64,000 nucleotides of DNA from Asanoa sp. WMMD1127 (lineage in GTDB: Bacteria > Actinomycetota > Actinomycetes > Mycobacteriales > Micromonosporaceae). The stretch is from NCBI RefSeq assembly GCF_029626225.1, contig NZ_JARUBP010000001.1, positions 310,001-374,000 on the forward strand. Direction: 5' to 3'. A model generated the notes under the pieces. The model searched no databases. It was not told where the DNA came from and saw only the letters and a list, made by a program, of their open reading frames with translations. Made by a program: the position numbers and the translations under genes. Below, one piece after another: positions 1-64,000 of the stretch (position 1 is the stretch's first letter; every line of letters begins with the position of its first letter).

Positions 1-785
1 TCCGCGAGCCGCTCGACCAGGTCGGGCCAGCCGTCGACGTGCGCGTCGAGCCACTCCTGGTCGGCCGCGCCGCCGTCGACCACGTGCCGCATCAGCCCCA
101 GCGCCAGGGCGGCGTCGGTGCCGGGCAGCGGGGCCACGTGCGCGTCGCAGCGGCCGGCGGTGTCGGTGCGCAGCGGGTCGATCGCCACCACGTAGGCGCC
201 CCGGCGGCGGGCCTCCTGGACGAACGGCCACAGGTGCAGGTGGGTGGAGAGCAGGTTGGCTCCCCAGAGCAGGATCAGCCGGGCCTCGACGATCGACTCC
301 GGCTCGAAGCCGACCATCCCGCCGTAGAGCGACTCCAGCGCGGCGTTGGCCGCGGCGGTGCAGATGGTGGTGCGCAGCCGGCTGGCGCCGAGGTGGGCGA
401 AGAGCCGCTGGCCCATCGTGTAGCCCTGGACGTCGCCCATCGTGCCGGCGAAGTAGTAGGGCAGGACCGACTCCGCGCCGTGCCGCTCGATGCTGTCCCG
501 CAGGCCGGTGGCGACGCGGTCGAGCGCCTCGTCCCAGCTCGCCGGCCGGAACGCGATCTCCCCAACGCCCTTGGGCCCGACCCGGACCAGCGGCGTGGTG
601 AGCCGATCGGCGCCGTTGACCGCGTCGAGGTAGCGGTTGACCTTGCCGCAGAGCACACCCCGGGTGAACGGGTGGTCGGCGTCGCCGCGGATCTCCACGG
701 CCCGCCCGTCTTCGACGGTGAGCTGCCAGACACACGTGTCGGGGCAGTCGAGGGGGCAGGCGCCGCGGTGCGTGGTTCGGGCCAT
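1..785 (-). CDS. Molybdopterin-dependent oxidoreductase, N-terminal part (runs off the left edge)
   Basis: The reading frame begins at an ATG at 785 and is open to the window edge, giving about 261 residues of what is normally a 650-800 residue enzyme. The N-terminus has the four-cysteine [4Fe-4S] motif of the formate dehydrogenase / nitrate reductase / DMSO reductase superfamily: C10, C14 and C18 in CPLDCPDTC, and C46 in LCGK. Downstream segments such as YYFAGTMGD and LLLWGANLLSTH are typical of the molybdopterin-binding core. Such proteins bind bis-MGD and move electrons to or from small substrates; the substrate cannot be told from this part. No Tat signal precedes the motif, so a cytoplasmic location is inferred. 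Confidence 0.85.
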   Translation of the reverse strand, partial: MARTTHRGACPLDCPDTCVWQLTVEDGRAVEIRGDADHPFTRGVLCGKVNRYLDAVNGADRLTTPLVRVGPKGVGEIAFRPASWDEALDRVATGLRDSIERHGAESVLPYYFAGTMGDVQGYTMGQRLFAHLGASRLRTTICTAAANAALESLYGGMVGFEPESIVEARLILLWGANLLSTHLHLWPFVQEARRRGAYVVAIDPLRTDTAGRCDAHVAPLPGTDAALALGLMRHVVDGGAADQEWLDAHVDGWPDLVERLA

Positions 786-880
786 GCCCGGATGCTACGG
801 CAGCCCCACCCGTACCAGCGCTCGCATTTTCCGCAGGTCAAGGTCGGTTTGGCCCGGATCGACCTGGGAAGACGGCCCCC

Positions 881-1093
881 ATGGGTTTCATGGACCGACT
901 CAAGAGCATGGCCGGCAAGCACGACGACAAGGTCGACAAGGGCCTCGACAAGGCCGGCGACAAGCTCAACGAGCGCACCGGCAACAAGTACCAGGACCAC
1001 ATCGACAAGGGTGTGGACGAGGCACAGCGCCGCACCGGAGGCGGCGACACGATGGGTGGCGACACGATGCCACCCGCCGACCCGATGCGCTGA
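881..1093 (+). CDS. MT0933-type antitoxin-like small protein
   Basis: A 70-residue, highly charged protein opening MGFMDRLKSMAGKHDDKVDKG, with repeated GxDKAGDKLNERTG-like segments. This is the pattern of the actinobacterial MT0933 / Rv0909 antitoxin family, whose members are 55-80 residues long. In Mycobacterium the homologue is paired with a START-like partner, Rv0910. No such partner is adjacent here: upstream is a divergent oxidoreductase and downstream a YjbR-type gene. It is therefore either a solitary family member or has a role other than antitoxin. The family assignment rests on sequence pattern and the antitoxin function is borrowed from the family name. Confidence 0.7.
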   Translation: MGFMDRLKSMAGKHDDKVDKGLDKAGDKLNERTGNKYQDHIDKGVDEAQRRTGGGDTMGGDTMPPADPMR

Positions 1094-1130
1094 TTCCCGC
1101 GTCGCCGGGGTTGCCGTAACGTCCGTGGAC

Positions 1131-1517
1131 ATGGCAACCCTGGACGACGTGGCCCGCGTAGCGGCGCGGCTGCCCGAGGCGACCGAGGGCGAACGGCACG
1201 GCACCCGCGCCTGGTCGGTCGCGGGCAAGGTCTTCGCCTGGGAACGGCAGTTCAGCAAGGCCGACATCAAGCGGTACGGCGATGCGCCCGTGCCGCCGGG
1301 CCCGATCGTCGCCGCCGCTGTCGCGGACCTCGGCGAGAAGGAGGCCGTCCTCGCCGCGGGCAAGGCCGGCATCTTCACGATCCCGCACTTCGACGGCTAC
1401 GCGGCCGTGCTGATCGAGCTCGACGAGGTGGAGCGGGCCACCCTCGAGGAGACCGTGCTCGACGCCTGGCTGGCCAAGGCGCCGGCACGGCTCACCGAGG
1501 CTTACCGCGCCGGCTGA
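1131..1517 (+). CDS. MmcQ/YjbR family protein
   Basis: 128 residues starting at the ATG at 1131. The order RLPEATEGERHGTRAWSVAG, then KVFAWERQF, then a C-terminal helical DEVERATLEETVLDAW block, matches the YjbR/MmcQ fold (CyaY-like alpha/beta). These are compact 110-130 residue proteins that are common in actinobacteria and are often called DNA-binding. No substrate or partner is visible. It ends 4 bp before the convergent gene that follows, so the two genes share a very tight convergent junction with no space for separate terminators. Confidence 0.75.
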   Translation: MATLDDVARVAARLPEATEGERHGTRAWSVAGKVFAWERQFSKADIKRYGDAPVPPGPIVAAAVADLGEKEAVLAAGKAGIFTIPHFDGYAAVLIELDEVERATLEETVLDAWLAKAPARLTEAYRAG

Positions 1518-1521
1518 GGGC

Positions 1522-2511
1522 TCATCGCGCCGGCTGACGCAGCGCGGCCAGCGCGTGGAACGCGAGCTTCGGTTCCCAGCCGCCGTCGGGCCGCACCGCG
1601 ACCACGCCGTAGGACACCGTGTCGAGGTCGTGGGCCGGGTCCTCGGGCCGGTGCGGCAGCGCGAAGCCGGCGAAGGTGAACCAGAAGGCGCCGGCGATCC
1701 GCTCCGCGTCGAAGACCGCGTCGAGCTCGTGCAGGTAGCGCACCTGCTCGGGCTCGGACCGCGCGTACTCCGGCGGGATCGTCCGGTCCTCGCCGACGAT
1801 CGTCCATCCCAGACCGCCGCGATCCGCCGCGCCACGGTAGGTGCAGCAGCCGAACTCGGTGACCACGACCGGGCGGCCGAACCGGTGGTAGGCGCGGAGG
1901 TCCGCGGCGTAGCGCGCGGCGTTGCCCTGGTCGCGGTAGGCGTTGACCGAGACGATGTCGAACTGGTCCCACTCCACCTGCTCCCACGCGCCCGCGGCGT
2001 AGGTGAGCCGGCCCTGGAACGCGCGGCGGGCCGCCGTGACGGTCTCCCGCTGCACCGCGCGGGCCCGGTCGAAGCCGGCCGTCGCCGCCCCGCTGGCCCA
2101 GGTTCGCGGGTCCGACATCGTCGCCGCTCGGCCGGCCAGTCCCTGCCCCGCGACGAAACCCTTGGCGAACAACGTCAGCTCGCCACCGAGCACCAGGACC
2201 ACCTCCGTGGTGGCGGCCCGCCGCAACTCCTCGGCCCGGTCGGCGGCCCGGCTCAAGTGGTCGAGCAACTCCTCGGCGCCGAGGTCGTAGGGGAACGGCG
2301 AGAACCAGACGTCGAGACCCGCCGCGGTGGCGTGCCGGCCCGCGGCGAGGATGCGGTCCGGGTCGTCCCCCGTGATCCGGACCGCGGTGGCGTGCAGGTC
2401 GCCGGCGATCGCGGCCATGTCGCGCCGCACGTCGTCGTCGTCGAACGCCGGCCGGCTGTGGTAGTCGTCGAGCGCCTGCCCGGTGTCGTAGTTGATCCCG
2501 CGGATCTCCAC
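1522..2511 (-). CDS. TIM-barrel glycosidase-like protein, cytoplasmic
   Basis: 329 residues without a signal peptide. The N-terminus (RGINYDTG) and the strand VVVTEFGCCTYRG near residue 215 look like clan-A (beta/alpha)8 glycoside hydrolases, with E219 in the usual nucleophile position on strand 7 and E111 (LGGELTLF) as a possible acid/base on an earlier strand. The IVSVNAYRDQG and GAFWFTFAGF segments also fit such barrels. No close named family is recognised, so enzyme activity is inference. The two adjacent cysteines after E219 are unusual. It is divergently transcribed from the sigma factor gene at 2565, with about 50 bp between. Confidence 0.55.
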   Translation of the reverse strand: MEIRGINYDTGQALDDYHSRPAFDDDDVRRDMAAIAGDLHATAVRITGDDPDRILAAGRHATAAGLDVWFSPFPYDLGAEELLDHLSRAADRAEELRRAATTEVVLVLGGELTLFAKGFVAGQGLAGRAATMSDPRTWASGAATAGFDRARAVQRETVTAARRAFQGRLTYAAGAWEQVEWDQFDIVSVNAYRDQGNAARYAADLRAYHRFGRPVVVTEFGCCTYRGAADRGGLGWTIVGEDRTIPPEYARSEPEQVRYLHELDAVFDAERIAGAFWFTFAGFALPHRPEDPAHDLDTVSYGVVAVRPDGGWEPKLAFHALAALRQPAR

Positions 2512-2564
2512 GAATTCGACGCTACGCCTTCCAACCGAACGGTTCCTGAGAGCGTGTTACGGCC

Positions 2565-3074
2565 GTGAGCGGCTTCGACGGGTTCCGCGAGTTCGTGCAG
2601 GCGCATACCGGCGCGTGGTCCCGGCTGGCGTTCGTGCTCGCCGGCAGCCACCCGGCGGCCGAGGACCTGTTGCAGACGGCGCTGCTCAAGACGGCCAAGC
2701 GATGGAGCCGGATCCGGCGCTACGACCAACCCGAGGCGTACGTGCGCCGCGCGATCTACCACGCCGCCGTCTCACAGTGGCGGCGGCGCGACGAGTGGCC
2801 GGTCGCCGCCGTGCCGGAACAGGCGGTGGCCGACGACCGGATCGACGGGCTGGCCCGGCGGATGACCGTCGACGCGGCGCTGGCCCGGCTCACCCCGCGG
2901 CAGCGGGCGGTCCTGGTGCTGCGCTTCTACGAGGACCGGTCGGTGGCCGAGGCCGCCGACATCCTCGGCGTGACCGCCGGGACCGTGAAGAGCCAGACGG
3001 CGTACGCCCTCGAACGGTTGCGGGTCCTCGCGCCGCACCTGGTCGAGCTGACGATCGAGGAGGCCGGGCGATGA
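2565..3074 (+). CDS. SigE-family RNA polymerase sigma factor (ECF)
   Basis: 169 residues from a GTG start. It has region 2 (FREFVQAHTGAWSRLAFVLAG, AEDLLQTALLKTAKRW) and region 4 (LTPRQRAVLVLRFYEDRSVAEAADILG and TAGTVKSQTAYALERLR), the layout of the actinobacterial SigE-like ECF family (about 160-180 residues). Its stop overlaps the start of the next gene in an ATGA, which indicates translational coupling and suggests the downstream membrane protein is its regulator. Target promoters cannot be deduced from this window. Confidence 0.88.
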   Translation: MSGFDGFREFVQAHTGAWSRLAFVLAGSHPAAEDLLQTALLKTAKRWSRIRRYDQPEAYVRRAIYHAAVSQWRRRDEWPVAAVPEQAVADDRIDGLARRMTVDAALARLTPRQRAVLVLRFYEDRSVAEAADILGVTAGTVKSQTAYALERLRVLAPHLVELTIEEAGR

Positions 3075-4354
3075 CCGGGCTGCGCGAGCACTTCACCGAG
3101 ACGGCCGCGGCGGCCAAGCACTACGACGTGACCGAGGTCGTGGTTCGCCGCGCGCGCCGGCACCGGCGGATCACCCACTCCCTCGGCGCGGCCGCGTTGG
3201 CGCTCGTCGCCGTCTCCGGCACGGTGCTATTGGTCGATCGCCCTCCGGCCAACCCGGCACTGACCGTGGTGGACGCGACCGCGCCGGCCGTCCCCGGCCG
3301 CCTCGACTGGCTGCCGGGGAGGACGTTCGCTCTTCCCGATGTCAAGGTGGTGCTCGAGTTGCCCGCCCGCCGGGACGTGGGGCTCGGTGCGCTGGTGTAC
3401 CGGAGTGGCTCGTCGGAGACGCTGCTGACCAGCCAGGGTGCGCACTATCGGGTGCCCGGCGAGGTGCGCGGGCTGTCGCCGGACGGTCGGTGGCTGGCAT
3501 ACGCGGCCGGCGGCGAACTGGTCCTACGCTCGATCGCCGACACCCAGGTTCGCCGAGTGCCAGACAGTGACGTCACCGGGTGGTCGGTGGACGGCCGCCT
3601 CGTCGTGCTGAGCGAGCGGCGATCAGACGGTCGGCCACCGCAGGTGGCCACCGTCCTCGACCCTGCCACTGGTGCGACCCGGACAGTTTCCATCCCGGAC
3701 CCGGCTTGGTGGGCGCCCCGTGGGCTGGCGACGAACGGCGAGCTGGTGCTGAGCGAGCGGCATCCGTTCCCGGCGACCACCGAACCGCCGCCGACGGCGC
3801 CACCCGACGTGTCGACCACAGCGCCGGTGGTCCCGCCGGCCGAGTCGATGAAACCGACTGGGCCGCTCGTGGGGCCCCCCAGAGACCTCGGGTTCGGGAT
3901 GGCTTTCGTCGATCCGTCCGACGCTACCCGCCGGTCGGTGCCGGTGCTCGCGGCGACCGTCGGCCTCGACGACCAGGACGACTGGACCCAAGGTGTCGCC
4001 GTCGCCGGCCTGCCGGTGCGACCTGATACCGGAGGGGTGCTGTTCCAGCCGCGACGGGCGATCCCGGTCCAGGGCGGGATCCACTACGTGTCGGGCGACC
4101 TCTTCGAGGTCGATCCCCGCACCGGCCGACCACTTCGCCGTTTCCACCTGCCGCCGGTCACGGCGCGCGAAGCGCCCATGCTCAGGCTCCTCGGCGCGAC
4201 CAGCGACGGCATCCTGCTCGCCGCGAGCCAGGACACCCCGTTCGGCACGGACCGGCTGGAGGTGCTCGACCCACTGACCGGCGTGCGCCGCACCGTGCTC
4301 GACCTGCCGGCCGATGTCTACTTCGGACTGACCCGTGGCGGCGTCGCGCGCTAG
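3071..4354 (+). CDS. Membrane-anchored beta-propeller-like protein, probable anti-sigma partner
   Basis: 427 residues from an ATG that overlaps the sigma stop. A basic cytoplasmic segment (about residues 1-37, with VVRRARRHRRITHS) precedes one membrane helix (about 38-55) and a large extracytoplasmic domain with WD/TolB-like repeats (RGLSPDGRWLAYAAGGELVL, VTGWSVDGRLVVLSE). A Pro/Thr-rich loop lies near residues 235-265. This layout is that of the membrane partner of SigE-type sigma factors in Micromonosporaceae: a short N-terminus binds sigma and a propeller senses outside the cell. There is no zinc-finger HxxxCxxC, so inhibition of sigma is inferred from gene order only. Confidence 0.65.
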   Translation: MTGLREHFTETAAAAKHYDVTEVVVRRARRHRRITHSLGAAALALVAVSGTVLLVDRPPANPALTVVDATAPAVPGRLDWLPGRTFALPDVKVVLELPARRDVGLGALVYRSGSSETLLTSQGAHYRVPGEVRGLSPDGRWLAYAAGGELVLRSIADTQVRRVPDSDVTGWSVDGRLVVLSERRSDGRPPQVATVLDPATGATRTVSIPDPAWWAPRGLATNGELVLSERHPFPATTEPPPTAPPDVSTTAPVVPPAESMKPTGPLVGPPRDLGFGMAFVDPSDATRRSVPVLAATVGLDDQDDWTQGVAVAGLPVRPDTGGVLFQPRRAIPVQGGIHYVSGDLFEVDPRTGRPLRRFHLPPVTAREAPMLRLLGATSDGILLAASQDTPFGTDRLEVLDPLTGVRRTVLDLPADVYFGLTRGGVAR

Positions 4355-5151
4355 GTCGTGGCTTCGAGCGTCCAGCCGCCCTGGGCCTCGACCTCGATGA
4401 CCGAGGTGTCCGGCGGCAGCGAGGTGGTGCCGCGGTAGCGGCCGATCTCGTTGACGAACAGGCCGATCCCGTCGTCGTCGCCGTAGCCGCGGACGACGAA
4501 GTTGTCGCGACCGGAGTGGGTGGCGGTGAGCCGGGGCGGGAGCCGGGTGCCCTCGGGCACGATGAACACCGCCGGCTTGCGGCCGGACGCCTCGCCGCGG
4601 AACGCCGGCGCCTTGCTCAGGTCGCGCAACACGATCTTCCACGTGCCCTGCGCGCGGACCCGGAAAGCGACGGGAGTCTCGCGCTCGCTCAGGCCGACCG
4701 TGCGGTCGCCGGAGTAGTCGCCGATCGCGTTGACGATCAGCGACAGCGGGCGGCCGCCGTCGCCGAGACCCTCCACCATGAAGTTGGAGGCGCCGTCGTG
4801 GGTGATCGTCGCGACGTAGACCGCGTCGGGTTCGAGGTCGACGTCGACCGTCCTGCTGCCGCGCCCGCTGACGGTGGCGTCCGAGCCCATCACGCGGGGC
4901 GGGTCCGGCAGCCGGGTGCCCTCGTCTGGGCCTGGCGTCACGCGCGGCATCGGCTCGGCCGACGCGGCACGCGGCGGCGCCGGCCGGCTGTCCGGACCCG
5001 ACTCGCGGAGCGCGACGAACAGCCCGACCCCGCCGAGACAGAGGATCAGCACGAAGACCACCGCGCCGCCGACCAGCCAGGGCCACACCGGCATCGACCG
5101 CGGGGGCGGTGGTGGCGGCGGTGGTCCGTAAACAGGTGGCGGCTGGGTCAC
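4351..5151 (-). CDS. Proline-rich single-pass membrane protein with a duplicated extracellular domain
   Basis: 266 residues. An N-terminal poly-proline stretch (PPPVYGPPPPPPPPRS) precedes one transmembrane helix (about 22-48, WPWLVGGAVVFVLILCLGG) and an extracellular region made of two related halves. NFMVEGLGDGG with LIVNAIGDYSG in the first half mirrors NFVVRGYGDDD with LFVNEIGRYRG in the second. No named domain is recognised; the halves look like beta-sandwich repeats. It is convergent with the preceding gene with a 4 bp overlap. The start GTG is 8 nt from a TATGCC/CATACC-like element, so leaderless expression is possible. Confidence 0.65.
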   Translation of the reverse strand: MTQPPPVYGPPPPPPPPRSMPVWPWLVGGAVVFVLILCLGGVGLFVALRESGPDSRPAPPRAASAEPMPRVTPGPDEGTRLPDPPRVMGSDATVSGRGSRTVDVDLEPDAVYVATITHDGASNFMVEGLGDGGRPLSLIVNAIGDYSGDRTVGLSERETPVAFRVRAQGTWKIVLRDLSKAPAFRGEASGRKPAVFIVPEGTRLPPRLTATHSGRDNFVVRGYGDDDGIGLFVNEIGRYRGTTSLPPDTSVIEVEAQGGWTLEATT

Positions 5152-5263
5152 CGCCGAACGGTATGCCCACTGGCCCGTCCGCGCAGACCCGCGGCGGTCA
5201 ACACATGATCACAAAGCAGTGCGGCCCGGCCGGAAAACCCGACCGGACCGCCGCACAACATGG

Positions 5264-5337
5264 GGTGACTGATGGGATTTGAACCCACGACACCCGGGAC
5301 CACAACCCGGTGCTCTGCCAACTGAGCTACAGCCACC
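5264..5337 (-). tRNA. tRNA-His (GTG anticodon)
   Basis: On the minus strand a complete cloverleaf folds. The acceptor stem is GTGGCTG/CAGTCAC with one G-U pair, the D arm is AGCTCAGTTGGCAGAGC, and the anticodon loop contains TTGTGGT, giving GTG. The T loop is TTCAAAT. The extra G at position -1 pairs with C73, the identity feature of histidine tRNAs. CCA is not encoded. It lies between the proline-rich membrane gene and orn. Confidence 0.95.
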
Positions 5338-5418
5338 ATGTCGACCCGCGCCGGCTTTCGCCGGGCGAGGCGCCGACCAATGATAGCCATAGGCCGCCCG
5401 GCGTCGTCGACAGGGTTG

Positions 5419-6009
5419 TCAGAGTTCGGCCGCGATCGCCTTCGCGCTCTCCACGTCGGGGCCCGGGAGGGGCACGAAGATCGTCCGGCGGTAGTACTCG
5501 AGCTCCCGGATGCTCTCCCGGATGTCGGCCAGGGCGCGGTGGGCCAGGCCCTTGGCCGGCTGGCCGAAGTAGACCCGCGGGTACCAGCGGCGGCACAGCT
5601 CCTTGATCGACGACACATCGATCATGCGGTAGTGCAGGTGGGCGTCGAGGCGGGGCATGTCGCGGGCGAGGAAACCCCGGTCGGTGGCGATCGAGTTGCC
5701 ACACAGCGGCGCCGTGCGCGGGTCCTTCACGTAGGTCCTGATGTAGTCGAGCAGCTGGTCCTCGGCCTGTTCCAGGGTGACCGTGGACCGGCGTACCTCT
5801 TCCGTGAGACCCGATTTCGCGTGCATCTCGCGGACCACGTCGGGCATGCCGTCGAGTTGCGCGTCAGAGGCGTGGATGACCAGATCCACTCCCTCGCCGA
5901 GGACCTGGAGGTTGGGGTCCGTCACCAGCGCCGCGACCTCGATCAGCGCGTCCTTGCCGAGGTCGAGACCGGTCATCTCACAGTCGATCCAGACCAGAAG
6001 ATCAGCCAC
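5419..6009 (-). CDS. orn: Oligoribonuclease
   Basis: 196 residues. The DEDDh exonuclease motifs are present: [10 protein letters not shown] (D9, E11) in Exo I, the central [11 protein letters not shown] block, and [11 protein letters not shown] carrying the histidine and last aspartate of Exo III. The length and motif spacing match Orn, which degrades 2-5 nt RNAs, including pGpG, in the cytoplasm. The GTG start at 6009 lies 7 nt downstream of a TAGGCT -10 box (6022 to 6017 on the minus strand), so the mRNA is probably leaderless. A GT87-like gene is divergent. Confidence 0.95.
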
Positions 6010-6016
6010 GATCGAC

Positions 6017-6056
6017 AGCCTACGCGCAGGTCAGCCTTCGCGGTCTCCACTAGGCT
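6017..6056. promoter_or_regulatory. Back-to-back leaderless promoters (two TAGGCT -10 boxes)
   Basis: TAGGCT occurs on the minus strand at 6022-6017, ending 7 nt before the orn GTG. It occurs again on the plus strand at 6051-6056, ending 7 nt before the GTG at 6064. Transcription would begin at or next to the start codon in both directions. No clear TTGAC -35 box is visible, which is common for housekeeping promoters in GC-rich actinobacteria. Confidence 0.6.
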
Positions 6057-6063
6057 GCCGGTC

Positions 6064-7272
6064 GTGCAGGCAGCGGCCCCACCCATGAGGAAGATCAACC
6101 CCGGCACCGCGCGGCGGATCGCCGTGGTGACCGCGCTCACCGCTGCGGCGGTCGCGTTCATCTGGGTGTACGCGGCCCGCCGCGACTTCTTCGACCTGCG
6201 CATCTATGTCAGCGCGCTGCGGTGGTGGGCCGACGGACATCCGCTGTACGACTGGGCGCAGCCCGACCGGGTCCAGGGTGAGCTCTACTTCACCTATCCG
6301 CCGTTCGCGGCGCTGCTGCTCCGGCCGTTCGCGGCCGTCCCGGTCGGCTTCACAATCGGGTTCTTCTGCGTGTTCACGGTCGCCGCGGTGGCGGTGGCGG
6401 CATGGTGGCTGACAGGGCCGATCGCCGCGCGCCGTGGGCTGCCGCGCTGGCTGCTGGCCGGGCTGCTGTTCCCGGTGGCGCTGGCCGTCGAGCCGACGCG
6501 GGAGACGTACTTCTTCGGTCAGATCAACATGCTCCTGATCCTGCTGATCCTGGCCGACTTCTGCCACGCGGTGCCGCGGCGCTGGTTCTGGGCCGGCGCC
6601 GGGGTCGGGCTGGCCACCGCGATCAAGCTGTTCCCCGGGATCTTCATCCTGTATTTCCTGGTCACCCGCCGCTGGCGCGAGGCCGCGGTGTCCGCGGGGA
6701 CCGCCGTCGCGGCCACCCTGCTGGCGGCCGCCGTGGCGCCCCGGGACTCGTGGCAGTTCTGGACCGACTCGCTGTTCTCGACGGAGCGGGTGGGCCGCAC
6801 CGACTACACGGGCAACCAGTCTTTGCAGGGCTTGCTAGCGCGGTTGGTGGCGCCTTCCGACCCCGGGAAGGCTTGGTGGCTGCTGCTGGTGCTGGTGGTC
6901 ACGGTCGTCGGCATGTGGCGGGCGGCCCGGGCCTGTCGGGCGGGCGACGACCTGTCCGGCGTGACCTTGACCGGCCTGGTGGGGGCACTGGTCAGCCCGA
7001 TCACGTGGCCGCACCACGTGTTCTGGTTCGTACCGGCGCTGGTCGTCCTGGTCGACTCGGGCCGGCGGCGCGACCTGGCCCTCGCCGGCGCGACGCTGGC
7101 GGTCGCCCTCTACGGCGTGAACACGTTCATCGACTGGGGCGTGGATCCGGACCCCACCCGGTCGGTGGGCGACTTCCTGCTGCGCAACCTGTACGTCCTG
7201 GCCGCGCTGTCGCTGATCGCCCTCCTACCGGCGCGGGCCGGCCTAGATCCGCCCAGAAAGGGACAGACCTAG
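6064..7272 (+). CDS. GT87/DUF2029-type polyprenyl-phosphate-mannose-dependent mannosyltransferase
   Basis: About 402 residues from the GTG at 6064; an ATG at 6085 is the alternative. Many hydrophobic helices alternate with motifs typical of family GT87: the extracytoplasmic DLRIYVSALRWWADGHPLYDW after helix 1, TYPPFAALLLRPF, FFGQINMLLILLILAD and LATAIKLFPGIF. Members are integral membrane GT-C enzymes that add mannose from polyprenyl-phosphate-mannose to lipoglycans or PIMs outside the membrane. The acceptor cannot be assigned. The TAGGCT box 7 nt ahead of the GTG supports this start. Confidence 0.8.
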   Translation: MQAAAPPMRKINPGTARRIAVVTALTAAAVAFIWVYAARRDFFDLRIYVSALRWWADGHPLYDWAQPDRVQGELYFTYPPFAALLLRPFAAVPVGFTIGFFCVFTVAAVAVAAWWLTGPIAARRGLPRWLLAGLLFPVALAVEPTRETYFFGQINMLLILLILADFCHAVPRRWFWAGAGVGLATAIKLFPGIFILYFLVTRRWREAAVSAGTAVAATLLAAAVAPRDSWQFWTDSLFSTERVGRTDYTGNQSLQGLLARLVAPSDPGKAWWLLLVLVVTVVGMWRAARACRAGDDLSGVTLTGLVGALVSPITWPHHVFWFVPALVVLVDSGRRRDLALAGATLAVALYGVNTFIDWGVDPDPTRSVGDFLLRNLYVLAALSLIALLPARAGLDPPRKGQT

Positions 7273-7292
7273 CCACTCGCCGCCGGAAGGGT

Positions 7293-7390
7293 TAAACTGG
7301 CATTAACGGATCGACTTCTCCAGTTGCACCGTTCCCCCGGTGAGAGCGGCCCTTCGCGTCGGCAGCGCGAAGGGCCGCTCTATATGTGTG
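7293..7390 (+). ncRNA. Candidate intergenic small RNA ending in a strong terminator
   Basis: Between the GT87 gene and the next (minus-strand) gene is a TTAAACT/ATTAAC promoter-like stretch at 7292-7307. It is followed by a small hairpin CACCG-TTCCCC-CGGTG (7327-7342) with a C-rich loop, then the 15-bp hairpin at 7344-7380 and a TATATG tail. The order promoter, C-loop hairpin, terminator resembles small actinobacterial RNAs such as 6C, but only one C-rich loop is present. It may equally be just the bidirectional terminator of the flanking genes. Confidence 0.35.
7344..7380. terminator. Intrinsic terminator hairpin, 15-bp perfect stem
   Basis: The arms 7344-7358 (GAGCGGCCCTTCGCG) and 7366-7380 are exact inverted repeats with a 7-nt loop, followed by TATATGTG on the plus strand. 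It sits between convergent genes (GT87 to the left, the membrane protein to the right) and could serve both. Confidence 0.75.
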
Positions 7391-7395
7391 GTTCG

Positions 7396-10005
7396 TCAGC
7401 TCGCCTGGTCCGTGGGGTTGGCCAGGTCCTGACGCGTGGCGGGCGGGGCCGCCTTGGTCGGGCGGCGGCGGGTGGTCGGCCGCTTGGCCGCCTGGGCGGA
7501 GACGGCGTTGGTCGCCGGTCCGACATCGGTCGCCTCGGGCGCCGGCAACCCGGCCGCGGTCTTCCGCCGCCGCGCCTTGGCCGGCGGCGCCATGGCCCCG
7601 AGCAGCCCGTTCCCGGCCGCGGGTTCGCTGCCCGCGCCACCCGGAACGGTGCCGGATCCGGTCGGTTCTCCCTCGCTCACTGCCGTCTCCCTACTCGCGG
7701 TGACCCCGTCAGCCGTCGCGCCGGGTGCCTTAGTGGCGGCTGCCATGTCGTCCGAGGCGGCGGTCGCTTTACGGCGCGGCGCGCGCGTCACCTTGGCCGG
7801 CTTGGTCTCCGACTCAGCGGTCGCGGCCTTCTTCGCGCGAGTGGCGCGACGTGCCGGCGCCTTGGTCTCGGCGGCCGACGCTTCGCCCGCGCTGGCCACG
7901 ATGGCGCCGGTACCGACCGGAACGCCGGCCGACGCCGGGGCGTGCTCGGCGGCCGTCACGTCGACGCCGGACCCGGTCGACTCGATCACCTCGGTGCCGC
8001 TCTCCGTCGGCTCGACCGCCGCGGCCGCCTGGCGCGGCTTCCTGGTCCTAGTGCCGCTGCTGGCAGCCGCTTCGCCCACCGATGCCTTCGACCGCGCAGC
8101 GCGCGTCGTCGCCTTGGCCGGCTTGGCCGCGCCCGCTTCGCCGTCAGCCGCCGCCCGCGACTTCCGCCGGGTCGGCTTGGCCACCTGCGTCCCGTTGACA
8201 TCGCTGTCGACGGCCGCCGTCGGGGCCGGACCAACGACCGCGGTCCCGGACACCAAGCTGCCAGCTTCACCGGCGACCGATTCCGCCGCGGCCTCGGCGC
8301 CGGCAGTCTCCGTGCCAGCCCCGGCAGTCGTCACGCCGCCTCCGGCCGCCGCGTCGCCAACAACAGGGGCGGGCTCGGCCGTGGCATCGCTTGCCAACTC
8401 GGCCTTCACGCCGGCCGCGGCGTCCGTTTCCGCGACACCGGCGTCAACGGCCGACCCGGCCGCGGCGTCGCTTGCCGACCTTGCCGTCGCTCCGTCCGCC
8501 GCGTCCACTGCCGCCCCCGGCGCGACCTCGGTCGCCGCACCATCCGGCGGGCCGGCCGCGACAGCCGCGTCCTCGGGAACCGCCGGATCAGCCGCGGCCG
8601 CGGTCATCGCGCCGGCCGCGTCGCGCGGCTGCGGGGCCGTCTTGGTCGTGCGGGTGGTCCGGCCACGGATCGCGACCACGGGCCGATCAGGGCTCTCCCC
8701 GGTCGGCTCGGTCGCCGTGTCCACGAACACCACAGGCCGCTTCTTCGCCCCCGCGGACCGCTTGGCCGAAACCTCATCGGTCTTCACCGCACGCAGATGC
8801 GCCACCTTGGCCCCGGCCGAACGCTGCGCCGGAGTCCGCGTGTCCCCATCCTCGGCCGACGGCCGGCTCTCACCCTCGGAACGCACGACGGGTGCAGTGC
8901 TCGCCGCACCAGCCGGCGCACCCGAGGTCGGCGCCGCCTCCACCGACAGCTGAGCCGCGACCACCGCGGGCAGGCCCGCGAGCCGAGCCGCCTCGGCCCG
9001 CCGCCAGGCGGCGGGAGCGTCGGCGTCCGTCGAGTACACGGGCTGCGCCGGGGGCCACGCCGGCCCCGGCGGCGGCGTCGCCGGCATCCCGGCCCCGGCG
9101 AGCGCGTCGGCGAGAGTCGCCGGCCGGCCGCTGGGCGCCGTTTCCGAGGGCCAGTCCGGCCACCCACCGTCGGCCGGCGTGACAGGCTCCCCCGGCAACA
9201 CCGGCACCGGCGAGGCGACCTCGGCCGACGGCAGCGCCGGCCAGACCGGTGGCGGACCCACCGGGGCGGCAAGGCCACCGAGCCGGGCGGAGACCTGCGG
9301 CACCTGGCTCGGGTCGACGACGAAGACCACCTCGCGCGGCCGCGCCGGCCAGAGCAGCCCGGCGATGCCGCCGCCGACCAGCAGGACGCCGAGAACCACA
9401 AGGCTCCACGTGGTCGGGACCAGCCATCCGGGCGACGCGGACGCGCGGGCCGTGACGGTCATGCCGGCGGTGCCGTCGACGCGCATCACGACCAGGCTCA
9501 TCTCGCGGCCGTCGACCTCGTTGGCGGTCCATTCGAGGCTGCCGCTGCCCTGCCGGGTCCAGAACGTCTGGCTGCCGGGTGTCACGCCCGACGCCGCCGG
9601 ACCGGCCAGGCCGTCGGCACCGAACGGGGCCACCGCGACCGGCGCGACCCGCACCGGAAGGTCGCCGCGGGCGACCGAGACGGCGTCGACCTGCGAGTAG
9701 GCGGCGCCGGCCAGGTAGCCGCGCACCTCCGACGCCGGCGCCAGGCCCAGGAACGTGGCACCCGGCGTCGTCAACCGCAGCCGGGTGTCGCCGGCGCGGA
9801 CGAACGGGGCGTCCTCGCGCAGCAGCGCGTCCACGTCGGGCACCACGATCGCGCGGCCCGACGTGTTGATCTGTTGCAGCGAGCCGCTGAACGCGCCGTC
9901 CGCGTCGCGATGCTGCATAAGTGTCCACAGTGCACCACCGACCAGCAGCACCGGCAGTCCGATGGTCAGCAACACCAGCCCGGCGACCGTGCGTACGACC
10001 CGCAT
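7396..10005 (-). CDS. Two-TM membrane protein with a very long Ala/Pro/Lys-rich cytoplasmic tail
   Basis: 869 residues if started at the ATG at 10005, which has AAGGGGG 9 nt upstream; the ATG at 10014 would touch that Shine-Dalgarno sequence. TM1 is about residues 4-28. Residues 30-195 form an extracytoplasmic domain of unknown fold and TM2 is about 198-219. The remaining 650 residues are low-complexity: first Pro/Trp-rich (PPPVWPALPS), then Ala/Thr/Glu-rich, with scattered basic patches of the type AKxTRAxRxK (TRRKSRAAAD, TTRAARSKAS, RAPRRKATAA, TTRRRPTKAAPP) towards the C-terminus. The patches resemble lysine-rich nucleoid-protein tails. Function is unknown; membrane tethering of DNA or RNA is speculation. 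No homologous family is recognised. Confidence 0.6.
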   Translation of the reverse strand: MRVVRTVAGLVLLTIGLPVLLVGGALWTLMQHRDADGAFSGSLQQINTSGRAIVVPDVDALLREDAPFVRAGDTRLRLTTPGATFLGLAPASEVRGYLAGAAYSQVDAVSVARGDLPVRVAPVAVAPFGADGLAGPAASGVTPGSQTFWTRQGSGSLEWTANEVDGREMSLVVMRVDGTAGMTVTARASASPGWLVPTTWSLVVLGVLLVGGGIAGLLWPARPREVVFVVDPSQVPQVSARLGGLAAPVGPPPVWPALPSAEVASPVPVLPGEPVTPADGGWPDWPSETAPSGRPATLADALAGAGMPATPPPGPAWPPAQPVYSTDADAPAAWRRAEAARLAGLPAVVAAQLSVEAAPTSGAPAGAASTAPVVRSEGESRPSAEDGDTRTPAQRSAGAKVAHLRAVKTDEVSAKRSAGAKKRPVVFVDTATEPTGESPDRPVVAIRGRTTRTTKTAPQPRDAAGAMTAAAADPAVPEDAAVAAGPPDGAATEVAPGAAVDAADGATARSASDAAAGSAVDAGVAETDAAAGVKAELASDATAEPAPVVGDAAAGGGVTTAGAGTETAGAEAAAESVAGEAGSLVSGTAVVGPAPTAAVDSDVNGTQVAKPTRRKSRAAADGEAGAAKPAKATTRAARSKASVGEAAASSGTRTRKPRQAAAAVEPTESGTEVIESTGSGVDVTAAEHAPASAGVPVGTGAIVASAGEASAAETKAPARRATRAKKAATAESETKPAKVTRAPRRKATAASDDMAAATKAPGATADGVTASRETAVSEGEPTGSGTVPGGAGSEPAAGNGLLGAMAPPAKARRRKTAAGLPAPEATDVGPATNAVSAQAAKRPTTRRRPTKAAPPATRQDLANPTDQAS

Positions 10006-10102
10006 CAGCGTCATCCCCCTTGATCGCATTACCAGGTCAAACTGTACTGAACGTGACGATCCGAACACACGACGCAGACGGCGTGGCACGCGGACAAAGA
10101 AA

Positions 10103-10142
10103 AACCCGCCGGTCCAGGGACAACGCCCTGGACCGGCGGGTT
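10103..10142 (-). terminator. Intrinsic terminator of the copper operon
   Basis: A 17-bp perfect inverted repeat (arms 10103-10119 and 10126-10142, loop ACAACG) is followed on the minus strand by TTTTTCTTTG. It lies just past the stop of the YcnI-like gene and so should end the minus-strand copper operon. Confidence 0.9.
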
Positions 10143-10158
10143 GCGGAAGCGAAAACCG

Positions 10159-10875
10159 TTACGCGGACGTACGACGGGTCCGGATGAACGCCATCCCGCC
10201 CAGCACGAGCCCGAGCACACCGGCGACCAGGCCGGCGATGCCCAGCCCGACAGCGGCGCCCGAGGACGACCACGAATCCGACGCCGCGACGGCCGAAACG
10301 GTCGGCCCGGTCGTGGGCCCGGCGGCCGCGTCGGCCGCCTTGGCCAGCTTGAGCACCGGCGCCGGGCTCTCCGGCTCCTCGCCACCCTCGACCGGCTCGT
10401 CGATCCACCGGACGACCTCACCGTCCGAATAGGTCTGCAGCGCCTTGAAGATCATCTGATCCTTCTCGGGCAGCGGCCCCATCGAGACCGGGAACTCCTG
10501 GAACGTGCCCGGCTTGATCTCCGACCCGGCGGACGCCGTCCAGGTGATCTTCCCGACCACTTCGGTCACCTGGCTGCCGTGCACCTCCAGCGGCGTCGAC
10601 AGCGTGCGCTTCTCCACCGCCACCGTCCAACCCGGCACCGGCATCGTCGACACCGACGCCACCGGCGCGTCCTCGGGCAGGTTCACCTCGAGCTTGGTCG
10701 TCGACGCGGTGTCGCTCTCATTCGGCACCCGGAACGCCACCCGCCCGTACCCGCCCTGGGTAGCCGAGTTCGGGTTGACGGTGACGTGCGCGAACGCGGG
10801 CCCGGCGATGCCGAGCGCGACCACGACGGCGCCGACGCTGAGGGCGGCGGCCTTGGCCAGCCGGTTACGGATCAT
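10159..10875 (-). CDS. YcnI/DUF1775 family copper-binding protein
   Basis: 238 residues. A signal peptide ends at AFA-HVTV, leaving H30 as the mature N-terminus. In YcnI proteins this histidine forms a mono-histidine brace binding Cu(II). The domain continues with GYGRVAFRVPNES, the conserved PVPGWTVAVE and a GTFQEFPVSMGPLP segment. A C-terminal membrane helix (about 207-230) followed by RTRR anchors it outside the membrane. It follows the CopC-CopD gene by 12 bp in the same operon, which fits a role in extracytoplasmic copper handling. Confidence 0.9.
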   Translation of the reverse strand: MIRNRLAKAAALSVGAVVVALGIAGPAFAHVTVNPNSATQGGYGRVAFRVPNESDTASTTKLEVNLPEDAPVASVSTMPVPGWTVAVEKRTLSTPLEVHGSQVTEVVGKITWTASAGSEIKPGTFQEFPVSMGPLPEKDQMIFKALQTYSDGEVVRWIDEPVEGGEEPESPAPVLKLAKAADAAAGPTTGPTVSAVAASDSWSSSGAAVGLGIAGLVAGVLGLVLGGMAFIRTRRTSA

Positions 10876-10887
10876 GGTGGACCTTTC

Positions 10888-12540
10888 CTACTGGACGGGC
10901 ACGGTGGCGGTCACCGTGGCCTGGTCGATCTCGGAAATCCGGACGACGAACTTGAGCTCCCACTGCCCGGGGCGGGGCAGCTGGATGGCGCCGCTGGCGT
11001 GCGTGGGCGCGAGCCCGAGCAGCGGGATGTCGATGGCCTCGATGCCACCGGAGGGCAGCGACGCGGTGCCCTTCCACTCGACGACCACCTGCGGTTGGTT
11101 GTCCTTCGTGTACGCGTACAGGTGGATGTCGTTGTTGCCCTGCTTGGCCGGGTCGACCTCGACCTGCAGGTTGAGCTTCGAGTCGGTAGTGATCATGGTG
11201 GAGTAGTACGCGGGCTGCTGTTCCCCGACGGTCGCGTTGGCCGCGGCGGTGCGGGCCGGGGTGGTCTGCACGAGCACCGACGACAGCGCGAGCACGACCG
11301 CGATGCCCATGACCTCGGCGAGTACGAGCCGGCGCAGCGGCCGCGGGTCGTCCGGCGCGGTCCGCCTCCGCACGACGTTGCGGGACAGCGCGGCCACCCC
11401 GAGCACCACGGCGAAGAGCACGACCTTGGCGATGATCAGCTGCCCGTACGCCGTCGTGAACAGGGGTTTGATCGTCCCCACCTCGATCAGCGCCTGCACG
11501 ACGCCCGCCAGGAACAGCGCCGTCACCGCGAGCGCGGCCCAGCGCGACCAGACGGGCAGGATCACGCCGAGCTCGCGTGGCGACGCCTGGCGGAACACGA
11601 ACGCGACCAGCATGACCAGTCCGCCGAGCCAGACGGCCATGCCGGCGATGTGCGCGATGTCGACCACGACCGAGACCGCCGGCACCGGTGACGCGCCCGA
11701 GTGGCCGGAGAGCGGCCAGGTGGCCAGGCCCACGACGCCGAGGATCACCAGCAGCGCGCGGTCGGCGACGCCGCTGCGGCCGGACAGCAGCGGGCGGAGC
11801 AGGAACGCCGACGCCGCCAGCACACCGAGCCGGATCAGGTGGGCGGTGCCGAACGTGCTGCCGAGGACGTCCCGCAGCGCCGCGCCGTCGAAGTAGCCGC
11901 CGCCCGTCGTGTAAGGCGCCTGGAGGAACAGGTCGCCGAGCGTCGACAGGGCGATCAGCCCCACGCCCAGCCAGGCGAGGCGGGACGGCGCCTCCCGCGA
12001 CAGCCGCTGGGGCCAGAGCAGCGCGAGCACGAGCGCGGGGCCGATCAGCAGGACCAGGCCGGCGTACCCGAGGTATTTGACGACCGGGAAGGCGATCTTG
12101 AGGAAGGTGCTCTCCTCGACCGCCGGCGCGTCGGTGTCGGTCGGCGGCGCGGCCGAGGGAGCGCCGACCGAGTAGGTGAAGGCGCCCGCGACCGGATGGC
12201 TGTCGGCCGAGATCACCCGGTAGTTGACCAGGTAGGTGCCGTTGGCCCCGCCCGACTTCAGCGGGATCGTGACCGAACTGTCGGCGAAGATCGGCTGGCC
12301 CGTGTCGGCCCGCGAGCCGTCCGGCGCGACCACGTGGATCTTGTCCGGCACCTGCCGGACGCCCTCGCTGAAGGTCAGCACGACCTCCGGCGGGGCGGCC
12401 GGGACGATCGAGTTGGCGGCGGGGCTGGTGCTCTCCAGCACGGCGTGCGCGCTGGCCGGGGCGGCCGGCGCCAGGAAGAGGGCCGCCCAGCCGACGACCA
12501 GCGCGGCCACGACGACGAGCCGCGAGACGACCTTGTTCAC
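10888..12540 (-). CDS. CopC-CopD fusion with a C-terminal YtkA/FixH-like domain
   Basis: 550 residues from a GTG that overlaps the upstream stop (GTGA). A signal peptide ends near residue 31 (ASAHAVLES), giving the N-terminal copper-ligand H32. The CopC beta-barrel spans about 32-130 and has the second conserved histidine in SADSHPVAGAFTYSVG. About eight membrane helices from 150 to 430 form CopD (TWPLSGHSGA, HIAGMAVWLGGLVML). Residues 440-550 look like a YtkA/FixH-type extracellular beta domain ending near the C-terminus. Such fusions import or pass copper across the membrane. Linkage to a SigC-like sigma factor supports a copper-acquisition role. Confidence 0.9.
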   Translation of the reverse strand: MNKVVSRLVVVAALVVGWAALFLAPAAPASAHAVLESTSPAANSIVPAAPPEVVLTFSEGVRQVPDKIHVVAPDGSRADTGQPIFADSSVTIPLKSGGANGTYLVNYRVISADSHPVAGAFTYSVGAPSAAPPTDTDAPAVEESTFLKIAFPVVKYLGYAGLVLLIGPALVLALLWPQRLSREAPSRLAWLGVGLIALSTLGDLFLQAPYTTGGGYFDGAALRDVLGSTFGTAHLIRLGVLAASAFLLRPLLSGRSGVADRALLVILGVVGLATWPLSGHSGASPVPAVSVVVDIAHIAGMAVWLGGLVMLVAFVFRQASPRELGVILPVWSRWAALAVTALFLAGVVQALIEVGTIKPLFTTAYGQLIIAKVVLFAVVLGVAALSRNVVRRRTAPDDPRPLRRLVLAEVMGIAVVLALSSVLVQTTPARTAAANATVGEQQPAYYSTMITTDSKLNLQVEVDPAKQGNNDIHLYAYTKDNQPQVVVEWKGTASLPSGGIEAIDIPLLGLAPTHASGAIQLPRPGQWELKFVVRISEIDQATVTATVPVQ

Positions 12541-13148
12541 CCGCGACCTGCCGCGGTCGCGGTGGTCAACGAGGCGTTGCGCGGCGAGCCGAGCGCCCAC
12601 AGCGCGGCGGCCTGGATGACGGCGGCCAGGTGGCCGATCTCGTGCAGGGCGGCGGCCCGGCCGCCGGCGACGTCGACGGCGCTGGTGACGGCGAGGCAGA
12701 GGGCGAGCACCAGAGCGACGGGTACGAGGGCCCGGGCGCGCTCCGGCCGCAGGGCGGCGAGGGCGAACCCGACCGCGAGGGCGACGTCGAAGCAGGCCAT
12801 CTCCCGCGTCGCGTGCGCGCCGAGGCCGTTGCCGAACAGCGCCGGCACGGCGGAGACGAGCTGGGCGGCGGCGAGCACGCCGACCATGATCCGGAGCACC
12901 TGGCGGCGCTCGGCCGAGGCGCTGGACCGGCCGCGGTCGGCGGCCACCGCGGCGAGCACGCCGGCGGTCAGGTCGGGCACGGGCGCGGGATCGGCCTTGA
13001 CCAGCCGGTCGAGGCGTTCCGCGCTGGCCGACCAGGCCTGGCAGCCGGTGCAGGTGGCGGTGTGCGCGTCGATCTCCGCGGTGGAGACCGGCACCGCCTC
13101 CCCATCGAGCCGCGCTGACAGCGCGGCCCGGACGTGCTCGCACATCAT
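12537..13148 (-). CDS. Zinc-finger membrane protein, probable anti-sigma factor of the SigC-like sigma
   Basis: 203 residues. The N-terminal cytoplasmic part carries the zf-HC2 pattern H-x3-C-x2-C (IDAHTATCTGCQAW), the hallmark of ZAS anti-sigma factors. It is followed by about five hydrophobic helices (LRIMVGVLAAAQLVSAVPALF and others) that resemble a DUF2275-type membrane domain. It is divergent from the ECF sigma gene at 13270 and translationally coupled to copC-copD. This arrangement links sigma activity to copper uptake. ATG codons at 13148 and 13145 are adjacent alternatives. Confidence 0.75.
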   Translation of the reverse strand: MMCEHVRAALSARLDGEAVPVSTAEIDAHTATCTGCQAWSASAERLDRLVKADPAPVPDLTAGVLAAVAADRGRSSASAERRQVLRIMVGVLAAAQLVSAVPALFGNGLGAHATREMACFDVALAVGFALAALRPERARALVPVALVLALCLAVTSAVDVAGGRAAALHEIGHLAAVIQAAALWALGSPRNASLTTATAAGRG

Positions 13149-13269
13149 GGTCAGGTAGTCGTCGGCGGAGCCCGATTGGTTCCCGGTAATCTTTCAGGTC
13201 GGCGTGGTGCTCGACACGGGCCCGCCGGTAGAGCCGCGCACCGGGGTCGGGCGCGTACATTGGGTTGCC

Positions 13270-13863
13270 GTGATCCCCGCCCAGCGTGCGCCCGCGGCGA
13301 CGCTTGCCACCGCGACCGGCGCCGATGCGGCGACCCGGTGGGCGCTGGCCGCGCGCGGTGGCGATCCGGCGGCTCAGGCGGCCTTCGTCCGTGCGACGCA
13401 GACCGAGGTCTGGCGGCTCGCGGCGGCGCTGGTCGATCCGGACGCGGCCGACGACCTGGCCCAGGAGACCTACCTGCGGGCGTTCCGGTCACTTCCGGAC
13501 TTCGAGGGACGATCCAGCGCGCGCACCTGGCTGCTCGGCATCACCCGCCGGGTCTGCGCCGACCATCTCCGCTCCGTCGTGCGGCGCCGCCGGCTGCGCT
13601 CGCGCCTGCAGGCGCACCCGGAGCCCGAGCGCTCGCTGATGGCCGCCGCCGAGCCGGACCCGGCCGTGCGCTTCGACAGCGCGGAATTGTTGCGCCGGCT
13701 GCCCGCCGACCGCCGCGGCGCATTCGTGCTCACCCAGCTCATCGGCCTCTCCTACACCGAGGCGGCCGAGGTCGAAGGCGTGCCCGTCGGCACGATCCGG
13801 TCGCGGGTCGCCCGCGCCCGGGCCGAGCTGGTGGCGGTGCTGGACGAGGCGGGCGCCGGCTGA
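13270..13863 (+). CDS. sigC: ECF sigma factor, SigC-like
   Basis: 197 residues from the GTG at 13270; a GTG at 13204 would add 22 residues lacking sigma features. The body (GGDPAAQAAFVRATQTEVWR, DDLAQETYLRAFRSLPDF, RSSARTWLLGITRRVCADH, LTQLIGLSYTEAAEV, VPVGTIRSRVARARAEL) matches Mycobacterium tuberculosis SigC almost motif for motif. SigC there controls genes for copper acquisition, and here the gene lies beside CopC-CopD, YcnI and disulfide proteins. A TACATT box 8 nt before the GTG supports the start. The zinc-finger protein at 12537 is the likely anti-sigma. Confidence 0.85.
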   Translation: MIPAQRAPAATLATATGADAATRWALAARGGDPAAQAAFVRATQTEVWRLAAALVDPDAADDLAQETYLRAFRSLPDFEGRSSARTWLLGITRRVCADHLRSVVRRRRLRSRLQAHPEPERSLMAAAEPDPAVRFDSAELLRRLPADRRGAFVLTQLIGLSYTEAAEVEGVPVGTIRSRVARARAELVAVLDEAGAG

Positions 13864-13930
13864 TTCTCAGCAAACAGAAAGCTGGGAAAAAGCTGAGCTT
13901 TGGAACCTTTGCACGATACGGGGCGACTAT
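13864..13930 (+). promoter_or_regulatory. AT-rich promoter region ahead of the redox genes
   Basis: The 67 bp between the sigma stop and the MauE/DoxX gene are distinctly less GC-rich. They contain an inverted repeat AAAGCT ... AGCTTT, and a GGAACC at about 13901 followed after 16 nt by CGACTA. That is the shape of an ECF-type -35/-10 pair. Recognition by the adjacent SigC-like factor is only a guess. Confidence 0.35.
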
Positions 13931-14425
13931 ATGAGCGTGACAACGTTGACCAGTGGCGTGTCCTGGCCGGGCATCCGCCCGTGGCTGGGCACCCTCGTGC
14001 GGCTGGGTCTGGCGGCGGTCTGGCTGTTCGCCGGCGCCGCCAAGGTGGGTGACCTCGCCGGCTCGGGGCGCGCGGTCAACGCGTACCAGGTGATGCCCTT
14101 CGAAGTTGCCAAGGTCATCGGGGCCGCCCTGCCGTTCGTCGAGATCGCCCTCGGCGTGCTGCTCGTGCTCGGCCTCGCGACCCGCGCGGCCGCCGCCATC
14201 TCGTCCGCGCTGCTCCTGGTCTTCATCGCCGGCATCTCGTCCGCGTGGGCACGCGGACTGTCCATCGACTGCGGTTGCTTCGGCTCGGGGGGCCAACTCG
14301 CCGCGGGTCAGAGTCCCAGTTACGCGCCCGAGATCGCGCGCGACATCGGTTTCCTGGTCCTGGCCGCATTCCTCCTCGTCTGGCCCCGCACGCGGTTGTC
14401 CGTCGACAGGTGGCTGGAGAGCTGA
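13931..14425 (+). CDS. MauE/DoxX family redox-associated membrane protein
   Basis: 164 residues with four membrane helices. LVRLGLAAVWLFAGAAKVGDL and LPFVEIALGVLLVLGLATR are typical of MauE/DoxX. The CxC in SIDCGCFGSGGQ between helices 3 and 4 is the conserved redox motif seen when these proteins are neighbours of thioredoxin-like proteins. It is followed after 3 bp by a DsbA-like gene, so the pair probably forms an electron-transfer route for disulfide formation outside the membrane. Alternative starts are the ATG at 13931 and the GTG two codons in. Confidence 0.8.
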   Translation: MSVTTLTSGVSWPGIRPWLGTLVRLGLAAVWLFAGAAKVGDLAGSGRAVNAYQVMPFEVAKVIGAALPFVEIALGVLLVLGLATRAAAAISSALLLVFIAGISSAWARGLSIDCGCFGSGGQLAAGQSPSYAPEIARDIGFLVLAAFLLVWPRTRLSVDRWLES

Positions 14426-14428
14426 CAT

Positions 14429-15142
14429 ATGAGCAAGCGTCAAGACCGCAAGAGCGCGGCCAAGGTCGTCCGCAAGCAGCTCGCGGCGGAGCGCCGCCGC
14501 AAGCGCACGATGTGGGTGTCGATCGCCGCGGTGGCCGTACTGGTGATCGCCGGGCTGATCGGGTGGGGGGTCTACCAGAGCCAGCGATCCGACGCCGGTC
14601 CGCTCGTCGCGCCGGCCTCGGCCACGACGACGACCGGTCCGACGGTCGGCAGCGGCCCCGTCCAGGTCAAGATCTACGAGGACTTCATCTGCCCGTTCTG
14701 CAAGCAGTTCGAGGAGAGCAGCGGGTCCGCGATCAACGACCTGGTCAACCAGGGCCGGATCACGGTCACCTACAACACGGTGGCGTTCCTGGATCCCGCG
14801 TCGACCACTGAGTACTCGACCCGCTCGGCGGCCGCCGCCGGGTGCGCCGCCGACGCCGGCAAGTTCTTGGACTACCACAACGCGTTGTACGCACAGCAGC
14901 CCGCCGAGGGCACGGCGGGGCTTTCTGACAGCCAGCTGATCTCGATCGGCACCGGGCTCGGCATCGACGAGGGCAGCTTCAGCCAGTGCGTCAACTCGGG
15001 CCGCTTCGAGCCGTGGGTCGCCTCCGTGACCGACGCGGCGTCGCGGGCCGGCGTGTCCGGCACACCGACCGTCCTGGTCAACGACAAGGTCGTCCAGAAC
15101 CCGACGGCGGACTCGCTCGTCGCGGCCGTGAACGCGGCCTGA
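14429..15142 (+). CDS. Membrane-anchored DsbA-like thiol:disulfide oxidoreductase
   Basis: 237 residues. A basic N-terminus (residues 1-27, RKQLAAERRRKRT) and one helix (28-48) anchor a thioredoxin-fold domain with an inserted helical region. The active site is CPFC (C88, C91) in YEDFICPFCKQFE, and the cis-proline loop is GVSGTPTVLVN near residue 215. This is the actinobacterial DsbA_4/thioredoxin_4 layout. The partner MauE/DoxX protein precedes it by 3 bp, and its stop overlaps the start of the next gene. Confidence 0.9.
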   Translation: MSKRQDRKSAAKVVRKQLAAERRRKRTMWVSIAAVAVLVIAGLIGWGVYQSQRSDAGPLVAPASATTTTGPTVGSGPVQVKIYEDFICPFCKQFEESSGSAINDLVNQGRITVTYNTVAFLDPASTTEYSTRSAAAAGCAADAGKFLDYHNALYAQQPAEGTAGLSDSQLISIGTGLGIDEGSFSQCVNSGRFEPWVASVTDAASRAGVSGTPTVLVNDKVVQNPTADSLVAAVNAA

Positions 15143-16302
15143 TGCGTTTCCTCGCGGTCGGCGTCGGCGCTGTTCTGGCGGTGCTGGTGTCGGCCGCGCC
15201 GGCCTGGGCGCACGGCGGTGACGCGCCGGACGGCACCGACTACCGCACCGCGGTCACGTCGGTGACGCCGGCCGCCGCGGGCCTGCGGGTCCGCGCGGTC
15301 GAGGCCGGCGCCCGGTTGGAGCTCACCAACCACACGGGTACGACGGTCGAGGTGCTCGGCTACTCCAACGAGCCGTACCTCGAGGTGCGGCCCGACGGGG
15401 TCTACGAGAACGTGCACTCCCCGGCCGTCTACCTCAACGCCACCCTGGCCGGGGTGGCCACGCTGCCGGCGACCGCCGACCCGACCCTGCCGCCGGCGTG
15501 GCGCAAGGCGTCGTCGGTGCCGGTGGTCCGCTGGCACGACCACCGCTCCCACTGGATGCAGTCGGCCCGACCGCCGTCGGTGGCCGCCGACCCGTCCCGG
15601 CCGCAACGCATCCGCGACTGGGTGGTGCCGCTGCGCACCGACGGCGTCACCATGCTGGAGGCACGCGGAACGCTGGACTGGGTGCCGCCGCCCTCGCCCG
15701 GTGTGTGGTGGACGTGGTCCGTCGTCGGTGCCCTGGCGGTCGCGCTGCTCGGCCTCGTCGGGCGGCTGCGGGAGCTGGTCGCCTCGCTGACCGTGCGCTC
15801 CGGCCCCGCGCCGCGCCGATCCGTCGGCTGGGTGCTGCCGGCGCTGGCGTCCGTGTCGGTCGTCGCCGGCGTGGCGGCGCTCGTCTACGCCGTCGGACGT
15901 GAGGTCGACGCCGGCAACGACAGCTTCGGCGCGCTGGTGCGAGGGCTGTTCGCCGGTCAGATCTGGCCGGTCCTGACCGGACTGGCCGCCATCGCGGCAG
16001 CGGTGTACGCGCTGCTCCGGCGCCCCGCCGCCGACTTCGCGCTCGCGCTGGCCGGGGTGTGCGTGGCCATCTTCGCCGGCGCCGCGAACACGGCCGCCTT
16101 CGGCAACGGCGTCGTACCCGTACCGTGGACTGGATCTCTTGGTCGCCTCCTGATCGCCGTCGTGATCGCCGCGGGCGCCGGCGTGGCGGGCGCCGCGGCC
16201 CTGCGGATGCGCGCCACCGCCGACCGGCCGTCGGTCCCGGCGGCCCGCCAGCCGGCGCACGACGAGCCCGACGGAGCCCCGGCGGTAGAGTCGGGCGCAT
16301 GA
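15142..16302 (+). CDS. Secreted/membrane protein of the copper-redox operon, five TM helices
   Basis: 386 residues from an ATG overlapping the DsbA stop. A signal peptide (1-23) ends at AWA-HGGDAP, again placing a histidine (H24) at the mature N-terminus. Residues 24-185 are an extracellular beta-rich domain with WHDHRSHWMQ, a histidine-rich candidate metal site. About five membrane helices follow (from about 190). No named family is certain, but such proteins sit next to CopC/CopD-like genes in Micromonosporaceae. A role in copper delivery is inferred from context and the histidines. Confidence 0.6.
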   Translation: MRFLAVGVGAVLAVLVSAAPAWAHGGDAPDGTDYRTAVTSVTPAAAGLRVRAVEAGARLELTNHTGTTVEVLGYSNEPYLEVRPDGVYENVHSPAVYLNATLAGVATLPATADPTLPPAWRKASSVPVVRWHDHRSHWMQSARPPSVAADPSRPQRIRDWVVPLRTDGVTMLEARGTLDWVPPPSPGVWWTWSVVGALAVALLGLVGRLRELVASLTVRSGPAPRRSVGWVLPALASVSVVAGVAALVYAVGREVDAGNDSFGALVRGLFAGQIWPVLTGLAAIAAAVYALLRRPAADFALALAGVCVAIFAGAANTAAFGNGVVPVPWTGSLGRLLIAVVIAAGAGVAGAAALRMRATADRPSVPAARQPAHDEPDGAPAVESGA

Positions 16303-16769
16303 CGGAACGCCTGAACCCCGGCGACGAGGCACCGAACTTCACCCTGCCCACCGACACCGGCGACACGGTCACGCTGGCCGACCTGCGCGGCCGCAAGGTG
16401 GTGCTCTACGCGTACCCGGCGGCGATGACCCCCGGCTGCACCAAGCAGGCCTGCGACTTCCGCGACTCGCTGGCGTCCCTGCAGGCGGCGGGCTACGAGG
16501 TCATCGGCATCTCCCCCGACAAGCCGGCGAAACTGGCCAAGTTCCGCGAACGCGACGCGCTGACCTTCCCGCTCCTCTCCGACGAGGACAAGAAGGTGCT
16601 GACGGCGTACGGGGCCTGGGGCGAGAAGCAGTCCTACGGCCGCACCATCACCGGCGTCATCCGCTCGACGTTCGTGATCGACGAAAAGGGCCGCATCGAC
16701 CGCGCCCTCTACAACGTCAAGGCCACGGGCCACGTCGCCAAGCTGCGGCGGGACCTGGGCCTCGACTAG
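16299..16769 (+). CDS. bcp: Thioredoxin-dependent peroxiredoxin (Bcp/PrxQ type)
   Basis: 156 residues. The peroxidatic cysteine C47 and resolving cysteine C52 lie in AMTPGCTKQACDFRDS, five residues apart as in the PrxQ/Bcp subgroup. VIGISPDKPAKLAKF and TFPLLSDEDKKVLTAYGAW are family hallmarks. The enzyme reduces H2O2 and organic peroxides with thioredoxin in the cytoplasm. The start overlaps the previous stop (ATGA), but a TAGAGT box at 16286-16291 lies 7 nt before the ATG, so it may also have its own leaderless transcript. Confidence 0.93.
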   Translation: MTERLNPGDEAPNFTLPTDTGDTVTLADLRGRKVVLYAYPAAMTPGCTKQACDFRDSLASLQAAGYEVIGISPDKPAKLAKFRERDALTFPLLSDEDKKVLTAYGAWGEKQSYGRTITGVIRSTFVIDEKGRIDRALYNVKATGHVAKLRRDLGLD

Positions 16770-16822
16770 CCGGCCGTACGCACGTACGCCAGAATGTCGA
16801 AGGCCTGTGCGCTTGGCTTTCG

Positions 16823-16897
16823 GGGGTCGTAGCCCAATTGGCAGGAGGCAAACGGTTTAGGTCCGTTCCAGTGCGGGTTCGAGTCCCGCCGACCCCA
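16823..16897 (+). tRNA. Class I tRNA with UAG anticodon (would read CUA); not a normal tRNA-Leu
   Basis: A complete 75-nt cloverleaf. The acceptor is GGGGTCG/CGACCCC with A73, the D arm is a 3-bp GCC/GGC stem with CAATTGGCAGGA, and the anticodon stem AACGG/CCGTT encloses TTTAGGT. The T arm is GCGGG-TTCGAGT-CCCGC. The anticodon is TAG with G37, as in leucine tRNAs. However, the variable loop is only 5 nt (CCAGT), whereas bacterial tRNA-Leu has a long variable arm. A second, slightly diverged copy is at 54607-54681. The charging amino acid is uncertain. Confidence 0.8.
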
Positions 16898-16953
16898 CAA
16901 ATCCCTGCCCAGACCCTGTCCGCTGGCGCGGCCAGGGTCTGGGTGGGGATTTG
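16898..16953 (+). terminator. Long hairpin terminator after the UAG tRNA
   Basis: 21-nt arms (16898-16918 and 16933-16953) pair with two internal mismatches around a 14-nt loop directly behind the tRNA. A run of consecutive T residues is lacking, but the stem is strong enough to end transcription or guide 3' processing. Confidence 0.65.
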
Positions 16954-17507
16954 TCATTCCTGTTCCGGGGGCGACCCCCGGAGGCCCCACGGTGTGGTGG
17001 GCGCTGGCCGCGGTATGCGAGGTCGGACCCAACGTTGCCGTTGGGTCCGAGCTCGCCGGCTCGGCGTCCCTGGCTTCCGCTTCAAAACCCGCCGCGGCGC
17101 TCGGTGGGGCACCGCCACGTCGCCGCCATGATGATCTGGTCCGAACCGGCGGATCCCCGGTCGGTTGCGACGGGTGCGCAGGTTCGAATCCTGCCAGGGG
17201 TACCGCCCACAACTGCGCACGATTCCTCGCACTAGAACGAGCAGCGCTCGAACTGAGGGCAGCAAACGCTAGCTGGGCAACCGCCAGGCCGCGCTGACGA
17301 TCGCCAGGTCAGCGTCGACCGAATGCCGAGCACCGTTGTGGTACGTCAATGACAACCGCGGCGCCGGCGGCGCGCTTTCGGTTGGCAACTTAGGTGTCGC
17401 GTCGCTCGTCCTGCGCTGCTTCGGCCAGGTCGGCCTGGGCCACGGCGCGATGTCTGGCCGCTTGCTGGCGGTGATGGTTCGCATCGGTGCCGCCGTGGTC
17501 GGCTAGC
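16954..17507. other. Gene-poor interval with an orphan tRNA 3' end
   Basis: No convincing coding region is seen. Several short frames here translate to GFEP- or QDSNLR-like peptides, the usual artefact of reading through tRNA T arms. The only structured element is the tRNA-like 3' segment near 17178-17204. The remainder shows no promoter, RBS or recognisable homology. Confidence 0.5.
17178..17204 (+). repeat. Orphan tRNA 3' half (T arm plus acceptor strand), possible att remnant
   Basis: GCAGG-TTCGAAT-CCTGC forms a perfect T arm, followed by CAGGGGT, then A and CC. No matching 5' acceptor strand (ACCCCTG) or D/anticodon arm lies in the preceding 100 bp. Isolated tRNA 3' ends are typical footprints of integrative elements that use tRNA genes as attachment sites; no integrase is present in the window. 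Confidence 0.5.
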
Positions 17508-17879
17508 TCACCTATCGGTTGCCGATGCCGGGCGGGGCTTGCCCGATGCCTGTGCCGGCCAGGCGGTGAGCATGGCGCCTTCGCCTAAGAGCTCCGCCAC
17601 GCCGGTGATATCCAGGACACGGGCGACCGAACCGGTTGCGCCGTTCAGTCGCACGGAGCCGCCCGCCTCTTGGCACCGCTTCGCGGCGGTCAGCAGTGTG
17701 GCGATCCCACGGGAGTCGCAGAAGTCCAGTTCCTGAAGATCGATGATCAGGTTGGTACGGCCCAGTTCCCGCTGTTCGTCCAGACAGGTGGCAAGCTGCG
17801 GGGCGGTATCCATGTCGAGTTCACCGGCCACCAGCACGACAGCGCCGCGTGCCGTTGGTGTCACCGTGGTCGTCAGCAC
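17508..17879 (-). CDS. STAS-domain anti-sigma factor antagonist
   Basis: 123 residues from a GTG with AGGAG 7 nt upstream. The fold is RsbV/SpoIIAA-like: VVLVAGELDMDTAPQL, NLIIDLQELDFCDSRGIATLL and VARVLDITGVAELL. S56 in DSRG is the site normally phosphorylated by a GHKL kinase. It lies 61 bp downstream of such a kinase gene on the same strand, so the two should form a partner switch. It differs from the second STAS protein (at 19981) at the phospho-site, with DSRG versus DSSA. Confidence 0.9.
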   Translation of the reverse strand: MLTTTVTPTARGAVVLVAGELDMDTAPQLATCLDEQRELGRTNLIIDLQELDFCDSRGIATLLTAAKRCQEAGGSVRLNGATGSVARVLDITGVAELLGEGAMLTAWPAQASGKPRPASATDR

Positions 17880-17940
17880 CGGGTGGCTCCTGACTGGATC
17901 GGCGAGGTGACGTGCCTGTGATGCCGGCGCCGTGAGCCGA

Positions 17941-18381
17941 TCACGTGTTGCCTCCCGACTCGAGCGAGCCGTAGATATTGATCGTAGTCCCGTCAGGCCC
18001 GCTTGCGATGGTCAAGTGGTCACTCGTCTGCTGGGCCAGCCACAACCCCATCCCGCCGGTCGCCGCGGGCTGTGGCCGATGCTCGCGATGAAGGTGAGGC
18101 GTGGGATCGAACCCAGGTCCGTGGTCGATGACCTGGCACACGAGGTCCCCGTTTCGCCACAAGCGGAGCTTCCCGGTCCCGCCGCCGTGCCGCACGACGT
18201 TGGTCATGATCTCGTTGACCGCGGTGATGAAGTCGTCGAGTGTCTCGCCGTCCAACCGGCTCCGCGCCGCGGACGCTCGCACCTCGTGCCGCACAGCGCT
18301 GCAGGAATTGCCGTCGAAGGTGGCCGATAGCAACAGGGAGTAGCCGTCGCTTGACGTCCCCGCTCGGTTCACCCCCGCCAC
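17941..18381 (-). CDS. GHKL-type serine kinase / anti-sigma regulator (RsbW-like)
   Basis: 146 residues from the GTG at 18381, preceded at 5 nt by GAGGGG. HATPase_c_2 motifs are the N box TAVNEIMTNVVRHG, the G1 box VIDHGPGFDP and the G2 box TGGMGLWLAQQ. This is the compact RsbW/SpoIIAB kinase fold without a transmitter domain. It would phosphorylate the STAS partner encoded downstream, or sequester a sigma factor or other target. A degenerate relative lies at about 20515-20625. An internal GTG at 18372 is an alternative start. Confidence 0.88.
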   Translation of the reverse strand: MAGVNRAGTSSDGYSLLLSATFDGNSCSAVRHEVRASAARSRLDGETLDDFITAVNEIMTNVVRHGGGTGKLRLWRNGDLVCQVIDHGPGFDPTPHLHREHRPQPAATGGMGLWLAQQTSDHLTIASGPDGTTINIYGSLESGGNT

Positions 18382-18711
18382 GGGATCCCCTCTGCCCAAC
18401 AGAAGAACGCCTAAACGTTCCGGCCGGACGGATCCGACGGCTTCACCAGGAGAACACCCAGACCGGCGGCGCGCCACTTGCTTCTGCTGAGAAGCATCGG
18501 ACCCTGACGGCGAGTCCGATTTTGTCCATGGTGGACTCGGTGACCGGCGACGCATTCCTTAGTCGAGCAACGCGGATGATGGTCTGCCCGCTGATCCGCT
18601 CTGCCAGGTTGACAGCGACGAGGCGCATGGTCGCGGCCCAGCCAAGGTCCAAGCCGACGACGCCGCTGAGCTGAGCCGCGACGTGGGTAGGCGGTGATCG
18701 AGCGGGTTTCG
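18382..18711. other. Interval between divergent signalling genes
   Basis: This 330 bp holds no recognisable gene. A minus-strand frame at 18443-18652 (69 codons, with WAATMRLVAVNLAERISGQ) has reasonable composition but no Shine-Dalgarno and no known match. It could be the remnant of a larger gene, since sensible amino-acid sequence continues upstream of its first ATG. Confidence 0.3.
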
Positions 18712-18723
18712 TAGGCTGCGGTC

Positions 18724-19980
18724 GTGGAAGGCATTCGAACGCCGGTCTTGGCCGACTTGCTGACCGCGGCGGAGAACGCGTCGCCGGTCGAGGCGGTCGA
18801 GGCGGTCACGCGCGAGCTGGGTGCGGCGCTGGGCGCACGTGCCGTGTCGTTCTTGATCGCTGATCTGAGCGGGCGGGCGCTGGTGCGGCTGGCGCACGTG
18901 CCGCTCGACGGTGGCGACGCCGGCCGTCGCGACGGCGAAGAGGTCGCCACCGTGCTGCCGTTCGACGGCGGTCCGGCCGAGCAGGCGCTGCGCACCCAGA
19001 CGGTGCAGGTCTTCGCCAGGCCGGGCCGGTGGACGGTGCTGGCGCCGGTGACCGACCGTGGTGAGGCCATCGGTTTGTTGGAGATGGACCTGCCGGACCA
19101 GCCGGAGCCGCGGGTGCTGGACGAGATCGCGCGTACGGCGCATGTGTTGGCGTTCGTCGTGATCGCCAACCGCCGGTACACCGATCTTTTCGAGTGGGGG
19201 CAGCGCACGACGCCGTTCACGTTGTCGGCGGAGATCCAGCGGCGCCTGCTGCCGGGTTCGTTCACGTGTGAGGCGAGCGCGTTCAGTCTGTCGGGCTGGC
19301 TGGAACCGGCTGCCAGCATCGGTGGGGACACCTTCGACTACAGCTTGGCCCGTGACGTGCTGCACTTCAGCGTCACCGACGCGATGGGGCACGGCGTGAC
19401 CAGCGCGCTGACCGCCACCCTCGGGGTCGGCAGTCTGCGCAACAGCCGCCGCCGGTCGGCCGGTCTTGTCGAGCAGGCCGACGCCGCCAACGCCGCGGTG
19501 TCCCAGAACGCTCCCGTGCCAGGCGCCTACATGACAGCCGTGCTGGGCCGTGTCGATCTGCGTACCGGAGTGTGCGCGCTGCTCAACGCAGGCCATCTGC
19601 CACCGCTGCTCGTACGCGCCGGCGCAACCGAGTCGCTCGCACTTCCGGGAAACTTCCCTCTGGGTATGTTCGCCCGGGCCGAGTTTCAAGCCGGCGCCTT
19701 CACGCTGCGACGGGGAGACAGGTTGGTGGTGATGACCGACGGCGTGCGGGAGCGGAGCGCCGCCAGCCTGGACCTGACCGTGCTGTTGCAGACGATCGCT
19801 GGGTTGCACCCGCGGGAGGCGGTGCGTGCGTTGGCCGATGCGGTGCTCAAGGTCAGTGGAGGGACGCTGTCGGATGACGCCACCCTGCTGATCCTCGACT
19901 GGCACGGCGGTCACAGCGAGGAGCGGGTCAGCAGCAGCGGCGCCGACCAGGCGCGGGCCAGCGCCGCCTGGTCCGACTGA
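18724..19980 (+). CDS. GAF-like/SpoIIE PP2C-family serine phosphatase
   Basis: 418 residues. The N-terminal 170 residues resemble a GAF sensor (VTRELGAALGARAVSFLIADL), and the C-terminal 220 are a SpoIIE/RsbU PP2C phosphatase. Its metal-binding acidic motifs are ASIGGDTFDYSL, FSVTDAMGHGVTSAL, LVVMTDGVRERS and LSDDATLLIL. It should dephosphorylate a STAS protein, most likely one of its two neighbours, and so free the partner held by the kinase. The GTG start lies 6 nt after TAGGCT (18712-18717), indicating leaderless expression. Its stop abuts the stop of the convergent STAS gene with no intergenic base. Confidence 0.9.
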   Translation: MEGIRTPVLADLLTAAENASPVEAVEAVTRELGAALGARAVSFLIADLSGRALVRLAHVPLDGGDAGRRDGEEVATVLPFDGGPAEQALRTQTVQVFARPGRWTVLAPVTDRGEAIGLLEMDLPDQPEPRVLDEIARTAHVLAFVVIANRRYTDLFEWGQRTTPFTLSAEIQRRLLPGSFTCEASAFSLSGWLEPAASIGGDTFDYSLARDVLHFSVTDAMGHGVTSALTATLGVGSLRNSRRRSAGLVEQADAANAAVSQNAPVPGAYMTAVLGRVDLRTGVCALLNAGHLPPLLVRAGATESLALPGNFPLGMFARAEFQAGAFTLRRGDRLVVMTDGVRERSAASLDLTVLLQTIAGLHPREAVRALADAVLKVSGGTLSDDATLLILDWHGGHSEERVSSSGADQARASAAWSD

Positions 19981-20343
19981 CTACCCTCTCGCGCTCTCCG
20001 CAGGGGGCACATCAGCTTCCGCGGCCTCGGCGGTGTCGTAGATATCGATCACCGAATCGAGCGACGTGATCTTGAGGACGGTCGCGACTTGGCGTTGGAC
20101 GGCGGCGAGGGACAACCGGCCGCCGACATCCCGCAACGCTGTGAAAGTCAGAACGATGTCGCCCAGCGCGCTGGAGTCCATGAACGGGACGCCACCCAGG
20201 TCCACGACGACCTCGCGGTCACCCGCGTCGACCAGGCGCTGCAGTTCCGCGCGCAACTGCGGGGTCGTATCCATGTCGAGTTCGCCCCGCACCTCGACCA
20301 CGACGTGGCGCGGCGCCCGTCGCGTCGACACCAGCAAGTCCAC
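19981..20343 (-). CDS. STAS-domain anti-sigma factor antagonist (second copy)
   Basis: 120 residues. HVVVEVRGELDMDTTPQLRAEL, VVVDLGGVPFMDSSALGDIVL and VLKITSLDSVIDIY match RsbV/SpoIIAA. S57 or S58 in MDSSAL is the phospho-acceptor position. It is encoded convergently with the phosphatase. A broken RsbW-like kinase remnant lies immediately upstream on the same strand, suggesting this STAS protein once had its own kinase and now depends on the one at 17941 or elsewhere. Confidence 0.9.
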   Translation of the reverse strand: MDLLVSTRRAPRHVVVEVRGELDMDTTPQLRAELQRLVDAGDREVVVDLGGVPFMDSSALGDIVLTFTALRDVGGRLSLAAVQRQVATVLKITSLDSVIDIYDTAEAAEADVPPAESARG

Positions 20344-20514
20344 GACGCCTCCCCTCCGCTTTATCCGTGCCTACCCAAGGCGCTGGGCGGCCCAAACGTT
20401 CCCCAGGAAGGCACACCGCATGCCCGCTGACCGCCTCGCGTCGAGATTCGGGCGGTCCACGGGCGGGTGGGCGGACGAGCGAGCCTGGTCGCAGGCCAGG
20501 GGTCGGCGGCTGGG

Positions 20515-20625
20515 AGGCCCAAGGTCGAAGCCGGATCCGTGGTCGATGATCTGGCAGTGGAGGTCGGCGGACAGCCATAGGCGGAGGTGACCGAACCCAC
20601 CGCCTTCACTGGCGGTCCCCGTCAT
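20515..20625 (-). pseudogene. Degenerate fragment of an RsbW-like kinase
   Basis: A short stretch translates to GHLRLWLSADLHCQIIDHGSGFD, which aligns with KLRLWRNGDLVCQVIDHGPGFD of the intact kinase at 17941-18381. The N-box region before it and the G2 box after it are missing: downstream sequence becomes unrelated within a few codons. This is a remnant of the ATP-binding core, located just upstream of a STAS gene in the usual kinase-STAS order. Confidence 0.65.
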
Positions 20626-20666
20626 CCGAGGTAGGAGCCCGGCTGCAACGGGCCACGAGTAGACGG

Positions 20667-21971
20667 CTAACCGCTTCTCGCGGCCTTTCGAGGCGCCGTC
20701 TTCTTGGCCGCCTTGGTCGCGGTCCTGGTCGACTTTCGAGGCGCCGTCTTGGCCGCGGTTCTGGTCGACTCTCGGGCCGCCGTCTTCTTCGCCGCCTTGG
20801 CCGCGGTCCTGGTCGACTCTCGGGCCGCCGTCTTCTTCGCCGCCTTGGCCGCGGTCCTGGTCGACTCGCGAGCCGCCGTCTCCTTCGCCGTCTTCTTCGC
20901 CACCTCGGCCGCGGTCCTGGTCGACTCTCGGGCCGCCGTCTTCTTCGCCACCTCGGCCGCGGTCCTGGTCGACTCTCGGGCCGCCGTCTTCTTCGCCACC
21001 TCGGTCGCGGTCCTGGTCGACTCTCGGGCCGCCGTCTCCTTCGCCGTCTTCTTTGCCACCTGGGTCGCGGTCTTCGCTGACTCTCGGGCCGCCGTCTTCT
21101 TCGCCACCTCGGTCGCGGTCCTGGCTGACTCTCGGGCCGCCGTCTTCTTCGCCACGTCGGTAGCGGTCCTCGCCGACTCTTGGGCCGCCGTCTCCCTCGC
21201 CGTCTCCTTCGCCACCTCGGTCGCGGTCCTGGCTGACTCCCGGGCCGCCGTCTCCTTCGCCACCTCGGTCGCAGTCCTGGCCGACTCCCGGGCCGCCGTC
21301 TCCTTCGCCACCTCGGTCGCAGTCCTGGCCGACTGCCGAGCCGCCGTCTCCCTCGCCACCTCGGTCGCAGTCCTCGCCGACTCCCGGGCCGCCGTCTCCT
21401 TCGCCACCTCAGCAGCGGTCCTCGCCGACTCCCGAGCCGCCGTCTCCTTCGCCACCTCAGCAGCGGTCCTCGCCGACTCCCGAGCCGCCGTCTCCTTCGC
21501 CACCTCGGTAGCCGTCCTGGCTGACTCCCGAGCCGCCGTCTCTCTCGCCACCTCGGTCGCGGTCCTGGTCAGCTCCCGGGCCGCCGTCTCCCTCGCCACC
21601 TCGGTCGCAGCCCTGGCAGCCACCGTGGCTGGTTCCTCGGCGGGCGACTCGTCCTCCTCGGTCTGGTCGTCCCGAGCTGACTCGTTCCTGGCCTTCTCAC
21701 CCTTGGCCTGGCCGCCGCCTTCCGGATTGCCGTCGTCAGCGCGGTCGTCCTGGGAGCCCATCACGCCGTCGTCCGTAGCCGCGTTTTCCAGCGAGCCGCC
21801 CTCATCGATGGACTCCCTGCCACTGCGGGAACCGCCGTCGTCGCTGGAGGCGTAGTCGCTGGAGGCGTAGTCGGTGAGTCTGTCCGTGAGCGCGCCCGCG
21901 AAGTCCCGCAGGCCCGCGACCAACTTGCCGCCGATTGAACCGTTTCCGTTACCGTTCGTACCCTGGCTCAC
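20667..21971 (-). CDS. Highly repetitive LEA/histone H1-like protein with an acidic head and basic tail
   Basis: 434 residues from the GTG at 21971. Residues 1-110 are Gly/Asn- then Asp/Glu-rich (MSQGTNGNGNGSIGGK, DDQTEEDESPAEEP). From about 115 on, a 16-residue unit of the form TATEVAKETAARESAR is repeated roughly 18 times, with a few short insertions. Early copies carry KE or RE and later copies KK. The last 60 residues are strongly basic (RTAAKAAKKTA, KKTAPRKAARSG). Composition (Ala, Thr, Lys, Glu, Arg; no aromatics in the repeats) resembles group 3 LEA proteins and bacterial H1-like proteins. DNA binding by the tail and a desiccation or stress role are inference. Confidence 0.7.
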   Translation of the reverse strand: MSQGTNGNGNGSIGGKLVAGLRDFAGALTDRLTDYASSDYASSDDGGSRSGRESIDEGGSLENAATDDGVMGSQDDRADDGNPEGGGQAKGEKARNESARDDQTEEDESPAEEPATVAARAATEVARETAARELTRTATEVARETAARESARTATEVAKETAARESARTAAEVAKETAARESARTAAEVAKETAARESARTATEVARETAARQSARTATEVAKETAARESARTATEVAKETAARESARTATEVAKETARETAAQESARTATDVAKKTAARESARTATEVAKKTAARESAKTATQVAKKTAKETAARESTRTATEVAKKTAARESTRTAAEVAKKTAARESTRTAAEVAKKTAKETAARESTRTAAKAAKKTAARESTRTAAKAAKKTAARESTRTAAKTAPRKSTRTATKAAKKTAPRKAARSG

Positions 21972-22096
21972 CTGTCGTCCCCTCCGGAACCCCGCATCGA
22001 CGCCGCCCGTTCGGTGAGGCGGTCGCCGATCCTGCCGGCGGAGCGCGCGAAGGCGCCGACCGCGGCAGACTTGCCAGCGCGGCCGAGCTTGCTCAC
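21968..22096 (-). CDS. 42-residue basic small protein coupled to the repeat protein
   Basis: GTG start at 22096 with GAGG 4 nt upstream. The peptide begins MSKLGRAGKSAAVGAFARSA and ends RGSGGDDR. Its TGA overlaps the GTG of the repeat protein (GTGA), so the two are probably translationally coupled. It is basic and could form one amphipathic helix. No family is recognised. Confidence rests on the overlap, the RBS and continuous codon bias. Confidence 0.5.
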   Translation of the reverse strand: MSKLGRAGKSAAVGAFARSAGRIGDRLTERAASMRGSGGDDR

Positions 22097-22460
22097 AAGG
22101 CCTCGGCGCGACGCCGATGAGTGGTCGCCCCGACGGTTGCTGGGGCTTTTCGCGCTGGCCGCGCGGCCATTCGACCGAGCATGAGCGTGGCGCGAAGCCG
22201 GTGCTGCCTTCCGGGCACCCCACGGTTACCGCCAGCGCTGTGCCCCACCAAGATTCATGACACACTTCCGCCCCTGGTGGGGACCGCAATGGCCGCGTAC
22301 CCGCGGTCGGCGCAGCGAAACGCGGCTTACGTCACGAAGAGAAGGTTTGGCCGGTTCCAGCGTGATGCTGACGCTCGCCGAGTACGTGCCCGCGGTCTTC
22401 GGTCCCGGCAACTAGGTCTACTCGGTTCAGCCGAAACGGCGGGCCTCAGCTCGCCGCGCT
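22097..22460. other. Non-coding interval upstream of the small protein operon
   Basis: About 360 bp with no frame showing recognisable protein sequence. It should contain the promoter of the minus-strand 42-aa/repeat-protein operon and the 3' end region of the hydrolase gene is just beyond. I see no clear -10/-35 or terminator. Confidence 0.4.
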
Positions 22461-23324
22461 TTATCTGACGTACGAGGCAAGCACAGACATGACCTCGCCG
22501 CCGCGGTCGAGGCCGACATTGTGCCCCGACGAGTCGCTGATGTGCAGGGTGGCGTTCGGTAGTTCGCGCGCCAGCCGACGGGCGAAGGCGATCGGCGCGT
22601 TGCGGTCACGGGCGCCGTGCCACAGATGCACGGGTGTAACCACCTCGCTGAGCGGAAACGTCCACGCGCGCTTGATCAGGGCGAGCTCCTGCACCGTGGC
22701 GCGGGTTCCCTGCCGCAACGCGTCAGCGACGGCCTCGAACTCGATGCGCGCGGCAGCGGCGTGCGCGGCATCCGGTGCGGCCGCCATCGCTTCGCGCAGG
22801 GCACGCTGGCGCCTCTTCGGGCTGAGCAGTTCCCGACGCATCGCTGCGACACGGAAAGTGTTGAGCGCAGGCACATTCCGGGCGAGCCAATTCATGACGC
22901 GGGCCTTCGCCGTCATGCCGACTCGCTCGGCCGGGCCCATCGGTCCCCCCGCGGCGATGAGCGCGACAACATCGACCCGGTCGGCGAGCTGACGCGCGGC
23001 GGCCAAGGTGAACGGGGCGCCGCCGGACTCCCCCGCCAGCGCGAACCGGTCCAGGCCGAGATGAGCGGCCAGCGCGAGAAGGTCGTCACTCCAGCCGGCG
23101 AGGCTGCGCTTCCGCTGGTGACCCGAGGCGCCGTAGCCGGGCTTGTCCGGGGAGATCCACCGCAGGCCGGCCGTCCGCGCGCTCTCGTCGTAGCAGGCTC
23201 CGCCGAGGCCCGATACCGGCGTCCCTGCCGTGTAAAGAACCGGGTATCCGTCCGGGTCCCCGAACTCATGCCAACTCAACGGCCTGCCGTCAGCAAGGGT
23301 CATGACGCCGGATGTCACGCACAC
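22461..23324 (-). CDS. Alpha/beta hydrolase
   Basis: 287 residues. The fold is shown by LADGRPLSWHEFGDPDGYPVLY, the GTPVSG oxyanion region, the nucleophile elbow ALAGESGGAPFTLA, the acid strand HLWHGARDRNAPIAFA and the histidine in ISDSSGHNVGLD. It is a relative of the proline iminopeptidase/haloperoxidase-like hydrolases and of the similar protein at 43485. The substrate is unknown. An ATG eight codons in (23303) is an alternative start closer to the conserved domain. Confidence 0.8.
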   Translation of the reverse strand: MCVTSGVMTLADGRPLSWHEFGDPDGYPVLYTAGTPVSGLGGACYDESARTAGLRWISPDKPGYGASGHQRKRSLAGWSDDLLALAAHLGLDRFALAGESGGAPFTLAAARQLADRVDVVALIAAGGPMGPAERVGMTAKARVMNWLARNVPALNTFRVAAMRRELLSPKRRQRALREAMAAAPDAAHAAAARIEFEAVADALRQGTRATVQELALIKRAWTFPLSEVVTPVHLWHGARDRNAPIAFARRLARELPNATLHISDSSGHNVGLDRGGEVMSVLASYVR

Positions 23325-23604
23325 ATCCTTACCGCGTGGGTCAATGTGAATGGCTGCAAATCAGATGATTAACCGCACCTAGGCGACCGACTGCCGGCAA
23401 ATCATGTCACCTAAACGGGGCTTTCGGCGAATTGCGCCAACTGAGGTGCATACGCTGCCCTGAGCGTTTCGTTGGCGGACGGCTGGTCACCCTGGCCGAC
23501 CGCCTGGCCGGCGGGACGCGGGCCTTGAACCTCAGAGGTGGCTGGCGCAGCCGCGAGCGATACCGGCGACGCGGCGGCGCAGCCCGTCCAGGGAGGTGTC
23601 CACA
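23325..23604. other. Intergenic region between divergent genes
   Basis: About 280 bp separates the hydrolase (minus) from the leader ORF and HTH gene (plus). Frames here are short and look like shadows. The first 90 bp after 23325 are relatively AT-rich and probably hold divergent promoters; no specific operator is evident. Confidence 0.35.
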
Positions 23605-23643
23605 GTGGCTGCCCTTGATCGCGCGAGAGAACGGGTGATGTGA
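23605..23643 (+). CDS. Possible 12-codon leader peptide ahead of the HTH gene
   Basis: GTG at 23605 has a strong GGGAGG eight nt upstream, better than the RBS of the following gene. It encodes MAALDRARERVM and then TGA, whose A begins the ATG at 23643 (TGATG overlap). This is the arrangement of a translationally coupled leader or attenuator. It could also be chance. Confidence 0.35.
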   Translation: MAALDRARERVM

Positions 23644-24443
23644 TGGCCGGCCGTCGCCCGTTGCCGATTCCTGACCACCGGCCGGCGAAGCTCCTCGCCG
23701 AGAAACTCCGTCTGCTCAAGGGCCGCGACATCTCGTACCGGGCCATGGGCAAGGCCGCGCAGACCGACCACCGTGCCTTGTCGACCACGGCTAACGGCAG
23801 CTACCAGAGCTGGTCGTCGGTCGAGCGATTCCTCGGCGCGCTGGCGAAACTTGGCCGCGCGGTGACCCAGGAGGACGTACGCGAGTGCCGGGCGCTGCAT
23901 CGAATCGCCCACCGCAACCAGCAACCGCACACTCAGTCCACTATGGATGAGGCCGTGGCTGTTCCGCCGAGCCTGGCGCACGCCGTACACATGCAGGATC
24001 TGGTCACGTCTCTTGTGGACCTGGCGATGGAGAAGCGTCTCGACCTCGATGCGTGGCGGACCCGTAGTGCCGACTCGCACGAGGCGGGACGCAGCGGCAG
24101 CCCTGAGTGGGAGGTGCTCACCGGTCGCCGGCCGCCCACCTGGGCCGTGGTGCGACGGATCGTCGAGCAAGCCGGGGGCGGCAGCGTCGACCTGGCACGC
24201 TGGGAGGTGGTCTGGCGACGCGTCACCGGCGGCGAGGATGCGGCCGAAAGGACCGCGCCCGCTGGCACGGGTGACACGCCAGCCGAGGAAGGCGGCCAGA
24301 CGCAGAAGGGCGAGCCGCGGAAGGACGCCTGGTGGCACCGGCGATGGTTCGGTCGCAACCGCGGCACACCGGACGACGCTCGCCAATCCGAGGCAGGCGC
24401 GACACGTCGACGTGGCTCACATCGCGCCACAGTCGCCCGCTGA
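23643..24443 (+). CDS. HTH-type regulator-like protein (XRE-related, Micromonosporaceae type)
   Basis: 266 residues from the ATG at 23643. Residues 10-60 (KLLAEKLRLLKGRDISYRAMG, AAQTDHRALSTTANG) resemble the degenerate HTH found in many actinomycete proteins. A second segment around 150-190 (LTGRRPPTWAVVRRIVEQAGG) repeats the pattern seen in XRE domains that precede signalling modules. The C-terminal 60 residues are hydrophilic and basic (RRWFGRNRGT, ATRRRGSHRA). No enzymatic domain is present. A regulatory or DNA-binding role is inferred. It may be controlled through the short leader ORF. Confidence 0.5.
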   Translation: MAGRRPLPIPDHRPAKLLAEKLRLLKGRDISYRAMGKAAQTDHRALSTTANGSYQSWSSVERFLGALAKLGRAVTQEDVRECRALHRIAHRNQQPHTQSTMDEAVAVPPSLAHAVHMQDLVTSLVDLAMEKRLDLDAWRTRSADSHEAGRSGSPEWEVLTGRRPPTWAVVRRIVEQAGGGSVDLARWEVVWRRVTGGEDAAERTAPAGTGDTPAEEGGQTQKGEPRKDAWWHRRWFGRNRGTPDDARQSEAGATRRRGSHRATVAR

Positions 24444-24479
24444 CGCATCTCGGACTCGCCGCGCCCCTGACCGCCTGGC

Positions 24480-24534
24480 CGAAACTATCGGCATCGAGCT
24501 GAAACTATCGCTTGAAAACCCTGGAACTTTCTGC
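24480..24534 (+). promoter_or_regulatory. Operator-like direct repeats upstream of the xylanase gene
   Basis: GAAACTATCG occurs twice exactly 20 bp apart (24481 and 24501), and a third related element GGAACTTTC follows at 24523. The CGAAACTATCG form is close to the CGAAA-TTTCG type operators bound by LacI-family regulators of xylan genes in actinomycetes. Phasing by two helical turns supports cooperative binding. No cognate regulator is in the window. Confidence 0.5.
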
Positions 24535-24650
24535 GAGCATACAGGCCTATCTATCGATGTTAGCGCTCACATCGACATCCGGGCCGGCCTGGGCAGCCGC
24601 AGCCACGTGGGTGACGCACGGCCGGGCACGTGCGCCGCTCGAACGCCTAG

Positions 24651-28513
<3,863 letters not shown>

Positions 28514-28567
28514 GGCTTACCTGAGCAGACGGCCGGACTGAACCGGGCGGCCCGGGCGGGTCGCCCG

Positions 28568-28735
28568 TCAGCCCGGCCGCGCGGTGAGGCCGCCGACGAA
28601 GGCGAGCTGCAGCATCTGCGAGAACCATTGGCGGCGGAGCGCCGCACTACCAAGCGCCTCTTCGAACGGGCGGTCGAGCGCGCTGAGGTCGAGCAGTGTC
28701 TCGTTAACGTCGAATGCGATCACTCGCGTCGCCAT
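28568..28735 (-). pseudogene. Truncated haloacid dehalogenase (HAD) gene
   Basis: A 55-codon frame with GGAG 6 nt before its ATG encodes MATRVIAFDVNETLLDLSAL, then RRQWFSQMLQLAFVGG. This is the exact N-terminus of type II haloacid dehalogenases, including the catalytic DVNET aspartate. Real enzymes are about 220 residues; here a TGA follows LTARPG and nothing resembling the rest of the Rossmann core lies beyond. The gene has lost its 3' three quarters next to the polyesterase gene. Confidence 0.75.
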
Positions 28736-28901
28736 TGGGTACTCCGTTCGGCTGCAGGGTCCCTGCTGAATTCGTCAGTATCAGATCCCGAGGACCAAGC
28801 CACCGCCCGGCGGTGCACCGGCTCAGATGCGCGGCCCATACTGACAGCCTGCATCGGCATGCAAGTTTGCCGCAGCCACGATGTGCGCGATCGGAGCCGC
28901 A

Positions 28902-29699
28902 ATGGAGCACGTGGATGTCGAAGGGCTGCGAATCTGCTATGAACGGGCAGGGTCGGGGCCGACGATCCTTCTGTTGCACGGGTTCATCGGTGACGGCCGG
29001 TCCACCTGGTCCGCCCAGCTGGATGATCTGTCCGACGAGTTCACCGTCGTGGCCTGGGACGCCCCCGGCTCCGGCCAGTCGTCGCTTCCGCCGGCCTCCT
29101 TCCGGGCCAATGACTACGCGGACTGTCTGGCGGCGTTCGTTCGCGCACTGCGGCTCGACCCATTGCACCTGGTGGGATTGTCCTTCGGCGGGATCGTGGC
29201 TCTCGAACTTTTCCGCCGACGAGCGGTTGTCCCGCGACGCCTGGTGCTCGCCGGCGCGTACGCCGGTTGGGCCGGTTCATTGCCCGCCGACGCCGTCGGC
29301 GAACGGCTGCGCGTCAGCCTCGATCGGGCGGACCTCCCGCCGGACCAGTTCGTCGAGGCGATGCTGTCATCGATGTTCTCAGCGTCCGCGCCGGCCGAGG
29401 CCGTCGCCGCGTTCGGCGCGAGCGTGCGAGCGTTCAGCCCGGCCGGGTTCCGCGCCATGACGTGGGCGTCGGCCGAAGCGGACCTCCGCGACGTTCTCGG
29501 CACCGTGGATGTACCCACCCTGCTGCTCTACGGCGATCACGACACCCGCGCGCCGCTGGCCGTCGCGCACGCGCTCCACACCGCGATAACCGGATCCGAG
29601 TTGGTCGTCCTGCCCGGCGTCGGACATGTCAGCCCGGTCGAGGCGCCCGAACTGTTCAACCGCGAGCTCCGCGGGTTCCTGACGCGAACCACCGCATGA
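28902..29699 (+). CDS. Alpha/beta hydrolase
   Basis: 265 residues from the ATG at 28902, which has GGAG 5 nt upstream; an ATG at 28881 is the longer alternative. Typical features are ILLLHGFIGDGRSTW (oxyanion), VVAWDAPGSGQSS, the nucleophile elbow LVGLSFGGIVALEL, the acid LLYGDHDTRAPLAVA and LPGVGHVSPVEAPELF with the catalytic histidine. It resembles 3-oxoadipate enol-lactonase-like and haloperoxidase-like hydrolases. The substrate is not inferable from context. Confidence 0.85.
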   Translation: MEHVDVEGLRICYERAGSGPTILLLHGFIGDGRSTWSAQLDDLSDEFTVVAWDAPGSGQSSLPPASFRANDYADCLAAFVRALRLDPLHLVGLSFGGIVALELFRRRAVVPRRLVLAGAYAGWAGSLPADAVGERLRVSLDRADLPPDQFVEAMLSSMFSASAPAEAVAAFGASVRAFSPAGFRAMTWASAEADLRDVLGTVDVPTLLLYGDHDTRAPLAVAHALHTAITGSELVVLPGVGHVSPVEAPELFNRELRGFLTRTTA

Positions 29700-29748
29700 C
29701 CCGAGCACCTGCGTGTCCCAGACCGCCCGATTGTGCCACGGCACCTTT

Positions 29749-30132
29749 CTACACCAGCCCACCATGGCGAGCGCAGAACTCGTTGCCTTCCGGATCGGCC
29801 AGGACCCGCCAGCCGTCATGCTCGGACAACACCGTGGCGCCCAGCCGGACGAGTTGCTCCAGATGAGCCTCGTCCCGGAGCCGGACATCGACATGCATGC
29901 GGTTCTTCACGGTCTTGGGCTCGGGAACCTCTTGAAGGAAGAAGACCAGGGAACCGTCCGGGGAGTCGATGGCCACCGTCGGATCGGTCTCCGGTGTCAG
30001 GCCCAGGGATGCGAGCCGGGCAACCTCGGCCTCGTCGTAGGGCCGGATCCGCCAACCAAGCGCGACCTCCCAGAACCGCGCCAGGCTCGACGCATGACGG
30101 CAATCCAGCACGATCTCCACGAGATGGCTCAT
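29749..30132 (-). CDS. VOC (glyoxalase/bleomycin-resistance fold) protein
   Basis: 127 residues. LVEIVLDCRHASSLARFWEVALGW, TVAIDSPDGSLVFFLQEVPEP, KNRMHVDVRLRD and RVLADPEGNEFCA give the two beta-alpha-beta-beta-beta halves of the vicinal oxygen chelate fold (glyoxalase_6 subtype). Such proteins range from dioxygenases to drug-binding proteins, so function is open. A TAGCGT box (30145-30140, minus) ends 7 nt before the ATG, suggesting leaderless expression. Confidence 0.85.
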   Translation of the reverse strand: MSHLVEIVLDCRHASSLARFWEVALGWRIRPYDEAEVARLASLGLTPETDPTVAIDSPDGSLVFFLQEVPEPKTVKNRMHVDVRLRDEAHLEQLVRLGATVLSEHDGWRVLADPEGNEFCARHGGLV

Positions 30133-30251
30133 CCGACGAACGCTACCGATGCTGCTCGCATCCCGCGAGACCACCCGAGCAGCCCCGCGACCAGTTCGCG
30201 GTACGAGCGATGCCGAGCTCGCTGAGCCGACGCCCCGACAACCCAGCCACC

Positions 30252-30953
30252 TCAGCCGGCTCGTACCTGCTCGAAGCGGAACTCGCGGATGAAGCAGTCC
30301 CGGGGTTGGCCCACCGCGAACATGACGCAGTCGATCACCGACTGCGCGGTGAGGTCGCTGTCCGACCGCCGCGGTCCGTCCTGGACGAAGTCCGGCGGGA
30401 ACAGGGAGATGACGCGGATCCCTTCCGGCCGGAGCCGGTGCGACAGGATCTCGGCAAGCCCGGCGTGGGCGTGCTTGGCCGCGTAGAAGGCCGGATGCGC
30501 ACCCGAACGGCGATGGCCCACCTCGCCGCACGCGGAGATCATGTTGACGATGTCGGGCCGGGACGAGGCGCGCAGCAGCGGCAGCAGGTGCTTCGTCAGC
30601 AGCACGGTGCCGGTGCCGCCGGCCGCCAGGACGCCCTCGATCGTGTCGTCGGAGGCTTCGGCCAGGTCGTCGCCGTCGACGTACGCAGCGCCGTTGTTGA
30701 TCAGCACGTCCAGGTGGCTCGTCCGCTCGGCCACGGCCGCGGCGAAACCGCGCACCGAGTCTGGTGCCGCGAGGTCGCACACGAATGCTTCGGCTCGAGC
30801 CGGGCCGATGGCGTCCGCCACCCGCTGCGCCGCCGCCCCGTCGCGGGCCGAGAGGAAGACGTGGGCACCGCGTGCGGCGAACGCCTCGGCCAGCAGTCGA
30901 CCCGTGCCGCGAGCGGCGCCGGTGATGGCGACGCGCAGACCGTCAAGATCCAT
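30252..30953 (-). CDS. Short-chain dehydrogenase/reductase (SDR)
   Basis: 233 residues. The NAD(P)-binding TGAARGTGR, the NNGA-containing LDVLINNGAAY, and a Y-x3-K catalytic pair in AFYAAKHAHAG define a classical SDR. FVCDLAAPDSV is the adenine-pocket aspartate region. The serine of the triad lies in VNMISACGEVG. The substrate is unknown. It lies between the VOC gene and a phosphotransferase, all on the minus strand, but spacing (about 45-120 bp) does not demand one operon. Confidence 0.88.
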   Translation of the reverse strand: MDLDGLRVAITGAARGTGRLLAEAFAARGAHVFLSARDGAAAQRVADAIGPARAEAFVCDLAAPDSVRGFAAAVAERTSHLDVLINNGAAYVDGDDLAEASDDTIEGVLAAGGTGTVLLTKHLLPLLRASSRPDIVNMISACGEVGHRRSGAHPAFYAAKHAHAGLAEILSHRLRPEGIRVISLFPPDFVQDGPRRSDSDLTAQSVIDCVMFAVGQPRDCFIREFRFEQVRAG

Positions 30954-30997
30954 GGACAGCAGTGAAGCACCTCAACCCCGGTTGAGGTCCAGCGTTG

Positions 30998-31732
30998 TCA
31001 GACCGGTCGGACCTCGGCGAGCCGCTTGACCGAGAACTCGTCGTCCCAGCAGACGGCGGCTTCCCAGGCGGCCGACGCCTGCGCGGCGATGTCCCACGCC
31101 TCGTCGTCGAGTCCCGCGGCGTTGTCGGGCAGCACGAGATCGAGGTCGGGCACGTCGACATGCGCCTCGTCCCAGTCGATCAGGGCGACCCGATCAGGGG
31201 TCATGCGTACGTTGCCGAGGTTGTTGGGGTCGCCGTGGACGACGCAGGTCGGACGTCCGGTGAGCCGTGCCCACGCCGCCCGGCATCGCGCGACGCCCTC
31301 GGCGGGCATCGCGTTGAGGTCGACCTTCGTCCCGGTCTCGGCGTGCAGGAGGTCGGTCGACGAACGCCAACCCGGGCGCTGGGGCCAGCCGCGCGTCAAC
31401 CGGTGCAGCTCGCGGAGCGCCTCGGCAACCCGCTGCCAGTCCGCGTGTGTCTCGGGCGGTACACCCTCCACATAGGTCATCACCACCAGGCCGTCGACGA
31501 ACAGCCGGCCATCCACAGTGGGCATCGGCACCGGAACACTCAGACCCTGACGGTCAAGGAATCGGAGAAGCTCGGTCTCCCACGCGAGATCGGCGTCGCT
31601 CCCAGTGCCGAGCCGGCCGACCGCCGGCCGCCCGTCGACGCGCAGGCGCCACACGTCGTTGGCGACTCCGCCCGTCAGCGGTTCGACCCGAGCGGCGTCG
31701 TCACCCCACTGCCCGAGCGCCTCCCAACCCAC
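30998..31732 (-). CDS. APH-family phosphotransferase (aminoglycoside phosphotransferase-like)
   Basis: 244 residues of the APH/choline kinase fold. LTGGVANDVWRL forms the nucleotide loop, VVHGDPNNLGNV the catalytic Brenner-type loop (HGDxxxxN), and LIDWDEAHVDVPDLDL the metal-binding DW motif. Such proteins phosphorylate small hydroxylated molecules, and most family members in soil actinobacteria are not proven resistance enzymes. Nothing in the context points to a particular substrate. Confidence 0.8.
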   Translation of the reverse strand: MGWEALGQWGDDAARVEPLTGGVANDVWRLRVDGRPAVGRLGTGSDADLAWETELLRFLDRQGLSVPVPMPTVDGRLFVDGLVVMTYVEGVPPETHADWQRVAEALRELHRLTRGWPQRPGWRSSTDLLHAETGTKVDLNAMPAEGVARCRAAWARLTGRPTCVVHGDPNNLGNVRMTPDRVALIDWDEAHVDVPDLDLVLPDNAAGLDDEAWDIAAQASAAWEAAVCWDDEFSVKRLAEVRPV

Positions 31733-31735
31733 GGC

Positions 31736-32524
31736 TCACACCGTACGGGATCCGCCTTGGGCGAGGCGGGAGATGTGCTCCCATGCTTCGAGACCGGCGA
31801 GACGGCCGGCGTACTCGGTGCGCACCTCGTCCAGTCCCTTGGTGCCGAAGAGCACTCGCAGCGGTGGGTTGGGCGCGTCGGCGAGGGCGAGCAGCGCGCG
31901 GCCGGTGGCTTCGGGGTCCCCGGGCTCGAAGCCGGAGCCGGCCACGCCGGTCCAGAGGGCTTCACGGGCGTGCGCGTACGCCGGGTCGGGGGTGGTCTGC
32001 GGCGAGGCGGCGATGAGGTCGGTGGGGAACATGACCGGTTCGATCAGCGTGACGTGGATGTCATACGCCGCGACCTCGGCGGCGAGCGCCTGGCTCATCG
32101 CTTCGAGTGCCCATTTCGAAGCCTGGTAGATGCCCAGCGTCGGGTGGGCGACCAGGCCTCCGAGGGAGGAGACCTGCATGATCCGGCCACGGCGGCGCCG
32201 GCGCATGCCGGGCAACACGGCTTGGGTCGTCCAGAGCGCGCCGAAATAGTTGACGTCCATCTGCGCGCGGGCCTGATCGGCGCCGACTTCCTCCACCGCG
32301 CCGACGAGCATGTGGCCGGCATTGTTGACCAGCAGGTCGATGCCGCCGAAGCGCCGCTCGGCCTGGTCGACGGCCGCGTCGACCGCGGCGCGGTCGGTGA
32401 CGTCGAGCGCGAGCGCCAGCACGCGGTCGCCGTAGCGGTCGACGAGCGGCTTCAGCGTTGCGGCGTCGCGGGCGACGGCGGCGAGGTTGTCGCCGCGGTC
32501 CAGGACGGCCCGCGCCCAGTGGGC
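31736..32524 (-). pseudogene. 5'-truncated SDR oxidoreductase
   Basis: An open frame from about 32524 down to 31736 reads WARAVLDRGDNLAAVARD, then LVDRYGDRVLALALDVTD, LLVNNAGHMLVG, SSLGGLVAHPTLG and IYQASKWALEAMSQ. All of this is diagnostic of SDR family enzymes, with the S-Y-K triad intact. The N-terminal beta strand and the TGASRGxGR cofactor loop are absent: reading upstream meets an in-frame TGA after a few codons with no start. The truncation point coincides with the truncated regulator on the other strand. A GTG at 32422 could start a shortened but cofactor-less protein. Confidence 0.75.
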
Positions 32525-32832
32525 GGGCCACGGTCACCCGCCGCGACGACGCCCGGGCCCGGTCACTGGTCTCGTTGCTGCTCGCCGACAGCGCGGAGTT
32601 CGCGGCGCTGTGGGACCTGCACGACGTCGCCGTCATGCGCCGTCGCCGGAAGCGGATCCGGCACCCGCAGGTCGGCCTGCTGGAGTTCGACTGCCAGTTC
32701 CTCGTCGACGAGGACCGATCGCAGATCCTCGCCCTCTTCTCACCGGTGCCAGGAAGCGCGACCGCCGAGCGACTCACCTTGCTCGCCCTCACCCACAGCC
32801 CAGCGCGGCCAGCGACCCTAACGGGTGAATGA
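32525..32832 (+). pseudogene. 5'-truncated XRE/MmyB-type transcriptional regulator
   Basis: The frame contains ARSLVSLLLADSAEFAALWDLHDVAVM and KRIRHPQVGLLEFDCQFLV, the C-terminal MmyB-like ligand-binding region of a large actinobacterial family of XRE regulators (about 280 residues). The HTH and the first two thirds are gone. In intact genomes these regulators are normally divergent from an SDR-type gene, exactly the relationship seen here with the truncated SDR at 31736-32524. One deletion explains both losses. Confidence 0.7.
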
Positions 32833-32877
32833 GGTCAGGTATCGCCGACCTCAGTAGACTTCCACCGGCGTGATTCC

Positions 32878-33276
32878 GTGTTGACCGATGGGCGGAACCG
32901 AGTGACTGTAGAGATCTCCATCGTCGATGGCGCTGTCGACGACCTCGAATCGCTTCACGAATGGCTCACCTCCGAAGATTCGCTCCGCGGGCGCGTCCAC
33001 AAGGGAGCGGTTGTTCCGGCGCCCGACGAGATGGGCGCCCTGTCCGACAGCCTCGTGGTGGCGCTGAGTTCGGGGGGTGCCGTCACCGCTTTCGCGAGCG
33101 CCGTGACGGCGTGGGCGCGGCACCGCGCGCCAAGAGTCAAGATCCGGGTCTCGGTGACGAGAACCGGCCGCACGGTGGAGGTCGACGCCAGCAACTTCGC
33201 CGACGCGCACCAGGTCATCGCCGAGGCACTGGGCAACGCCGACGGAGAACGAGCGGATGCGCCTGCCCAGGGCTGA
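32878..33276 (+). CDS. EACC1-type protein (effector-associated constant component)
   Basis: 132 residues; a GTG at 32902 giving MTVEISIV is a likely shorter start. The pattern VEISIVDGAVDDLESLHEWLTSED, RGRVHKGA, MGALSDSLVVALSSGGAVTAFASAV, KIRVSVTRTGRTVEVDASN matches EACC1. This small alpha/beta protein was described computationally in bacterial conflict systems, where it is encoded with caspase-like or STAND effectors. Its exact role is unproven; it may be an adaptor or sensor. A TAGACT box at 32855-32860 precedes the gene. Its 3' end overlaps the caspase gene by 20 bp. Confidence 0.75.
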   Translation: MLTDGRNRVTVEISIVDGAVDDLESLHEWLTSEDSLRGRVHKGAVVPAPDEMGALSDSLVVALSSGGAVTAFASAVTAWARHRAPRVKIRVSVTRTGRTVEVDASNFADAHQVIAEALGNADGERADAPAQG

Positions 33277-34483
33277 GGAGTCGCAGGTCGTGCTCATCGG
33301 CAGCGCCACCTATGACAGCGGCGCACTGCATGACCTGCCGGCGGTGACCAACAACCTGATCGACCTGTACGCGACGCTCACCGACCCGACGTTGTGCGGT
33401 CTTCGGACCGAGCACGCGCATTTCGTTCCGCAGCCCCGCCTGCCCGATGTCGGCATCACCATCGAGGTGGCGGCGCAGAAAGCGACCGACGTCCTGCTGG
33501 TCTACTACTCGGGTCACGGCATTCCGATGGATGGCGGCGAGCTCTACCTTGCGCTCGGCCAGACCATGCCGGAATACGTCGCGTACACCGCTCTCTCGTT
33601 CAGTCTGGTGCGCAAAGCGCTCGCGAACAGCCCGGCCCGGCACCGCATCCTGATCCTCGACTGTTGCTTCTCGGGACGTGCGATCGAGGCGATGGCGGAC
33701 CCGTCGTCCCTGGTCGCGGGGCAGACGGAGATCTCGGGCTCCTACACCCTCACCTCGGTCGGGAAGAACGTGACGGCCATCGCGAAGCCCGGCGAGCGGC
33801 ACACCGCGTTCACCGGAGCGCTCTTGGGTTTGTTGCGCAACGGGGTGGCCGGTGCGCCCGAGCTGCTGTCGCTGCGCGATCTGTACCGCTCGGTCCGACA
33901 CCACCAGCACGTGCGCGGCCTGCCCGAGCCGCAACAGCGAGGCACGGGGTTCACCGACGAGATAGCACTCGCCAGAAACGTCGCCAACTCGACCGTGCTC
34001 ACCAACTTCGGAAACCGGCATGAGCCAGTCGACGTCAGCGTCACCGACCTGACCGTGGAAGCCAGGGTGGTCATCCAGGACATGAGGCAGTTCGAGCGCG
34101 AGTTCAGGACCCGGCTGGTGGCCTTCTTCCAGCAACAACTTCGGCAGTTGCCGAGCGTCCGGCCGGCACCCGCGGGCCTGGAGCGGTTCGTTCACGAGTA
34201 CAAGATCCGCCTGACGGTCTTCCTGCAGGGCAGGATCACGGAAGCCGAGGGCTTCCGCATGCGGGAGGCCCGGCCGACCGACGATCGCCAACTGCAGCAG
34301 CTGCTCGAGTTCATCGACGAGTACAGGACTCGGCTGAAAGGTTTCCTCGTGCGGCTCCACCAGGACGTGGCTGATTACGAGCTGCCCGAGGTGCACGACG
34401 CCCGGTACTACACCCATTTCCTCTCGGAACACGTAGAGGCGCACCTCGCGCAGCAGCTGTCGCTGTTCACCGAGCCCGGCTAG
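33257..34483 (+). CDS. Caspase-like cysteine protease (peptidase C14) with a novel C-terminal helical domain
   Basis: 408 residues. Residues 8-250 are a caspase-family p20/p10-like domain: VVLIGSATYDSGALHDLPAV at the start, H87 in VYYSGHG, and the DCC-x-SG motif ILILDCCFSGRA with C137 as the expected nucleophile. TAFTGALLGLL is typical of the later core. Residues 260-408 are helical and carry three copies of F-x2-E-[FY]-x2-R-L-x2-F (279-291, 311-323, 352-364); no known domain is recognised. The start overlaps the EACC1 gene, so the two are co-translated. In related systems the caspase is the toxic effector released on phage or other insult. Confidence 0.85.
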   Translation: MRLPRAEESQVVLIGSATYDSGALHDLPAVTNNLIDLYATLTDPTLCGLRTEHAHFVPQPRLPDVGITIEVAAQKATDVLLVYYSGHGIPMDGGELYLALGQTMPEYVAYTALSFSLVRKALANSPARHRILILDCCFSGRAIEAMADPSSLVAGQTEISGSYTLTSVGKNVTAIAKPGERHTAFTGALLGLLRNGVAGAPELLSLRDLYRSVRHHQHVRGLPEPQQRGTGFTDEIALARNVANSTVLTNFGNRHEPVDVSVTDLTVEARVVIQDMRQFEREFRTRLVAFFQQQLRQLPSVRPAPAGLERFVHEYKIRLTVFLQGRITEAEGFRMREARPTDDRQLQQLLEFIDEYRTRLKGFLVRLHQDVADYELPEVHDARYYTHFLSEHVEAHLAQQLSLFTEPG

Positions 34484-34530
34484 CTGGTGACCTCCGGCCC
34501 CGCCGCGGAGGAAGATCTGTCTCGTGACCG

Positions 34531-34558
34531 TGTCGATCGGCGGCTCGCTCGTTCGACC
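34531..34558 (+). promoter_or_regulatory. ECF42-type promoter of the first DGPF gene
   Basis: TGTCGA (34531-34536), 17-nt spacer, CGACC (34554-34558), 49 bp before the start codon. The same elements with the same spacing precede the second DGPF gene at 50146. TGTCGA with a CGAxC -10 is the known ECF42 promoter type. Confidence 0.8.
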
Positions 34559-34606
34559 TGTGGGGGTGAGAGCCGAGAGGCGGCCTCGCCGAGGAGGAGA
34601 ACCGCG

Positions 34607-35005
34607 ATGCCGAAGTACATGCTGATCATGCGGGGCACCGACGAGTCGAACGCGGCAATCAAGGCCGGGTTCCAGGAGTTGGCGGCCGCGACCTACCACT
34701 ACATCGAGGAGCTGGTCGAGGCCGGCGTGTTCGTCGCGGCCGAGGGCCTGGACGAGCCGAGCGACGGCGTGGTGGTCGACTTCAGCGGCGAGACCCCGGT
34801 GGTCACCGACGGTCCGTACGGCGAGACCAGGGAACTGTTCGGCGGCTACTTCCTGCTCGATGTGGGCTCGAAGCAGGAGGCGGTCGACTGGGCCCGGCGG
34901 ATCCCGGCGGTCCGCGGGTCGAAGATCGAAGTGCGACGGGTGGCCGGCGACGAGGAGATGCCGCTGACCAGCGAGGGGTCGGTCGAGGAGAGCGGCCGGG
35001 TCTGA
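34607..35005 (+). CDS. YCII-related DGPF-domain protein
   Basis: 132 residues with GGAGGAG upstream of the ATG. PKYMLIMRGTDES and the name-giving VVTDGPYGETRELFGGYFLLDV (DGPF/DGPY motif) define the family, with AAEGLDEP and VDWARRIPAVRGSKIEVRRV. These ferredoxin-like 120-140 residue proteins are regularly encoded with ECF42 sigma factors. Their biochemical role is unknown. The promoter implies control by the ECF42 gene at 50565. It is a paralogue of the protein at 50146. Confidence 0.9.
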   Translation: MPKYMLIMRGTDESNAAIKAGFQELAAATYHYIEELVEAGVFVAAEGLDEPSDGVVVDFSGETPVVTDGPYGETRELFGGYFLLDVGSKQEAVDWARRIPAVRGSKIEVRRVAGDEEMPLTSEGSVEESGRV

Positions 35006-35093
35006 CAGCGACAGAGCGGGTCGGCGCGGGCCGTCGCCTCGCCGACTCGCGTCACCCCTGGCGACGGCTGATCACCTTCGTTAGCCTCGCTCG

Positions 35094-36239
35094 GTGCGAT
35101 CGAGGGCCGAGCAGAAGCGGTTGTGCGTCGAGCTCCTGCGCATCGGTGAGTCCGGTGGTGAGCCGCGCGATTGGCTCGAAGACGAGGATCCGGGGGTACG
35201 TGGCTGCGCGGCTCTCGCACCAGCGCTGGCCAGCGATCGGGCGGCGACCGAAGTCCTGCGACGATTGGCGTCGTCGGCGCGCGTTTTCGACTGCGCGCTC
35301 GGCTACGGCGGGGATTCGCCGGCGCTCCGGTACTTCGTCGGACCTCCCCGCTGGACGCTCGCCGAGGTTGTCTGCGCACGCGTCGACGACCCCGGCCGGA
35401 TCAGCGAGGCCGCTCACGCCGCGCTTCAGCGTGCGTTCCGCCGATCACCCTGCCCGGAACTGTCGCCGTACATTCGGGTGGCCTTCCCCGGCGGGTGGCC
35501 GCGGGCGGAGGCCATCACGTCGGCCCAGCAAACGATCGCACGGGGGCTGACTGCTCGATCAGAGCTGTGGCAAGGGAATGCGGAGCATCGCGTCGCGACG
35601 CTGCGGCCGCTCGGGCTGCCTGACGACTGGGCGGCCTGGCACAAGCTGGCGCAGTCGGCGATGCCCGACGACCCCGGCCCGGCCGACATCCTGGTGATCG
35701 AGGACCCCCTCCAAGCGGTCCGGACGGGGCCGCAGCTGTATGTGGACGCGGCCGGGCGCTCTGATCCGCGGCTGCCCGGCGCGATCGTCACGCAACTCGT
35801 CGAGGAGTTCGCGCGATGCCACGGCACCGACGAGTCGGCCAGGTGGAATCTGACCATCGAGTCCCGCGGCAGATTCGTGTTGGAGGTGGACGGGATGGCG
35901 CTGAGCGCCGAATGGGCTCCGAGGCGCCGGTCCTACCTCACGACCGTGCTCACCTTCCCACAGGGCGCCAGAGCACCGGAGTGGCGGATCAGTGTGGCGG
36001 CCGCCTTCTGCGCCGGAGTGCTCGGCCGGACCTGGTACGGCGGTCGAGCGTTTGAGCAGGAGGTCGTCGACCTGCGGCCGCTGCATCCCCCCACGCCCGC
36101 AGGCGAGATGCACGGAACGGGCTACCGGATCGAGTTCGATCTGGATATGGAGTGGCTGCCGCCGGGGAGCGCTATCCCGCTGGGCTTGGACGCCCATCCG
36201 CGCGTCCACGACCTCCGCTCCGCACGACCCCAACGCTGA
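35094..36239 (+). CDS. Protein of unknown function with a HEAT-like N-terminus
   Basis: 381 residues from a GTG lying 6 nt after TAGCCT (35082-35087), a leaderless start. The N-terminal 120 residues contain helical segments resembling HEAT/PBS-lyase repeats (LEDEDPGVRGCAALAPALASDR, RISEAAHAALQRAF). The remainder has mixed alpha/beta composition with AQQTIARGL, FARCHGTDES and TYRIEFDL-like strands and matches no family I know. It has no signal peptide or membrane segment and ends about 120 bp before the convergent TetR gene. Confidence 0.55.
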   Translation: MRSRAEQKRLCVELLRIGESGGEPRDWLEDEDPGVRGCAALAPALASDRAATEVLRRLASSARVFDCALGYGGDSPALRYFVGPPRWTLAEVVCARVDDPGRISEAAHAALQRAFRRSPCPELSPYIRVAFPGGWPRAEAITSAQQTIARGLTARSELWQGNAEHRVATLRPLGLPDDWAAWHKLAQSAMPDDPGPADILVIEDPLQAVRTGPQLYVDAAGRSDPRLPGAIVTQLVEEFARCHGTDESARWNLTIESRGRFVLEVDGMALSAEWAPRRRSYLTTVLTFPQGARAPEWRISVAAAFCAGVLGRTWYGGRAFEQEVVDLRPLHPPTPAGEMHGTGYRIEFDLDMEWLPPGSAIPLGLDAHPRVHDLRSARPQR

Positions 36240-36361
36240 CCAGGTCGAAGTGGCAAGGCTGGTGCGGCACAGGGGCGCGCGTCGCGCCCAGGAGCAGTCG
36301 CGGCGGGGCCGCGAGGCGGTGTGCGAGCGACGCGCGACGTGCCGTGCCGACGGCGCCTGGT

Positions 36362-36886
36362 TCAGGAGTCGTTCGTCAACGCGGCGACGGCCTCGGCCAG
36401 GATGCGGTCGCTGAGGTCGGTGCCCGCGGTCGCCCGCGCCAGGATCAGCGCGCCCACGGCCGTGCTCACCGCCGTCAGGTCCCCCAGCTTGTCCGCGTAG
36501 TACTCGACGCCGTCGGCGTAGGTGGTGACGAGGTCGGGGTTGGCGCCCGGTAGGTCGCGGGCGAAGCCGGCGATCGGGCAGCCGGCGCCGGGTGAGTCGC
36601 GGTGGTCGGGCGAGAGGTAGTGGTCCAGAAAGGCCGCTCGGTCGCTCGGCTGTGCGATCCTGGCCAGGCGCTCGGCCACCTCGGCCAGCCCGCGGGTCAG
36701 CGCCTCGACGGCCAGGGCGTCCTTCGACGTGAACTGCTTGTAGAAGCCACCATGCGTAAGTCCCGCCCCAGCCATCACGTCGGCGACGCTCACCTGGGCC
36801 ACGCCGCGCTCGCGGAACAGCCGCGCGGCTGTCTCGACGACCTGCCGGCGGTTCTCGCGCGCCTGTGCCTGCGACACCCGACTCAT
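36362..36886 (-). CDS. TetR-family repressor
   Basis: 174 residues from the ATG at 36886; a TATGCT box lies 6 nt upstream, indicating a leaderless mRNA. The HTH is RRQVVETAARLFRERGVAQVSVADVMAGAGLTHGGFYKQFTSKDA, strongly AcrR/TetR. The C-terminal ligand domain is of the TetR_C type seen with VxCPIAGFARDL. It is divergent from an amidase gene, and the intergenic region contains two AGAT-GATG palindromes, the first overlapping its own -10. Autorepression and repression of the amidase operon are inferred. Confidence 0.88.
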   Translation of the reverse strand: MSRVSQAQARENRRQVVETAARLFRERGVAQVSVADVMAGAGLTHGGFYKQFTSKDALAVEALTRGLAEVAERLARIAQPSDRAAFLDHYLSPDHRDSPGAGCPIAGFARDLPGANPDLVTTYADGVEYYADKLGDLTAVSTAVGALILARATAGTDLSDRILAEAVAALTNDS

Positions 36887-36896
36887 GAGCCCAGCA

Positions 36897-36950
36897 TAGA
36901 TGATGTATTTCATCTAAACGGCCGCGCGGCTCAGATGATGTCGGTAATCT
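36897..36950. promoter_or_regulatory. Twin TetR operators in the divergent promoter
   Basis: 36897-36916 is a palindrome TAGATGA-N6-TCATCTA that overlaps the TATGCT -10 box of the repressor. 36933-36950 is a related AGATGATG...AATCT element that overlaps TAATCT, a plausible -10 for the amidase gene. Both sites are where a TetR dimer would block both promoters. Confidence 0.65.
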
Positions 36951-36984
36951 AAGACCTACGAACGGATCTTGAGAGGAGTCGATC

Positions 36985-38382
36985 ATGAATACCGAGCTCA
37001 CCTACCAGGACGCGACCGCCCTCGCCGAGTTGATCCGTACGCGGAAGGTTTCGTCCGTCGAGGTCGTGCAGGCGCACCTGGACCGCATCGAGGCCGTCGA
37101 CGGCAAGACCAATGCCGTCGTCACCCTGGCCGACGGCGCGCTGGACGCCGCCCGGGCCGCGGACGAGACGCTGGCGGCGGGCGCCGCGGTGGGGCCGCTG
37201 CACGGCGTGCCGTTCACCGCCAAGGACTCGTTCGACACCGCCGGGGTGGCCACGCAGCGTGGTTCGCCGATCTTCGCGGGACGCGTACCCGAAACGGATG
37301 CGACCAGTGTGGCGCGGATGAAGCAGGCCGGGGCGATCCTGCTGGGCAAGACCAACCTGCCGGAGTTCTCGTACTGGATCGAGTCCGACAATCTTCTGAC
37401 CGGGCGGACGAACAACCCGTGGGACCTCGATCGGTCGCCGGGCGGTTCGAGCGGTGGGGAGTCCGCGGCGATCGCGGCGGGCATGTCGCCGATCGGGCTC
37501 GGCAGCGACCTGTCGATCTCGCTGCGCGGGCCGGCCGCCGACACCGGCATCGCCGCGCTCAAGGCGACGCACGGGCGCGTACCCATGACTGGGGTCTGGC
37601 CCCGGGAGCCCCGCCGCGACTGGCACGCCGGCCCGCTGGCCCGCTCGATCCGCGACCTCGCACTGGCGTACTCCTTCCTGGCGGGTCCCGACGGCGCCGA
37701 CGGCTTCTCCGACGTTCCACGCGAGTTCGACGCCGGCCTCGGCAACACGCCGGTCCGGGTCGGCTGGCTCGTCGACTCGGGACTCGGTCCGACCGACACC
37801 GAGGTCGCGGCAACGGTGCGAGCGGCCGCCGACGCCCTGCAGAACGCGGGCATGCGGGTCGACGCCGTGCACATCCCGGCCCTGGAGCGCGACAACCCGC
37901 TCGACCTCTGGACGCGGCAGCACGCGATGGAGATGAAGCCGCCGGTCCGGGAGGTCACCGCCGGCCACGAGGACGAGATGTTCACGTACTCCAAGACCTT
38001 GCTCGGCACGCCCGACACGCCCGTGGCGGACTACGTCGACGCCGAGGAGGGTGTCGAGCGGCTCCGGGACGGCTTCGCCGACTACTTCCAGCGCTACGAC
38101 CTGCTGCTGATGCCGGTGACGACCTTCCCCGCGCACGCGCACGGGCTCACGAAGATCACAGTGGATGGTCAGACGGTGGACGCGTTCCACGTGAGCGCGA
38201 CGACGGTCCCGTTCAACCTGACGGGCCTGCCGGCGTTGTCGATGCGCTTCGGCACCACGTCCGAGGGCATGCCGATCGGCGTGCAGCTCGTCGCCACCTG
38301 GCACGCGGAGTCGACGATCCTGTGCACCGCCGCGCTGCTGGAGTCGCGCAGCCCGGTCCGCGACCTGCATCCGGCCATCTGA
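36985..38382 (+). CDS. Amidase-signature family hydrolase
   Basis: 465 residues; ATG with GAGAGGAG upstream. The Ser-cisSer-Lys triad is visible: K80 in FTAKDSFDTAG, S155 in PGGSSGGESAA and S179 in GLGSDLSISLR, where most relatives read GSDTGGSIR. HGVPF and KTNLPEFSYW are further signature blocks. The enzyme hydrolyses amides in the cytoplasm; the substrate is unknown. It is followed after 18 bp by a SnoaL-like gene and is probably repressed by the divergent TetR protein. Confidence 0.92.
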   Translation: MNTELTYQDATALAELIRTRKVSSVEVVQAHLDRIEAVDGKTNAVVTLADGALDAARAADETLAAGAAVGPLHGVPFTAKDSFDTAGVATQRGSPIFAGRVPETDATSVARMKQAGAILLGKTNLPEFSYWIESDNLLTGRTNNPWDLDRSPGGSSGGESAAIAAGMSPIGLGSDLSISLRGPAADTGIAALKATHGRVPMTGVWPREPRRDWHAGPLARSIRDLALAYSFLAGPDGADGFSDVPREFDAGLGNTPVRVGWLVDSGLGPTDTEVAATVRAAADALQNAGMRVDAVHIPALERDNPLDLWTRQHAMEMKPPVREVTAGHEDEMFTYSKTLLGTPDTPVADYVDAEEGVERLRDGFADYFQRYDLLLMPVTTFPAHAHGLTKITVDGQTVDAFHVSATTVPFNLTGLPALSMRFGTTSEGMPIGVQLVATWHAESTILCTAALLESRSPVRDLHPAI

Positions 38383-38400
38383 GGCGCGCGAGGAGAAGTC

Positions 38401-38823
38401 ATGCCCTTTGTCGACGAGCGCGGTTCCTACAGCAGCGCCGAGCTGGCGTACGCCGTCACGAGGTTGTTCGAGGACGCCGACCGGAGCCCGATCCTGCCGA
38501 TGCTCAGCGACGACGTCGTGCTGAGGCTGCCGGACACCCTGCCCTACGGCGGCGAGTTCACCGGCCGCACGGCCTTCGACGAGTTCTTCTCGAAGAGCCC
38601 GGCCGCCAACCCGGTCTGGGAGTCGTTCGACATCACCGTCGAGGACGTCATCGCGGCCGACGACCACATCATCGCCCGCCTCACCAACACGGCCGTGCCC
38701 AAGGCGACCGGCAAGGCGGTGGTCTTCGAGAACCTGTGGCTCTTCAGCGTCGCGGACGGCCGCATCGTGCGCGTCCAGCTCTACGCCGACACCGCGGTCA
38801 CGACGGGCGGCCCGGCGAGCTGA
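38401..38823 (+). CDS. SnoaL/NTF2-like protein
   Basis: 140 residues of the NTF2 cone fold: LAYAVTRLFEDADRSPILPMLSDDVVLRLP, FTGRTAFDEFFSK, IIARLTNTAVPKATGKAVVFENLWLFSVADGRI. Members include small isomerases, dehydratases and binding proteins. The SD GAGGAGAAG-like AGGAGAAGTC precedes the ATG. Co-transcription with the amidase suggests action on the same compound. Confidence 0.85.
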   Translation: MPFVDERGSYSSAELAYAVTRLFEDADRSPILPMLSDDVVLRLPDTLPYGGEFTGRTAFDEFFSKSPAANPVWESFDITVEDVIAADDHIIARLTNTAVPKATGKAVVFENLWLFSVADGRIVRVQLYADTAVTTGGPAS

Positions 38824-38848
38824 CCCGCGCTGGGTTCGCCGCGTGCCT

Positions 38849-39325
38849 CTAGCTGCTGTCGGTCATCGATTTGATCCCGTGGCGCTGCCGCAGCTCTGGC
38901 AGCGGGTCCGGGTGGCGGCGACGCCGCGGGCGCCAGATGCGGGCGACCGTGGTCGCGGAGTTGGGGCCCGGCACGTCGTAGGGACCACCGCGGGGACAGA
39001 CCTGAAGCGTGCTGCCCCACATTCCGCCGTCCACCCATTCGATGCGCTCGATCTCGGTCCAGGCGTACGAGCGGGTCAGGCCACCGCGGCTCCGGACAAG
39101 TAGCCCGACGTCGTCGCCGAGCACGGCGTTCCACCGGCGGGTGAGCGCGATGACGAGCGAAGCCACGACGGCGCCGGTCGCCCACCAGGAGAAGAGGCGG
39201 AACACCGCCGCCACGGCGACCAGCACGATCGCGATCGCGCCGGGTATCGCGACCGCCGGCCAGATCCGCGACTCACCGAGCACCCGCACGTCACCGACCG
39301 GCTGGACCGAGCTAGCCATGATCAC
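38849..39325 (-). CDS. Two-TM membrane protein with a PH-like domain
   Basis: 158 residues. Two hydrophobic helices (about 22-42 and 45-62) are followed by a cytoplasmic beta domain (GDDVGLLVRSRGGLTRSYAWTEIERIEWVDGG) typical of small bacterial PH-domain membrane proteins. The C-terminus is basic and proline-rich. Its start overlaps the end of a small upstream ORF by 14 nt, so the two may be coupled. Function unknown. Confidence 0.6.
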   Translation of the reverse strand: MIMASSVQPVGDVRVLGESRIWPAVAIPGAIAIVLVAVAAVFRLFSWWATGAVVASLVIALTRRWNAVLGDDVGLLVRSRGGLTRSYAWTEIERIEWVDGGMWGSTLQVCPRGGPYDVPGPNSATTVARIWRPRRRRHPDPLPELRQRHGIKSMTDSS

Positions 39326-39458
39326 CCAGGAAGTTCTCGACGGCGCCGACGACCTGGCCGAGGACCGCGATCGAGTCGGTGAGCGGGCCCGGCACGTAAA
39401 TGCTGTGATCCGGCGCGCGACCGCGCCGACCTCGGGTCACGAACGCGTCAGCCAACAT
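39312..39458 (-). CDS. Small protein (48 residues) coupled to the PH-like membrane protein
   Basis: ATG at 39458 lies 7 nt after TACGGT (39471-39466, minus), the same leaderless spacing as neighbouring genes. The peptide reads MLADAFVTRGRRGRAP then SIAVLGQVVGAVENFLGDHG and ends 14 nt inside the next gene. No family is recognised. The promoter spacing and the overlap are the support. Confidence 0.45.
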   Translation of the reverse strand: MLADAFVTRGRRGRAPDHSIYVPGPLTDSIAVLGQVVGAVENFLGDHG

Positions 39459-39589
39459 CGTCAATACCGTACCGACATAGCGAAATTCTGTTGCCCCGCG
39501 AGCGGACCGGCGCTCGCCCCAGCGGCCATCGACGCCCGAGTTCCCTCGATGGCTAGCGGTCCGCGTCATACATGTCATACGCTGCGGGG

Positions 39590-39877
39590 GTGGGTGTGTT
39601 GGTGTGGCGGATGCCGGCGGCTGGTGAACCGACGGCGAAGCTCATCGATGTGAACGTCGCAGAGGTCGCCGAGGCGTTGGAAGCGCCGTCGCATCGTCAG
39701 CTGCGGATCACCATCGACAAGGACGTGCTCGCGGTCTATTCGGTGACGGCGGAGCGCCGGGCCGTTGGTGTGCTGCTCTTTCGAGATGACGACTCGTTCG
39801 TGTGGCGGGTGGCCCGGGCGAAGCCAATGAGCGGTGCCGAGTTCGAGGCTTGGCTGGAGAGGAGCAGCGATGAGTGA
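39590..39877 (+). CDS. Small protein, possible toxin of an RHH-type pair
   Basis: 95 residues from the GTG at 39590, which lies 6 nt after TACGCT (39578-39583). LRITIDKDVLAVYSVTAERRAVGVLLFRDDDSFVWRVAR suggests a compact beta-rich protein, with a C-terminal helix MSGAEFEAWLERS. No named toxin family is recognised. It overlaps the following RHH gene by 8 nt. The order (unknown small protein, then RHH protein) and coupling are those of toxin-antitoxin-like modules, but no toxin activity can be claimed. Confidence 0.6.
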   Translation: MGVLVWRMPAAGEPTAKLIDVNVAEVAEALEAPSHRQLRITIDKDVLAVYSVTAERRAVGVLLFRDDDSFVWRVARAKPMSGAEFEAWLERSSDE

Positions 39878-40157
39878 CCTACCGGACTTTGCCGCGATGA
39901 CCAAGGAGGAAATCGGCGACTGGTTCCTGAACAACGACACCAGCGCTCTGGTGGCGGCGGCCGAACCAGCGACCGAACCGATGGTGCAGGTGGACGAGCA
40001 CGGTATGCAGGTCATGCGACCTGCGACGTTCAGGCTGCCGCCGGCCATGCTCGAGTGGTTGGAGCAGGCCGCCGGCCGCGACAGGGAAGGCAAGTCCGGC
40101 ATCGTTCGACGAGCGCTCCAGGAGTACCGCGAACGGCATCCCGGCCACGCCGCTTGA
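39870..40157 (+). CDS. Ribbon-helix-helix (CopG-like) protein, possible antitoxin
   Basis: 95 residues. The C-terminal 40 residues, FRLPPAMLEWLEQAAGRDREGKSGIVRRALQEY, form a ribbon-helix-helix motif: the beta strand, two helices and the GKSxIVRRAL turn. The N-terminal half is acidic and could bind a partner. It overlaps the preceding gene by 8 nt. DNA binding and autoregulation are family knowledge; the antitoxin role is inferred. Confidence 0.65.
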   Translation: MSDLPDFAAMTKEEIGDWFLNNDTSALVAAAEPATEPMVQVDEHGMQVMRPATFRLPPAMLEWLEQAAGRDREGKSGIVRRALQEYRERHPGHAA

Positions 40158-40182
40158 TGGGCGTGGTCAGTACGGTATCCGG

Positions 40183-41850
40183 GTGAGTGAGATCCCGGTG
40201 CCCGACGAGCGGACCCTTTACTCGTCGCAGCGGCCGGGTGGGGCCGACTCCCCGGCCTGGCCCGTGTTCAGCGCGCACGCGCTCGAGATGCTGCGGTCCG
40301 TCGGTGAGGTGCTGCGGCCCCAGCCCGGCGAGCAGCTGTGGGACGCCGGCGACCCGTACGACCTGAATCTCGTGCTCTCCGGTGGGGTGCTGCTGGTCGA
40401 CCGGCGCGACGACCGCGTCGTGTTCGTGGTCGAGGCCGGTGACTTCGTCGGCGAGCTCGGCATGCTGATGGGGCAGCGGGCGTTCCTGCCCGGCGTCGCC
40501 ATGGCGGGCACCGAGCTGTTGCGGGTACGCGTCGCGGACCTCCGCCGGCTCGTGGAGATCTCGGGTGAGCTGAGCGACGTCCTACTGTCCGCATTGGACG
40601 CTCGACGGGGTCTGCTGACGCGGCTGGGTGAGGGCGGTCTCGTGCTCGCCGGCGACGACGACGACCGCGACCTGCACCGGCTCCAGGACTTCGCCGAGCG
40701 CAACCAGCTCCCCTACCGCACGGTGCTGCGCAGCGACGTCTCGGCCTGGGCCGATCTGGCGAAGACCTGCGACCTGCCCGAGGCCGGTACGGCCGTCGTG
40801 ACCGGCCAGCGCCGGGTGATGATCGCCCCGACGACGCGGGACCTGGCCAGCGCGCTCGGGATCGACCTGTGGGGCATCTCCGACGACGCGCGGTGCGACC
40901 TGCTGGTCGTGGGCGCCGGGCCGGCGGGTCTGGCCGCCGCCGTCTACGGGTCGTCCGAAGGGCTCGACGTGGTCGTCGTCGAGGACGTCGCCATCGGCGG
41001 GCAGGCCGGCAGCTCGTCGCGGATCGAGAACTACCTCGGCTCGTACCGCGGCGTCTCCGGTGTCGAACTGGCGCGGGCGGCGATGCTGCAGGCGGTCAAG
41101 TTCGGGACACGCCTGGTGTCGCCCCGCTCCGTCACCGGGATCGCGCGGGTGGCCGACGGGTTCCGGGTGCGGCTCGACGACGAGCACGACGTCCGCGCGG
41201 CCACGGTGATCATCGCCAGCGGCGTCCGCTACCGGCGGCTCGACCTGCCCGGGCTGGCCGACCTCGAGGGGCGCGGCGTCTACTACGCGGCGAGCCAGCT
41301 CGAGGCCAAGGTGGTCGCCGGCCGGGACGTCGTCGTGGTCGGGGGCGCCAACTCGGCCGGGCAGGCGGCGCTGTTCCTGGCCCGGCACGCCGCCCGGGTG
41401 CACGTCCTGATCCGCCGCGACGACCTGCGCGAGACGATGTCCAACTACCTGGCGCAGCGGCTCACCCACCACGAGCGGGTCACCGTCCATCCGCGGTCAC
41501 AGGTGCGCGCGGTCCACGGCACCAGCCGGCTCGACGCGGTGACCTGGCACGACCACCACCTCGACCAGGACGTACGCCTGGACGCCGCCGGCCTGTTCCT
41601 GATGATCGGTGCGGAACCGGGCACCTCGTGGCTGCACGACGCCGGCGTCGACCTCGACGACAAGGGGTTCGTGGTCACCCACGACGGCTTCGCGACCTCG
41701 GTGCCCGGCCTGTTCGCCGTCGGTGACGTGCGCGCCGGTTCCGTCAAGCGGGTCGCGTCGGCGGTGGGCGAGGGTTCCGTCGTCATCTCGGCGATCCACT
41801 CCCACCTGGCCGACCGCCAGCGACCTGAGGAGCAGCCATGGACGTCCTGA
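40183..41850 (+). CDS. Cyclic-nucleotide-binding-domain flavoprotein (thioredoxin reductase-like, no CxxC)
   Basis: 555 residues from a GTG lying 6 nt after TACGGT. Residues about 25-145 are a CRP-type cNMP-binding domain (GEVLRPQPGEQLWDAGDP, DFVGELGMLMGQRAF). Residues 150-235 are a thioredoxin-like spacer, and 238-550 a thioredoxin reductase-like two-dinucleotide domain (VVGAGPAGLAAAVYGSSEG, GGQAGSSSRIENYLG, VVVGGANSAGQAALFLARH, GLFAVGDVRAGSVKRVASAVG). The redox-active CxxC of true thioredoxin reductases is absent, and the disulfide position reads GGANSAG. This protein therefore probably transfers electrons differently. It overlaps the methyltransferase gene. Confidence 0.85.
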   Translation: MSEIPVPDERTLYSSQRPGGADSPAWPVFSAHALEMLRSVGEVLRPQPGEQLWDAGDPYDLNLVLSGGVLLVDRRDDRVVFVVEAGDFVGELGMLMGQRAFLPGVAMAGTELLRVRVADLRRLVEISGELSDVLLSALDARRGLLTRLGEGGLVLAGDDDDRDLHRLQDFAERNQLPYRTVLRSDVSAWADLAKTCDLPEAGTAVVTGQRRVMIAPTTRDLASALGIDLWGISDDARCDLLVVGAGPAGLAAAVYGSSEGLDVVVVEDVAIGGQAGSSSRIENYLGSYRGVSGVELARAAMLQAVKFGTRLVSPRSVTGIARVADGFRVRLDDEHDVRAATVIIASGVRYRRLDLPGLADLEGRGVYYAASQLEAKVVAGRDVVVVGGANSAGQAALFLARHAARVHVLIRRDDLRETMSNYLAQRLTHHERVTVHPRSQVRAVHGTSRLDAVTWHDHHLDQDVRLDAAGLFLMIGAEPGTSWLHDAGVDLDDKGFVVTHDGFATSVPGLFAVGDVRAGSVKRVASAVGEGSVVISAIHSHLADRQRPEEQPWTS

Positions 41851-42488
41851 GCACCACCCGCGACGCGTACGACGATGCCGCGCTCGCCTATGCCGAGCTC
41901 TTCCGGGACTCGTTGCGGGACAGCCCGCTGGACCGGGCGATCCTGGGCGCCTTCGCCGACGTGGTGCGGGCGTCCGGGAACCCCCGGGTCGCGGATGTCG
42001 GCTGCGGGCCCGGCCACGTCACCGCGCATCTGGCGGAGCTCGGGCTGGCGGCCGCCGGCGTCGACGTCTCCCCCGCGATGGTCAAGCTGGCCCGCGAGGC
42101 CTTTCCCGGGCTGCGGTTCGACGAAGGGTCGATGACTTCGCTGGACATCGCTGACGGCGCGCTCGGCGGTGTGCTGTCGCGGTGGTCCGTCATCCACACA
42201 CCCCCGCCGGACGTCCCCGCGATCCTCGCGGAGCTGCACCGCGTGCTGGCGCCCGGAGGCCACCTGCTGATCGGCTTCTCGGCCAGCGACGACGCGGCGC
42301 ACCTGACGCAGGTCTTCGACCACAAGGTCACGCCGGCCTACCGGTGGTGGCCCGACCACCTGTCGGCGCTGCTCCGGGACGCCGGGCTGGCCGAGGTGGC
42401 CCGCATGGTCGCCGAACCCGAACCCACCGACGCGCGGCAGTTCAAGTCGGTCCACCTGCTCGCCCGCAAGGCGGCAGGGTCGCGCTGA
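41838..42488 (+). CDS. Class I SAM-dependent methyltransferase
   Basis: 216 residues with GAGGAG before the ATG. VADVGCGPGHVTAHLAELG is motif I, VDVSPAMVKLARE motif II, and GVLSRWSVIHTPPPDV with LHRVLAPGGHLLIGF the later motifs of a Methyltransf_11/25 enzyme. The substrate is unknown. It starts 13 nt inside the upstream flavoprotein gene and so is translationally coupled to it. Confidence 0.9.
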   Translation: MDVLSTTRDAYDDAALAYAELFRDSLRDSPLDRAILGAFADVVRASGNPRVADVGCGPGHVTAHLAELGLAAAGVDVSPAMVKLAREAFPGLRFDEGSMTSLDIADGALGGVLSRWSVIHTPPPDVPAILAELHRVLAPGGHLLIGFSASDDAAHLTQVFDHKVTPAYRWWPDHLSALLRDAGLAEVARMVAEPEPTDARQFKSVHLLARKAAGSR

Positions 42489-42569
42489 CCACAGCGTTTC
42501 CGTGCAACGCCGCACCACCCGGCTTCCGTCTTTGCATTGACTCTGTGGCGTCATGCGATTGGGAACCCG

Positions 42570-43475
42570 ATGAAAACCCCTCAAAGCCGTACGAGCAGGC
42601 GCGGTCTGCTGGCCGCGGCGGTGCTCGCCCTGGCCGGCGGCGGCGCGGCCGAAGCGACCGTGGTCTGGCGGCGGTCGTCCACCGGCGGTGCCGCGCCGAC
42701 CCCGGCCGCCGCGACCCTCTCCCCCACGCCGAGCCCGACACCGGACTATCTGGCGGCGGCCAAGGCGAAGGTCGCGGCCTACGTGGCCGAGTCCGGCAAC
42801 GGGCACGTCGCCCTCGCGGTGCGCGACCGGACGACGGGCCTCGCGCTCACCATCGGCGGCACGCGCTTCCCCACGGCCAGCATCATCAAGGTCGACATCC
42901 TGGCCGCCCTGCTGCTGCGGTCGCGGCAGGGCGACCTCGACATCACCGACAGCGACCGCCGCAACGCCAAGAAGTCGATCACGTTGAGTGACAACGACGC
43001 CACGACCAAGCTGTTCTGGCGGATCGGCGGGAAGTCGGGCCTGAGCGCCGCCAACAAGACGTTCGGCCTGAAGGAGACCCGGCCGAACGGAGCGTGGGGC
43101 AGTTCCTCCACCACGGTGGCCGACCAGATCCGGTTGCTCACCGCGCTGACCGACGAGAACGGGCCGCTGGACGATGCCGGCCGGCGCTACCTGTTCGGCC
43201 TGATGAGCCAGGTCGACGAGGAGCAGGACTGGGGCGTGCCGGCCGCGGCGACCACCGCCACCACCGGCGTCTTCGTCAAGAACGGCTGGGACACCATCGG
43301 CGCCGACGGCGGGCTCTGGCAGGTCAACACGATCGGCCGCCTGGTCGAGCCGGGCCACGACTGGCTCGTCGCCGTGCTCTCCGGCCACCACCGCACCCAC
43401 CCCGCGGGCGTACGCATGGTCGAGGCGATGGCCAAGTACGCCCTCAAAGAGCTCCGCAAGATCCCCATCGGCTAA
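42570..43475 (+). CDS. Secreted class A beta-lactamase-like serine hydrolase
   Basis: 301 residues from the ATG at 42570. The N-terminus SRRGLLAAAVLALAGG is a Tat-type signal, followed by a Thr/Pro linker (about 38-58). The penicillin-binding fold is shown by S104-x-x-K107 in PTASIIKVD, S140-D-N in LSDNDATTK and K-N-G in FVKNGWD, where beta-lactamases have KTG/KSG. No clear Omega-loop glutamate is seen, so a carboxypeptidase- or esterase-like role is at least as likely as beta-lactamase. Function is not settled by context. Confidence 0.75.
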   Translation: MKTPQSRTSRRGLLAAAVLALAGGGAAEATVVWRRSSTGGAAPTPAAATLSPTPSPTPDYLAAAKAKVAAYVAESGNGHVALAVRDRTTGLALTIGGTRFPTASIIKVDILAALLLRSRQGDLDITDSDRRNAKKSITLSDNDATTKLFWRIGGKSGLSAANKTFGLKETRPNGAWGSSSTTVADQIRLLTALTDENGPLDDAGRRYLFGLMSQVDEEQDWGVPAAATTATTGVFVKNGWDTIGADGGLWQVNTIGRLVEPGHDWLVAVLSGHHRTHPAGVRMVEAMAKYALKELRKIPIG

Positions 43476-43484
43476 CCTACGTCG

Positions 43485-44303
43485 ATGGAACACGTCCTGC
43501 CCGACGGGCGGGTGGTCGCGTGGGCGGAGTTCGGGGATCCGGCCGGCCGGCCGGTCAGCTATCTGGACGGCACGCCAGGCTCGCGACTGTGGAGTCCGCC
43601 GGAATCGGCCCTGGACGGCATCCGACTGTTCACAATGGACCGGCCCGGTTACGGACGGTCCGATGCCGTGCGTCGCCCCACCCTGCTCGGTGTGGCCGAC
43701 ACGGTCAGTGCGCTGATGACGGCGGTGGACGTGCCGCGATTCGGCGTGGTGGGCCATTCCGGCGGAGCACCGTACGCGCTGGCCTGCGGCGCCCGCTTCC
43801 CGGACCGGCTCACCGGCGTGGTGGCGTCGGCGTTGACCGGACCGGACCGCGAGCTGGGCACCGTCCGCGGCAAGCAGCGTCGGCAGGTGTGGCTGTTGCG
43901 CACCGTGCCCGGCCTGGGACGCCGGTTCGTAACGAGGGCCGCCGCGTTCTATGCCCAGGATCCGCTGGCGATGCACCGCCAGCAGCTGGCCAGCGGCAAC
44001 GACCGGTGGATGACGCCACAGGAGGAGTCGAAGCTCGAGGGCGCCCGGCAGGGTGCCGCCGGCCTGATCGCCGACTGGTTAGCCACCGACATCCACCGCT
44101 GGGGTTTCGCGTTGCGCGACGTGCGGGCCCGCACTCTGGTTTTCGCCGGCCGCCACGATCCGGGCCGCGCTGCGCCCGACGCGCCGATGGTCGTGGCTCG
44201 CATCGCCGGCGCTGAGCTGCGGATCGACGAGGAGGCCGGGCACACGCCGTCGCCGGCGGGCTGGCGCGACCTGTTGAGCTGGGCCGCAGGCGCCCCCGGC
44301 TAG
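43485..44303 (+). CDS. Alpha/beta hydrolase
   Basis: 272 residues. WAEFGDPAGRPVSYLDGTPGS, FTMDRPGYGRSD, the nucleophile elbow VVGHSGGAPYALAC, the acid FAGRHDPGRAAP and the histidine EEAGHTPSPAG place it in the same subfamily as the protein at 22461. It starts at an ATG lying 6 nt behind TAACCT (43473-43478), only 10 bp after the preceding stop, so it has its own leaderless promoter. Substrate unknown. Confidence 0.85.
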   Translation: MEHVLPDGRVVAWAEFGDPAGRPVSYLDGTPGSRLWSPPESALDGIRLFTMDRPGYGRSDAVRRPTLLGVADTVSALMTAVDVPRFGVVGHSGGAPYALACGARFPDRLTGVVASALTGPDRELGTVRGKQRRQVWLLRTVPGLGRRFVTRAAAFYAQDPLAMHRQQLASGNDRWMTPQEESKLEGARQGAAGLIADWLATDIHRWGFALRDVRARTLVFAGRHDPGRAAPDAPMVVARIAGAELRIDEEAGHTPSPAGWRDLLSWAAGAPG

Positions 44304-45124
44304 ACGGCGGGCGGGCCCTGGCGGATGCGGTCGCGATAGGCGGCCAGGCCACCCTCCGCCTCGTCGGAGGCGAGTTCGACCCACCACGTGCCGCCGGCGG
44401 CCGCGAACTCGCCCACCTGCTCCGCCGTGTCCGCGGACCGGACCGCGTTGAAAGCCACCTCGAAGGCCTGCCCGGCGCGCTGGGCCGCCACCGCCGCGAC
44501 CACCTCGGCGATGTCGGCCGGCCGGAGCAGCTCGCCGGTCTTCTGGTGCACCGTCATGAGATAGACGCCGTCCCAGCGGGCGGCCCGGGCCAGCGGCCGG
44601 CGGTTGGGCCAGCCGGCCGCCGGCCAGACCGGGATGCGGGGCGTCTGCACAGGCGCCGGCCCCAGCGTGACGCCGTCGAGGCGGTAGTGGCGGCCGGCGT
44701 AGGAGAACGGCTCCCCGGACCAGACGCCGGCCAGCACGTCGAGCGCCTCGTCGAGCATCGCGGCCCGCGTGCGGAGGTCCCATTCCTCGCCGAACGGGGT
44801 GAAGTCGACCTCGCTGTAGCCCAGGCCCGCGCCCACCACGACGCGGCCGCCGGACAGGTGGTCGACGGTGGCGGCCTGGCGGGCGACCTGCCACGGCCGG
44901 CGGCGGGGAAGCGCGTTGACGAGGATGCCGATCCGCATGCGGTGGGTGGCCAGCGCGACCGCGGCCAGGCTGATCCAGGGGTCGGCCGCCGGCAGGTCGC
45001 CGTTGAGGGTGTCCTGGAGAAAGAAGCCGTCCCAGCCCGCCGCCTCGGCCTCGGCCGCCATCTCGGCGAGCAGGCGCGGGTCGGCATAGGGCCCGTTGAC
45101 GGGCACGTCGAGACCGAACCTCAT
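44300..45124 (-). CDS. LLM-class (F420-dependent type) flavin/deazaflavin oxidoreductase
   Basis: 274 residues. MRFGLDVPVNGPYADPRLLAEMAAEAEAAGWDGFFLQD, HRMRIGILVNALPRRRPWQVARQAATVDHLSGGRVVVGAGLGY and FTPFGEEWDLRTRAAMLDEALDVLAG are hallmarks of the bacterial luciferase-like TIM barrel with F420 or FMN. Actinobacteria use many of these with F420. It overlaps the end of the convergent hydrolase by 4 bp. The physiological substrate is unknown. Confidence 0.9.
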   Translation of the reverse strand: MRFGLDVPVNGPYADPRLLAEMAAEAEAAGWDGFFLQDTLNGDLPAADPWISLAAVALATHRMRIGILVNALPRRRPWQVARQAATVDHLSGGRVVVGAGLGYSEVDFTPFGEEWDLRTRAAMLDEALDVLAGVWSGEPFSYAGRHYRLDGVTLGPAPVQTPRIPVWPAAGWPNRRPLARAARWDGVYLMTVHQKTGELLRPADIAEVVAAVAAQRAGQAFEVAFNAVRSADTAEQVGEFAAAGGTWWVELASDEAEGGLAAYRDRIRQGPPAV

Positions 45125-45180
45125 CGCCGCAGTCTGCCGCAGCGACGGGATTCACGAAACCCTTCTCGCCACCAGCTTGC

Positions 45181-45201
45181 TATTGCCAATAGTTTGCAAT
45201 A
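45181..45201. promoter_or_regulatory. Palindromic operator candidate before the MFS gene
   Basis: TATTGC-N9-GCAATA, with an inner ATTGCCAAT palindrome, sits in an AT-rich island 13-33 bp before the MFS start. Such a symmetric site is what an ArsR-, MarR- or GntR-type repressor would bind. No such regulator gene is adjacent. Confidence 0.5.
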
Positions 45202-45213
45202 AGACTCGAAGCC

Positions 45214-46467
45214 ATGGCAAAACTGCTGCCGGAGACCGGGCCCCAACGCCTCCTCGCCGCGTCGAACCTGGTCTACACCGTCGGCAGCGGGCTCTACCTG
45301 ACCGCCGGCGTCCTCTATTTCACGCAGGCGGTGCGGCTGCCCGCAGCCCAGGTCGGCGCCGGCCTGGCGATCGCCGGCGCCGTCGCGCTCGCCGTCGGGA
45401 TCGCCGCCGGCCATCTCGCCGACCGGCACGGGCCCCGCGGGGTGTACGCGGCCACCCTCGCCGTGCAGGCCCTCGCGACGGCCGCATTCGTGCTGGTGCA
45501 CAGCTTCTGGCCGTTCGTCGTGGCGGTCTGCGCGGCCACGGCGGCCAAGGCGGCCGGGCTGGCCGCGCGGAGCCCGCTGATCCGCCACTACGGCGGCGAC
45601 CGGCCACAGGCCTTCCGGGCCTACCTGCGCGCGGTCACCAACGTCGGCATCTCCGTGGGCGCGCTGGGCGCGGGCTGGGCGGTGCAGGTCGGCACGGTCA
45701 GCGCGTACCACCTGCTGGTGGCCGGCAACGCGATCGCGTTCGTCGTCTCGGCCGTGCTGCTGGTGCGCCTGCCGGCGGTGGCGCCGCTGCCACCGGCGCC
45801 GGGCCCACGCTGGACCGCCCTCGGCGACTGGCCCTACCTCGCGCTGACCGCCCTGGACGGCGTGATGGCCGTCCAGTTCAAGGTGCTGACCGTCGGCATT
45901 CCACTGTGGATCGTCTCGGCGACCACGGCGCCGGCCTGGATCGTCTCGGGCACCATGCTCGTCGGCACCGTCATGGTGGTGCTGCTCCAGGTGCGGGCCA
46001 GCCGGGGCGTCGACTCACCGGTCGCGGGCGGCCGCGCGTACCGCCGATCGGGGTTGGCCTTCCTCGCCTCGTGCTCGATGATCGCGCTGACCCGCTCGCT
46101 GCCGGGCTGGGCCGCGGCCACGCTGCTGATGTCGGCGGCGGTGGTGCACACGGTCGGCGAGCTGTGGCACTCGGCCGCCGGCTTCGAGGTGTCGTTCGCC
46201 CTCGCACCCGACCACGCGACGGGCCAGTATCTCGGCGTGTTCGGCATCGGCGCCGGCCTGGCGGAGGCGTTCGGGCCGGGTCTGCTTATCGCGTTGTGCA
46301 TCAGCTGGAGCGGACCCGGCTGGTACGTCGTCGGCGCCATGTTCGCCCTCACCGGGTTCGCGGCGCCGGCCGCCGTCCGCTGGGCGGAGCGACGCCGGCG
46401 CCCGGTCCGACCCCCGTCGATGCCGGACCGGGCGCCCGCCGCTCGTCAGGCGTTGAGCAGCTCGTAG
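45214..46467 (+). CDS. MFS transporter
   Basis: 417 residues and about 12 hydrophobic helices in two halves. The loop-2 motif GHLADRHGPRGVY is the conserved MFS G-x-x-x-D-R-x-G-R-like signature. RSPLIRHYGGDRPQAFRAYLRAVTNVG and GAGWAVQVGT are typical of drug:H+ antiporter-like members. The substrate is unknown. Its promoter region carries a TATTGC palindrome. Its 3' end overlaps the convergent lipoprotein gene by 22 bp. Confidence 0.88.
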   Translation: MAKLLPETGPQRLLAASNLVYTVGSGLYLTAGVLYFTQAVRLPAAQVGAGLAIAGAVALAVGIAAGHLADRHGPRGVYAATLAVQALATAAFVLVHSFWPFVVAVCAATAAKAAGLAARSPLIRHYGGDRPQAFRAYLRAVTNVGISVGALGAGWAVQVGTVSAYHLLVAGNAIAFVVSAVLLVRLPAVAPLPPAPGPRWTALGDWPYLALTALDGVMAVQFKVLTVGIPLWIVSATTAPAWIVSGTMLVGTVMVVLLQVRASRGVDSPVAGGRAYRRSGLAFLASCSMIALTRSLPGWAAATLLMSAAVVHTVGELWHSAAGFEVSFALAPDHATGQYLGVFGIGAGLAEAFGPGLLIALCISWSGPGWYVVGAMFALTGFAAPAAVRWAERRRRPVRPPSMPDRAPAARQALSSS

Positions 46468-47225
46468 GCCGCCGCCGGGGCCGGCTGGCTCGCGCCGGCG
46501 GACGGCGCCGAGACCTCGGGCGCCGAACCGTACGCGCTGAACGTGGCATGGTGCGTGGCCGCCTTGACCTCCCCGTGCGCCGGGACCTTGATGTCGATCG
46601 ACGCCAGCCGGCCCGCGTCGTCGACGGTCGCGGTGAACGGCACCGCCTTGGCCTTGCCGCCCAGCGCCGCCAGACCCTCCTCGTCGACGATCGCCGCCTT
46701 GTCAGCCTTGGTGAGGTCGACCGTCCCGGTGAAGGTGCCGGGCTTCGACTCCTTGACCTCGACGATCGCGTCGACCAGGTCACCGGCGCCGACCGGATCG
46801 GGATCCGCCGGGCTGACCGGCGCGCCGTCGTCCACCTTGGACTTGTCAATGAGCAGCCACTTCTTCGGCAGCTTCGGCATGCCGGGCAGCTGCTTGTCGA
46901 AGGTGATCTTCACCCACTGGTCCGCCTCGACCAGCAGGTAGGACATGGTCATGGTGAAGCCCACCTCGGGCTCCTTGTAGGTGACGGTCAGGGTGGACCG
47001 TTTGGCCTTCGCGTCCACGACGCCCTTGGTGGTGCTCTCCCCGTCCTTCAGCGCGAAGGCGTAGCGCCCCTCCGTGCCGTCCGGCACCGCCGCCGCCAGC
47101 TTTTCCTGCGGGGTGGCCGGCGCGCTGGTGGCCGGCGCCGCCGCGTCTTCCGCGAGGGGCCCGCACGCGGCGAGCAACGCGGCGGCCGTACCCGCGACGA
47201 GGGCGGTGATGATGCGTCGTCTCAT
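46446..47225 (-). CDS. LppX/LprAFG-like lipoprotein
   Basis: 259 residues from the ATG at 47225, with GGAGAG 6-7 nt upstream. A lipoprotein signal ends at LLAA-C (C21). The body (YAFALKDGESTTKGVVDAKAKR, FTMTMSYLLVEADQWVKITF, GTVDLTKADKAAIVDEEGLAALGGKAKAVPFTATVDDAGRLASIDIKV) follows the LppX_LprAFG beta-sheet fold, whose mycobacterial members carry lipids. A C-terminal Ser/Ala/Pro tail is extra. Divergent from the SARP-like gene, it shares a control region containing the heptamer array. Confidence 0.75.
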   Translation of the reverse strand: MRRRIITALVAGTAAALLAACGPLAEDAAAPATSAPATPQEKLAAAVPDGTEGRYAFALKDGESTTKGVVDAKAKRSTLTVTYKEPEVGFTMTMSYLLVEADQWVKITFDKQLPGMPKLPKKWLLIDKSKVDDGAPVSPADPDPVGAGDLVDAIVEVKESKPGTFTGTVDLTKADKAAIVDEEGLAALGGKAKAVPFTATVDDAGRLASIDIKVPAHGEVKAATHHATFSAYGSAPEVSAPSAGASQPAPAAAYELLNA

Positions 47226-47277
47226 GGCGATTCTCTCCGTCGGTCGTGCTGTCACAGCGCAGATGCTCGGGTGCCCC

Positions 47278-47348
47278 GCTGCCGAACCGATGCCGTTATG
47301 CTGCGGCGGGCTGCCGACCGGCTGCCGCGCGCTGCCGCACCGCTGCCG
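47278..47348. promoter_or_regulatory. Seven helically phased GCTGCCG heptamers (SARP-type operator)
   Basis: GCTGCCG or a one-base variant begins at 47278, 47289 (GATGCCG), 47300 (GCTGCGG), 47310, 47321, 47331 and 47342. The spacing alternates 11, 11, 10, 11, 10, 11 bp, that is one per helical turn. SARP/BTAD regulators bind direct heptamer repeats with 11-bp spacing. A TATGCT -10-like box (47297-47302) lies within the array. The BTAD gene itself starts 48 bp downstream. Confidence 0.7.
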
Positions 47349-47395
47349 TGGCCCGGCGGCGGGGGACGAAGCCCGAGGTCAACGAGGGGACGGCA

Positions 47396-48889
47396 GTGCC
47401 GCAGCGGTTCGAGATCCTGGGGCCGATCCGGGTGGTCGACGGCGACCGCGAGATCGACCTGGGCCCGGGCAAGCAGCGCGCGGTGCTCGCCGTCCTGTTG
47501 CTCAACGCCAACAGGCCGGTGCCGACGACCCAGATCGTCGACGCGGTGTGGCAGGACGAGCCTCCGGAGAACGGCGCCAACGTCGTCCAGAAGTACGTCG
47601 CGGGCCTGCGCCGGGCGCTCGAACCGGACCGCTCGCCGCGCACGCCGGGTCAGCTGCTCACCCTGACCGAGGCCGGCTACCTGCTGCGGGTCCCGCCCGG
47701 CGGGCTGGACGCGGACGACTTCGACCAGCGGGTACGCGCGGCGCGGTCCCACCAGGCCGCCGGAGCGCTCGAACCCGCCGTGGCCGACCTGCGCGCCGGC
47801 CTGGCGCTCTGGCGGGCCGAGGCGGTCGCGGGCCTGGCCGGTGGCTACTTCGCGGCGGCCCGGGACCGGCTCGGCGACGCCCGGTGCGCCGCCTACGAGG
47901 CGCTGGCCGAGATCGAGATCGCCCGCGGCCGGCACGCCGAGCTCGTGCCCGAGCTGACCGGGCTGGTCGCCGAGTTCCCGCTGCGCGAGCAGCTGCGCTA
48001 CCAGCTGATGCTGGCGCTCTACCGGGGTGGCCGGCAGGCCGAGGCGTTGGCGGCCTACCGGGCGGCCCGCGAGTTCCTGGCCGAGGAGTTCGGTGTCGAG
48101 CCCGGTGAGCGGCTGCAGGAGCTGCACCGGCGGATGCTGCGGGCGGATCCGGCGCTGCTCGGCCCGCGGCCGGCGGCGCCCGTGTCGGCGCCGCCGCCGG
48201 TGCCGGTCTTCGCGCCGCCCCCGCCGCCGCCCGCGCCGGTGCGCCGCTCGTGGCGGTGGGGTGACGAGCCGCCGGGCTGGGCGCGGGTCGGCGCGGTCCT
48301 GGTCACGCTCGCCGGCGCCGGCATGCTGACCTGGCTGGTGATCGGTGCGTATGCCGTGCACCGCCGCAGCCGCATCCTCGGCGCCATCGCGGTCGCCTAC
48401 CTCGCCCTCGCCGTCGTCAGCTGCGCGCTGGTCGACAGCGAGGCGAGCAAGCCCGCGGAGGAGATGGCGGGCCTGCCGATCGGGGGGTGGTTCCTGGTCT
48501 GGTTCGGCGGGGCACTGCACGTGCTGGTGCTCAACTTCCTGCCGAAGCGGGCCCCGCGCCATCCGGACGAGATCGCCGAGATCGAACGGCGGGTCCGGCG
48601 CGCGCAGGCGCTGGAGCTGGTGCGCCACCACCCGGCCATGGCCCGGGAGCTCGGCATCGGCCGCCCCGACGTGCCCGGTCACTTCGACGACGGCGGTCTC
48701 GTCGACGTCAACTCCGCGCCCGAGCCGGTGCTGGCCAGCCTGCCGGGCGTCGGGGCGCTGCGCGCCCGGGCGATCGCCGCCGACCGTTACCGCCGCGGGC
48801 CGTTCGCGACCGTCGACGACCTGGCCGCCCGCGGTCTGGTGCCGCCGCACGACCTCGGGCCGCTGCGGGAGATACTCATCTGCGTCTGA
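47396..48889 (+). CDS. SARP/BTAD regulator fused to membrane helices and a ComEA-like HhH domain
   Basis: 497 residues from the GTG at 47396 with GAGGGG 6-7 nt upstream. Residues 1-98 are an OmpR-like winged helix (RFEILGPIRVVDGDREIDLGPGKQRAVLAVLLL) and 100-250 the BTAD TPR-like domain (FDQRVRAARSHQAAGA, RYQLMLALYRGGRQAEALAAYRAAR). A Pro-rich linker spans 255-285, three membrane helices lie at about 297-319, 327-346 and 363-383, and a helix-hairpin-helix at 434-495 (VDVNSAPEPVLASLPGVGALRAR). SARPs are normally soluble, so this fusion puts a DNA-binding activator in the membrane with a second possible DNA-binding module. It likely autoregulates through the upstream heptamer array. Confidence 0.85.
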   Translation: MPQRFEILGPIRVVDGDREIDLGPGKQRAVLAVLLLNANRPVPTTQIVDAVWQDEPPENGANVVQKYVAGLRRALEPDRSPRTPGQLLTLTEAGYLLRVPPGGLDADDFDQRVRAARSHQAAGALEPAVADLRAGLALWRAEAVAGLAGGYFAAARDRLGDARCAAYEALAEIEIARGRHAELVPELTGLVAEFPLREQLRYQLMLALYRGGRQAEALAAYRAAREFLAEEFGVEPGERLQELHRRMLRADPALLGPRPAAPVSAPPPVPVFAPPPPPPAPVRRSWRWGDEPPGWARVGAVLVTLAGAGMLTWLVIGAYAVHRRSRILGAIAVAYLALAVVSCALVDSEASKPAEEMAGLPIGGWFLVWFGGALHVLVLNFLPKRAPRHPDEIAEIERRVRRAQALELVRHHPAMARELGIGRPDVPGHFDDGGLVDVNSAPEPVLASLPGVGALRARAIAADRYRRGPFATVDDLAARGLVPPHDLGPLREILICV

Positions 48890-48946
48890 GGTGTGACCGA
48901 TCCGGTCGCCCGACCAGTCATCACTGGTGACGGGAAGGAGCACACC

Positions 48947-49519
48947 GTGGACGAGAACCTGCGGCAGCTGTTCGACCGCGCGGTGGCCGACGAGCCTGAG
49001 CCGCCGGCCGGCGAGTTCGCCGCGCACGTCGTGGGCCTCGGGCGACGCCAGCGCCGGCGCCGGGCCGCGCTGGTCGGCGCCGCCGGGATCGCCGTCGTCG
49101 CGGCGGCCGGCCTGGCCAACCTGCCGGCCGACGCGCCGCCGGAGACCGTACCGGCGCGGTTCGTGGGTCAGCTCAATCCGGTCTGCGAGTCGCCGACCCG
49201 CAAGGCGCCGACCGACATCTCCATCTTCCTCCGGCTCGACATCACCGACGACGAGCGCGCGGCGCTGGACCGGACGCTCCGCGAGGACGCGGCGGTGGTC
49301 GTGGTGCGTTACGAGAGCCGCGATCAGGCGTACGCCACGTTCAAGGCGATGTTCAGCGACAACCCGGCCCTCGTCGCGGCCGTCAAGGTGGAGCAGATGC
49401 CGGAGTCGTTCCGGCTCAAAGTGCACGGTCCGGTGAAGGGCGTCGAGGGCGCGCCCGGCGTGGAGCAGGTGATCGGGAGTCGGTGCCCGGCCGGCGTCTC
49501 CGTCGGGACGGCCGGATGA
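48947..49519 (+). CDS. Membrane protein with FtsX-type extracellular domain, probable anti-sigma partner
   Basis: 190 residues from the GTG at 48947 with AAGGAG 6 nt upstream. A cytoplasmic head (DENLRQLFDRAVADEPEPP) precedes a single helix (about 41-60) and an extracellular domain. ISIFLRLDITDDERAALDRTLRED, VVVRYESRDQAYATFKAMFSDNPALVAAV and MPESFRLKV match the FtsX extracellular domain. No FtsX permease helices are present, so this is not a divisome protein. The head resembles sigma-binding segments, and the sigma gene follows with an ATGA overlap. Confidence 0.7.
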   Translation: MDENLRQLFDRAVADEPEPPAGEFAAHVVGLGRRQRRRRAALVGAAGIAVVAAAGLANLPADAPPETVPARFVGQLNPVCESPTRKAPTDISIFLRLDITDDERAALDRTLREDAAVVVVRYESRDQAYATFKAMFSDNPALVAAVKVEQMPESFRLKVHGPVKGVEGAPGVEQVIGSRCPAGVSVGTAG

Positions 49520-50028
49520 TCGGCGGCTGGGGCGCGGCGCGGCGGCGGGACGCGGAGTTCACCGCGTTCGTGGAGGCCGCCGCGCCACGGTTGCGCCGCA
49601 CCGCGTACCTCATGTGTCGCGACTGGCATCTCGCCCAGGACCTGACCCAGACCACGTTCGTCAAGATGTACGTGGTGTGGGGCCGGATCCGGCGGCACGC
49701 CAACCTCGACGCCTACAGCCGGCGGGTCCTGCTGAACGCCGTCTTCGACCAGCGGAGCCGGCGCGGCGCGACCGAGGTGGTGCTGGCCGCGCTGCCAGAA
49801 GCGCCGACGCCGCCCGGAGACGTCGAGACGCACGTCGCGCTGCTGCGGGCGCTGGCCACGCTGCCCGTCCGCGACCAGGCCATCGTGGTGCTGCGGCACT
49901 GGGAGGACCTGAGCGTCGAGACGGTGGCCGAGATCCTCGACGTCTCGGTGTCGGTGGTGAAGACCCAGAACGGCCGGGCGCTGGCCCGACTGCGGGCGGT
50001 GCTGGGCGAGGACTTCGTGCGGAGCTAG
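49516..50028 (+). CDS. SigE-family ECF sigma factor
   Basis: 170 residues. RRDAEFTAFVEAAAPRLRRTAYLMCRDWHLAQDLTQTTFVKMYVVW is region 2, and LPVRDQAIVVLRHWEDLSVETVAEILDVSVSVVKTQNGRALARLR is region 4, both as in the actinobacterial SigE-like subfamily. The gene overlaps its presumed membrane regulator upstream; the usual order is sigma first, so this unit is inverted. A DGPF-ECF42 operon follows at 118 bp. Confidence 0.88.
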   Translation: MIGGWGAARRRDAEFTAFVEAAAPRLRRTAYLMCRDWHLAQDLTQTTFVKMYVVWGRIRRHANLDAYSRRVLLNAVFDQRSRRGATEVVLAALPEAPTPPGDVETHVALLRALATLPVRDQAIVVLRHWEDLSVETVAEILDVSVSVVKTQNGRALARLRAVLGEDFVRS

Positions 50029-50067
50029 GTGTGCTGCCGGGCTCACCCAAAAAATCTTCCGTTGCCG

Positions 50068-50095
50068 TGTCGATCCCCGGCCGGGCCGCTCGACC
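50068..50095 (+). promoter_or_regulatory. ECF42-type promoter of the DGPF-ECF42 operon
   Basis: TGTCGA (50068-50073), 17-nt spacer and CGACC (50091-50095), 51 bp ahead of the DGPF gene. Elements and spacing are identical to those at 34531-34558. Autoregulation by the ECF42 factor is expected. Confidence 0.8.
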
Positions 50096-50145
50096 TTGGC
50101 GTGAAAGGGTCGAGAAGCGGCCCGGACAGTAAGAGGGAGAGACCG

Positions 50146-50565
50146 ATGGCGAAGTACATGCTCATCATGCGGGGCACCGACGAGACCACCGCGGCGATGA
50201 TGCAGACCCCGTTCGACGAGATGCTCGCCTCGATGGGCCGGATCAACCAGGAGATGATCCGCGCGGGCGTGCTCCTGGCGGCCGAAGGGCTCGACGACCC
50301 GGCCCAGGGCGTGGTGGTCGACCTGAGCAACGAGACCCCGGTGGTGACCGACGGGCCCTACGGGGAGACCAAGGAGCTGTTCGGCGGCTTCTGGATGCTC
50401 GACGTCGCGTCGCGGGACGAGGCGGTCGAGTGGGCCAAGCGGCTGCCGACGCTGCCCGGCGCCAAGTGCGAGATCCGCCGGGTGCCGACGATCGACGAGT
50501 TCCCGCAGGACAACGAGTGGATCATCAAGGAGCGGGCGTGGCGCGAGCGGACCGGCCAGCTCTGA
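50146..50565 (+). CDS. YCII-related DGPF-domain protein (ECF42-linked)
   Basis: 139 residues with GAGGGAGA upstream of the ATG. AKYMLIMRGTDETTAAM, VLLAAEGLDDPAQGVVVDLS and VVTDGPYGETKELFGGFWMLDV carry the DGPF signature. The same blocks appear in the paralogue at 34607. Its stop TGA shares its last base with the ATG of the ECF42 gene. In Streptomyces, DGPF genes are the conserved targets and neighbours of ECF42; their reaction is unknown. Confidence 0.92.
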   Translation: MAKYMLIMRGTDETTAAMMQTPFDEMLASMGRINQEMIRAGVLLAAEGLDDPAQGVVVDLSNETPVVTDGPYGETKELFGGFWMLDVASRDEAVEWAKRLPTLPGAKCEIRRVPTIDEFPQDNEWIIKERAWRERTGQL

Positions 50566-51836
50566 TGGCCGCGGCCACCGACGGCCCGCCCGACGCCGAG
50601 TCGGCGCGGCGGGCCGTCGAGGCGGTCTGGCGGATCGAGTCGGCGCGGATCATCTCGGCGCTGGCCCGCTACACCGGAGACTTCGAGCTCGCCGAGGACG
50701 TCGCCCAGGAAGCGGTGGCGGAGGCGCTGACCAGCTGGGCCCGCGAGGGCACGCCGGACTCGCCGGTGGGGTGGCTGCTGGCCACCGCGCGGCGGCGGGC
50801 GATCGACAGCTTCCGGCGGCGGTCGGCGCTGGACGAGCGCTATGCCACGCTGGCCGCGGCGCCGCCGGCGGAGGGACCGGACGACCTGCTGTGGGACCCG
50901 GACCGGGTCGACGACGACGTCCTGGCGCTGATGTTCATCGCCTGTCACCCGGTGCTGTCGCCCGAGGCGCGGGTGGCGCTCACCCTGCGCACGGTGGGCG
51001 GTCTGTCCACTGAGGAGATAGCGCGCGCGTTCCTCGTTCCCGTGCCGACGATCCAGGCCCGGATCACCCGGGCCAAGAAGACGATCGCCGCGGCCGACGT
51101 CCGATTCGAGCTGCCGCCGGCCGCCGAGCGCCGCGACCGTCTCGGCGGCGTGCTGAGCGTGCTCTACGTGATCTTCACCGAGGGCTCGACGGCCACCGCC
51201 GGCGATCGCCTGGTGCGTACCGACCTGGCCTACGAGGCGATCCGGCTCGCCCGCATGCTGGCCGCCCTGCTGCCCGAGGAGCCGGACGTGTTCGGCCTGC
51301 TCGCGCTCTGCGAGCTGACCGCGTCGCGGTTCCCGGCGCGCACCGACGCCGCGGGTGAGGCGGTGCTGCTGGAGGACCAGGACCGGCGGTTGTGGGACCG
51401 GTCGGCGATCCGGCGCGGGCGGGCGGCGCTGGACCGGGCGTCCGCGCTGGGCCGGGGTCTGGGCCCCTACGGGTTGCAGGCCGCCATCGCCGCCTGCCAC
51501 GCCGTGGCCCCGTCGGTCGCGGAGACGGACTGGGACCGGATCGTGCTCCTCTACGAGGCGCTCGGCCGCGTCGCGCCGTCGCCGATCGTGGAGCTCAACC
51601 GCGCGGTCGCGGTGGCCATGGCCGTCGGACCGGCCGAGGCGCTGTCCCTTGTGGACGAGCTGGTCATCGGCGGGCGGCTGTCGGGGTCACACCTGCTGCC
51701 GACGGTGCGCGGCGAGCTGCTGACCCGGCTGGGCCGGCGCGGGGAGGCCAAGGCCGAGCTGGAGCTGGCCGCGCGCCTGTGCGGCAACACCCGCGAACGC
51801 GCGGTGCTGCTCCGCAAGGCCGCCGCCCTGGCCTGA
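50565..51836 (+). CDS. ECF42-group sigma factor with C-terminal TPR-like extension
   Basis: 423 residues, more than twice an ordinary ECF factor. Residues about 10-185 contain region 2 (VEAVWRIESARIISALARYTGDFELAEDVAQEAVAEAL, PVGWLLATARRRAID) and region 4 (ALTLRTVGGLSTEEIARAFLVPVPTIQARITRAKKTI). Residues 190-423 form the helical ECF42/DUF6596 extension (VLYVIFTEGSTATAGDRLVR, LNRAVAVAMAVGPAEALSLVDEL), which is needed for activity in studied members. No anti-sigma is encoded, as is usual for the group. Target promoters are seen upstream of both DGPF genes. Confidence 0.95.
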   Translation: MAAATDGPPDAESARRAVEAVWRIESARIISALARYTGDFELAEDVAQEAVAEALTSWAREGTPDSPVGWLLATARRRAIDSFRRRSALDERYATLAAAPPAEGPDDLLWDPDRVDDDVLALMFIACHPVLSPEARVALTLRTVGGLSTEEIARAFLVPVPTIQARITRAKKTIAAADVRFELPPAAERRDRLGGVLSVLYVIFTEGSTATAGDRLVRTDLAYEAIRLARMLAALLPEEPDVFGLLALCELTASRFPARTDAAGEAVLLEDQDRRLWDRSAIRRGRAALDRASALGRGLGPYGLQAAIAACHAVAPSVAETDWDRIVLLYEALGRVAPSPIVELNRAVAVAMAVGPAEALSLVDELVIGGRLSGSHLLPTVRGELLTRLGRRGEAKAELELAARLCGNTRERAVLLRKAAALA

Positions 51837-51932
51837 CCGTCGCACGGGGGATGGGGTCCGTCGCGCGACTGACCCCACGGATCGATCCGCCGCCGGACGA
51901 CGCCGGAACCGCCCGTTCCTAGCCTGATAGGC

Positions 51933-52826
51933 ATGACCAAGGTGCTTCATCTCGAAGCGATCAACCGGAGCTTCGGCGACCGCCAGGTGCTCCGCGACGT
52001 CACGTTCGACGTCACCGCCGGCCGGATGACCGGGTTCGTCGGTGCCAACGGCGCCGGCAAGACGACCAGCATGCGGATCATCCTGGGCGTGCTCGCCCCG
52101 GACTCGGGCGAAGTGACCTGGCAGGGCTCGCGGCTCACCCGGGAGGACCGGCGCCGGTTCGGCTACATGCCGGAGGAGCGGGGCCTCTACCCGAAGATGA
52201 CCGTACGCGACCAGCTCGTCTACCTCGGCCGCCTGCACGGCCTGTCGCTGCAGCAGGTCAACCGCAACGTCGACGAGCTGCTCGAGTGGCTGAGCCTCGG
52301 CGAGCGGGCCAACGACCCGGTCGAGAACCTCTCGCTCGGCAACCAGCAGCGGGCCCAGATCGCCGCGGCGCTGGTGCACGACCCGGACGTGCTGGTGCTC
52401 GACGAGCCGTTCTCCGGCCTCGACCCGATGGCCGTGGACACGGTCGTCACGGTGCTGCGCGAGCGTACCCACCGCGGTGTGCCCGTGCTCTTCTCCAGCC
52501 ACCAGCTCGACGTCGTCGAACGCCTCTGCGACGACCTGGTGATCATCGCTGACGGCGCGATCCGGGCGGCGGGGAGCCGGGACAGCTTGCGCGACGCGTA
52601 CACCCAGCGCCGTTTCCTCCTGGTCGTGGCCGGCGACGCCGGCTGGGTGCGCGACCTGCCGGGCGTCACGCTGATCGACCTCGACGGACCGCGCGCCGTC
52701 TTCGACCTGGCCGACGACGCCGACGACCAGGTGGTGCTGCGCGCGGCGCTGGAACGCGGCCCGGTCCGCTCGTTCGGCCCCGTCACCCCCACACTCGCCG
52801 AGATCTTCCGGGAGGTCGCCCGATGA
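51933..52826 (+). CDS. ABC transporter ATP-binding protein (ABC-2/NatA type)
   Basis: 297 residues. Walker A is GANGAGKTTSM, the signature LSLGNQQRAQIAAAL (LSxGNQQR variant), Walker B VLVLDEPFSGLD and the switch histidine SSHQLDVVE. A DUF4162-type C-terminal domain follows the ATPase. ATG lies 7 nt after TAGCCT (51920-51925). It is coupled to the permease by an ATGA overlap; together they form an exporter of the NatAB/ABC-2 class with unknown substrate. Confidence 0.93.
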   Translation: MTKVLHLEAINRSFGDRQVLRDVTFDVTAGRMTGFVGANGAGKTTSMRIILGVLAPDSGEVTWQGSRLTREDRRRFGYMPEERGLYPKMTVRDQLVYLGRLHGLSLQQVNRNVDELLEWLSLGERANDPVENLSLGNQQRAQIAAALVHDPDVLVLDEPFSGLDPMAVDTVVTVLRERTHRGVPVLFSSHQLDVVERLCDDLVIIADGAIRAAGSRDSLRDAYTQRRFLLVVAGDAGWVRDLPGVTLIDLDGPRAVFDLADDADDQVVLRAALERGPVRSFGPVTPTLAEIFREVAR

Positions 52827-53914
52827 ACACGTCGTCCGCCATCCGGCTGGTCGCGGCCCGCGAGCTGAAGGTCAAGATCAAGGACAAGACCTTCCTCATC
52901 AGTACGATCTTCTTCCTGCTGTTCGCCGTCGGCAGCGCGGTGGTGCCGGCCCTGCTGGCCGGCGGGGCGTCGAGCGTCGCGGTCGCCGACTCGGCCGCCG
53001 CGACCACCCTGCGTGACAAGGGTCTGGAGGTGACGCAGGTCGGTGACGACGCCGCCGCCGAGCAGGCGGTCCGCGCCGGTGACGTGGACGCCGCGGTGGT
53101 GACGGGGGGCGGCGACCCGAAGGTGCTGGCGATGGACGAGGCGCCGAACGACGTGGTCGAGGCGCTCAGCGCCGAGCCGCAGGTGCAGCTGCTCAACCCG
53201 GACGCGGTCGACCCGATCCTGGCGTACCTCGTGCCGTTCGGCTTCGCCATCGTCTTCTTCTTCACGTCGCTGACCTTCGGCCTGCAGATCGCGCAGAGCG
53301 TCGTCGAGGAGAAGCAGACCCGGATCGTGGAGATCCTGGTGGCCAGCGTGCCGACCCGGGCGTTGCTGGCCGGCAAGGTGATCGCCGGCGGCCTGCTCGC
53401 GCTGGCCCAGATCGCGCTGATCGCGGCGGTCACGGTCGCCGGCATCCAGCTGACCGACAACGGCGCGCTGCTGTCGCTGATCGGCCCGTCGATCGGCTGG
53501 TTCATCCCGTTCTTCGTGGTCGGGTTCGTGATGCTAGCGGCGCTCTGGGCGGCGGCTGGCGCCCTGGTCAACCGCCTCGAGGACCTCAACGGCGTCTCGA
53601 TGCCGCTGCAGCTCGTGGTCATGCTGCCGTTCTTCGCGGTAATCTTCCTGAGCGACAACAAGCCGGTGATGACGCTGCTGTCCTACATCCCGTTCTCGGC
53701 GCCCACGGCGATGCCGCTGCGGTTCTTCTTCGGTGACGCGGCGGGCTGGGAGCCGGTGGTATCGCTGGCCGTGATGGTGGTCGCGGCGGCGGCGCTGATC
53801 GCGGTCGGGGCGCGGGTCTACGAGGGCTCGCTGTTGCGTACCAACGGAAAGAGCTCGTTCGGGGCCGCCTTCCGCGACCGGGAGAGCAAGCGGCTGGCGG
53901 AGCTCAACAACTGA
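52823..53914 (+). CDS. ABC-2 family permease (NatB-like)
   Basis: 363 residues. One N-terminal helix (FLISTIFFLLFAVGSAVVPALL) and a large extracytoplasmic domain (about 45-135) precede five to six helices containing FGLQIAQSVVEEKQTRIVEILVASVPTRALLAGKVIAGG, the ABC-2 coupling signature. LLSYIPFSAPTAMPLRFF is typical of NatB/YhaP. It forms the membrane half of the exporter with the preceding ATPase. Confidence 0.92.
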   Translation: MNTSSAIRLVAARELKVKIKDKTFLISTIFFLLFAVGSAVVPALLAGGASSVAVADSAAATTLRDKGLEVTQVGDDAAAEQAVRAGDVDAAVVTGGGDPKVLAMDEAPNDVVEALSAEPQVQLLNPDAVDPILAYLVPFGFAIVFFFTSLTFGLQIAQSVVEEKQTRIVEILVASVPTRALLAGKVIAGGLLALAQIALIAAVTVAGIQLTDNGALLSLIGPSIGWFIPFFVVGFVMLAALWAAAGALVNRLEDLNGVSMPLQLVVMLPFFAVIFLSDNKPVMTLLSYIPFSAPTAMPLRFFFGDAAGWEPVVSLAVMVVAAAALIAVGARVYEGSLLRTNGKSSFGAAFRDRESKRLAELNN

Positions 53915-54265
53915 CGTACTGGTCAGCAGGGTCGGAGGGCAGATGTAGCTCTCCGACCCGCTGGTCGACGGCCTCCCACAGCTGTCGCCGGGCCCGCCGA
54001 TCGGTGTCGGATCGTGGCTCGGCGAGCCGCTGCCAGAGCTCAGGCGCCCGCGCGCCGTAGGTCTCGCCCAGGTGCGCGACGATCGCCGCGTCAAGGTCGA
54101 GCCCGCCGACCCCGGCACAGACAACGGACGGCAACATCGGCGCCCCGTCGAACAACACGCCCGAGCCCGCCCATCACCCCACCGCAACACGGCCGCGGTG
54201 TTGGAGGTCCCGAAATCCACCCCAAGCACAACTCCGGCGCCGTCCACTGTGCCCACGGAGCCCAT
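53904..54265 (-). pseudogene. Frameshifted, deleted Hsp70-family gene
   Basis: From an ATG at 54265 the frame reads VVLGVDFGTSNTAAVLRWGDGRA, the phosphate-1 loop of actinomycete Hsp70-like proteins. Near 54155 the homology jumps to the +1 frame with LFDGAPMLPSVV, and later RRARRQLWEAVDQRV. It ends in TGA at 53904-53906. Normal proteins exceed 400 residues with phosphate-2 and adenosine loops, which are missing. So there is at least one frameshift plus a large deletion. The 3' end overlaps the ABC permease by 11 bp. Confidence 0.75.
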
Positions 54266-54316
54266 GCCCCCACCGCATCCGTCACCGGCTCACCTTCGAC
54301 GGCCGGCAAGGTAGCG

Positions 54317-54601
54317 CTAGACGGTCGGTCGTCTATCCGAAGCGGTCAACTCCCTCATCGAGCGACGTAAGGCGGCAGCGTTGCCAGGATTCCGGAGTAG
54401 ATATTCCGTCTCCTTGAGCGATGCCCACTCCGCGAGCGGCACGATCACGACCGCCTCACCGCCCGAGCGGGTGACGACCACTTCCTCTGCGGTCGCGATC
54501 ACCCGATCCACCTCGGCGGAGAGGTTGCGCCGAAGCTGAGCGACGGTGACGGCGCGCACCTGGACCTCCACTAGGCCAACGACGGGCCGCGCGGCGGCCA
54601 T
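54317..54601 (-). CDS. Phd/YefM-type antitoxin, apparently orphan
   Basis: 94 residues at most; internal GTG codons about 10-13 codons in would give the usual 80. RAVTVAQLRRNLSAEVDRVIATAEEVVVTRSGGEAVVIVPLAEWASLKETEYLL is the Phd/YefM fold, with the DNA-binding N-terminus and the EY-LLRNP toxin-wrapping segment. The RelE/YoeB-type toxin gene normally downstream is absent: the next sequence on this strand is the Hsp70 pseudogene. It starts 5 bp from the UAG tRNA. Confidence 0.85.
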   Translation of the reverse strand: MAAARPVVGLVEVQVRAVTVAQLRRNLSAEVDRVIATAEEVVVTRSGGEAVVIVPLAEWASLKETEYLLRNPGNAAALRRSMRELTASDRRPTV

Positions 54602-54606
54602 GAAAG

Positions 54607-54681
54607 TAGGGTCGACGGGACTCGAACCCGCACTGAAACGGACCTAAACCGTTTGCCTCATGCCAATTGGGCTACGACCCC
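54607..54681 (-). tRNA. Second class I tRNA with UAG anticodon
   Basis: Same 75-nt architecture as 16823-16897: anticodon stem AACGG/CCGTT around TTTAGGT (anticodon TAG, G37), 5-nt variable loop (TCAGT region), T arm TTCGAGT and A73. Four or five substitutions distinguish the copies. Two create G-U pairs (the first acceptor pair and one T-stem pair), so the fold is preserved. That argues for function rather than decay. It is in opposite orientation to copy 1. Confidence 0.8.
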
Positions 54682-55400
54682 TCGCTGAACTGTGCTCCGG
54701 TATACCAGGCGCTTTTCTTGGTCGGAACCCCGCACCCGACCCGCCAACCGCGCCCAACCGTTACGTTGGCCGCGTTGGCCAGTCATTCGGTGACGCCGAG
54801 CCTCCGGATACGCCCAGGTTGGGGGCACCCGAGCGGCCTGAGCAGGCCAACGTCGCAGGACGCGATAGAGGCAAACGTTGGTTTCACGTTGGCTCCGCCG
54901 AAGCGAACCTTCACCCCTCCGCGCTCTATCGGGCAGGCGGTCTAGAGCAGCCAAAGCCCGCGTCCGGAGGTATCTCCGGGGAGCCGAAATGCTCAAGCAT
55001 GTACGCACACCTCACGGCATGTCGGCCCGCCGCAGACCAATCCCTTGGAGCCCGGAACCCAATAGAGCCGTCGGCGCCACCGCGCACACGCCACGCCACG
55101 CCACGTGGCGTCATGATCGGGATGCATCGCCGCCGAGCCGGCGTCACCGGGCCATGGGCAAATCGAGAGTCGGCGACCGAAGCCTCCCGATCATTTGCCC
55201 GCCACAAGGTGTCCCGGCCGCCCGTCACAGCTGAACTGCGCTGCGACGTTTCCCCGCCGCTGGCCGCGGGGCAGCGCTGCACTCGGCTGCGCGGTCCGCC
55301 GCCTGCCAGCGACGTGGCGATCGCGGCCACCTGGGGGCAGGCTGCGAGCTGCGCGGCGAGCGCCAGCCGGACCGCGGCGGCCCGGGCAGGTCGGCGGTGG
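54682..55400. other. About 700 bp with no convincing gene
   Basis: No frame shows recognisable motifs, a good RBS or actinobacterial codon bias; the longest minus-strand frame (54926-55330) has arbitrary composition. Base composition is less GC-rich and more even than in neighbouring genes. It lies between the UAG tRNA and the response regulator gene and may be decayed foreign DNA. Confidence 0.45.
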
Positions 55401-56063
55401 TCAGCCGCCCGGGGTGACCACGCCGTGTTCGTAGGCGAAGACGACTGCTTGTGTGCGGTCGCGTAGGCCGAGCTTTGTCAGAACCCGGCTCACGTGGGTC
55501 TTGACCGTGGCCTCGCCCAGGTGCATCGACGCGGCGATTTCCGCGTTGGTCGCGCCGCTGGCCAGGGCGACCAGCACCTCATGCTCGCGCGCCGTCAGCT
55601 CCGCCAGTTGGTCGCCGCTCGTGCGGGGTGTGCCGCCCGGGCGCGCGAAGGTCGCGATCACCCGCCGGGTGATCTCGGGGGCCAGCAGCGCGTCGCCGCG
55701 GGCCAGCACGCGGACCGCGTCGATCAGTGCTTCGGGTGTCCCGTTCTTGAGCAGGAAGCCGCTCGCTCCCGCCTCGAGCGCCGCGAACAGGTAGTCGTCT
55801 CGGTCGAAGGTGGTGAGAATCAGGACCGCGGGGCCGTCGGGGGTCGCGGTGATGCGGCGGGTGGCGGCCAGGCCGTCGAGGCCCGGCATCTCGACGTCCA
55901 TCAGCACCACGTCGGGGTTGAGCGCCGCCGTCATCCGGACCGCCTGCTCGCCGTCGGAGGCCTCGCCGACCACCTCGAAGTCGTCTTCGGTTTCGAGGAT
56001 GACCCGGAAGCCCGTGCGGACCAGGTGGTGGTCGTCGGCGAGGAGCACCTTGATGTCGGTCAC
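55401..56063 (-). CDS. NarL/LuxR-family response regulator
   Basis: 220 residues. The receiver domain has KVLLADDHHLVRTGFRVIL, phospho-acceptor aspartate in VVLMDVEMPGLDG, and the ILTTFDRDDYLFAALEAGASGFLLK switch region. The C-terminal GerE HTH is LTAREHEVLVALASGATNAEIAASMHLGEATVKTHVSRVLTKLGLRDRTQAVVFAYE. Its start overlaps the upstream kinase gene, so the two form one two-component operon. Target genes are unknown. Confidence 0.95.
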   Translation of the reverse strand: MTDIKVLLADDHHLVRTGFRVILETEDDFEVVGEASDGEQAVRMTAALNPDVVLMDVEMPGLDGLAATRRITATPDGPAVLILTTFDRDDYLFAALEAGASGFLLKNGTPEALIDAVRVLARGDALLAPEITRRVIATFARPGGTPRTSGDQLAELTAREHEVLVALASGATNAEIAASMHLGEATVKTHVSRVLTKLGLRDRTQAVVFAYEHGVVTPGG

Positions 56064-57355
56064 GCCGTCACCTCTGTGGCGGGCGCCGTCGCGCGGGTCA
56101 GGGGGAAGCGGGCGCGGACGCGGAAGCCGCGGCGGCCCGGGCCGTCGCCGACCGGGCCCGTTTCGAGGATGCCGTCGTGGGCCGTCGCCCGCTCGCGCAT
56201 GCCGATCAGGCCCATGCCTCCCGTGCGGGGGCCAGCCACCGCGGATCGGCCGTCGTCGGTCACGTCGATCTCCACCTCGTTGGCCAGGTAGCGGATCCGG
56301 ACGTCGACCGTCGCGGCGCTCGCGTGCTTGATGGTGTTGGTCAGGGCCTCCTGGACGATCCGGTAGATCGCCTGCGACAACGACTCCGGCAGCTCGACCG
56401 GCTCCCCGTAGACACCGAGTTTGGTCTCCAGGCCCGCCTCACGGGCATTGGACAACAGGTCGTCGAGACGGTCGACCCCGCCCCCGGCCGCGTCGACCGC
56501 GTCGCCCGACTGCCGCAGCAGGCTCAGCATCCGGCGCAGCTCGTCGACCGCCGTGCGGGCACTCACCTCGACCGACTCCAACGCCGCGCGCGCTTTGACC
56601 GGGTCCTTCTCCAGGACCCGCCGCCCGGCCGACGCCTGCACGCCCATCACCGACACGTGGTGGGCGACCACGTCGTGCAGCTCGCGGGCGATCCGTAGTC
56701 GCTCATCGGCGACCGCCAGCTCCCGCGTCTCGGCCTGCGACGCGCGGAGCTGCTCCGCCTGGAGCTCGAGCTGGTGCTCACGCCGCGCGGCCGTCCACGC
56801 GGTCTCGCCGAAGAAGTAGGCGAAGCCGAACAGCAGCACGTTGACCAGCAGGCTGTTGACGATCACGGCCAGCAGCGGCGGGAGAAAGCCAGAGGCGCGC
56901 TCGAACTCCGGCTCGGAACCCTGCGCCAGGAAGATGGTCAGGTTGATGAAGATGAACAGGAACATCGCGCCGATGATCCCGACGCGGATCCACTTGGCCA
57001 GCCGGCGGTTGCGGCCCCAGGCGCCGAGCGAATAGATCGCCGCGAAGAGCACGCCCGTCGTCAGTTGCTGCTCGGGCGCCGCGCGGATCTGGCCGCCGAT
57101 GAACGCCGCCGACACGATGATCGCCACCGCCTCTGGCCACCGGCGCCGCCAGCACAGCGGCAGCGCGATCAGCACGGTCCAGAAGACCTGCTCGGGCAGG
57201 GCCGGGACATGCGGGAAGATCAGCGCGCCGGCCGAGGTGGCCAGGGTCATGTTGAGCAGCGTCAGCGCCGTGACCGCCACGCCGACGAGCACGTCGACGC
57301 GGCGCTGCTCCGGCGTCGGGCCGGGGCGGCGCCACTGGTCGAGGTCGGCGGTCAC
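56060..57355 (-). CDS. Sensor histidine kinase (HisKA_3 type)
   Basis: 431 residues from the GTG at 57355, which is 6 nt after TACACT (57367-57362, minus). About five to six membrane helices (to about residue 185) form the sensor part, then a coiled segment. The dimerisation domain LRIARELHDVVAHHVSVMGVQASAGRRVL carries the phospho-histidine in ELHDVVAHH. The HATPase has IVQEALTNTIKHA (N box), IDVTDDGRSAVAG and GGMGLIGMRERA (G2). It is coupled to its NarL-type regulator. The stimulus is unknown, as the sensor has almost no extracellular loops. Confidence 0.93.
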   Translation of the reverse strand: MTADLDQWRRPGPTPEQRRVDVLVGVAVTALTLLNMTLATSAGALIFPHVPALPEQVFWTVLIALPLCWRRRWPEAVAIIVSAAFIGGQIRAAPEQQLTTGVLFAAIYSLGAWGRNRRLAKWIRVGIIGAMFLFIFINLTIFLAQGSEPEFERASGFLPPLLAVIVNSLLVNVLLFGFAYFFGETAWTAARREHQLELQAEQLRASQAETRELAVADERLRIARELHDVVAHHVSVMGVQASAGRRVLEKDPVKARAALESVEVSARTAVDELRRMLSLLRQSGDAVDAAGGGVDRLDDLLSNAREAGLETKLGVYGEPVELPESLSQAIYRIVQEALTNTIKHASAATVDVRIRYLANEVEIDVTDDGRSAVAGPRTGGMGLIGMRERATAHDGILETGPVGDGPGRRGFRVRARFPLTRATAPATEVTA

Positions 57356-57406
57356 CAAGCAAGTGTAGGGAAGGGGTCCGACAGCAACCCCTTCCCCACA
57401 GATCGC

Positions 57407-59239
57407 TCACGAGGCGTACGCCTCCAGCTCGTAGACCCGGGCCGCCCGGTCCGAGTCGCTCGTGGGAGTGATCACGTTGACGCGGAGATATCGCGCCGAC
57501 CGGGGGCTGAAGGTATGGGTCGTCACGTTCGCCGTGTTGCCCCGCGGCGACGCCACCGTGGTCCACGCCACCCCGTCGGAGCTGACCTGCACGTCGAAGT
57601 CCCGCGTGTTCCAGACCGGCTTCTCACCACCGGCCCCGGAGTGCCGCAGCACCACCCGCCCCACCTGACGCGCCGCCTGCAGGTCGACCCGCAGCCACTT
57701 CGAGGCGCCGAGCGAGCACCACTTGTCGGCGTTGCCACCGGACACCGAGCCGTTGACCGCCTTGGCCGGACCCTCGGCCGCCGCGCACTGGCTGTCGGCC
57801 GTCGCCGGCCGGTTCAGCGCCAGGTTGCCGGTCGGCACCGCCTCCGGCACGTAGAGCCGCACGTCGGTCAGGCTCGCGCTGCCCTCGTACACGTTGGTGT
57901 AGAGGTCACCGATCACGAACCAGTCGGGGTACGCGGACCCGGACGGCCACTGGTTGGGCCACGTCGTGCTGCCGTTGTAGTCGTTCTGCACCAGGTTGCC
58001 GTTGAACTGCCCGTTGTATTCGCTCGCCTTGACGTTGTAGTGCCAGATCGGATTGTTGTTGACCACGAACGGCCGGTGGAACCGCAGCGTCTTCTGGCCG
58101 ACCCGGGCGAAGTTGCCGCTGGCCTCCAGCACGTAGCCGGTCGCATCCCGCTCGATGGCGAACGTGTAGAACGTGTTGGGCATCAGCTCCGGCTGGAGCT
58201 CGGCGGCCGACGAGAGCTGCTGCTCCGCCACGCCGCCTGAGCACGAGGTCATGAACCACTGCGAGTTGCCCGCCAGCCCACCGCGGCCGGGGTTCCAGTT
58301 GGGCATCCCGCTGATCCACATGTTGACCGTGTTGAAGTTGCCGTCGCGGTAGTTGTAGTAGGTGTTGGTGTTGGAGTCGCAGACCCGCCCACCGGTGCCC
58401 GAGCCGACCCGGTCGGGGTGCTGCGAGAACGAGTCCATCAGCACCTTGCGCCGATAGTGCCAGAAGTGGTTGTTGCGCGGCGCCGGGTTGGCGAAGTCCA
58501 CGATGGACATGAAATGGAACCCGTTGTAGCCGTAGTTCCCGGCCCGGACATCCTGCCATTCGCAGTACGGCACGGACGCGTCACCGCTCCAGCCCGGGCT
58601 GTCGGACCCCTCACCCCACGGATGCTGGGTCTTGCAGCCCGTGGCGGAATAGCCGTTGATCCGCCCGCCGTAGTTGATGGAGCCGTTGCGCTTCCCACCG
58701 AAGTCGATCGTCTTCAGCTTGTATTCGACCCGGTAGTAGTCGGGCAGCTGCTGCGACGGCCGCAGGATGACTCCGCCGGTGTGGTCGGGCACGTTCATCT
58801 TGGCCACCCACTCGCTGCCCAGCTGTTCCCGGGTCAGCGACGGGGGCGTCTCGATGACGCCGTCGGCGTTCCAGTCGCGCGCCGAGAGCGAGGCGGTCAG
58901 CCAGCCGTTCTGCCCGACCGGGAACTCCTTGCGATAGGTGCGGAACGAGTTGAACGCCGTCGTCCACGCTGGACCGTAGTCGTTGCGGTACCACTGACCG
59001 TTGTCGTCCATGATGGTGTCGAACGGCTGCGCGTAGGTTTCGCGTACCCAGGGCGCGTTTCCGGTGTTGATGGGGTTGGCGAAGCTCTCGTTGTAGAGCA
59101 GGGTCCACCCGGGCCGGGTGGGGTCGTCGGCTGCCGCCGCGGGCGACCCCGGCAGGCCGACCACGGTGCTCAGCGCGACCGACCCCACCACGGCGAGGGC
59201 CAGCGATCGGCGACGGATGGACAGTGTGCGTCTGCGCAT
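57407..59239 (-). CDS. Secreted jellyroll-type hydrolase with C-terminal F5/8 type C (CBM32-like) domain
   Basis: 610 residues from the ATG at 59239, with AAGGAG 5 nt upstream. The signal peptide ends near AAAADDP (about 38). Residues 40-465 form a large tryptophan- and asparagine-rich domain (WTLLYNESFANP, VILRPSQQLPDYYRVEYKLKT, NNHFWHYRRKVLMDSF, WFVIGDLYTNVYEGSASL). It looks like a concanavalin/GH16-like beta-sandwich, though no catalytic E-x-D-x-x-E motif is obvious. Residues 475-610 are a discoidin fold (LALNRPATADSQCA, AVNGSVSG, WLRVDLQAARQVGRVVLRH, RYLRVNVITPTS). It lies 54 bp after the substrate-binding protein gene, so it probably degrades the polymer whose sugars that importer takes up. 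Confidence 0.7.
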   Translation of the reverse strand: MRRRTLSIRRRSLALAVVGSVALSTVVGLPGSPAAAADDPTRPGWTLLYNESFANPINTGNAPWVRETYAQPFDTIMDDNGQWYRNDYGPAWTTAFNSFRTYRKEFPVGQNGWLTASLSARDWNADGVIETPPSLTREQLGSEWVAKMNVPDHTGGVILRPSQQLPDYYRVEYKLKTIDFGGKRNGSINYGGRINGYSATGCKTQHPWGEGSDSPGWSGDASVPYCEWQDVRAGNYGYNGFHFMSIVDFANPAPRNNHFWHYRRKVLMDSFSQHPDRVGSGTGGRVCDSNTNTYYNYRDGNFNTVNMWISGMPNWNPGRGGLAGNSQWFMTSCSGGVAEQQLSSAAELQPELMPNTFYTFAIERDATGYVLEASGNFARVGQKTLRFHRPFVVNNNPIWHYNVKASEYNGQFNGNLVQNDYNGSTTWPNQWPSGSAYPDWFVIGDLYTNVYEGSASLTDVRLYVPEAVPTGNLALNRPATADSQCAAAEGPAKAVNGSVSGGNADKWCSLGASKWLRVDLQAARQVGRVVLRHSGAGGEKPVWNTRDFDVQVSSDGVAWTTVASPRGNTANVTTHTFSPRSARYLRVNVITPTSDSDRAARVYELEAYAS

Positions 59240-59293
59240 GCTCACTCCTTATCCACTCGGGTGGCGACGCCGACCGCCACGACTACTGACCCG

Positions 59294-60265
59294 TCAGAAC
59301 ACGCCGGAGTCCATGTGCTGCTTCGCGTTCTCCTTGGTCACCATCGGCGAGTCGACGACGGTGTCCTTCTCCGGCGTAGCGCCGCCGAGGATCTCGACGG
59401 CCCGGTCGAGCCCCTTGGCGCCGATGATGTCGGCGTCGTTGAGCCCGGTGACCAGGTAGTTGGTGCCGTCCGCGATCGCCTTGAGCGCCTCGGTCTGCCC
59501 GTCGACACCCGCGATGACGATCTGCGCAGCCTTGCCGGCATCGGCGATCGCCCGCTGCGCGCCCAGGCACATCGCGTCGTTCTCGCAGAACACGGCGACC
59601 AGGTCGGGGTGGCTGGCCAGCAGGCTCTCCATGACGGTCAGCCCGCCGTCGGAGCTCCAGCCGCCGAAGTCCGGCGCCTCGACCAGGGTGATGCCGGCCT
59701 TGCCCTGCAGGGCGGCCTTGACACCGTTGGTGCGCGCCAGGCCGATGCTGTTGTCGGCCGGCCCGCCCTTGATGATGGCAACCTTGCCGCCCTTGGTCAG
59801 CCGCTGGGCCAGGAACTCGCCGTTCTGCTTGCCGATCGCCTCGTTGTCGGGCCCGATCCAGCTCGTGTACTCGCCCGTCTGGAACTTGCGGTCGACCAGC
59901 ACGACGGGCTTGCCGGCGGCCTTGATGGCGGCCAGCGCGGCTGGCGCCGACTCCAGCGGTCCGCCCGAGATGATGACGGCGTCGACGTTCTTGCTCAGCA
60001 GGTCCTCGACGTTGGCGGCGAGCTTGGCGGCGTCGCCGTTGGCGTCCGTGCTGATGATCTCGACGTTGCCCTTCTTCTTGGCCTGGGCCGCGATCGCCTT
60101 GTCCATGCCGCTGAAATAGGGCCCGCCGAGCATGAAGTTCGCGACCCCGATGGTGTACGAGTCCTTGGCCGCCGCCCCGCCACCGCCGCCGTCGTCGTCC
60201 GAGCCGCAGGCGGTGACACCGACCGCCAGCGCCGCCGCCATCAGTATTCCGGTGATCCGTCTCAT
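59294..60265 (-). CDS. Sugar ABC transporter substrate-binding lipoprotein (RbsB-like)
   Basis: 323 residues. A lipoprotein signal ends at GVTA-C20. The periplasmic-binding-protein type 1 fold is seen in YTIGVANFMLGGPYFSGMDKAIAAQAKKKG, VDAVIISGGPLESAPAALAAIKAAGKPVVLVD, VAVFCENDAMCLGAQRAIADAG and QIVIAGVDGQTEALKAI. These are all ribose/galactose-type binding protein hallmarks. It follows permease and ATPase genes and binds the sugar outside the membrane. The ligand is unknown. Confidence 0.93.
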   Translation of the reverse strand: MRRITGILMAAALAVGVTACGSDDDGGGGGAAAKDSYTIGVANFMLGGPYFSGMDKAIAAQAKKKGNVEIISTDANGDAAKLAANVEDLLSKNVDAVIISGGPLESAPAALAAIKAAGKPVVLVDRKFQTGEYTSWIGPDNEAIGKQNGEFLAQRLTKGGKVAIIKGGPADNSIGLARTNGVKAALQGKAGITLVEAPDFGGWSSDGGLTVMESLLASHPDLVAVFCENDAMCLGAQRAIADAGKAAQIVIAGVDGQTEALKAIADGTNYLVTGLNDADIIGAKGLDRAVEILGGATPEKDTVVDSPMVTKENAKQHMDSGVF

Positions 60266-60283
60266 GGTGCGCCTCCCTGTGGG

Positions 60284-61255
60284 TTAAGTGCGCCGGCGGC
60301 TGGCCCGCTGTACGAGGATGACCGCGATGATGATCAGTCCTTTGAGGACCTGCTGCCAGAAGCTCTGCACGTTGTAGAGGTTGAGCAGGTTGTTGATGAG
60401 CACGAGGACGAGCACCCCGCCGAGAGTGGCCGCGGCGGAGCCCTTGCCGCCGGCCAGGCTCGCGCCGCCGATGACGCACGCCGCGATCGCGTCCAGCTCG
60501 AACGCGACACCGACGCTCGGTTGGGCGATGCCGACCCGGCTGGCCAGGATGACGCCGGCCAGACCGGCGCAGAAACCACTGATCGTGTAGGCGAGCAGCA
60601 CGTGCTTGCGCACGCTGATGCCGGCCAGCCGGACCGTCTCGGCGTTGCCGCCGATGGCGACGATCGACCGTCCGGCCGGGGTGCGGTGCAGGAACACCCC
60701 ACCGAGCAGGAAGACCGCGAGCATGATGACCGTGGTCAGCGGGATCGGGCCGAGCATGGCCGAGCCGAGCCAGAAGAACGACTCGTCCTCGGGCGCGATC
60801 GGCACGTCGGAGTAGACGAACGCGAGGCCCCGGATCGTCGTCAACGCGGCCAGCGTGACCACGAACGGCGCCAGGTCGAAGCGGGCCACCAGCGCGCCGT
60901 TGACCAGTCCGAAGAGGACGCCGCTGGCGATGCCGACGAGCATGGCGACCGGCAGGGGCAACCCCGACGAGAGGCCCGCGGTGATGATGCCGGCGAACGC
61001 GACGACCGAGCCGACGGACAGGTCGATGCCGCCGGTCAGGATCACGACGAGCATCCCGTACGCCAGGAGGCCGGTCGTCACCATCTGCTTGAGCAGGTTG
61101 GTCAGGTTGGTCTGGGTGAGGAACGCGTCCGTGGTGAGCGCGGCGACCGCCAGCACCACGATGACGAGCGCGATGGCGGCGCGGGCGAGCGTGAACTGGC
61201 GCGCGGTCAGCTGACGCGGCTCGGCCGTCGCCTGCTCCGGTTCGGTGAGAGTCAT
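60284..61255 (-). CDS. Sugar ABC transporter permease (RbsC-like)
   Basis: 323 residues from the ATG at 61255, which overlaps the ATPase stop (ATGA). About nine to ten helices, with the BPD_transp_2 signatures VILTGGIDLSVGSVVAFAGIITAG, GLVNGALVARFDLAPFVVTLAALTTIRGLAF and ACVIGGASLAGGKGSAAATLGG (EAA-like coupling region). It is the membrane channel of the ribose-class importer. Confidence 0.93.
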   Translation of the reverse strand: MTLTEPEQATAEPRQLTARQFTLARAAIALVIVVLAVAALTTDAFLTQTNLTNLLKQMVTTGLLAYGMLVVILTGGIDLSVGSVVAFAGIITAGLSSGLPLPVAMLVGIASGVLFGLVNGALVARFDLAPFVVTLAALTTIRGLAFVYSDVPIAPEDESFFWLGSAMLGPIPLTTVIMLAVFLLGGVFLHRTPAGRSIVAIGGNAETVRLAGISVRKHVLLAYTISGFCAGLAGVILASRVGIAQPSVGVAFELDAIAACVIGGASLAGGKGSAAATLGGVLVLVLINNLLNLYNVQSFWQQVLKGLIIIAVILVQRASRRRT

Positions 61256-62745
61256 GCCGCCCGCCCGATCGAGTATGCGAGTACCTGGTCTTCGGTGGCG
61301 CCCTCCGAGCGCAACTCGCCGGCGATGCGCCCCTCGCGCATCACCAGCACCCGATCGGTGGCACCGAGCACCTCGGTGAGGTCGGAGGAGATCAGCAGGA
61401 CGGCGACGCCGGTGCGGGCGAGCTCGTCGACCATGCGATAGATCGCGACGCGGGTGGCCATGTCGACGCCGCGCGTGGGCTCGTCGAGCACCAGCACGCG
61501 CGGCTTCTTCAACAACCACTTGGCGAGTACGGCCTTCTGCTGGTTGCCGCCGCTGAGTCGGACCACGGGCATCGTGGCGCAGTGCGGTGGCCGGATGTCG
61601 AGCCGCTCGATCATCCCGGCCACGGTGCGGCGTTGGGCGGCGGCGTCGACCAGCCCGGCCCGGGAGTCAGTGTGCAATGTGGTCAGTGCGACGTTCTCGC
61701 GTACCGTCAGGTCCGGCACGATGCCGTTGCCCTTGCGGTCCTCGGTGACCAGCGCGAGGCCGGCGGCGATGGCGTCCTGTGGTGTGCGGAAGGCGCGCGG
61801 CGTGCCGTCGACCTCGATCCGGCCCGCGGTCGGGCGGGTGGCGCCGAAGAGGCAGTGGGCGAGCTCGGTGCGCCCGGAGCCGACGAGTCCGAAGAGGCCG
61901 ACGATCTCGCCGGCGCGGACGGTGAGGTCGACGCCGTGGAACTCGCCCGTCCTGCTGAGCGCGTACGCGGCCAACGCCGGTGTGGTCGCCGCCAGCCGGC
62001 GGTCCGGGTAGATCTGCTCCAGGCGTCGGCCGGCCATCAGGCGGATCAGCTCGTCCTCGTCGGTGCGGTCGGGCGTGGTGGTGGCGATGACCGCGCCGTC
62101 CTTCATGACGACGATGCGGGTCGCGAGGTCGAGCACCTCGACGAGCCGGTGCGAGATGTAGACGACGAGCACGCCGCGCTGCCGGAGGCGGCGGATCAGG
62201 GCGAAGAGCGCGTCGAGGTCGCTGCCGGCGAGGACGGCGCTGGGTTCGTCGAGGATCAGCACACGGGGCTCGTCGACGAGGGCCTTGGCGATCTCGACCA
62301 TCTGCTGGCGGGCGACCGACAGGGTGCCGGCTGCCGCTCGTGGATCGATGGCGCCGAAGCCGATGTCGTGGAGCAGCGTCGCCGCCCGCTCGTGGGCGGC
62401 GCGCCAGTCGATGAGCCCGTGGCGGCGCGGAAAGCGGCCCAGCAGCAGGTTTTCCGTGACGGTGAGCTGCGGCGCGAGGGTCAGCTCCTGATAGACGGTG
62501 CGGATGCCGAGTCGGTGCGCGTCGTGCGGGCTGGCCGGCGTGACGGCTGCGCCGTCGATGCGCACCTCGCCGCTGGTCGCCTTTTCGGCGCCCGCGAGGA
62601 TCTTGATCAGGGTGGACTTGCCGGCACCGTTCGCGCCTACGACACCGATCACCTCGCCCCGGTCGCCGGTGAGGTCGACGCCGTGGAGGACCTCGACACC
62701 GGCGTACGCCTTGTGGATGTCGTCGAGTTCCAGCAGCACGGTCAC
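61252..62745 (-). CDS. Sugar ABC transporter ATP-binding protein, duplicated NBD (RbsA-like)
   Basis: 497 residues from a GTG that overlaps the aldehyde dehydrogenase stop. The first nucleotide-binding domain has Walker A GANGAGKSTLIKILAG, signature LSVARQQMVEIAKAL and Walker B VLILDEPSAVL. The second has a degenerate Walker A (LVGSGRTELA), signature LSGGNQQKAVLAKWL and Walker B VLVLDEPTRGVDM. This is the RbsA/MglA type of fused ATPase. It powers uptake with the downstream permease and binding protein. Confidence 0.93.
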   Translation of the reverse strand: MTVLLELDDIHKAYAGVEVLHGVDLTGDRGEVIGVVGANGAGKSTLIKILAGAEKATSGEVRIDGAAVTPASPHDAHRLGIRTVYQELTLAPQLTVTENLLLGRFPRRHGLIDWRAAHERAATLLHDIGFGAIDPRAAAGTLSVARQQMVEIAKALVDEPRVLILDEPSAVLAGSDLDALFALIRRLRQRGVLVVYISHRLVEVLDLATRIVVMKDGAVIATTTPDRTDEDELIRLMAGRRLEQIYPDRRLAATTPALAAYALSRTGEFHGVDLTVRAGEIVGLFGLVGSGRTELAHCLFGATRPTAGRIEVDGTPRAFRTPQDAIAAGLALVTEDRKGNGIVPDLTVRENVALTTLHTDSRAGLVDAAAQRRTVAGMIERLDIRPPHCATMPVVRLSGGNQQKAVLAKWLLKKPRVLVLDEPTRGVDMATRVAIYRMVDELARTGVAVLLISSDLTEVLGATDRVLVMREGRIAGELRSEGATEDQVLAYSIGRAA

Positions 62746-64000
62746 TGGAAGGCGTCCATGACGACGATGGTCTTCTGGCTGGTGAGGTCGGCGACCGTGT
62801 CGTGGACGCCCTCGCGGTAGCCGCCGGTCTCCTTCGTGCCGCCAAAGGGCAGGTTCTCGGCGCGCAGGGCGGTCGAGCCGTTGACGATCACCCCGCCGAC
62901 GTCGAGCTGGCGGGCCATCGTGAAGGCGCGCGAGATGTCGCGGGTCCAGACGGCGGCCTGCAGTCCGTACGGCGATTCGCTGGCCATCCGCGTGGCGTCT
63001 TCGGGCTCCGTGAACCGCGCGACCGGGGCGACGGGGCCGAAGATCTCCTCTCGCAGGGCCGGGCTGTGCGCCGGCACGTCGGTGAGGACGGCGGGGTGGA
63101 AGAACGCCCTGTCCCGGTTGTTGACGGTGCGCGGCTTGGCGCCGTCCTGGACGAGGCGGGCGACGGCCTGCTCGACCTGGTCGGCCGCGTGGTTGGTGAT
63201 GAGGGGGCCGACGTCGGTGCGTTCGTCGAGCTGGTCGCCGACGGTGAGCTTGGCGGTCTGGGCCAGTAGGGCGTCGACGAACTCGTCGTGCACGGGGTCC
63301 TGCACGTAGACCCGCTTCACCGCGCAGCAGATCTGGCCGTTGCCGCGGGCGAGGCGACCGAGCACGACGGCCTCGGCGGCCTTCTCGATGTCGGCGTCGG
63401 CGCAGACGATGAGGGCGTCGTTGCCGCCGAGCTCGAGCAGGACCTTCTTGAGGGTGCCGCTGGCCCGCCGGGCGATCTCCTTGCCGGCTCGCGTGCTGCC
63501 GGTGAGCGAGACAGCCGCGACGTTGTCGGCCTCGGCGAGGCCCTGCGAGATCTCCGGGCCGCCGTTGACGAGCTGATGCGCGTACGCGGGGATGCCTTGG
63601 CTCTCGATGATCTCGGCGATGCGGTGGAGGGCGAGCGGGCACTTCTGCGGCGGGTGGACGATGACGGCGTTGCCCGCGGCCAGTGCGGCGCCGGCCTTGT
63701 GCGCGTAGAGCTCGACCGGGTAGTTGAACGGCACCAGCGCCGCGACGACGCCGAGGGGTTCGCGGAGGGTGACGGCGAGGTGCCTTTCGAGACCGGGTAC
63801 GGCGTCCAGCGGGATCTGGCGGCCGAAGATCCGCGTGGCCTCGGCGGCGAGGGCGTGGAAGATCCGGATCGCGGCGGCGATCTCGCCCCGGGTCTGCGTG
63901 ATCGGCTTGCCGTTCTCCTGGGCGAGGAGGTGGGCGAGCGGCTCCTGCTCTTCCCCTATCGCGTTGGCGATGTCGCGCAGGAGCCGGGCCCGCTCGTGCG
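62742..64000 (-). CDS. NAD(P)-dependent aldehyde dehydrogenase, C-terminal 419 residues (5' end off the window)
   Basis: The frame is open to the right edge. It has LREPLGVVAALVPFNYPVELYAHKAGAALAAGNAVIVHPPQKCPLAL (NAD-binding core), SLTGSTRAGKEIARRASG, the general-base glutamate in LLELGGNDALIV, the nucleophile cysteine in GNGQICCAVKRVY, and PFGGTKETGGYREGV near the end. The overall type is lactaldehyde/succinate-semialdehyde dehydrogenase-like. Coupling to a sugar importer suggests it oxidises an aldehyde formed from the imported sugar or polyol. Confidence 0.92.
   Translation of the reverse strand, partial: HERARLLRDIANAIGEEQEPLAHLLAQENGKPITQTRGEIAAAIRIFHALAAEATRIFGRQIPLDAVPGLERHLAVTLREPLGVVAALVPFNYPVELYAHKAGAALAAGNAVIVHPPQKCPLALHRIAEIIESQGIPAYAHQLVNGGPEISQGLAEADNVAAVSLTGSTRAGKEIARRASGTLKKVLLELGGNDALIVCADADIEKAAEAVVLGRLARGNGQICCAVKRVYVQDPVHDEFVDALLAQTAKLTVGDQLDERTDVGPLITNHAADQVEQAVARLVQDGAKPRTVNNRDRAFFHPAVLTDVPAHSPALREEIFGPVAPVARFTEPEDATRMASESPYGLQAAVWTRDISRAFTMARQLDVGGVIVNGSTALRAENLPFGGTKETGGYREGVHDTVADLTSQKTIVVMDAFQ

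Follow-up and report, generated by a model that had tools for sequence, protein, structure and literature searches.

An EACC1-associated caspase of Asanoa sp. WMMD1127 with a tail of Wag31/DivIVA-like helices

The closest described system is the two-gene EACC1 conflict system, System 4 of Kaur et al. (2020), in which EACC1 is encoded by the 5′ gene, and the 3′ gene frequently encodes a caspase (PMC7159879). Up to 50 alternative C-terminal domains are reported there, STAND NTPases being one of them and EF-Tu and Clp-like domains being among the others named, and Table 1 of the paper associates the system with a multicellular habit. The authors predicted EACC1 to be a single, membrane-associated transmembrane helix and proposed that it acts as a sensor, the passages on the system giving no known trigger; they further took the variable C-terminal domains for effectors that the caspase would set free (PMC7159879). 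Neither DivIVA nor Wag31 occurs in the main text of that paper. As far as the searchable text of open-licence papers goes, we found no experiment on the EACC1 system.

The window, i. e. the whole stretch of 64,000 nucleotides analysed here (contig NZ_JARUBP010000001.1, positions 310,001 to 374,000; positions below are counted from its first letter), holds an actinobacterial gene pair of this design (NF047832 + PF19953), with an EACC1 5′ gene followed by a gene for an N-terminal caspase and a variable C-terminal region. Where it departs from that description is its tail of Wag31-like helices. The pair is thus a known kind of system; the Wag31-helix tail is new, and gives a concrete guess at function.

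The gene pair and its catalytic core

The features of the pair are the following.

32902..33276, + strand: EACC1 gene, matching PF19953; the ORF is also open from a GTG at 32878 (32878-33276)
33257-34483, + strand: caspase gene, second ORF, 408 residues, overlapping the EACC1 ORF by 20 bp
33257..33991, + strand: caspase core, residues 1-245 (NF047832); most of the homologues listed align to about residue 245, then diverge
33515..33517, + strand: catalytic His87 (SGHG) of the caspase protein
33665..33667, + strand: catalytic Cys137 (DCCFSG) of the caspase protein
33992..34480, + strand: variable C-terminal tail, residues 246-408, coding-like, with a GC content at third positions of 0.88

The initial annotation had described a small EACC1-like protein overlapping by 20 bp a caspase with an intact His87/Cys137 dyad, and had suggested profile searches as a check. 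Both ORFs were confirmed, and both products passed their profiles: the EACC1 protein matched PF19953 over residues 17-117 of 132 (E 1.8e-28, 99.1 bits, cut-off 23.6), and the caspase matched NF047832, “caspase, EACC1-associated type”, over residues 9-216 of 408 (233.8 bits, cut-off 140), as well as PF00656 (E 2e-9). Both catalytic residues are where they had been placed. In a 92-row caspase alignment every row has D135 and C137, and H87 falls in the class conserved at 90% or more. Searches of the whole genome gave three NF047832 matches, one caspase being over the cut-off, and a single EACC1 match at E 0.001.

The GTG at 32902 is the likelier start of EACC1, as judged from sequence, rather than that at 32878, since the equivalent position is an ATG in two relatives. 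An AlphaFold2 model of the protein, built from 4 sequences (pLDDT 75.6, pTM 0.69), has a ferredoxin-like order of elements. Its hydrophobic segment is modelled as strand 49-54 and helix 58-75 joined by a turn, instead of the one transmembrane helix of Kaur et al.; this predicted fold is a lead only. The 19-residue hydropathy is 1.66 in this EACC1, and reaches 1.6 or more in 48 of 70 EACC1 proteins. Foldseek and VIA searches with the model gave matches too weak to name any relative.

The two genes often lie together elsewhere. Caspase matches at 1e-10 were present in 202 of the 300 family genomes searched, weak ones among them not necessarily being of the EACC1 type. We examined 91 other loci, 29 of them from this family search, 60 picked from its matches, plus the two Amycolatopsis loci L073 and L074. 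EACC1 ended no more than 150 bp ahead of the caspase domain in at least 65 of the 91, and an EACC1 match anywhere in the flank was found for at least 71; these counts are lower bounds because the search for EACC1 reached only about 0.9-1.5 kb into the upstream flank, or 6 kb at L073 and L074.

Around the pair itself, a Pfam scan of 15 neighbouring ORFs between 24681 and 41847 (three without Pfam match, the large ORF 26882-28513 being left out) detected no STAND or other ATPase gene, in agreement with the initial annotation. From that absence the latter had proposed a minimal, self-contained anti-phage or suicide unit. The conflict-system part of the proposal holds, for a kind of system that was already curated and whose anti-phage or suicide role is predicted only; the minimal unit does not stand as a new inference, and the missing STAND gene is unremarkable, because Kaur et al. 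define the system by two genes, with STAND only one C-terminal alternative (PMC7159879). ORFs 24681-27113 and 26882-28513 are neighbouring secreted enzymes which both carry a near-identical ricin-type lectin stretch, seen by eye and, for the first, by Pfam.

Wag31-like helices in the tail of the caspase

What is new and unusual here, and went unreported in the initial annotation, is the tail of the caspase, which its sequence marks as Wag31/DivIVA-like. The end of the coiled coil of the Wag31/DivIVA encoded by the same genome, KQFEREYRTRLKAYLESQLRDL, is resembled by three stretches of the tail.

34085..34150, + strand: Wag31-like helix copy 1, residues 277-298, RQFEREFRTRLVAFFQQQLRQL, 35.7 bits with the Wag31 motif HMM
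34181..34246, + strand: Wag31-like helix copy 2, residues 309-330, ERFVHEYKIRLTVFLQGRITEA, 2.1 bits, recognised by its pattern and by lying between copies 1 and 3
34304..34369, + strand: Wag31-like helix copy 3, residues 350-371, LEFIDEYRTRLKGFLVRLHQDV, 14.8 bits with the Wag31 motif HMM

The HMM was built from 19 distinct Wag31 25-mers, and the best of 5000 shuffles of the tail reached 7.9 bits. Copies 1 and 3 are therefore significant, and copy 2, which is weak and below the best shuffles, is not significant alone. Over 22 positions, identity to the Wag31 of the same genome is 14/22 for copy 1, 10/22 for copy 3 and 6/22 for copy 2; copy 1 is also 14/22 identical to a coiled-coil relative encoded in this genome. 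That relative (L008, C1:4071428-4071760) is a 280-aa open frame with the Wag31 coiled-coil end and no recognised DivIVA domain.

Compared as a whole protein with the Wag31 profile NF050102, the caspase scored E 1.1e-6, with 28.8 bits against a cut-off of 260. The two proteins have in common the C-terminal hallmark helix, FEREYRTRLKAYLESQLRDL in the Wag31 of this genome, whereas the DivIVA N-domain is found in Wag31/DivIVA and is absent from the caspase (no match to PF05103).

To place the motif in the genome, a 14-row motif alignment was searched against all six frames at E up to 10. Wag31 (85 bits) and the coiled-coil relative (71 bits) were recovered, both being rows of the query. The caspase, which is no query row, came out at 47.4 bits (E 1.6e-11) with its copy 1 and at 15.7 bits (E 0.13) with its copy 3. 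Besides these, two weak places appeared, a DivIVA-domain protein at 15.9 bits and another at 12.8 bits. At the level of sequence, Wag31, the coiled-coil relative and the caspase are thus the only clear matches to the motif in this genome. Among 200 genomes of the order, the motif was present in 187, with a single match in 170 of these 187; mostly one match per genome is what is expected if each has one Wag31.

The rows of these profiles are mostly loci that were first found by the tail itself, so the Wag31 profiles lean towards the tail. Out of 29 loci that the tail found, 28 had a frame with one copy of the motif, and a rough pattern also picked out a DivIVA N-domain in 15 of the 28. Ten of the other 13 were tested, and all ten matched NF050102, with 103.7 to 351.8 bits, 4 of them over 260. 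The DivI1A domain was detected in 9 of the 10, the tenth (L067) being a frame that starts after that domain.

The whole tail, with residues 255-408 as query, was found in its own genome only, be it among 397 genomes of the order, 394 of the class or 6 of the genus. Any match to the tail at all was obtained in 76 of the 397 order genomes (at 0.001) and in 22 of the class genomes (at 3e-4). These partial matches cover at most about 70 of the 154 residues, most of them on copy 1 and a few elsewhere (for instance 74-124 and 56-125), and 5 of 9 class loci examined had no copy of the motif pattern. With the whole tail seen in one genome only, there is no conservation that would prove selection on it. 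No paper on a DivIVA-caspase fusion was found among the open-licence papers listed, judged by title or abstract opening.

One use of such a tail would be as a generic oligomerisation helix: the helical bundle would bring caspases together and have nothing to do with DivIVA in function. The tail is indeed predicted helical, at low confidence, with a fourth helix after the three Wag31-like ones, and the Wag31 coiled coil is itself self-associating (PMC12393619). We consider this reading quite improbable, as the motif is a specific one, with only the two further weak places in the genome at E up to 10.

Possible roles of the tail and the tails of other EACC1-caspases

Wag31/DivIVA governs polar growth, for which Wag31 is essential. 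The original paper on Fruitloop gp52, a mycobacteriophage protein, is by Ko and Hatfull. This protein has been reported to bind and interfere with Wag31 and to hamper superinfection by Rosebush, a phage that depends on DivIVA (PMC7474061; PMC11075535). The interactions tested for Wag31 are reported to require its C-terminal part (PMC12097788), and self-assembly to require the coiled coil, the DivIVA N-domain being a localisation module (PMC12393619).

We tentatively favour, at a little short of probable, a model in which the DivIVA-mimic tail serves as a docking site and bait at the growing pole. The three helices of the tail would copy the end of the Wag31 coiled-coil domain, which in mycobacteria and corynebacteria carries both partner binding and self-association. 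For this reason the tail would be expected to dock, at the growing tip, with the DivIVA assembly or with its partners. With three copies it could bind Wag31, its partners, or phage proteins seeking Wag31. EACC1 would restrain the caspase core, or sense with it. At the tip, the tail would act as bait for invaders that attack DivIVA, so that an invader binding, displacing or disrupting DivIVA would release the caspase, which would then cleave proteins of its own cell and so bring the infected cell to a halt. The model draws on the motif match, on the DivIVA parts joined to this kind of system, on Wag31 as a reported phage target and on a relative of the pair that lies between phage tail genes. 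Several facts count against a bait. Alanine substitutions across the middle and C-terminal parts of Wag31 are reported to leave growth like that of the wild type in most cases, with residues 210-213 appearing essential (PMC9878328), many EACC1-caspase tails are not DivIVA-like, and Kaur et al. read the tails as effectors (PMC7159879).

The other tails were compared. Of 92 tails including that of the window, the motif scan covered those of at least 20 residues, 10 being shorter; none of the 81 others scanned exceeded 5.0 bits with the Wag31 motif HMM. PF05103 (DivIVA) was matched at E up to 0.001 by 10 of the 92 EACC1-caspases. By eye, DivIVA N-domain tails were likewise ten, all in one genus, g12, which is not that of the window (e.g. 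L034, L100). L034 scored 26.7 against the Pfam cut-off of 28, just under it, and all 6 g12 tails tested scored above the cut-off of the DivI1A domain model, over three stretches in one of them and over two in each of the other five. The g12 proteins, with their tandem DivIVA N-domains, share with the window pair the two-gene design and a DivIVA-derived tail; theirs is the N-terminal domain, whereas the protein in the window has three copies of the C-terminal helix. EACC1-caspases thus carry two different parts of DivIVA.

These ten tails would fit an address as well as a bait. The tail may be an address label only, placing the caspase at poles or septa while EACC1 senses something else, a role for which the N-domain, as a localisation module (PMC12393619), would be apt, and which agrees with the predicted membrane association of EACC1 (PMC7159879). 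For the window we hold this to be a serious, if rather unlikely, alternative: its tail has no match to PF05103, the N-terminal domain that targets membrane and septum, and consists of three copies of the other end of DivIVA, repeats which would suit binding or bait at least equally.

Twenty tails were picked by hand for a separate Pfam scan. Host-like domains were found in four of the proteins: HSP70 (L073), the DnaJ C-domain (L024, L112) and BacA (L141). Other tails carried TIR, KAP NTPase, VWA with solute-binding (two), WD40, JAB, HATPase and helix-turn-helix domains, and 8 of the 20 had no Pfam match at 1e-5. The tails are thus a mixed bag.

L073 and L074, both of Amycolatopsis, have the EACC1-caspase followed by an HSP70 domain in one protein (668 bits with Pfam for L073; for L074 the tail was assigned by close sequence similarity to L073). 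By eye, a tail of about 130 residues (...SSVSSGFTTLWEKGRLDL...) recurs in L014, L015, L018, L019, L021, L022, L026, L028, L029, L030 and L039; that of L030 had no Pfam match at 1e-5.

This variety bears on the tail as an effector. Autoproteolysis would free the tail as a dominant-negative poison of the DivIVA/Wag31 network, and growth would stop. Released C-terminal effector domains are what Kaur et al. proposed (PMC7159879), and surplus Wag31 coiled coil could disturb the assembly. The HSP70, DnaJ C-domain and BacA tails have no obvious toxic use, and we regard the effector as doubtful.

Genomic setting and wider reading

The deletion scar and accessory surroundings ascribed to the locus in the initial annotation were compared with five genus relatives. 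The scar is real: a clean deletion at window 31739-32829, with its junction at about 32523, removed the 5′ ends of a divergent gene pair, a minus-strand SDR gene and a plus-strand MmyB-like regulator gene. At this site 4 of the 5 relatives hold some 690-700 bp, and in the fifth (G052) these two genes are affected by another, larger deletion. On both sides of the EACC1-caspase pair, parts of the genes match relatives at 72-94% at the DNA level (40 of 1314-1424 candidates scored per genome). No counterpart of the pair itself was found in the five by protein comparison, with all candidates scored; the best caspases had at most 46% identity, and the matches ended by residue 256. A DNA search with the pair gave one 66% match, which spans about 460 bp inside the caspase core, besides three that do not exceed 50 bp, and the absence at DNA level is not strict because 40 of 223-251 candidates were scored per genome.

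The caspase core was matched by 39 plasmid records. An IMG/VR contig (L141, 2532-4863) holds an EACC1-like ORF, named by alignment with EACC1 with no PF19953 score, and a caspase with the BacA tail, between two phage tail genes of the opposite strand; phrog_476, a major tail protein, flanks them on one side and phrog_123, a tail terminator, on the other. Because no counterpart was found in five genus relatives, because tails differ between genomes and because this relative lies inside a phage-like structural region, the pair behaves as an accessory one. The same three facts speak against a physiological protease, which would serve developmental cell death or growth arrest rather than act on invaders. 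The association of the EACC1 system with a multicellular habit (PMC7159879) and polar growth under DivIVA would be in keeping with such a role, which we nevertheless take to be very improbable.

There are plant NLR receptors with integrated decoys. By extension, EACC1-caspases might be bacterial death receptors with integrated decoys. Their tails would imitate central proteins of the host which phages target or make use of, and the caspase would be set off when such a copy is attacked; candidates among the tails compared here are the DivIVA N-domains, Wag31 helices, HSP70, DnaJ C-domains and BacA, to which the EF-Tu and Clp-like domains of Kaur et al. may be added. That of the window would be the Wag31 version. 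Of what a decoy would require, the copy of a host protein and its fusion to the caspase are seen in the window by motif profiles; binding by a protein of the invader would be the third element. What plant NLRs and this caspase would share is the idea that a receptor able to cause death carries the copy of a host protein; no homology between them is claimed, the likeness being a hypothesis. As a general account of EACC1-caspases the decoy is unlikely, and it would explain part of the tails.

A tail copied from a protein that a phage is reported to disable gives a specific guess at the trigger of an EACC1-caspase. If the decoy is true, the guard and decoy principle of plant immunity would extend to bacterial caspases; if the tail is an address label only, a bacterial caspase would still be tied to the machinery of polar growth.
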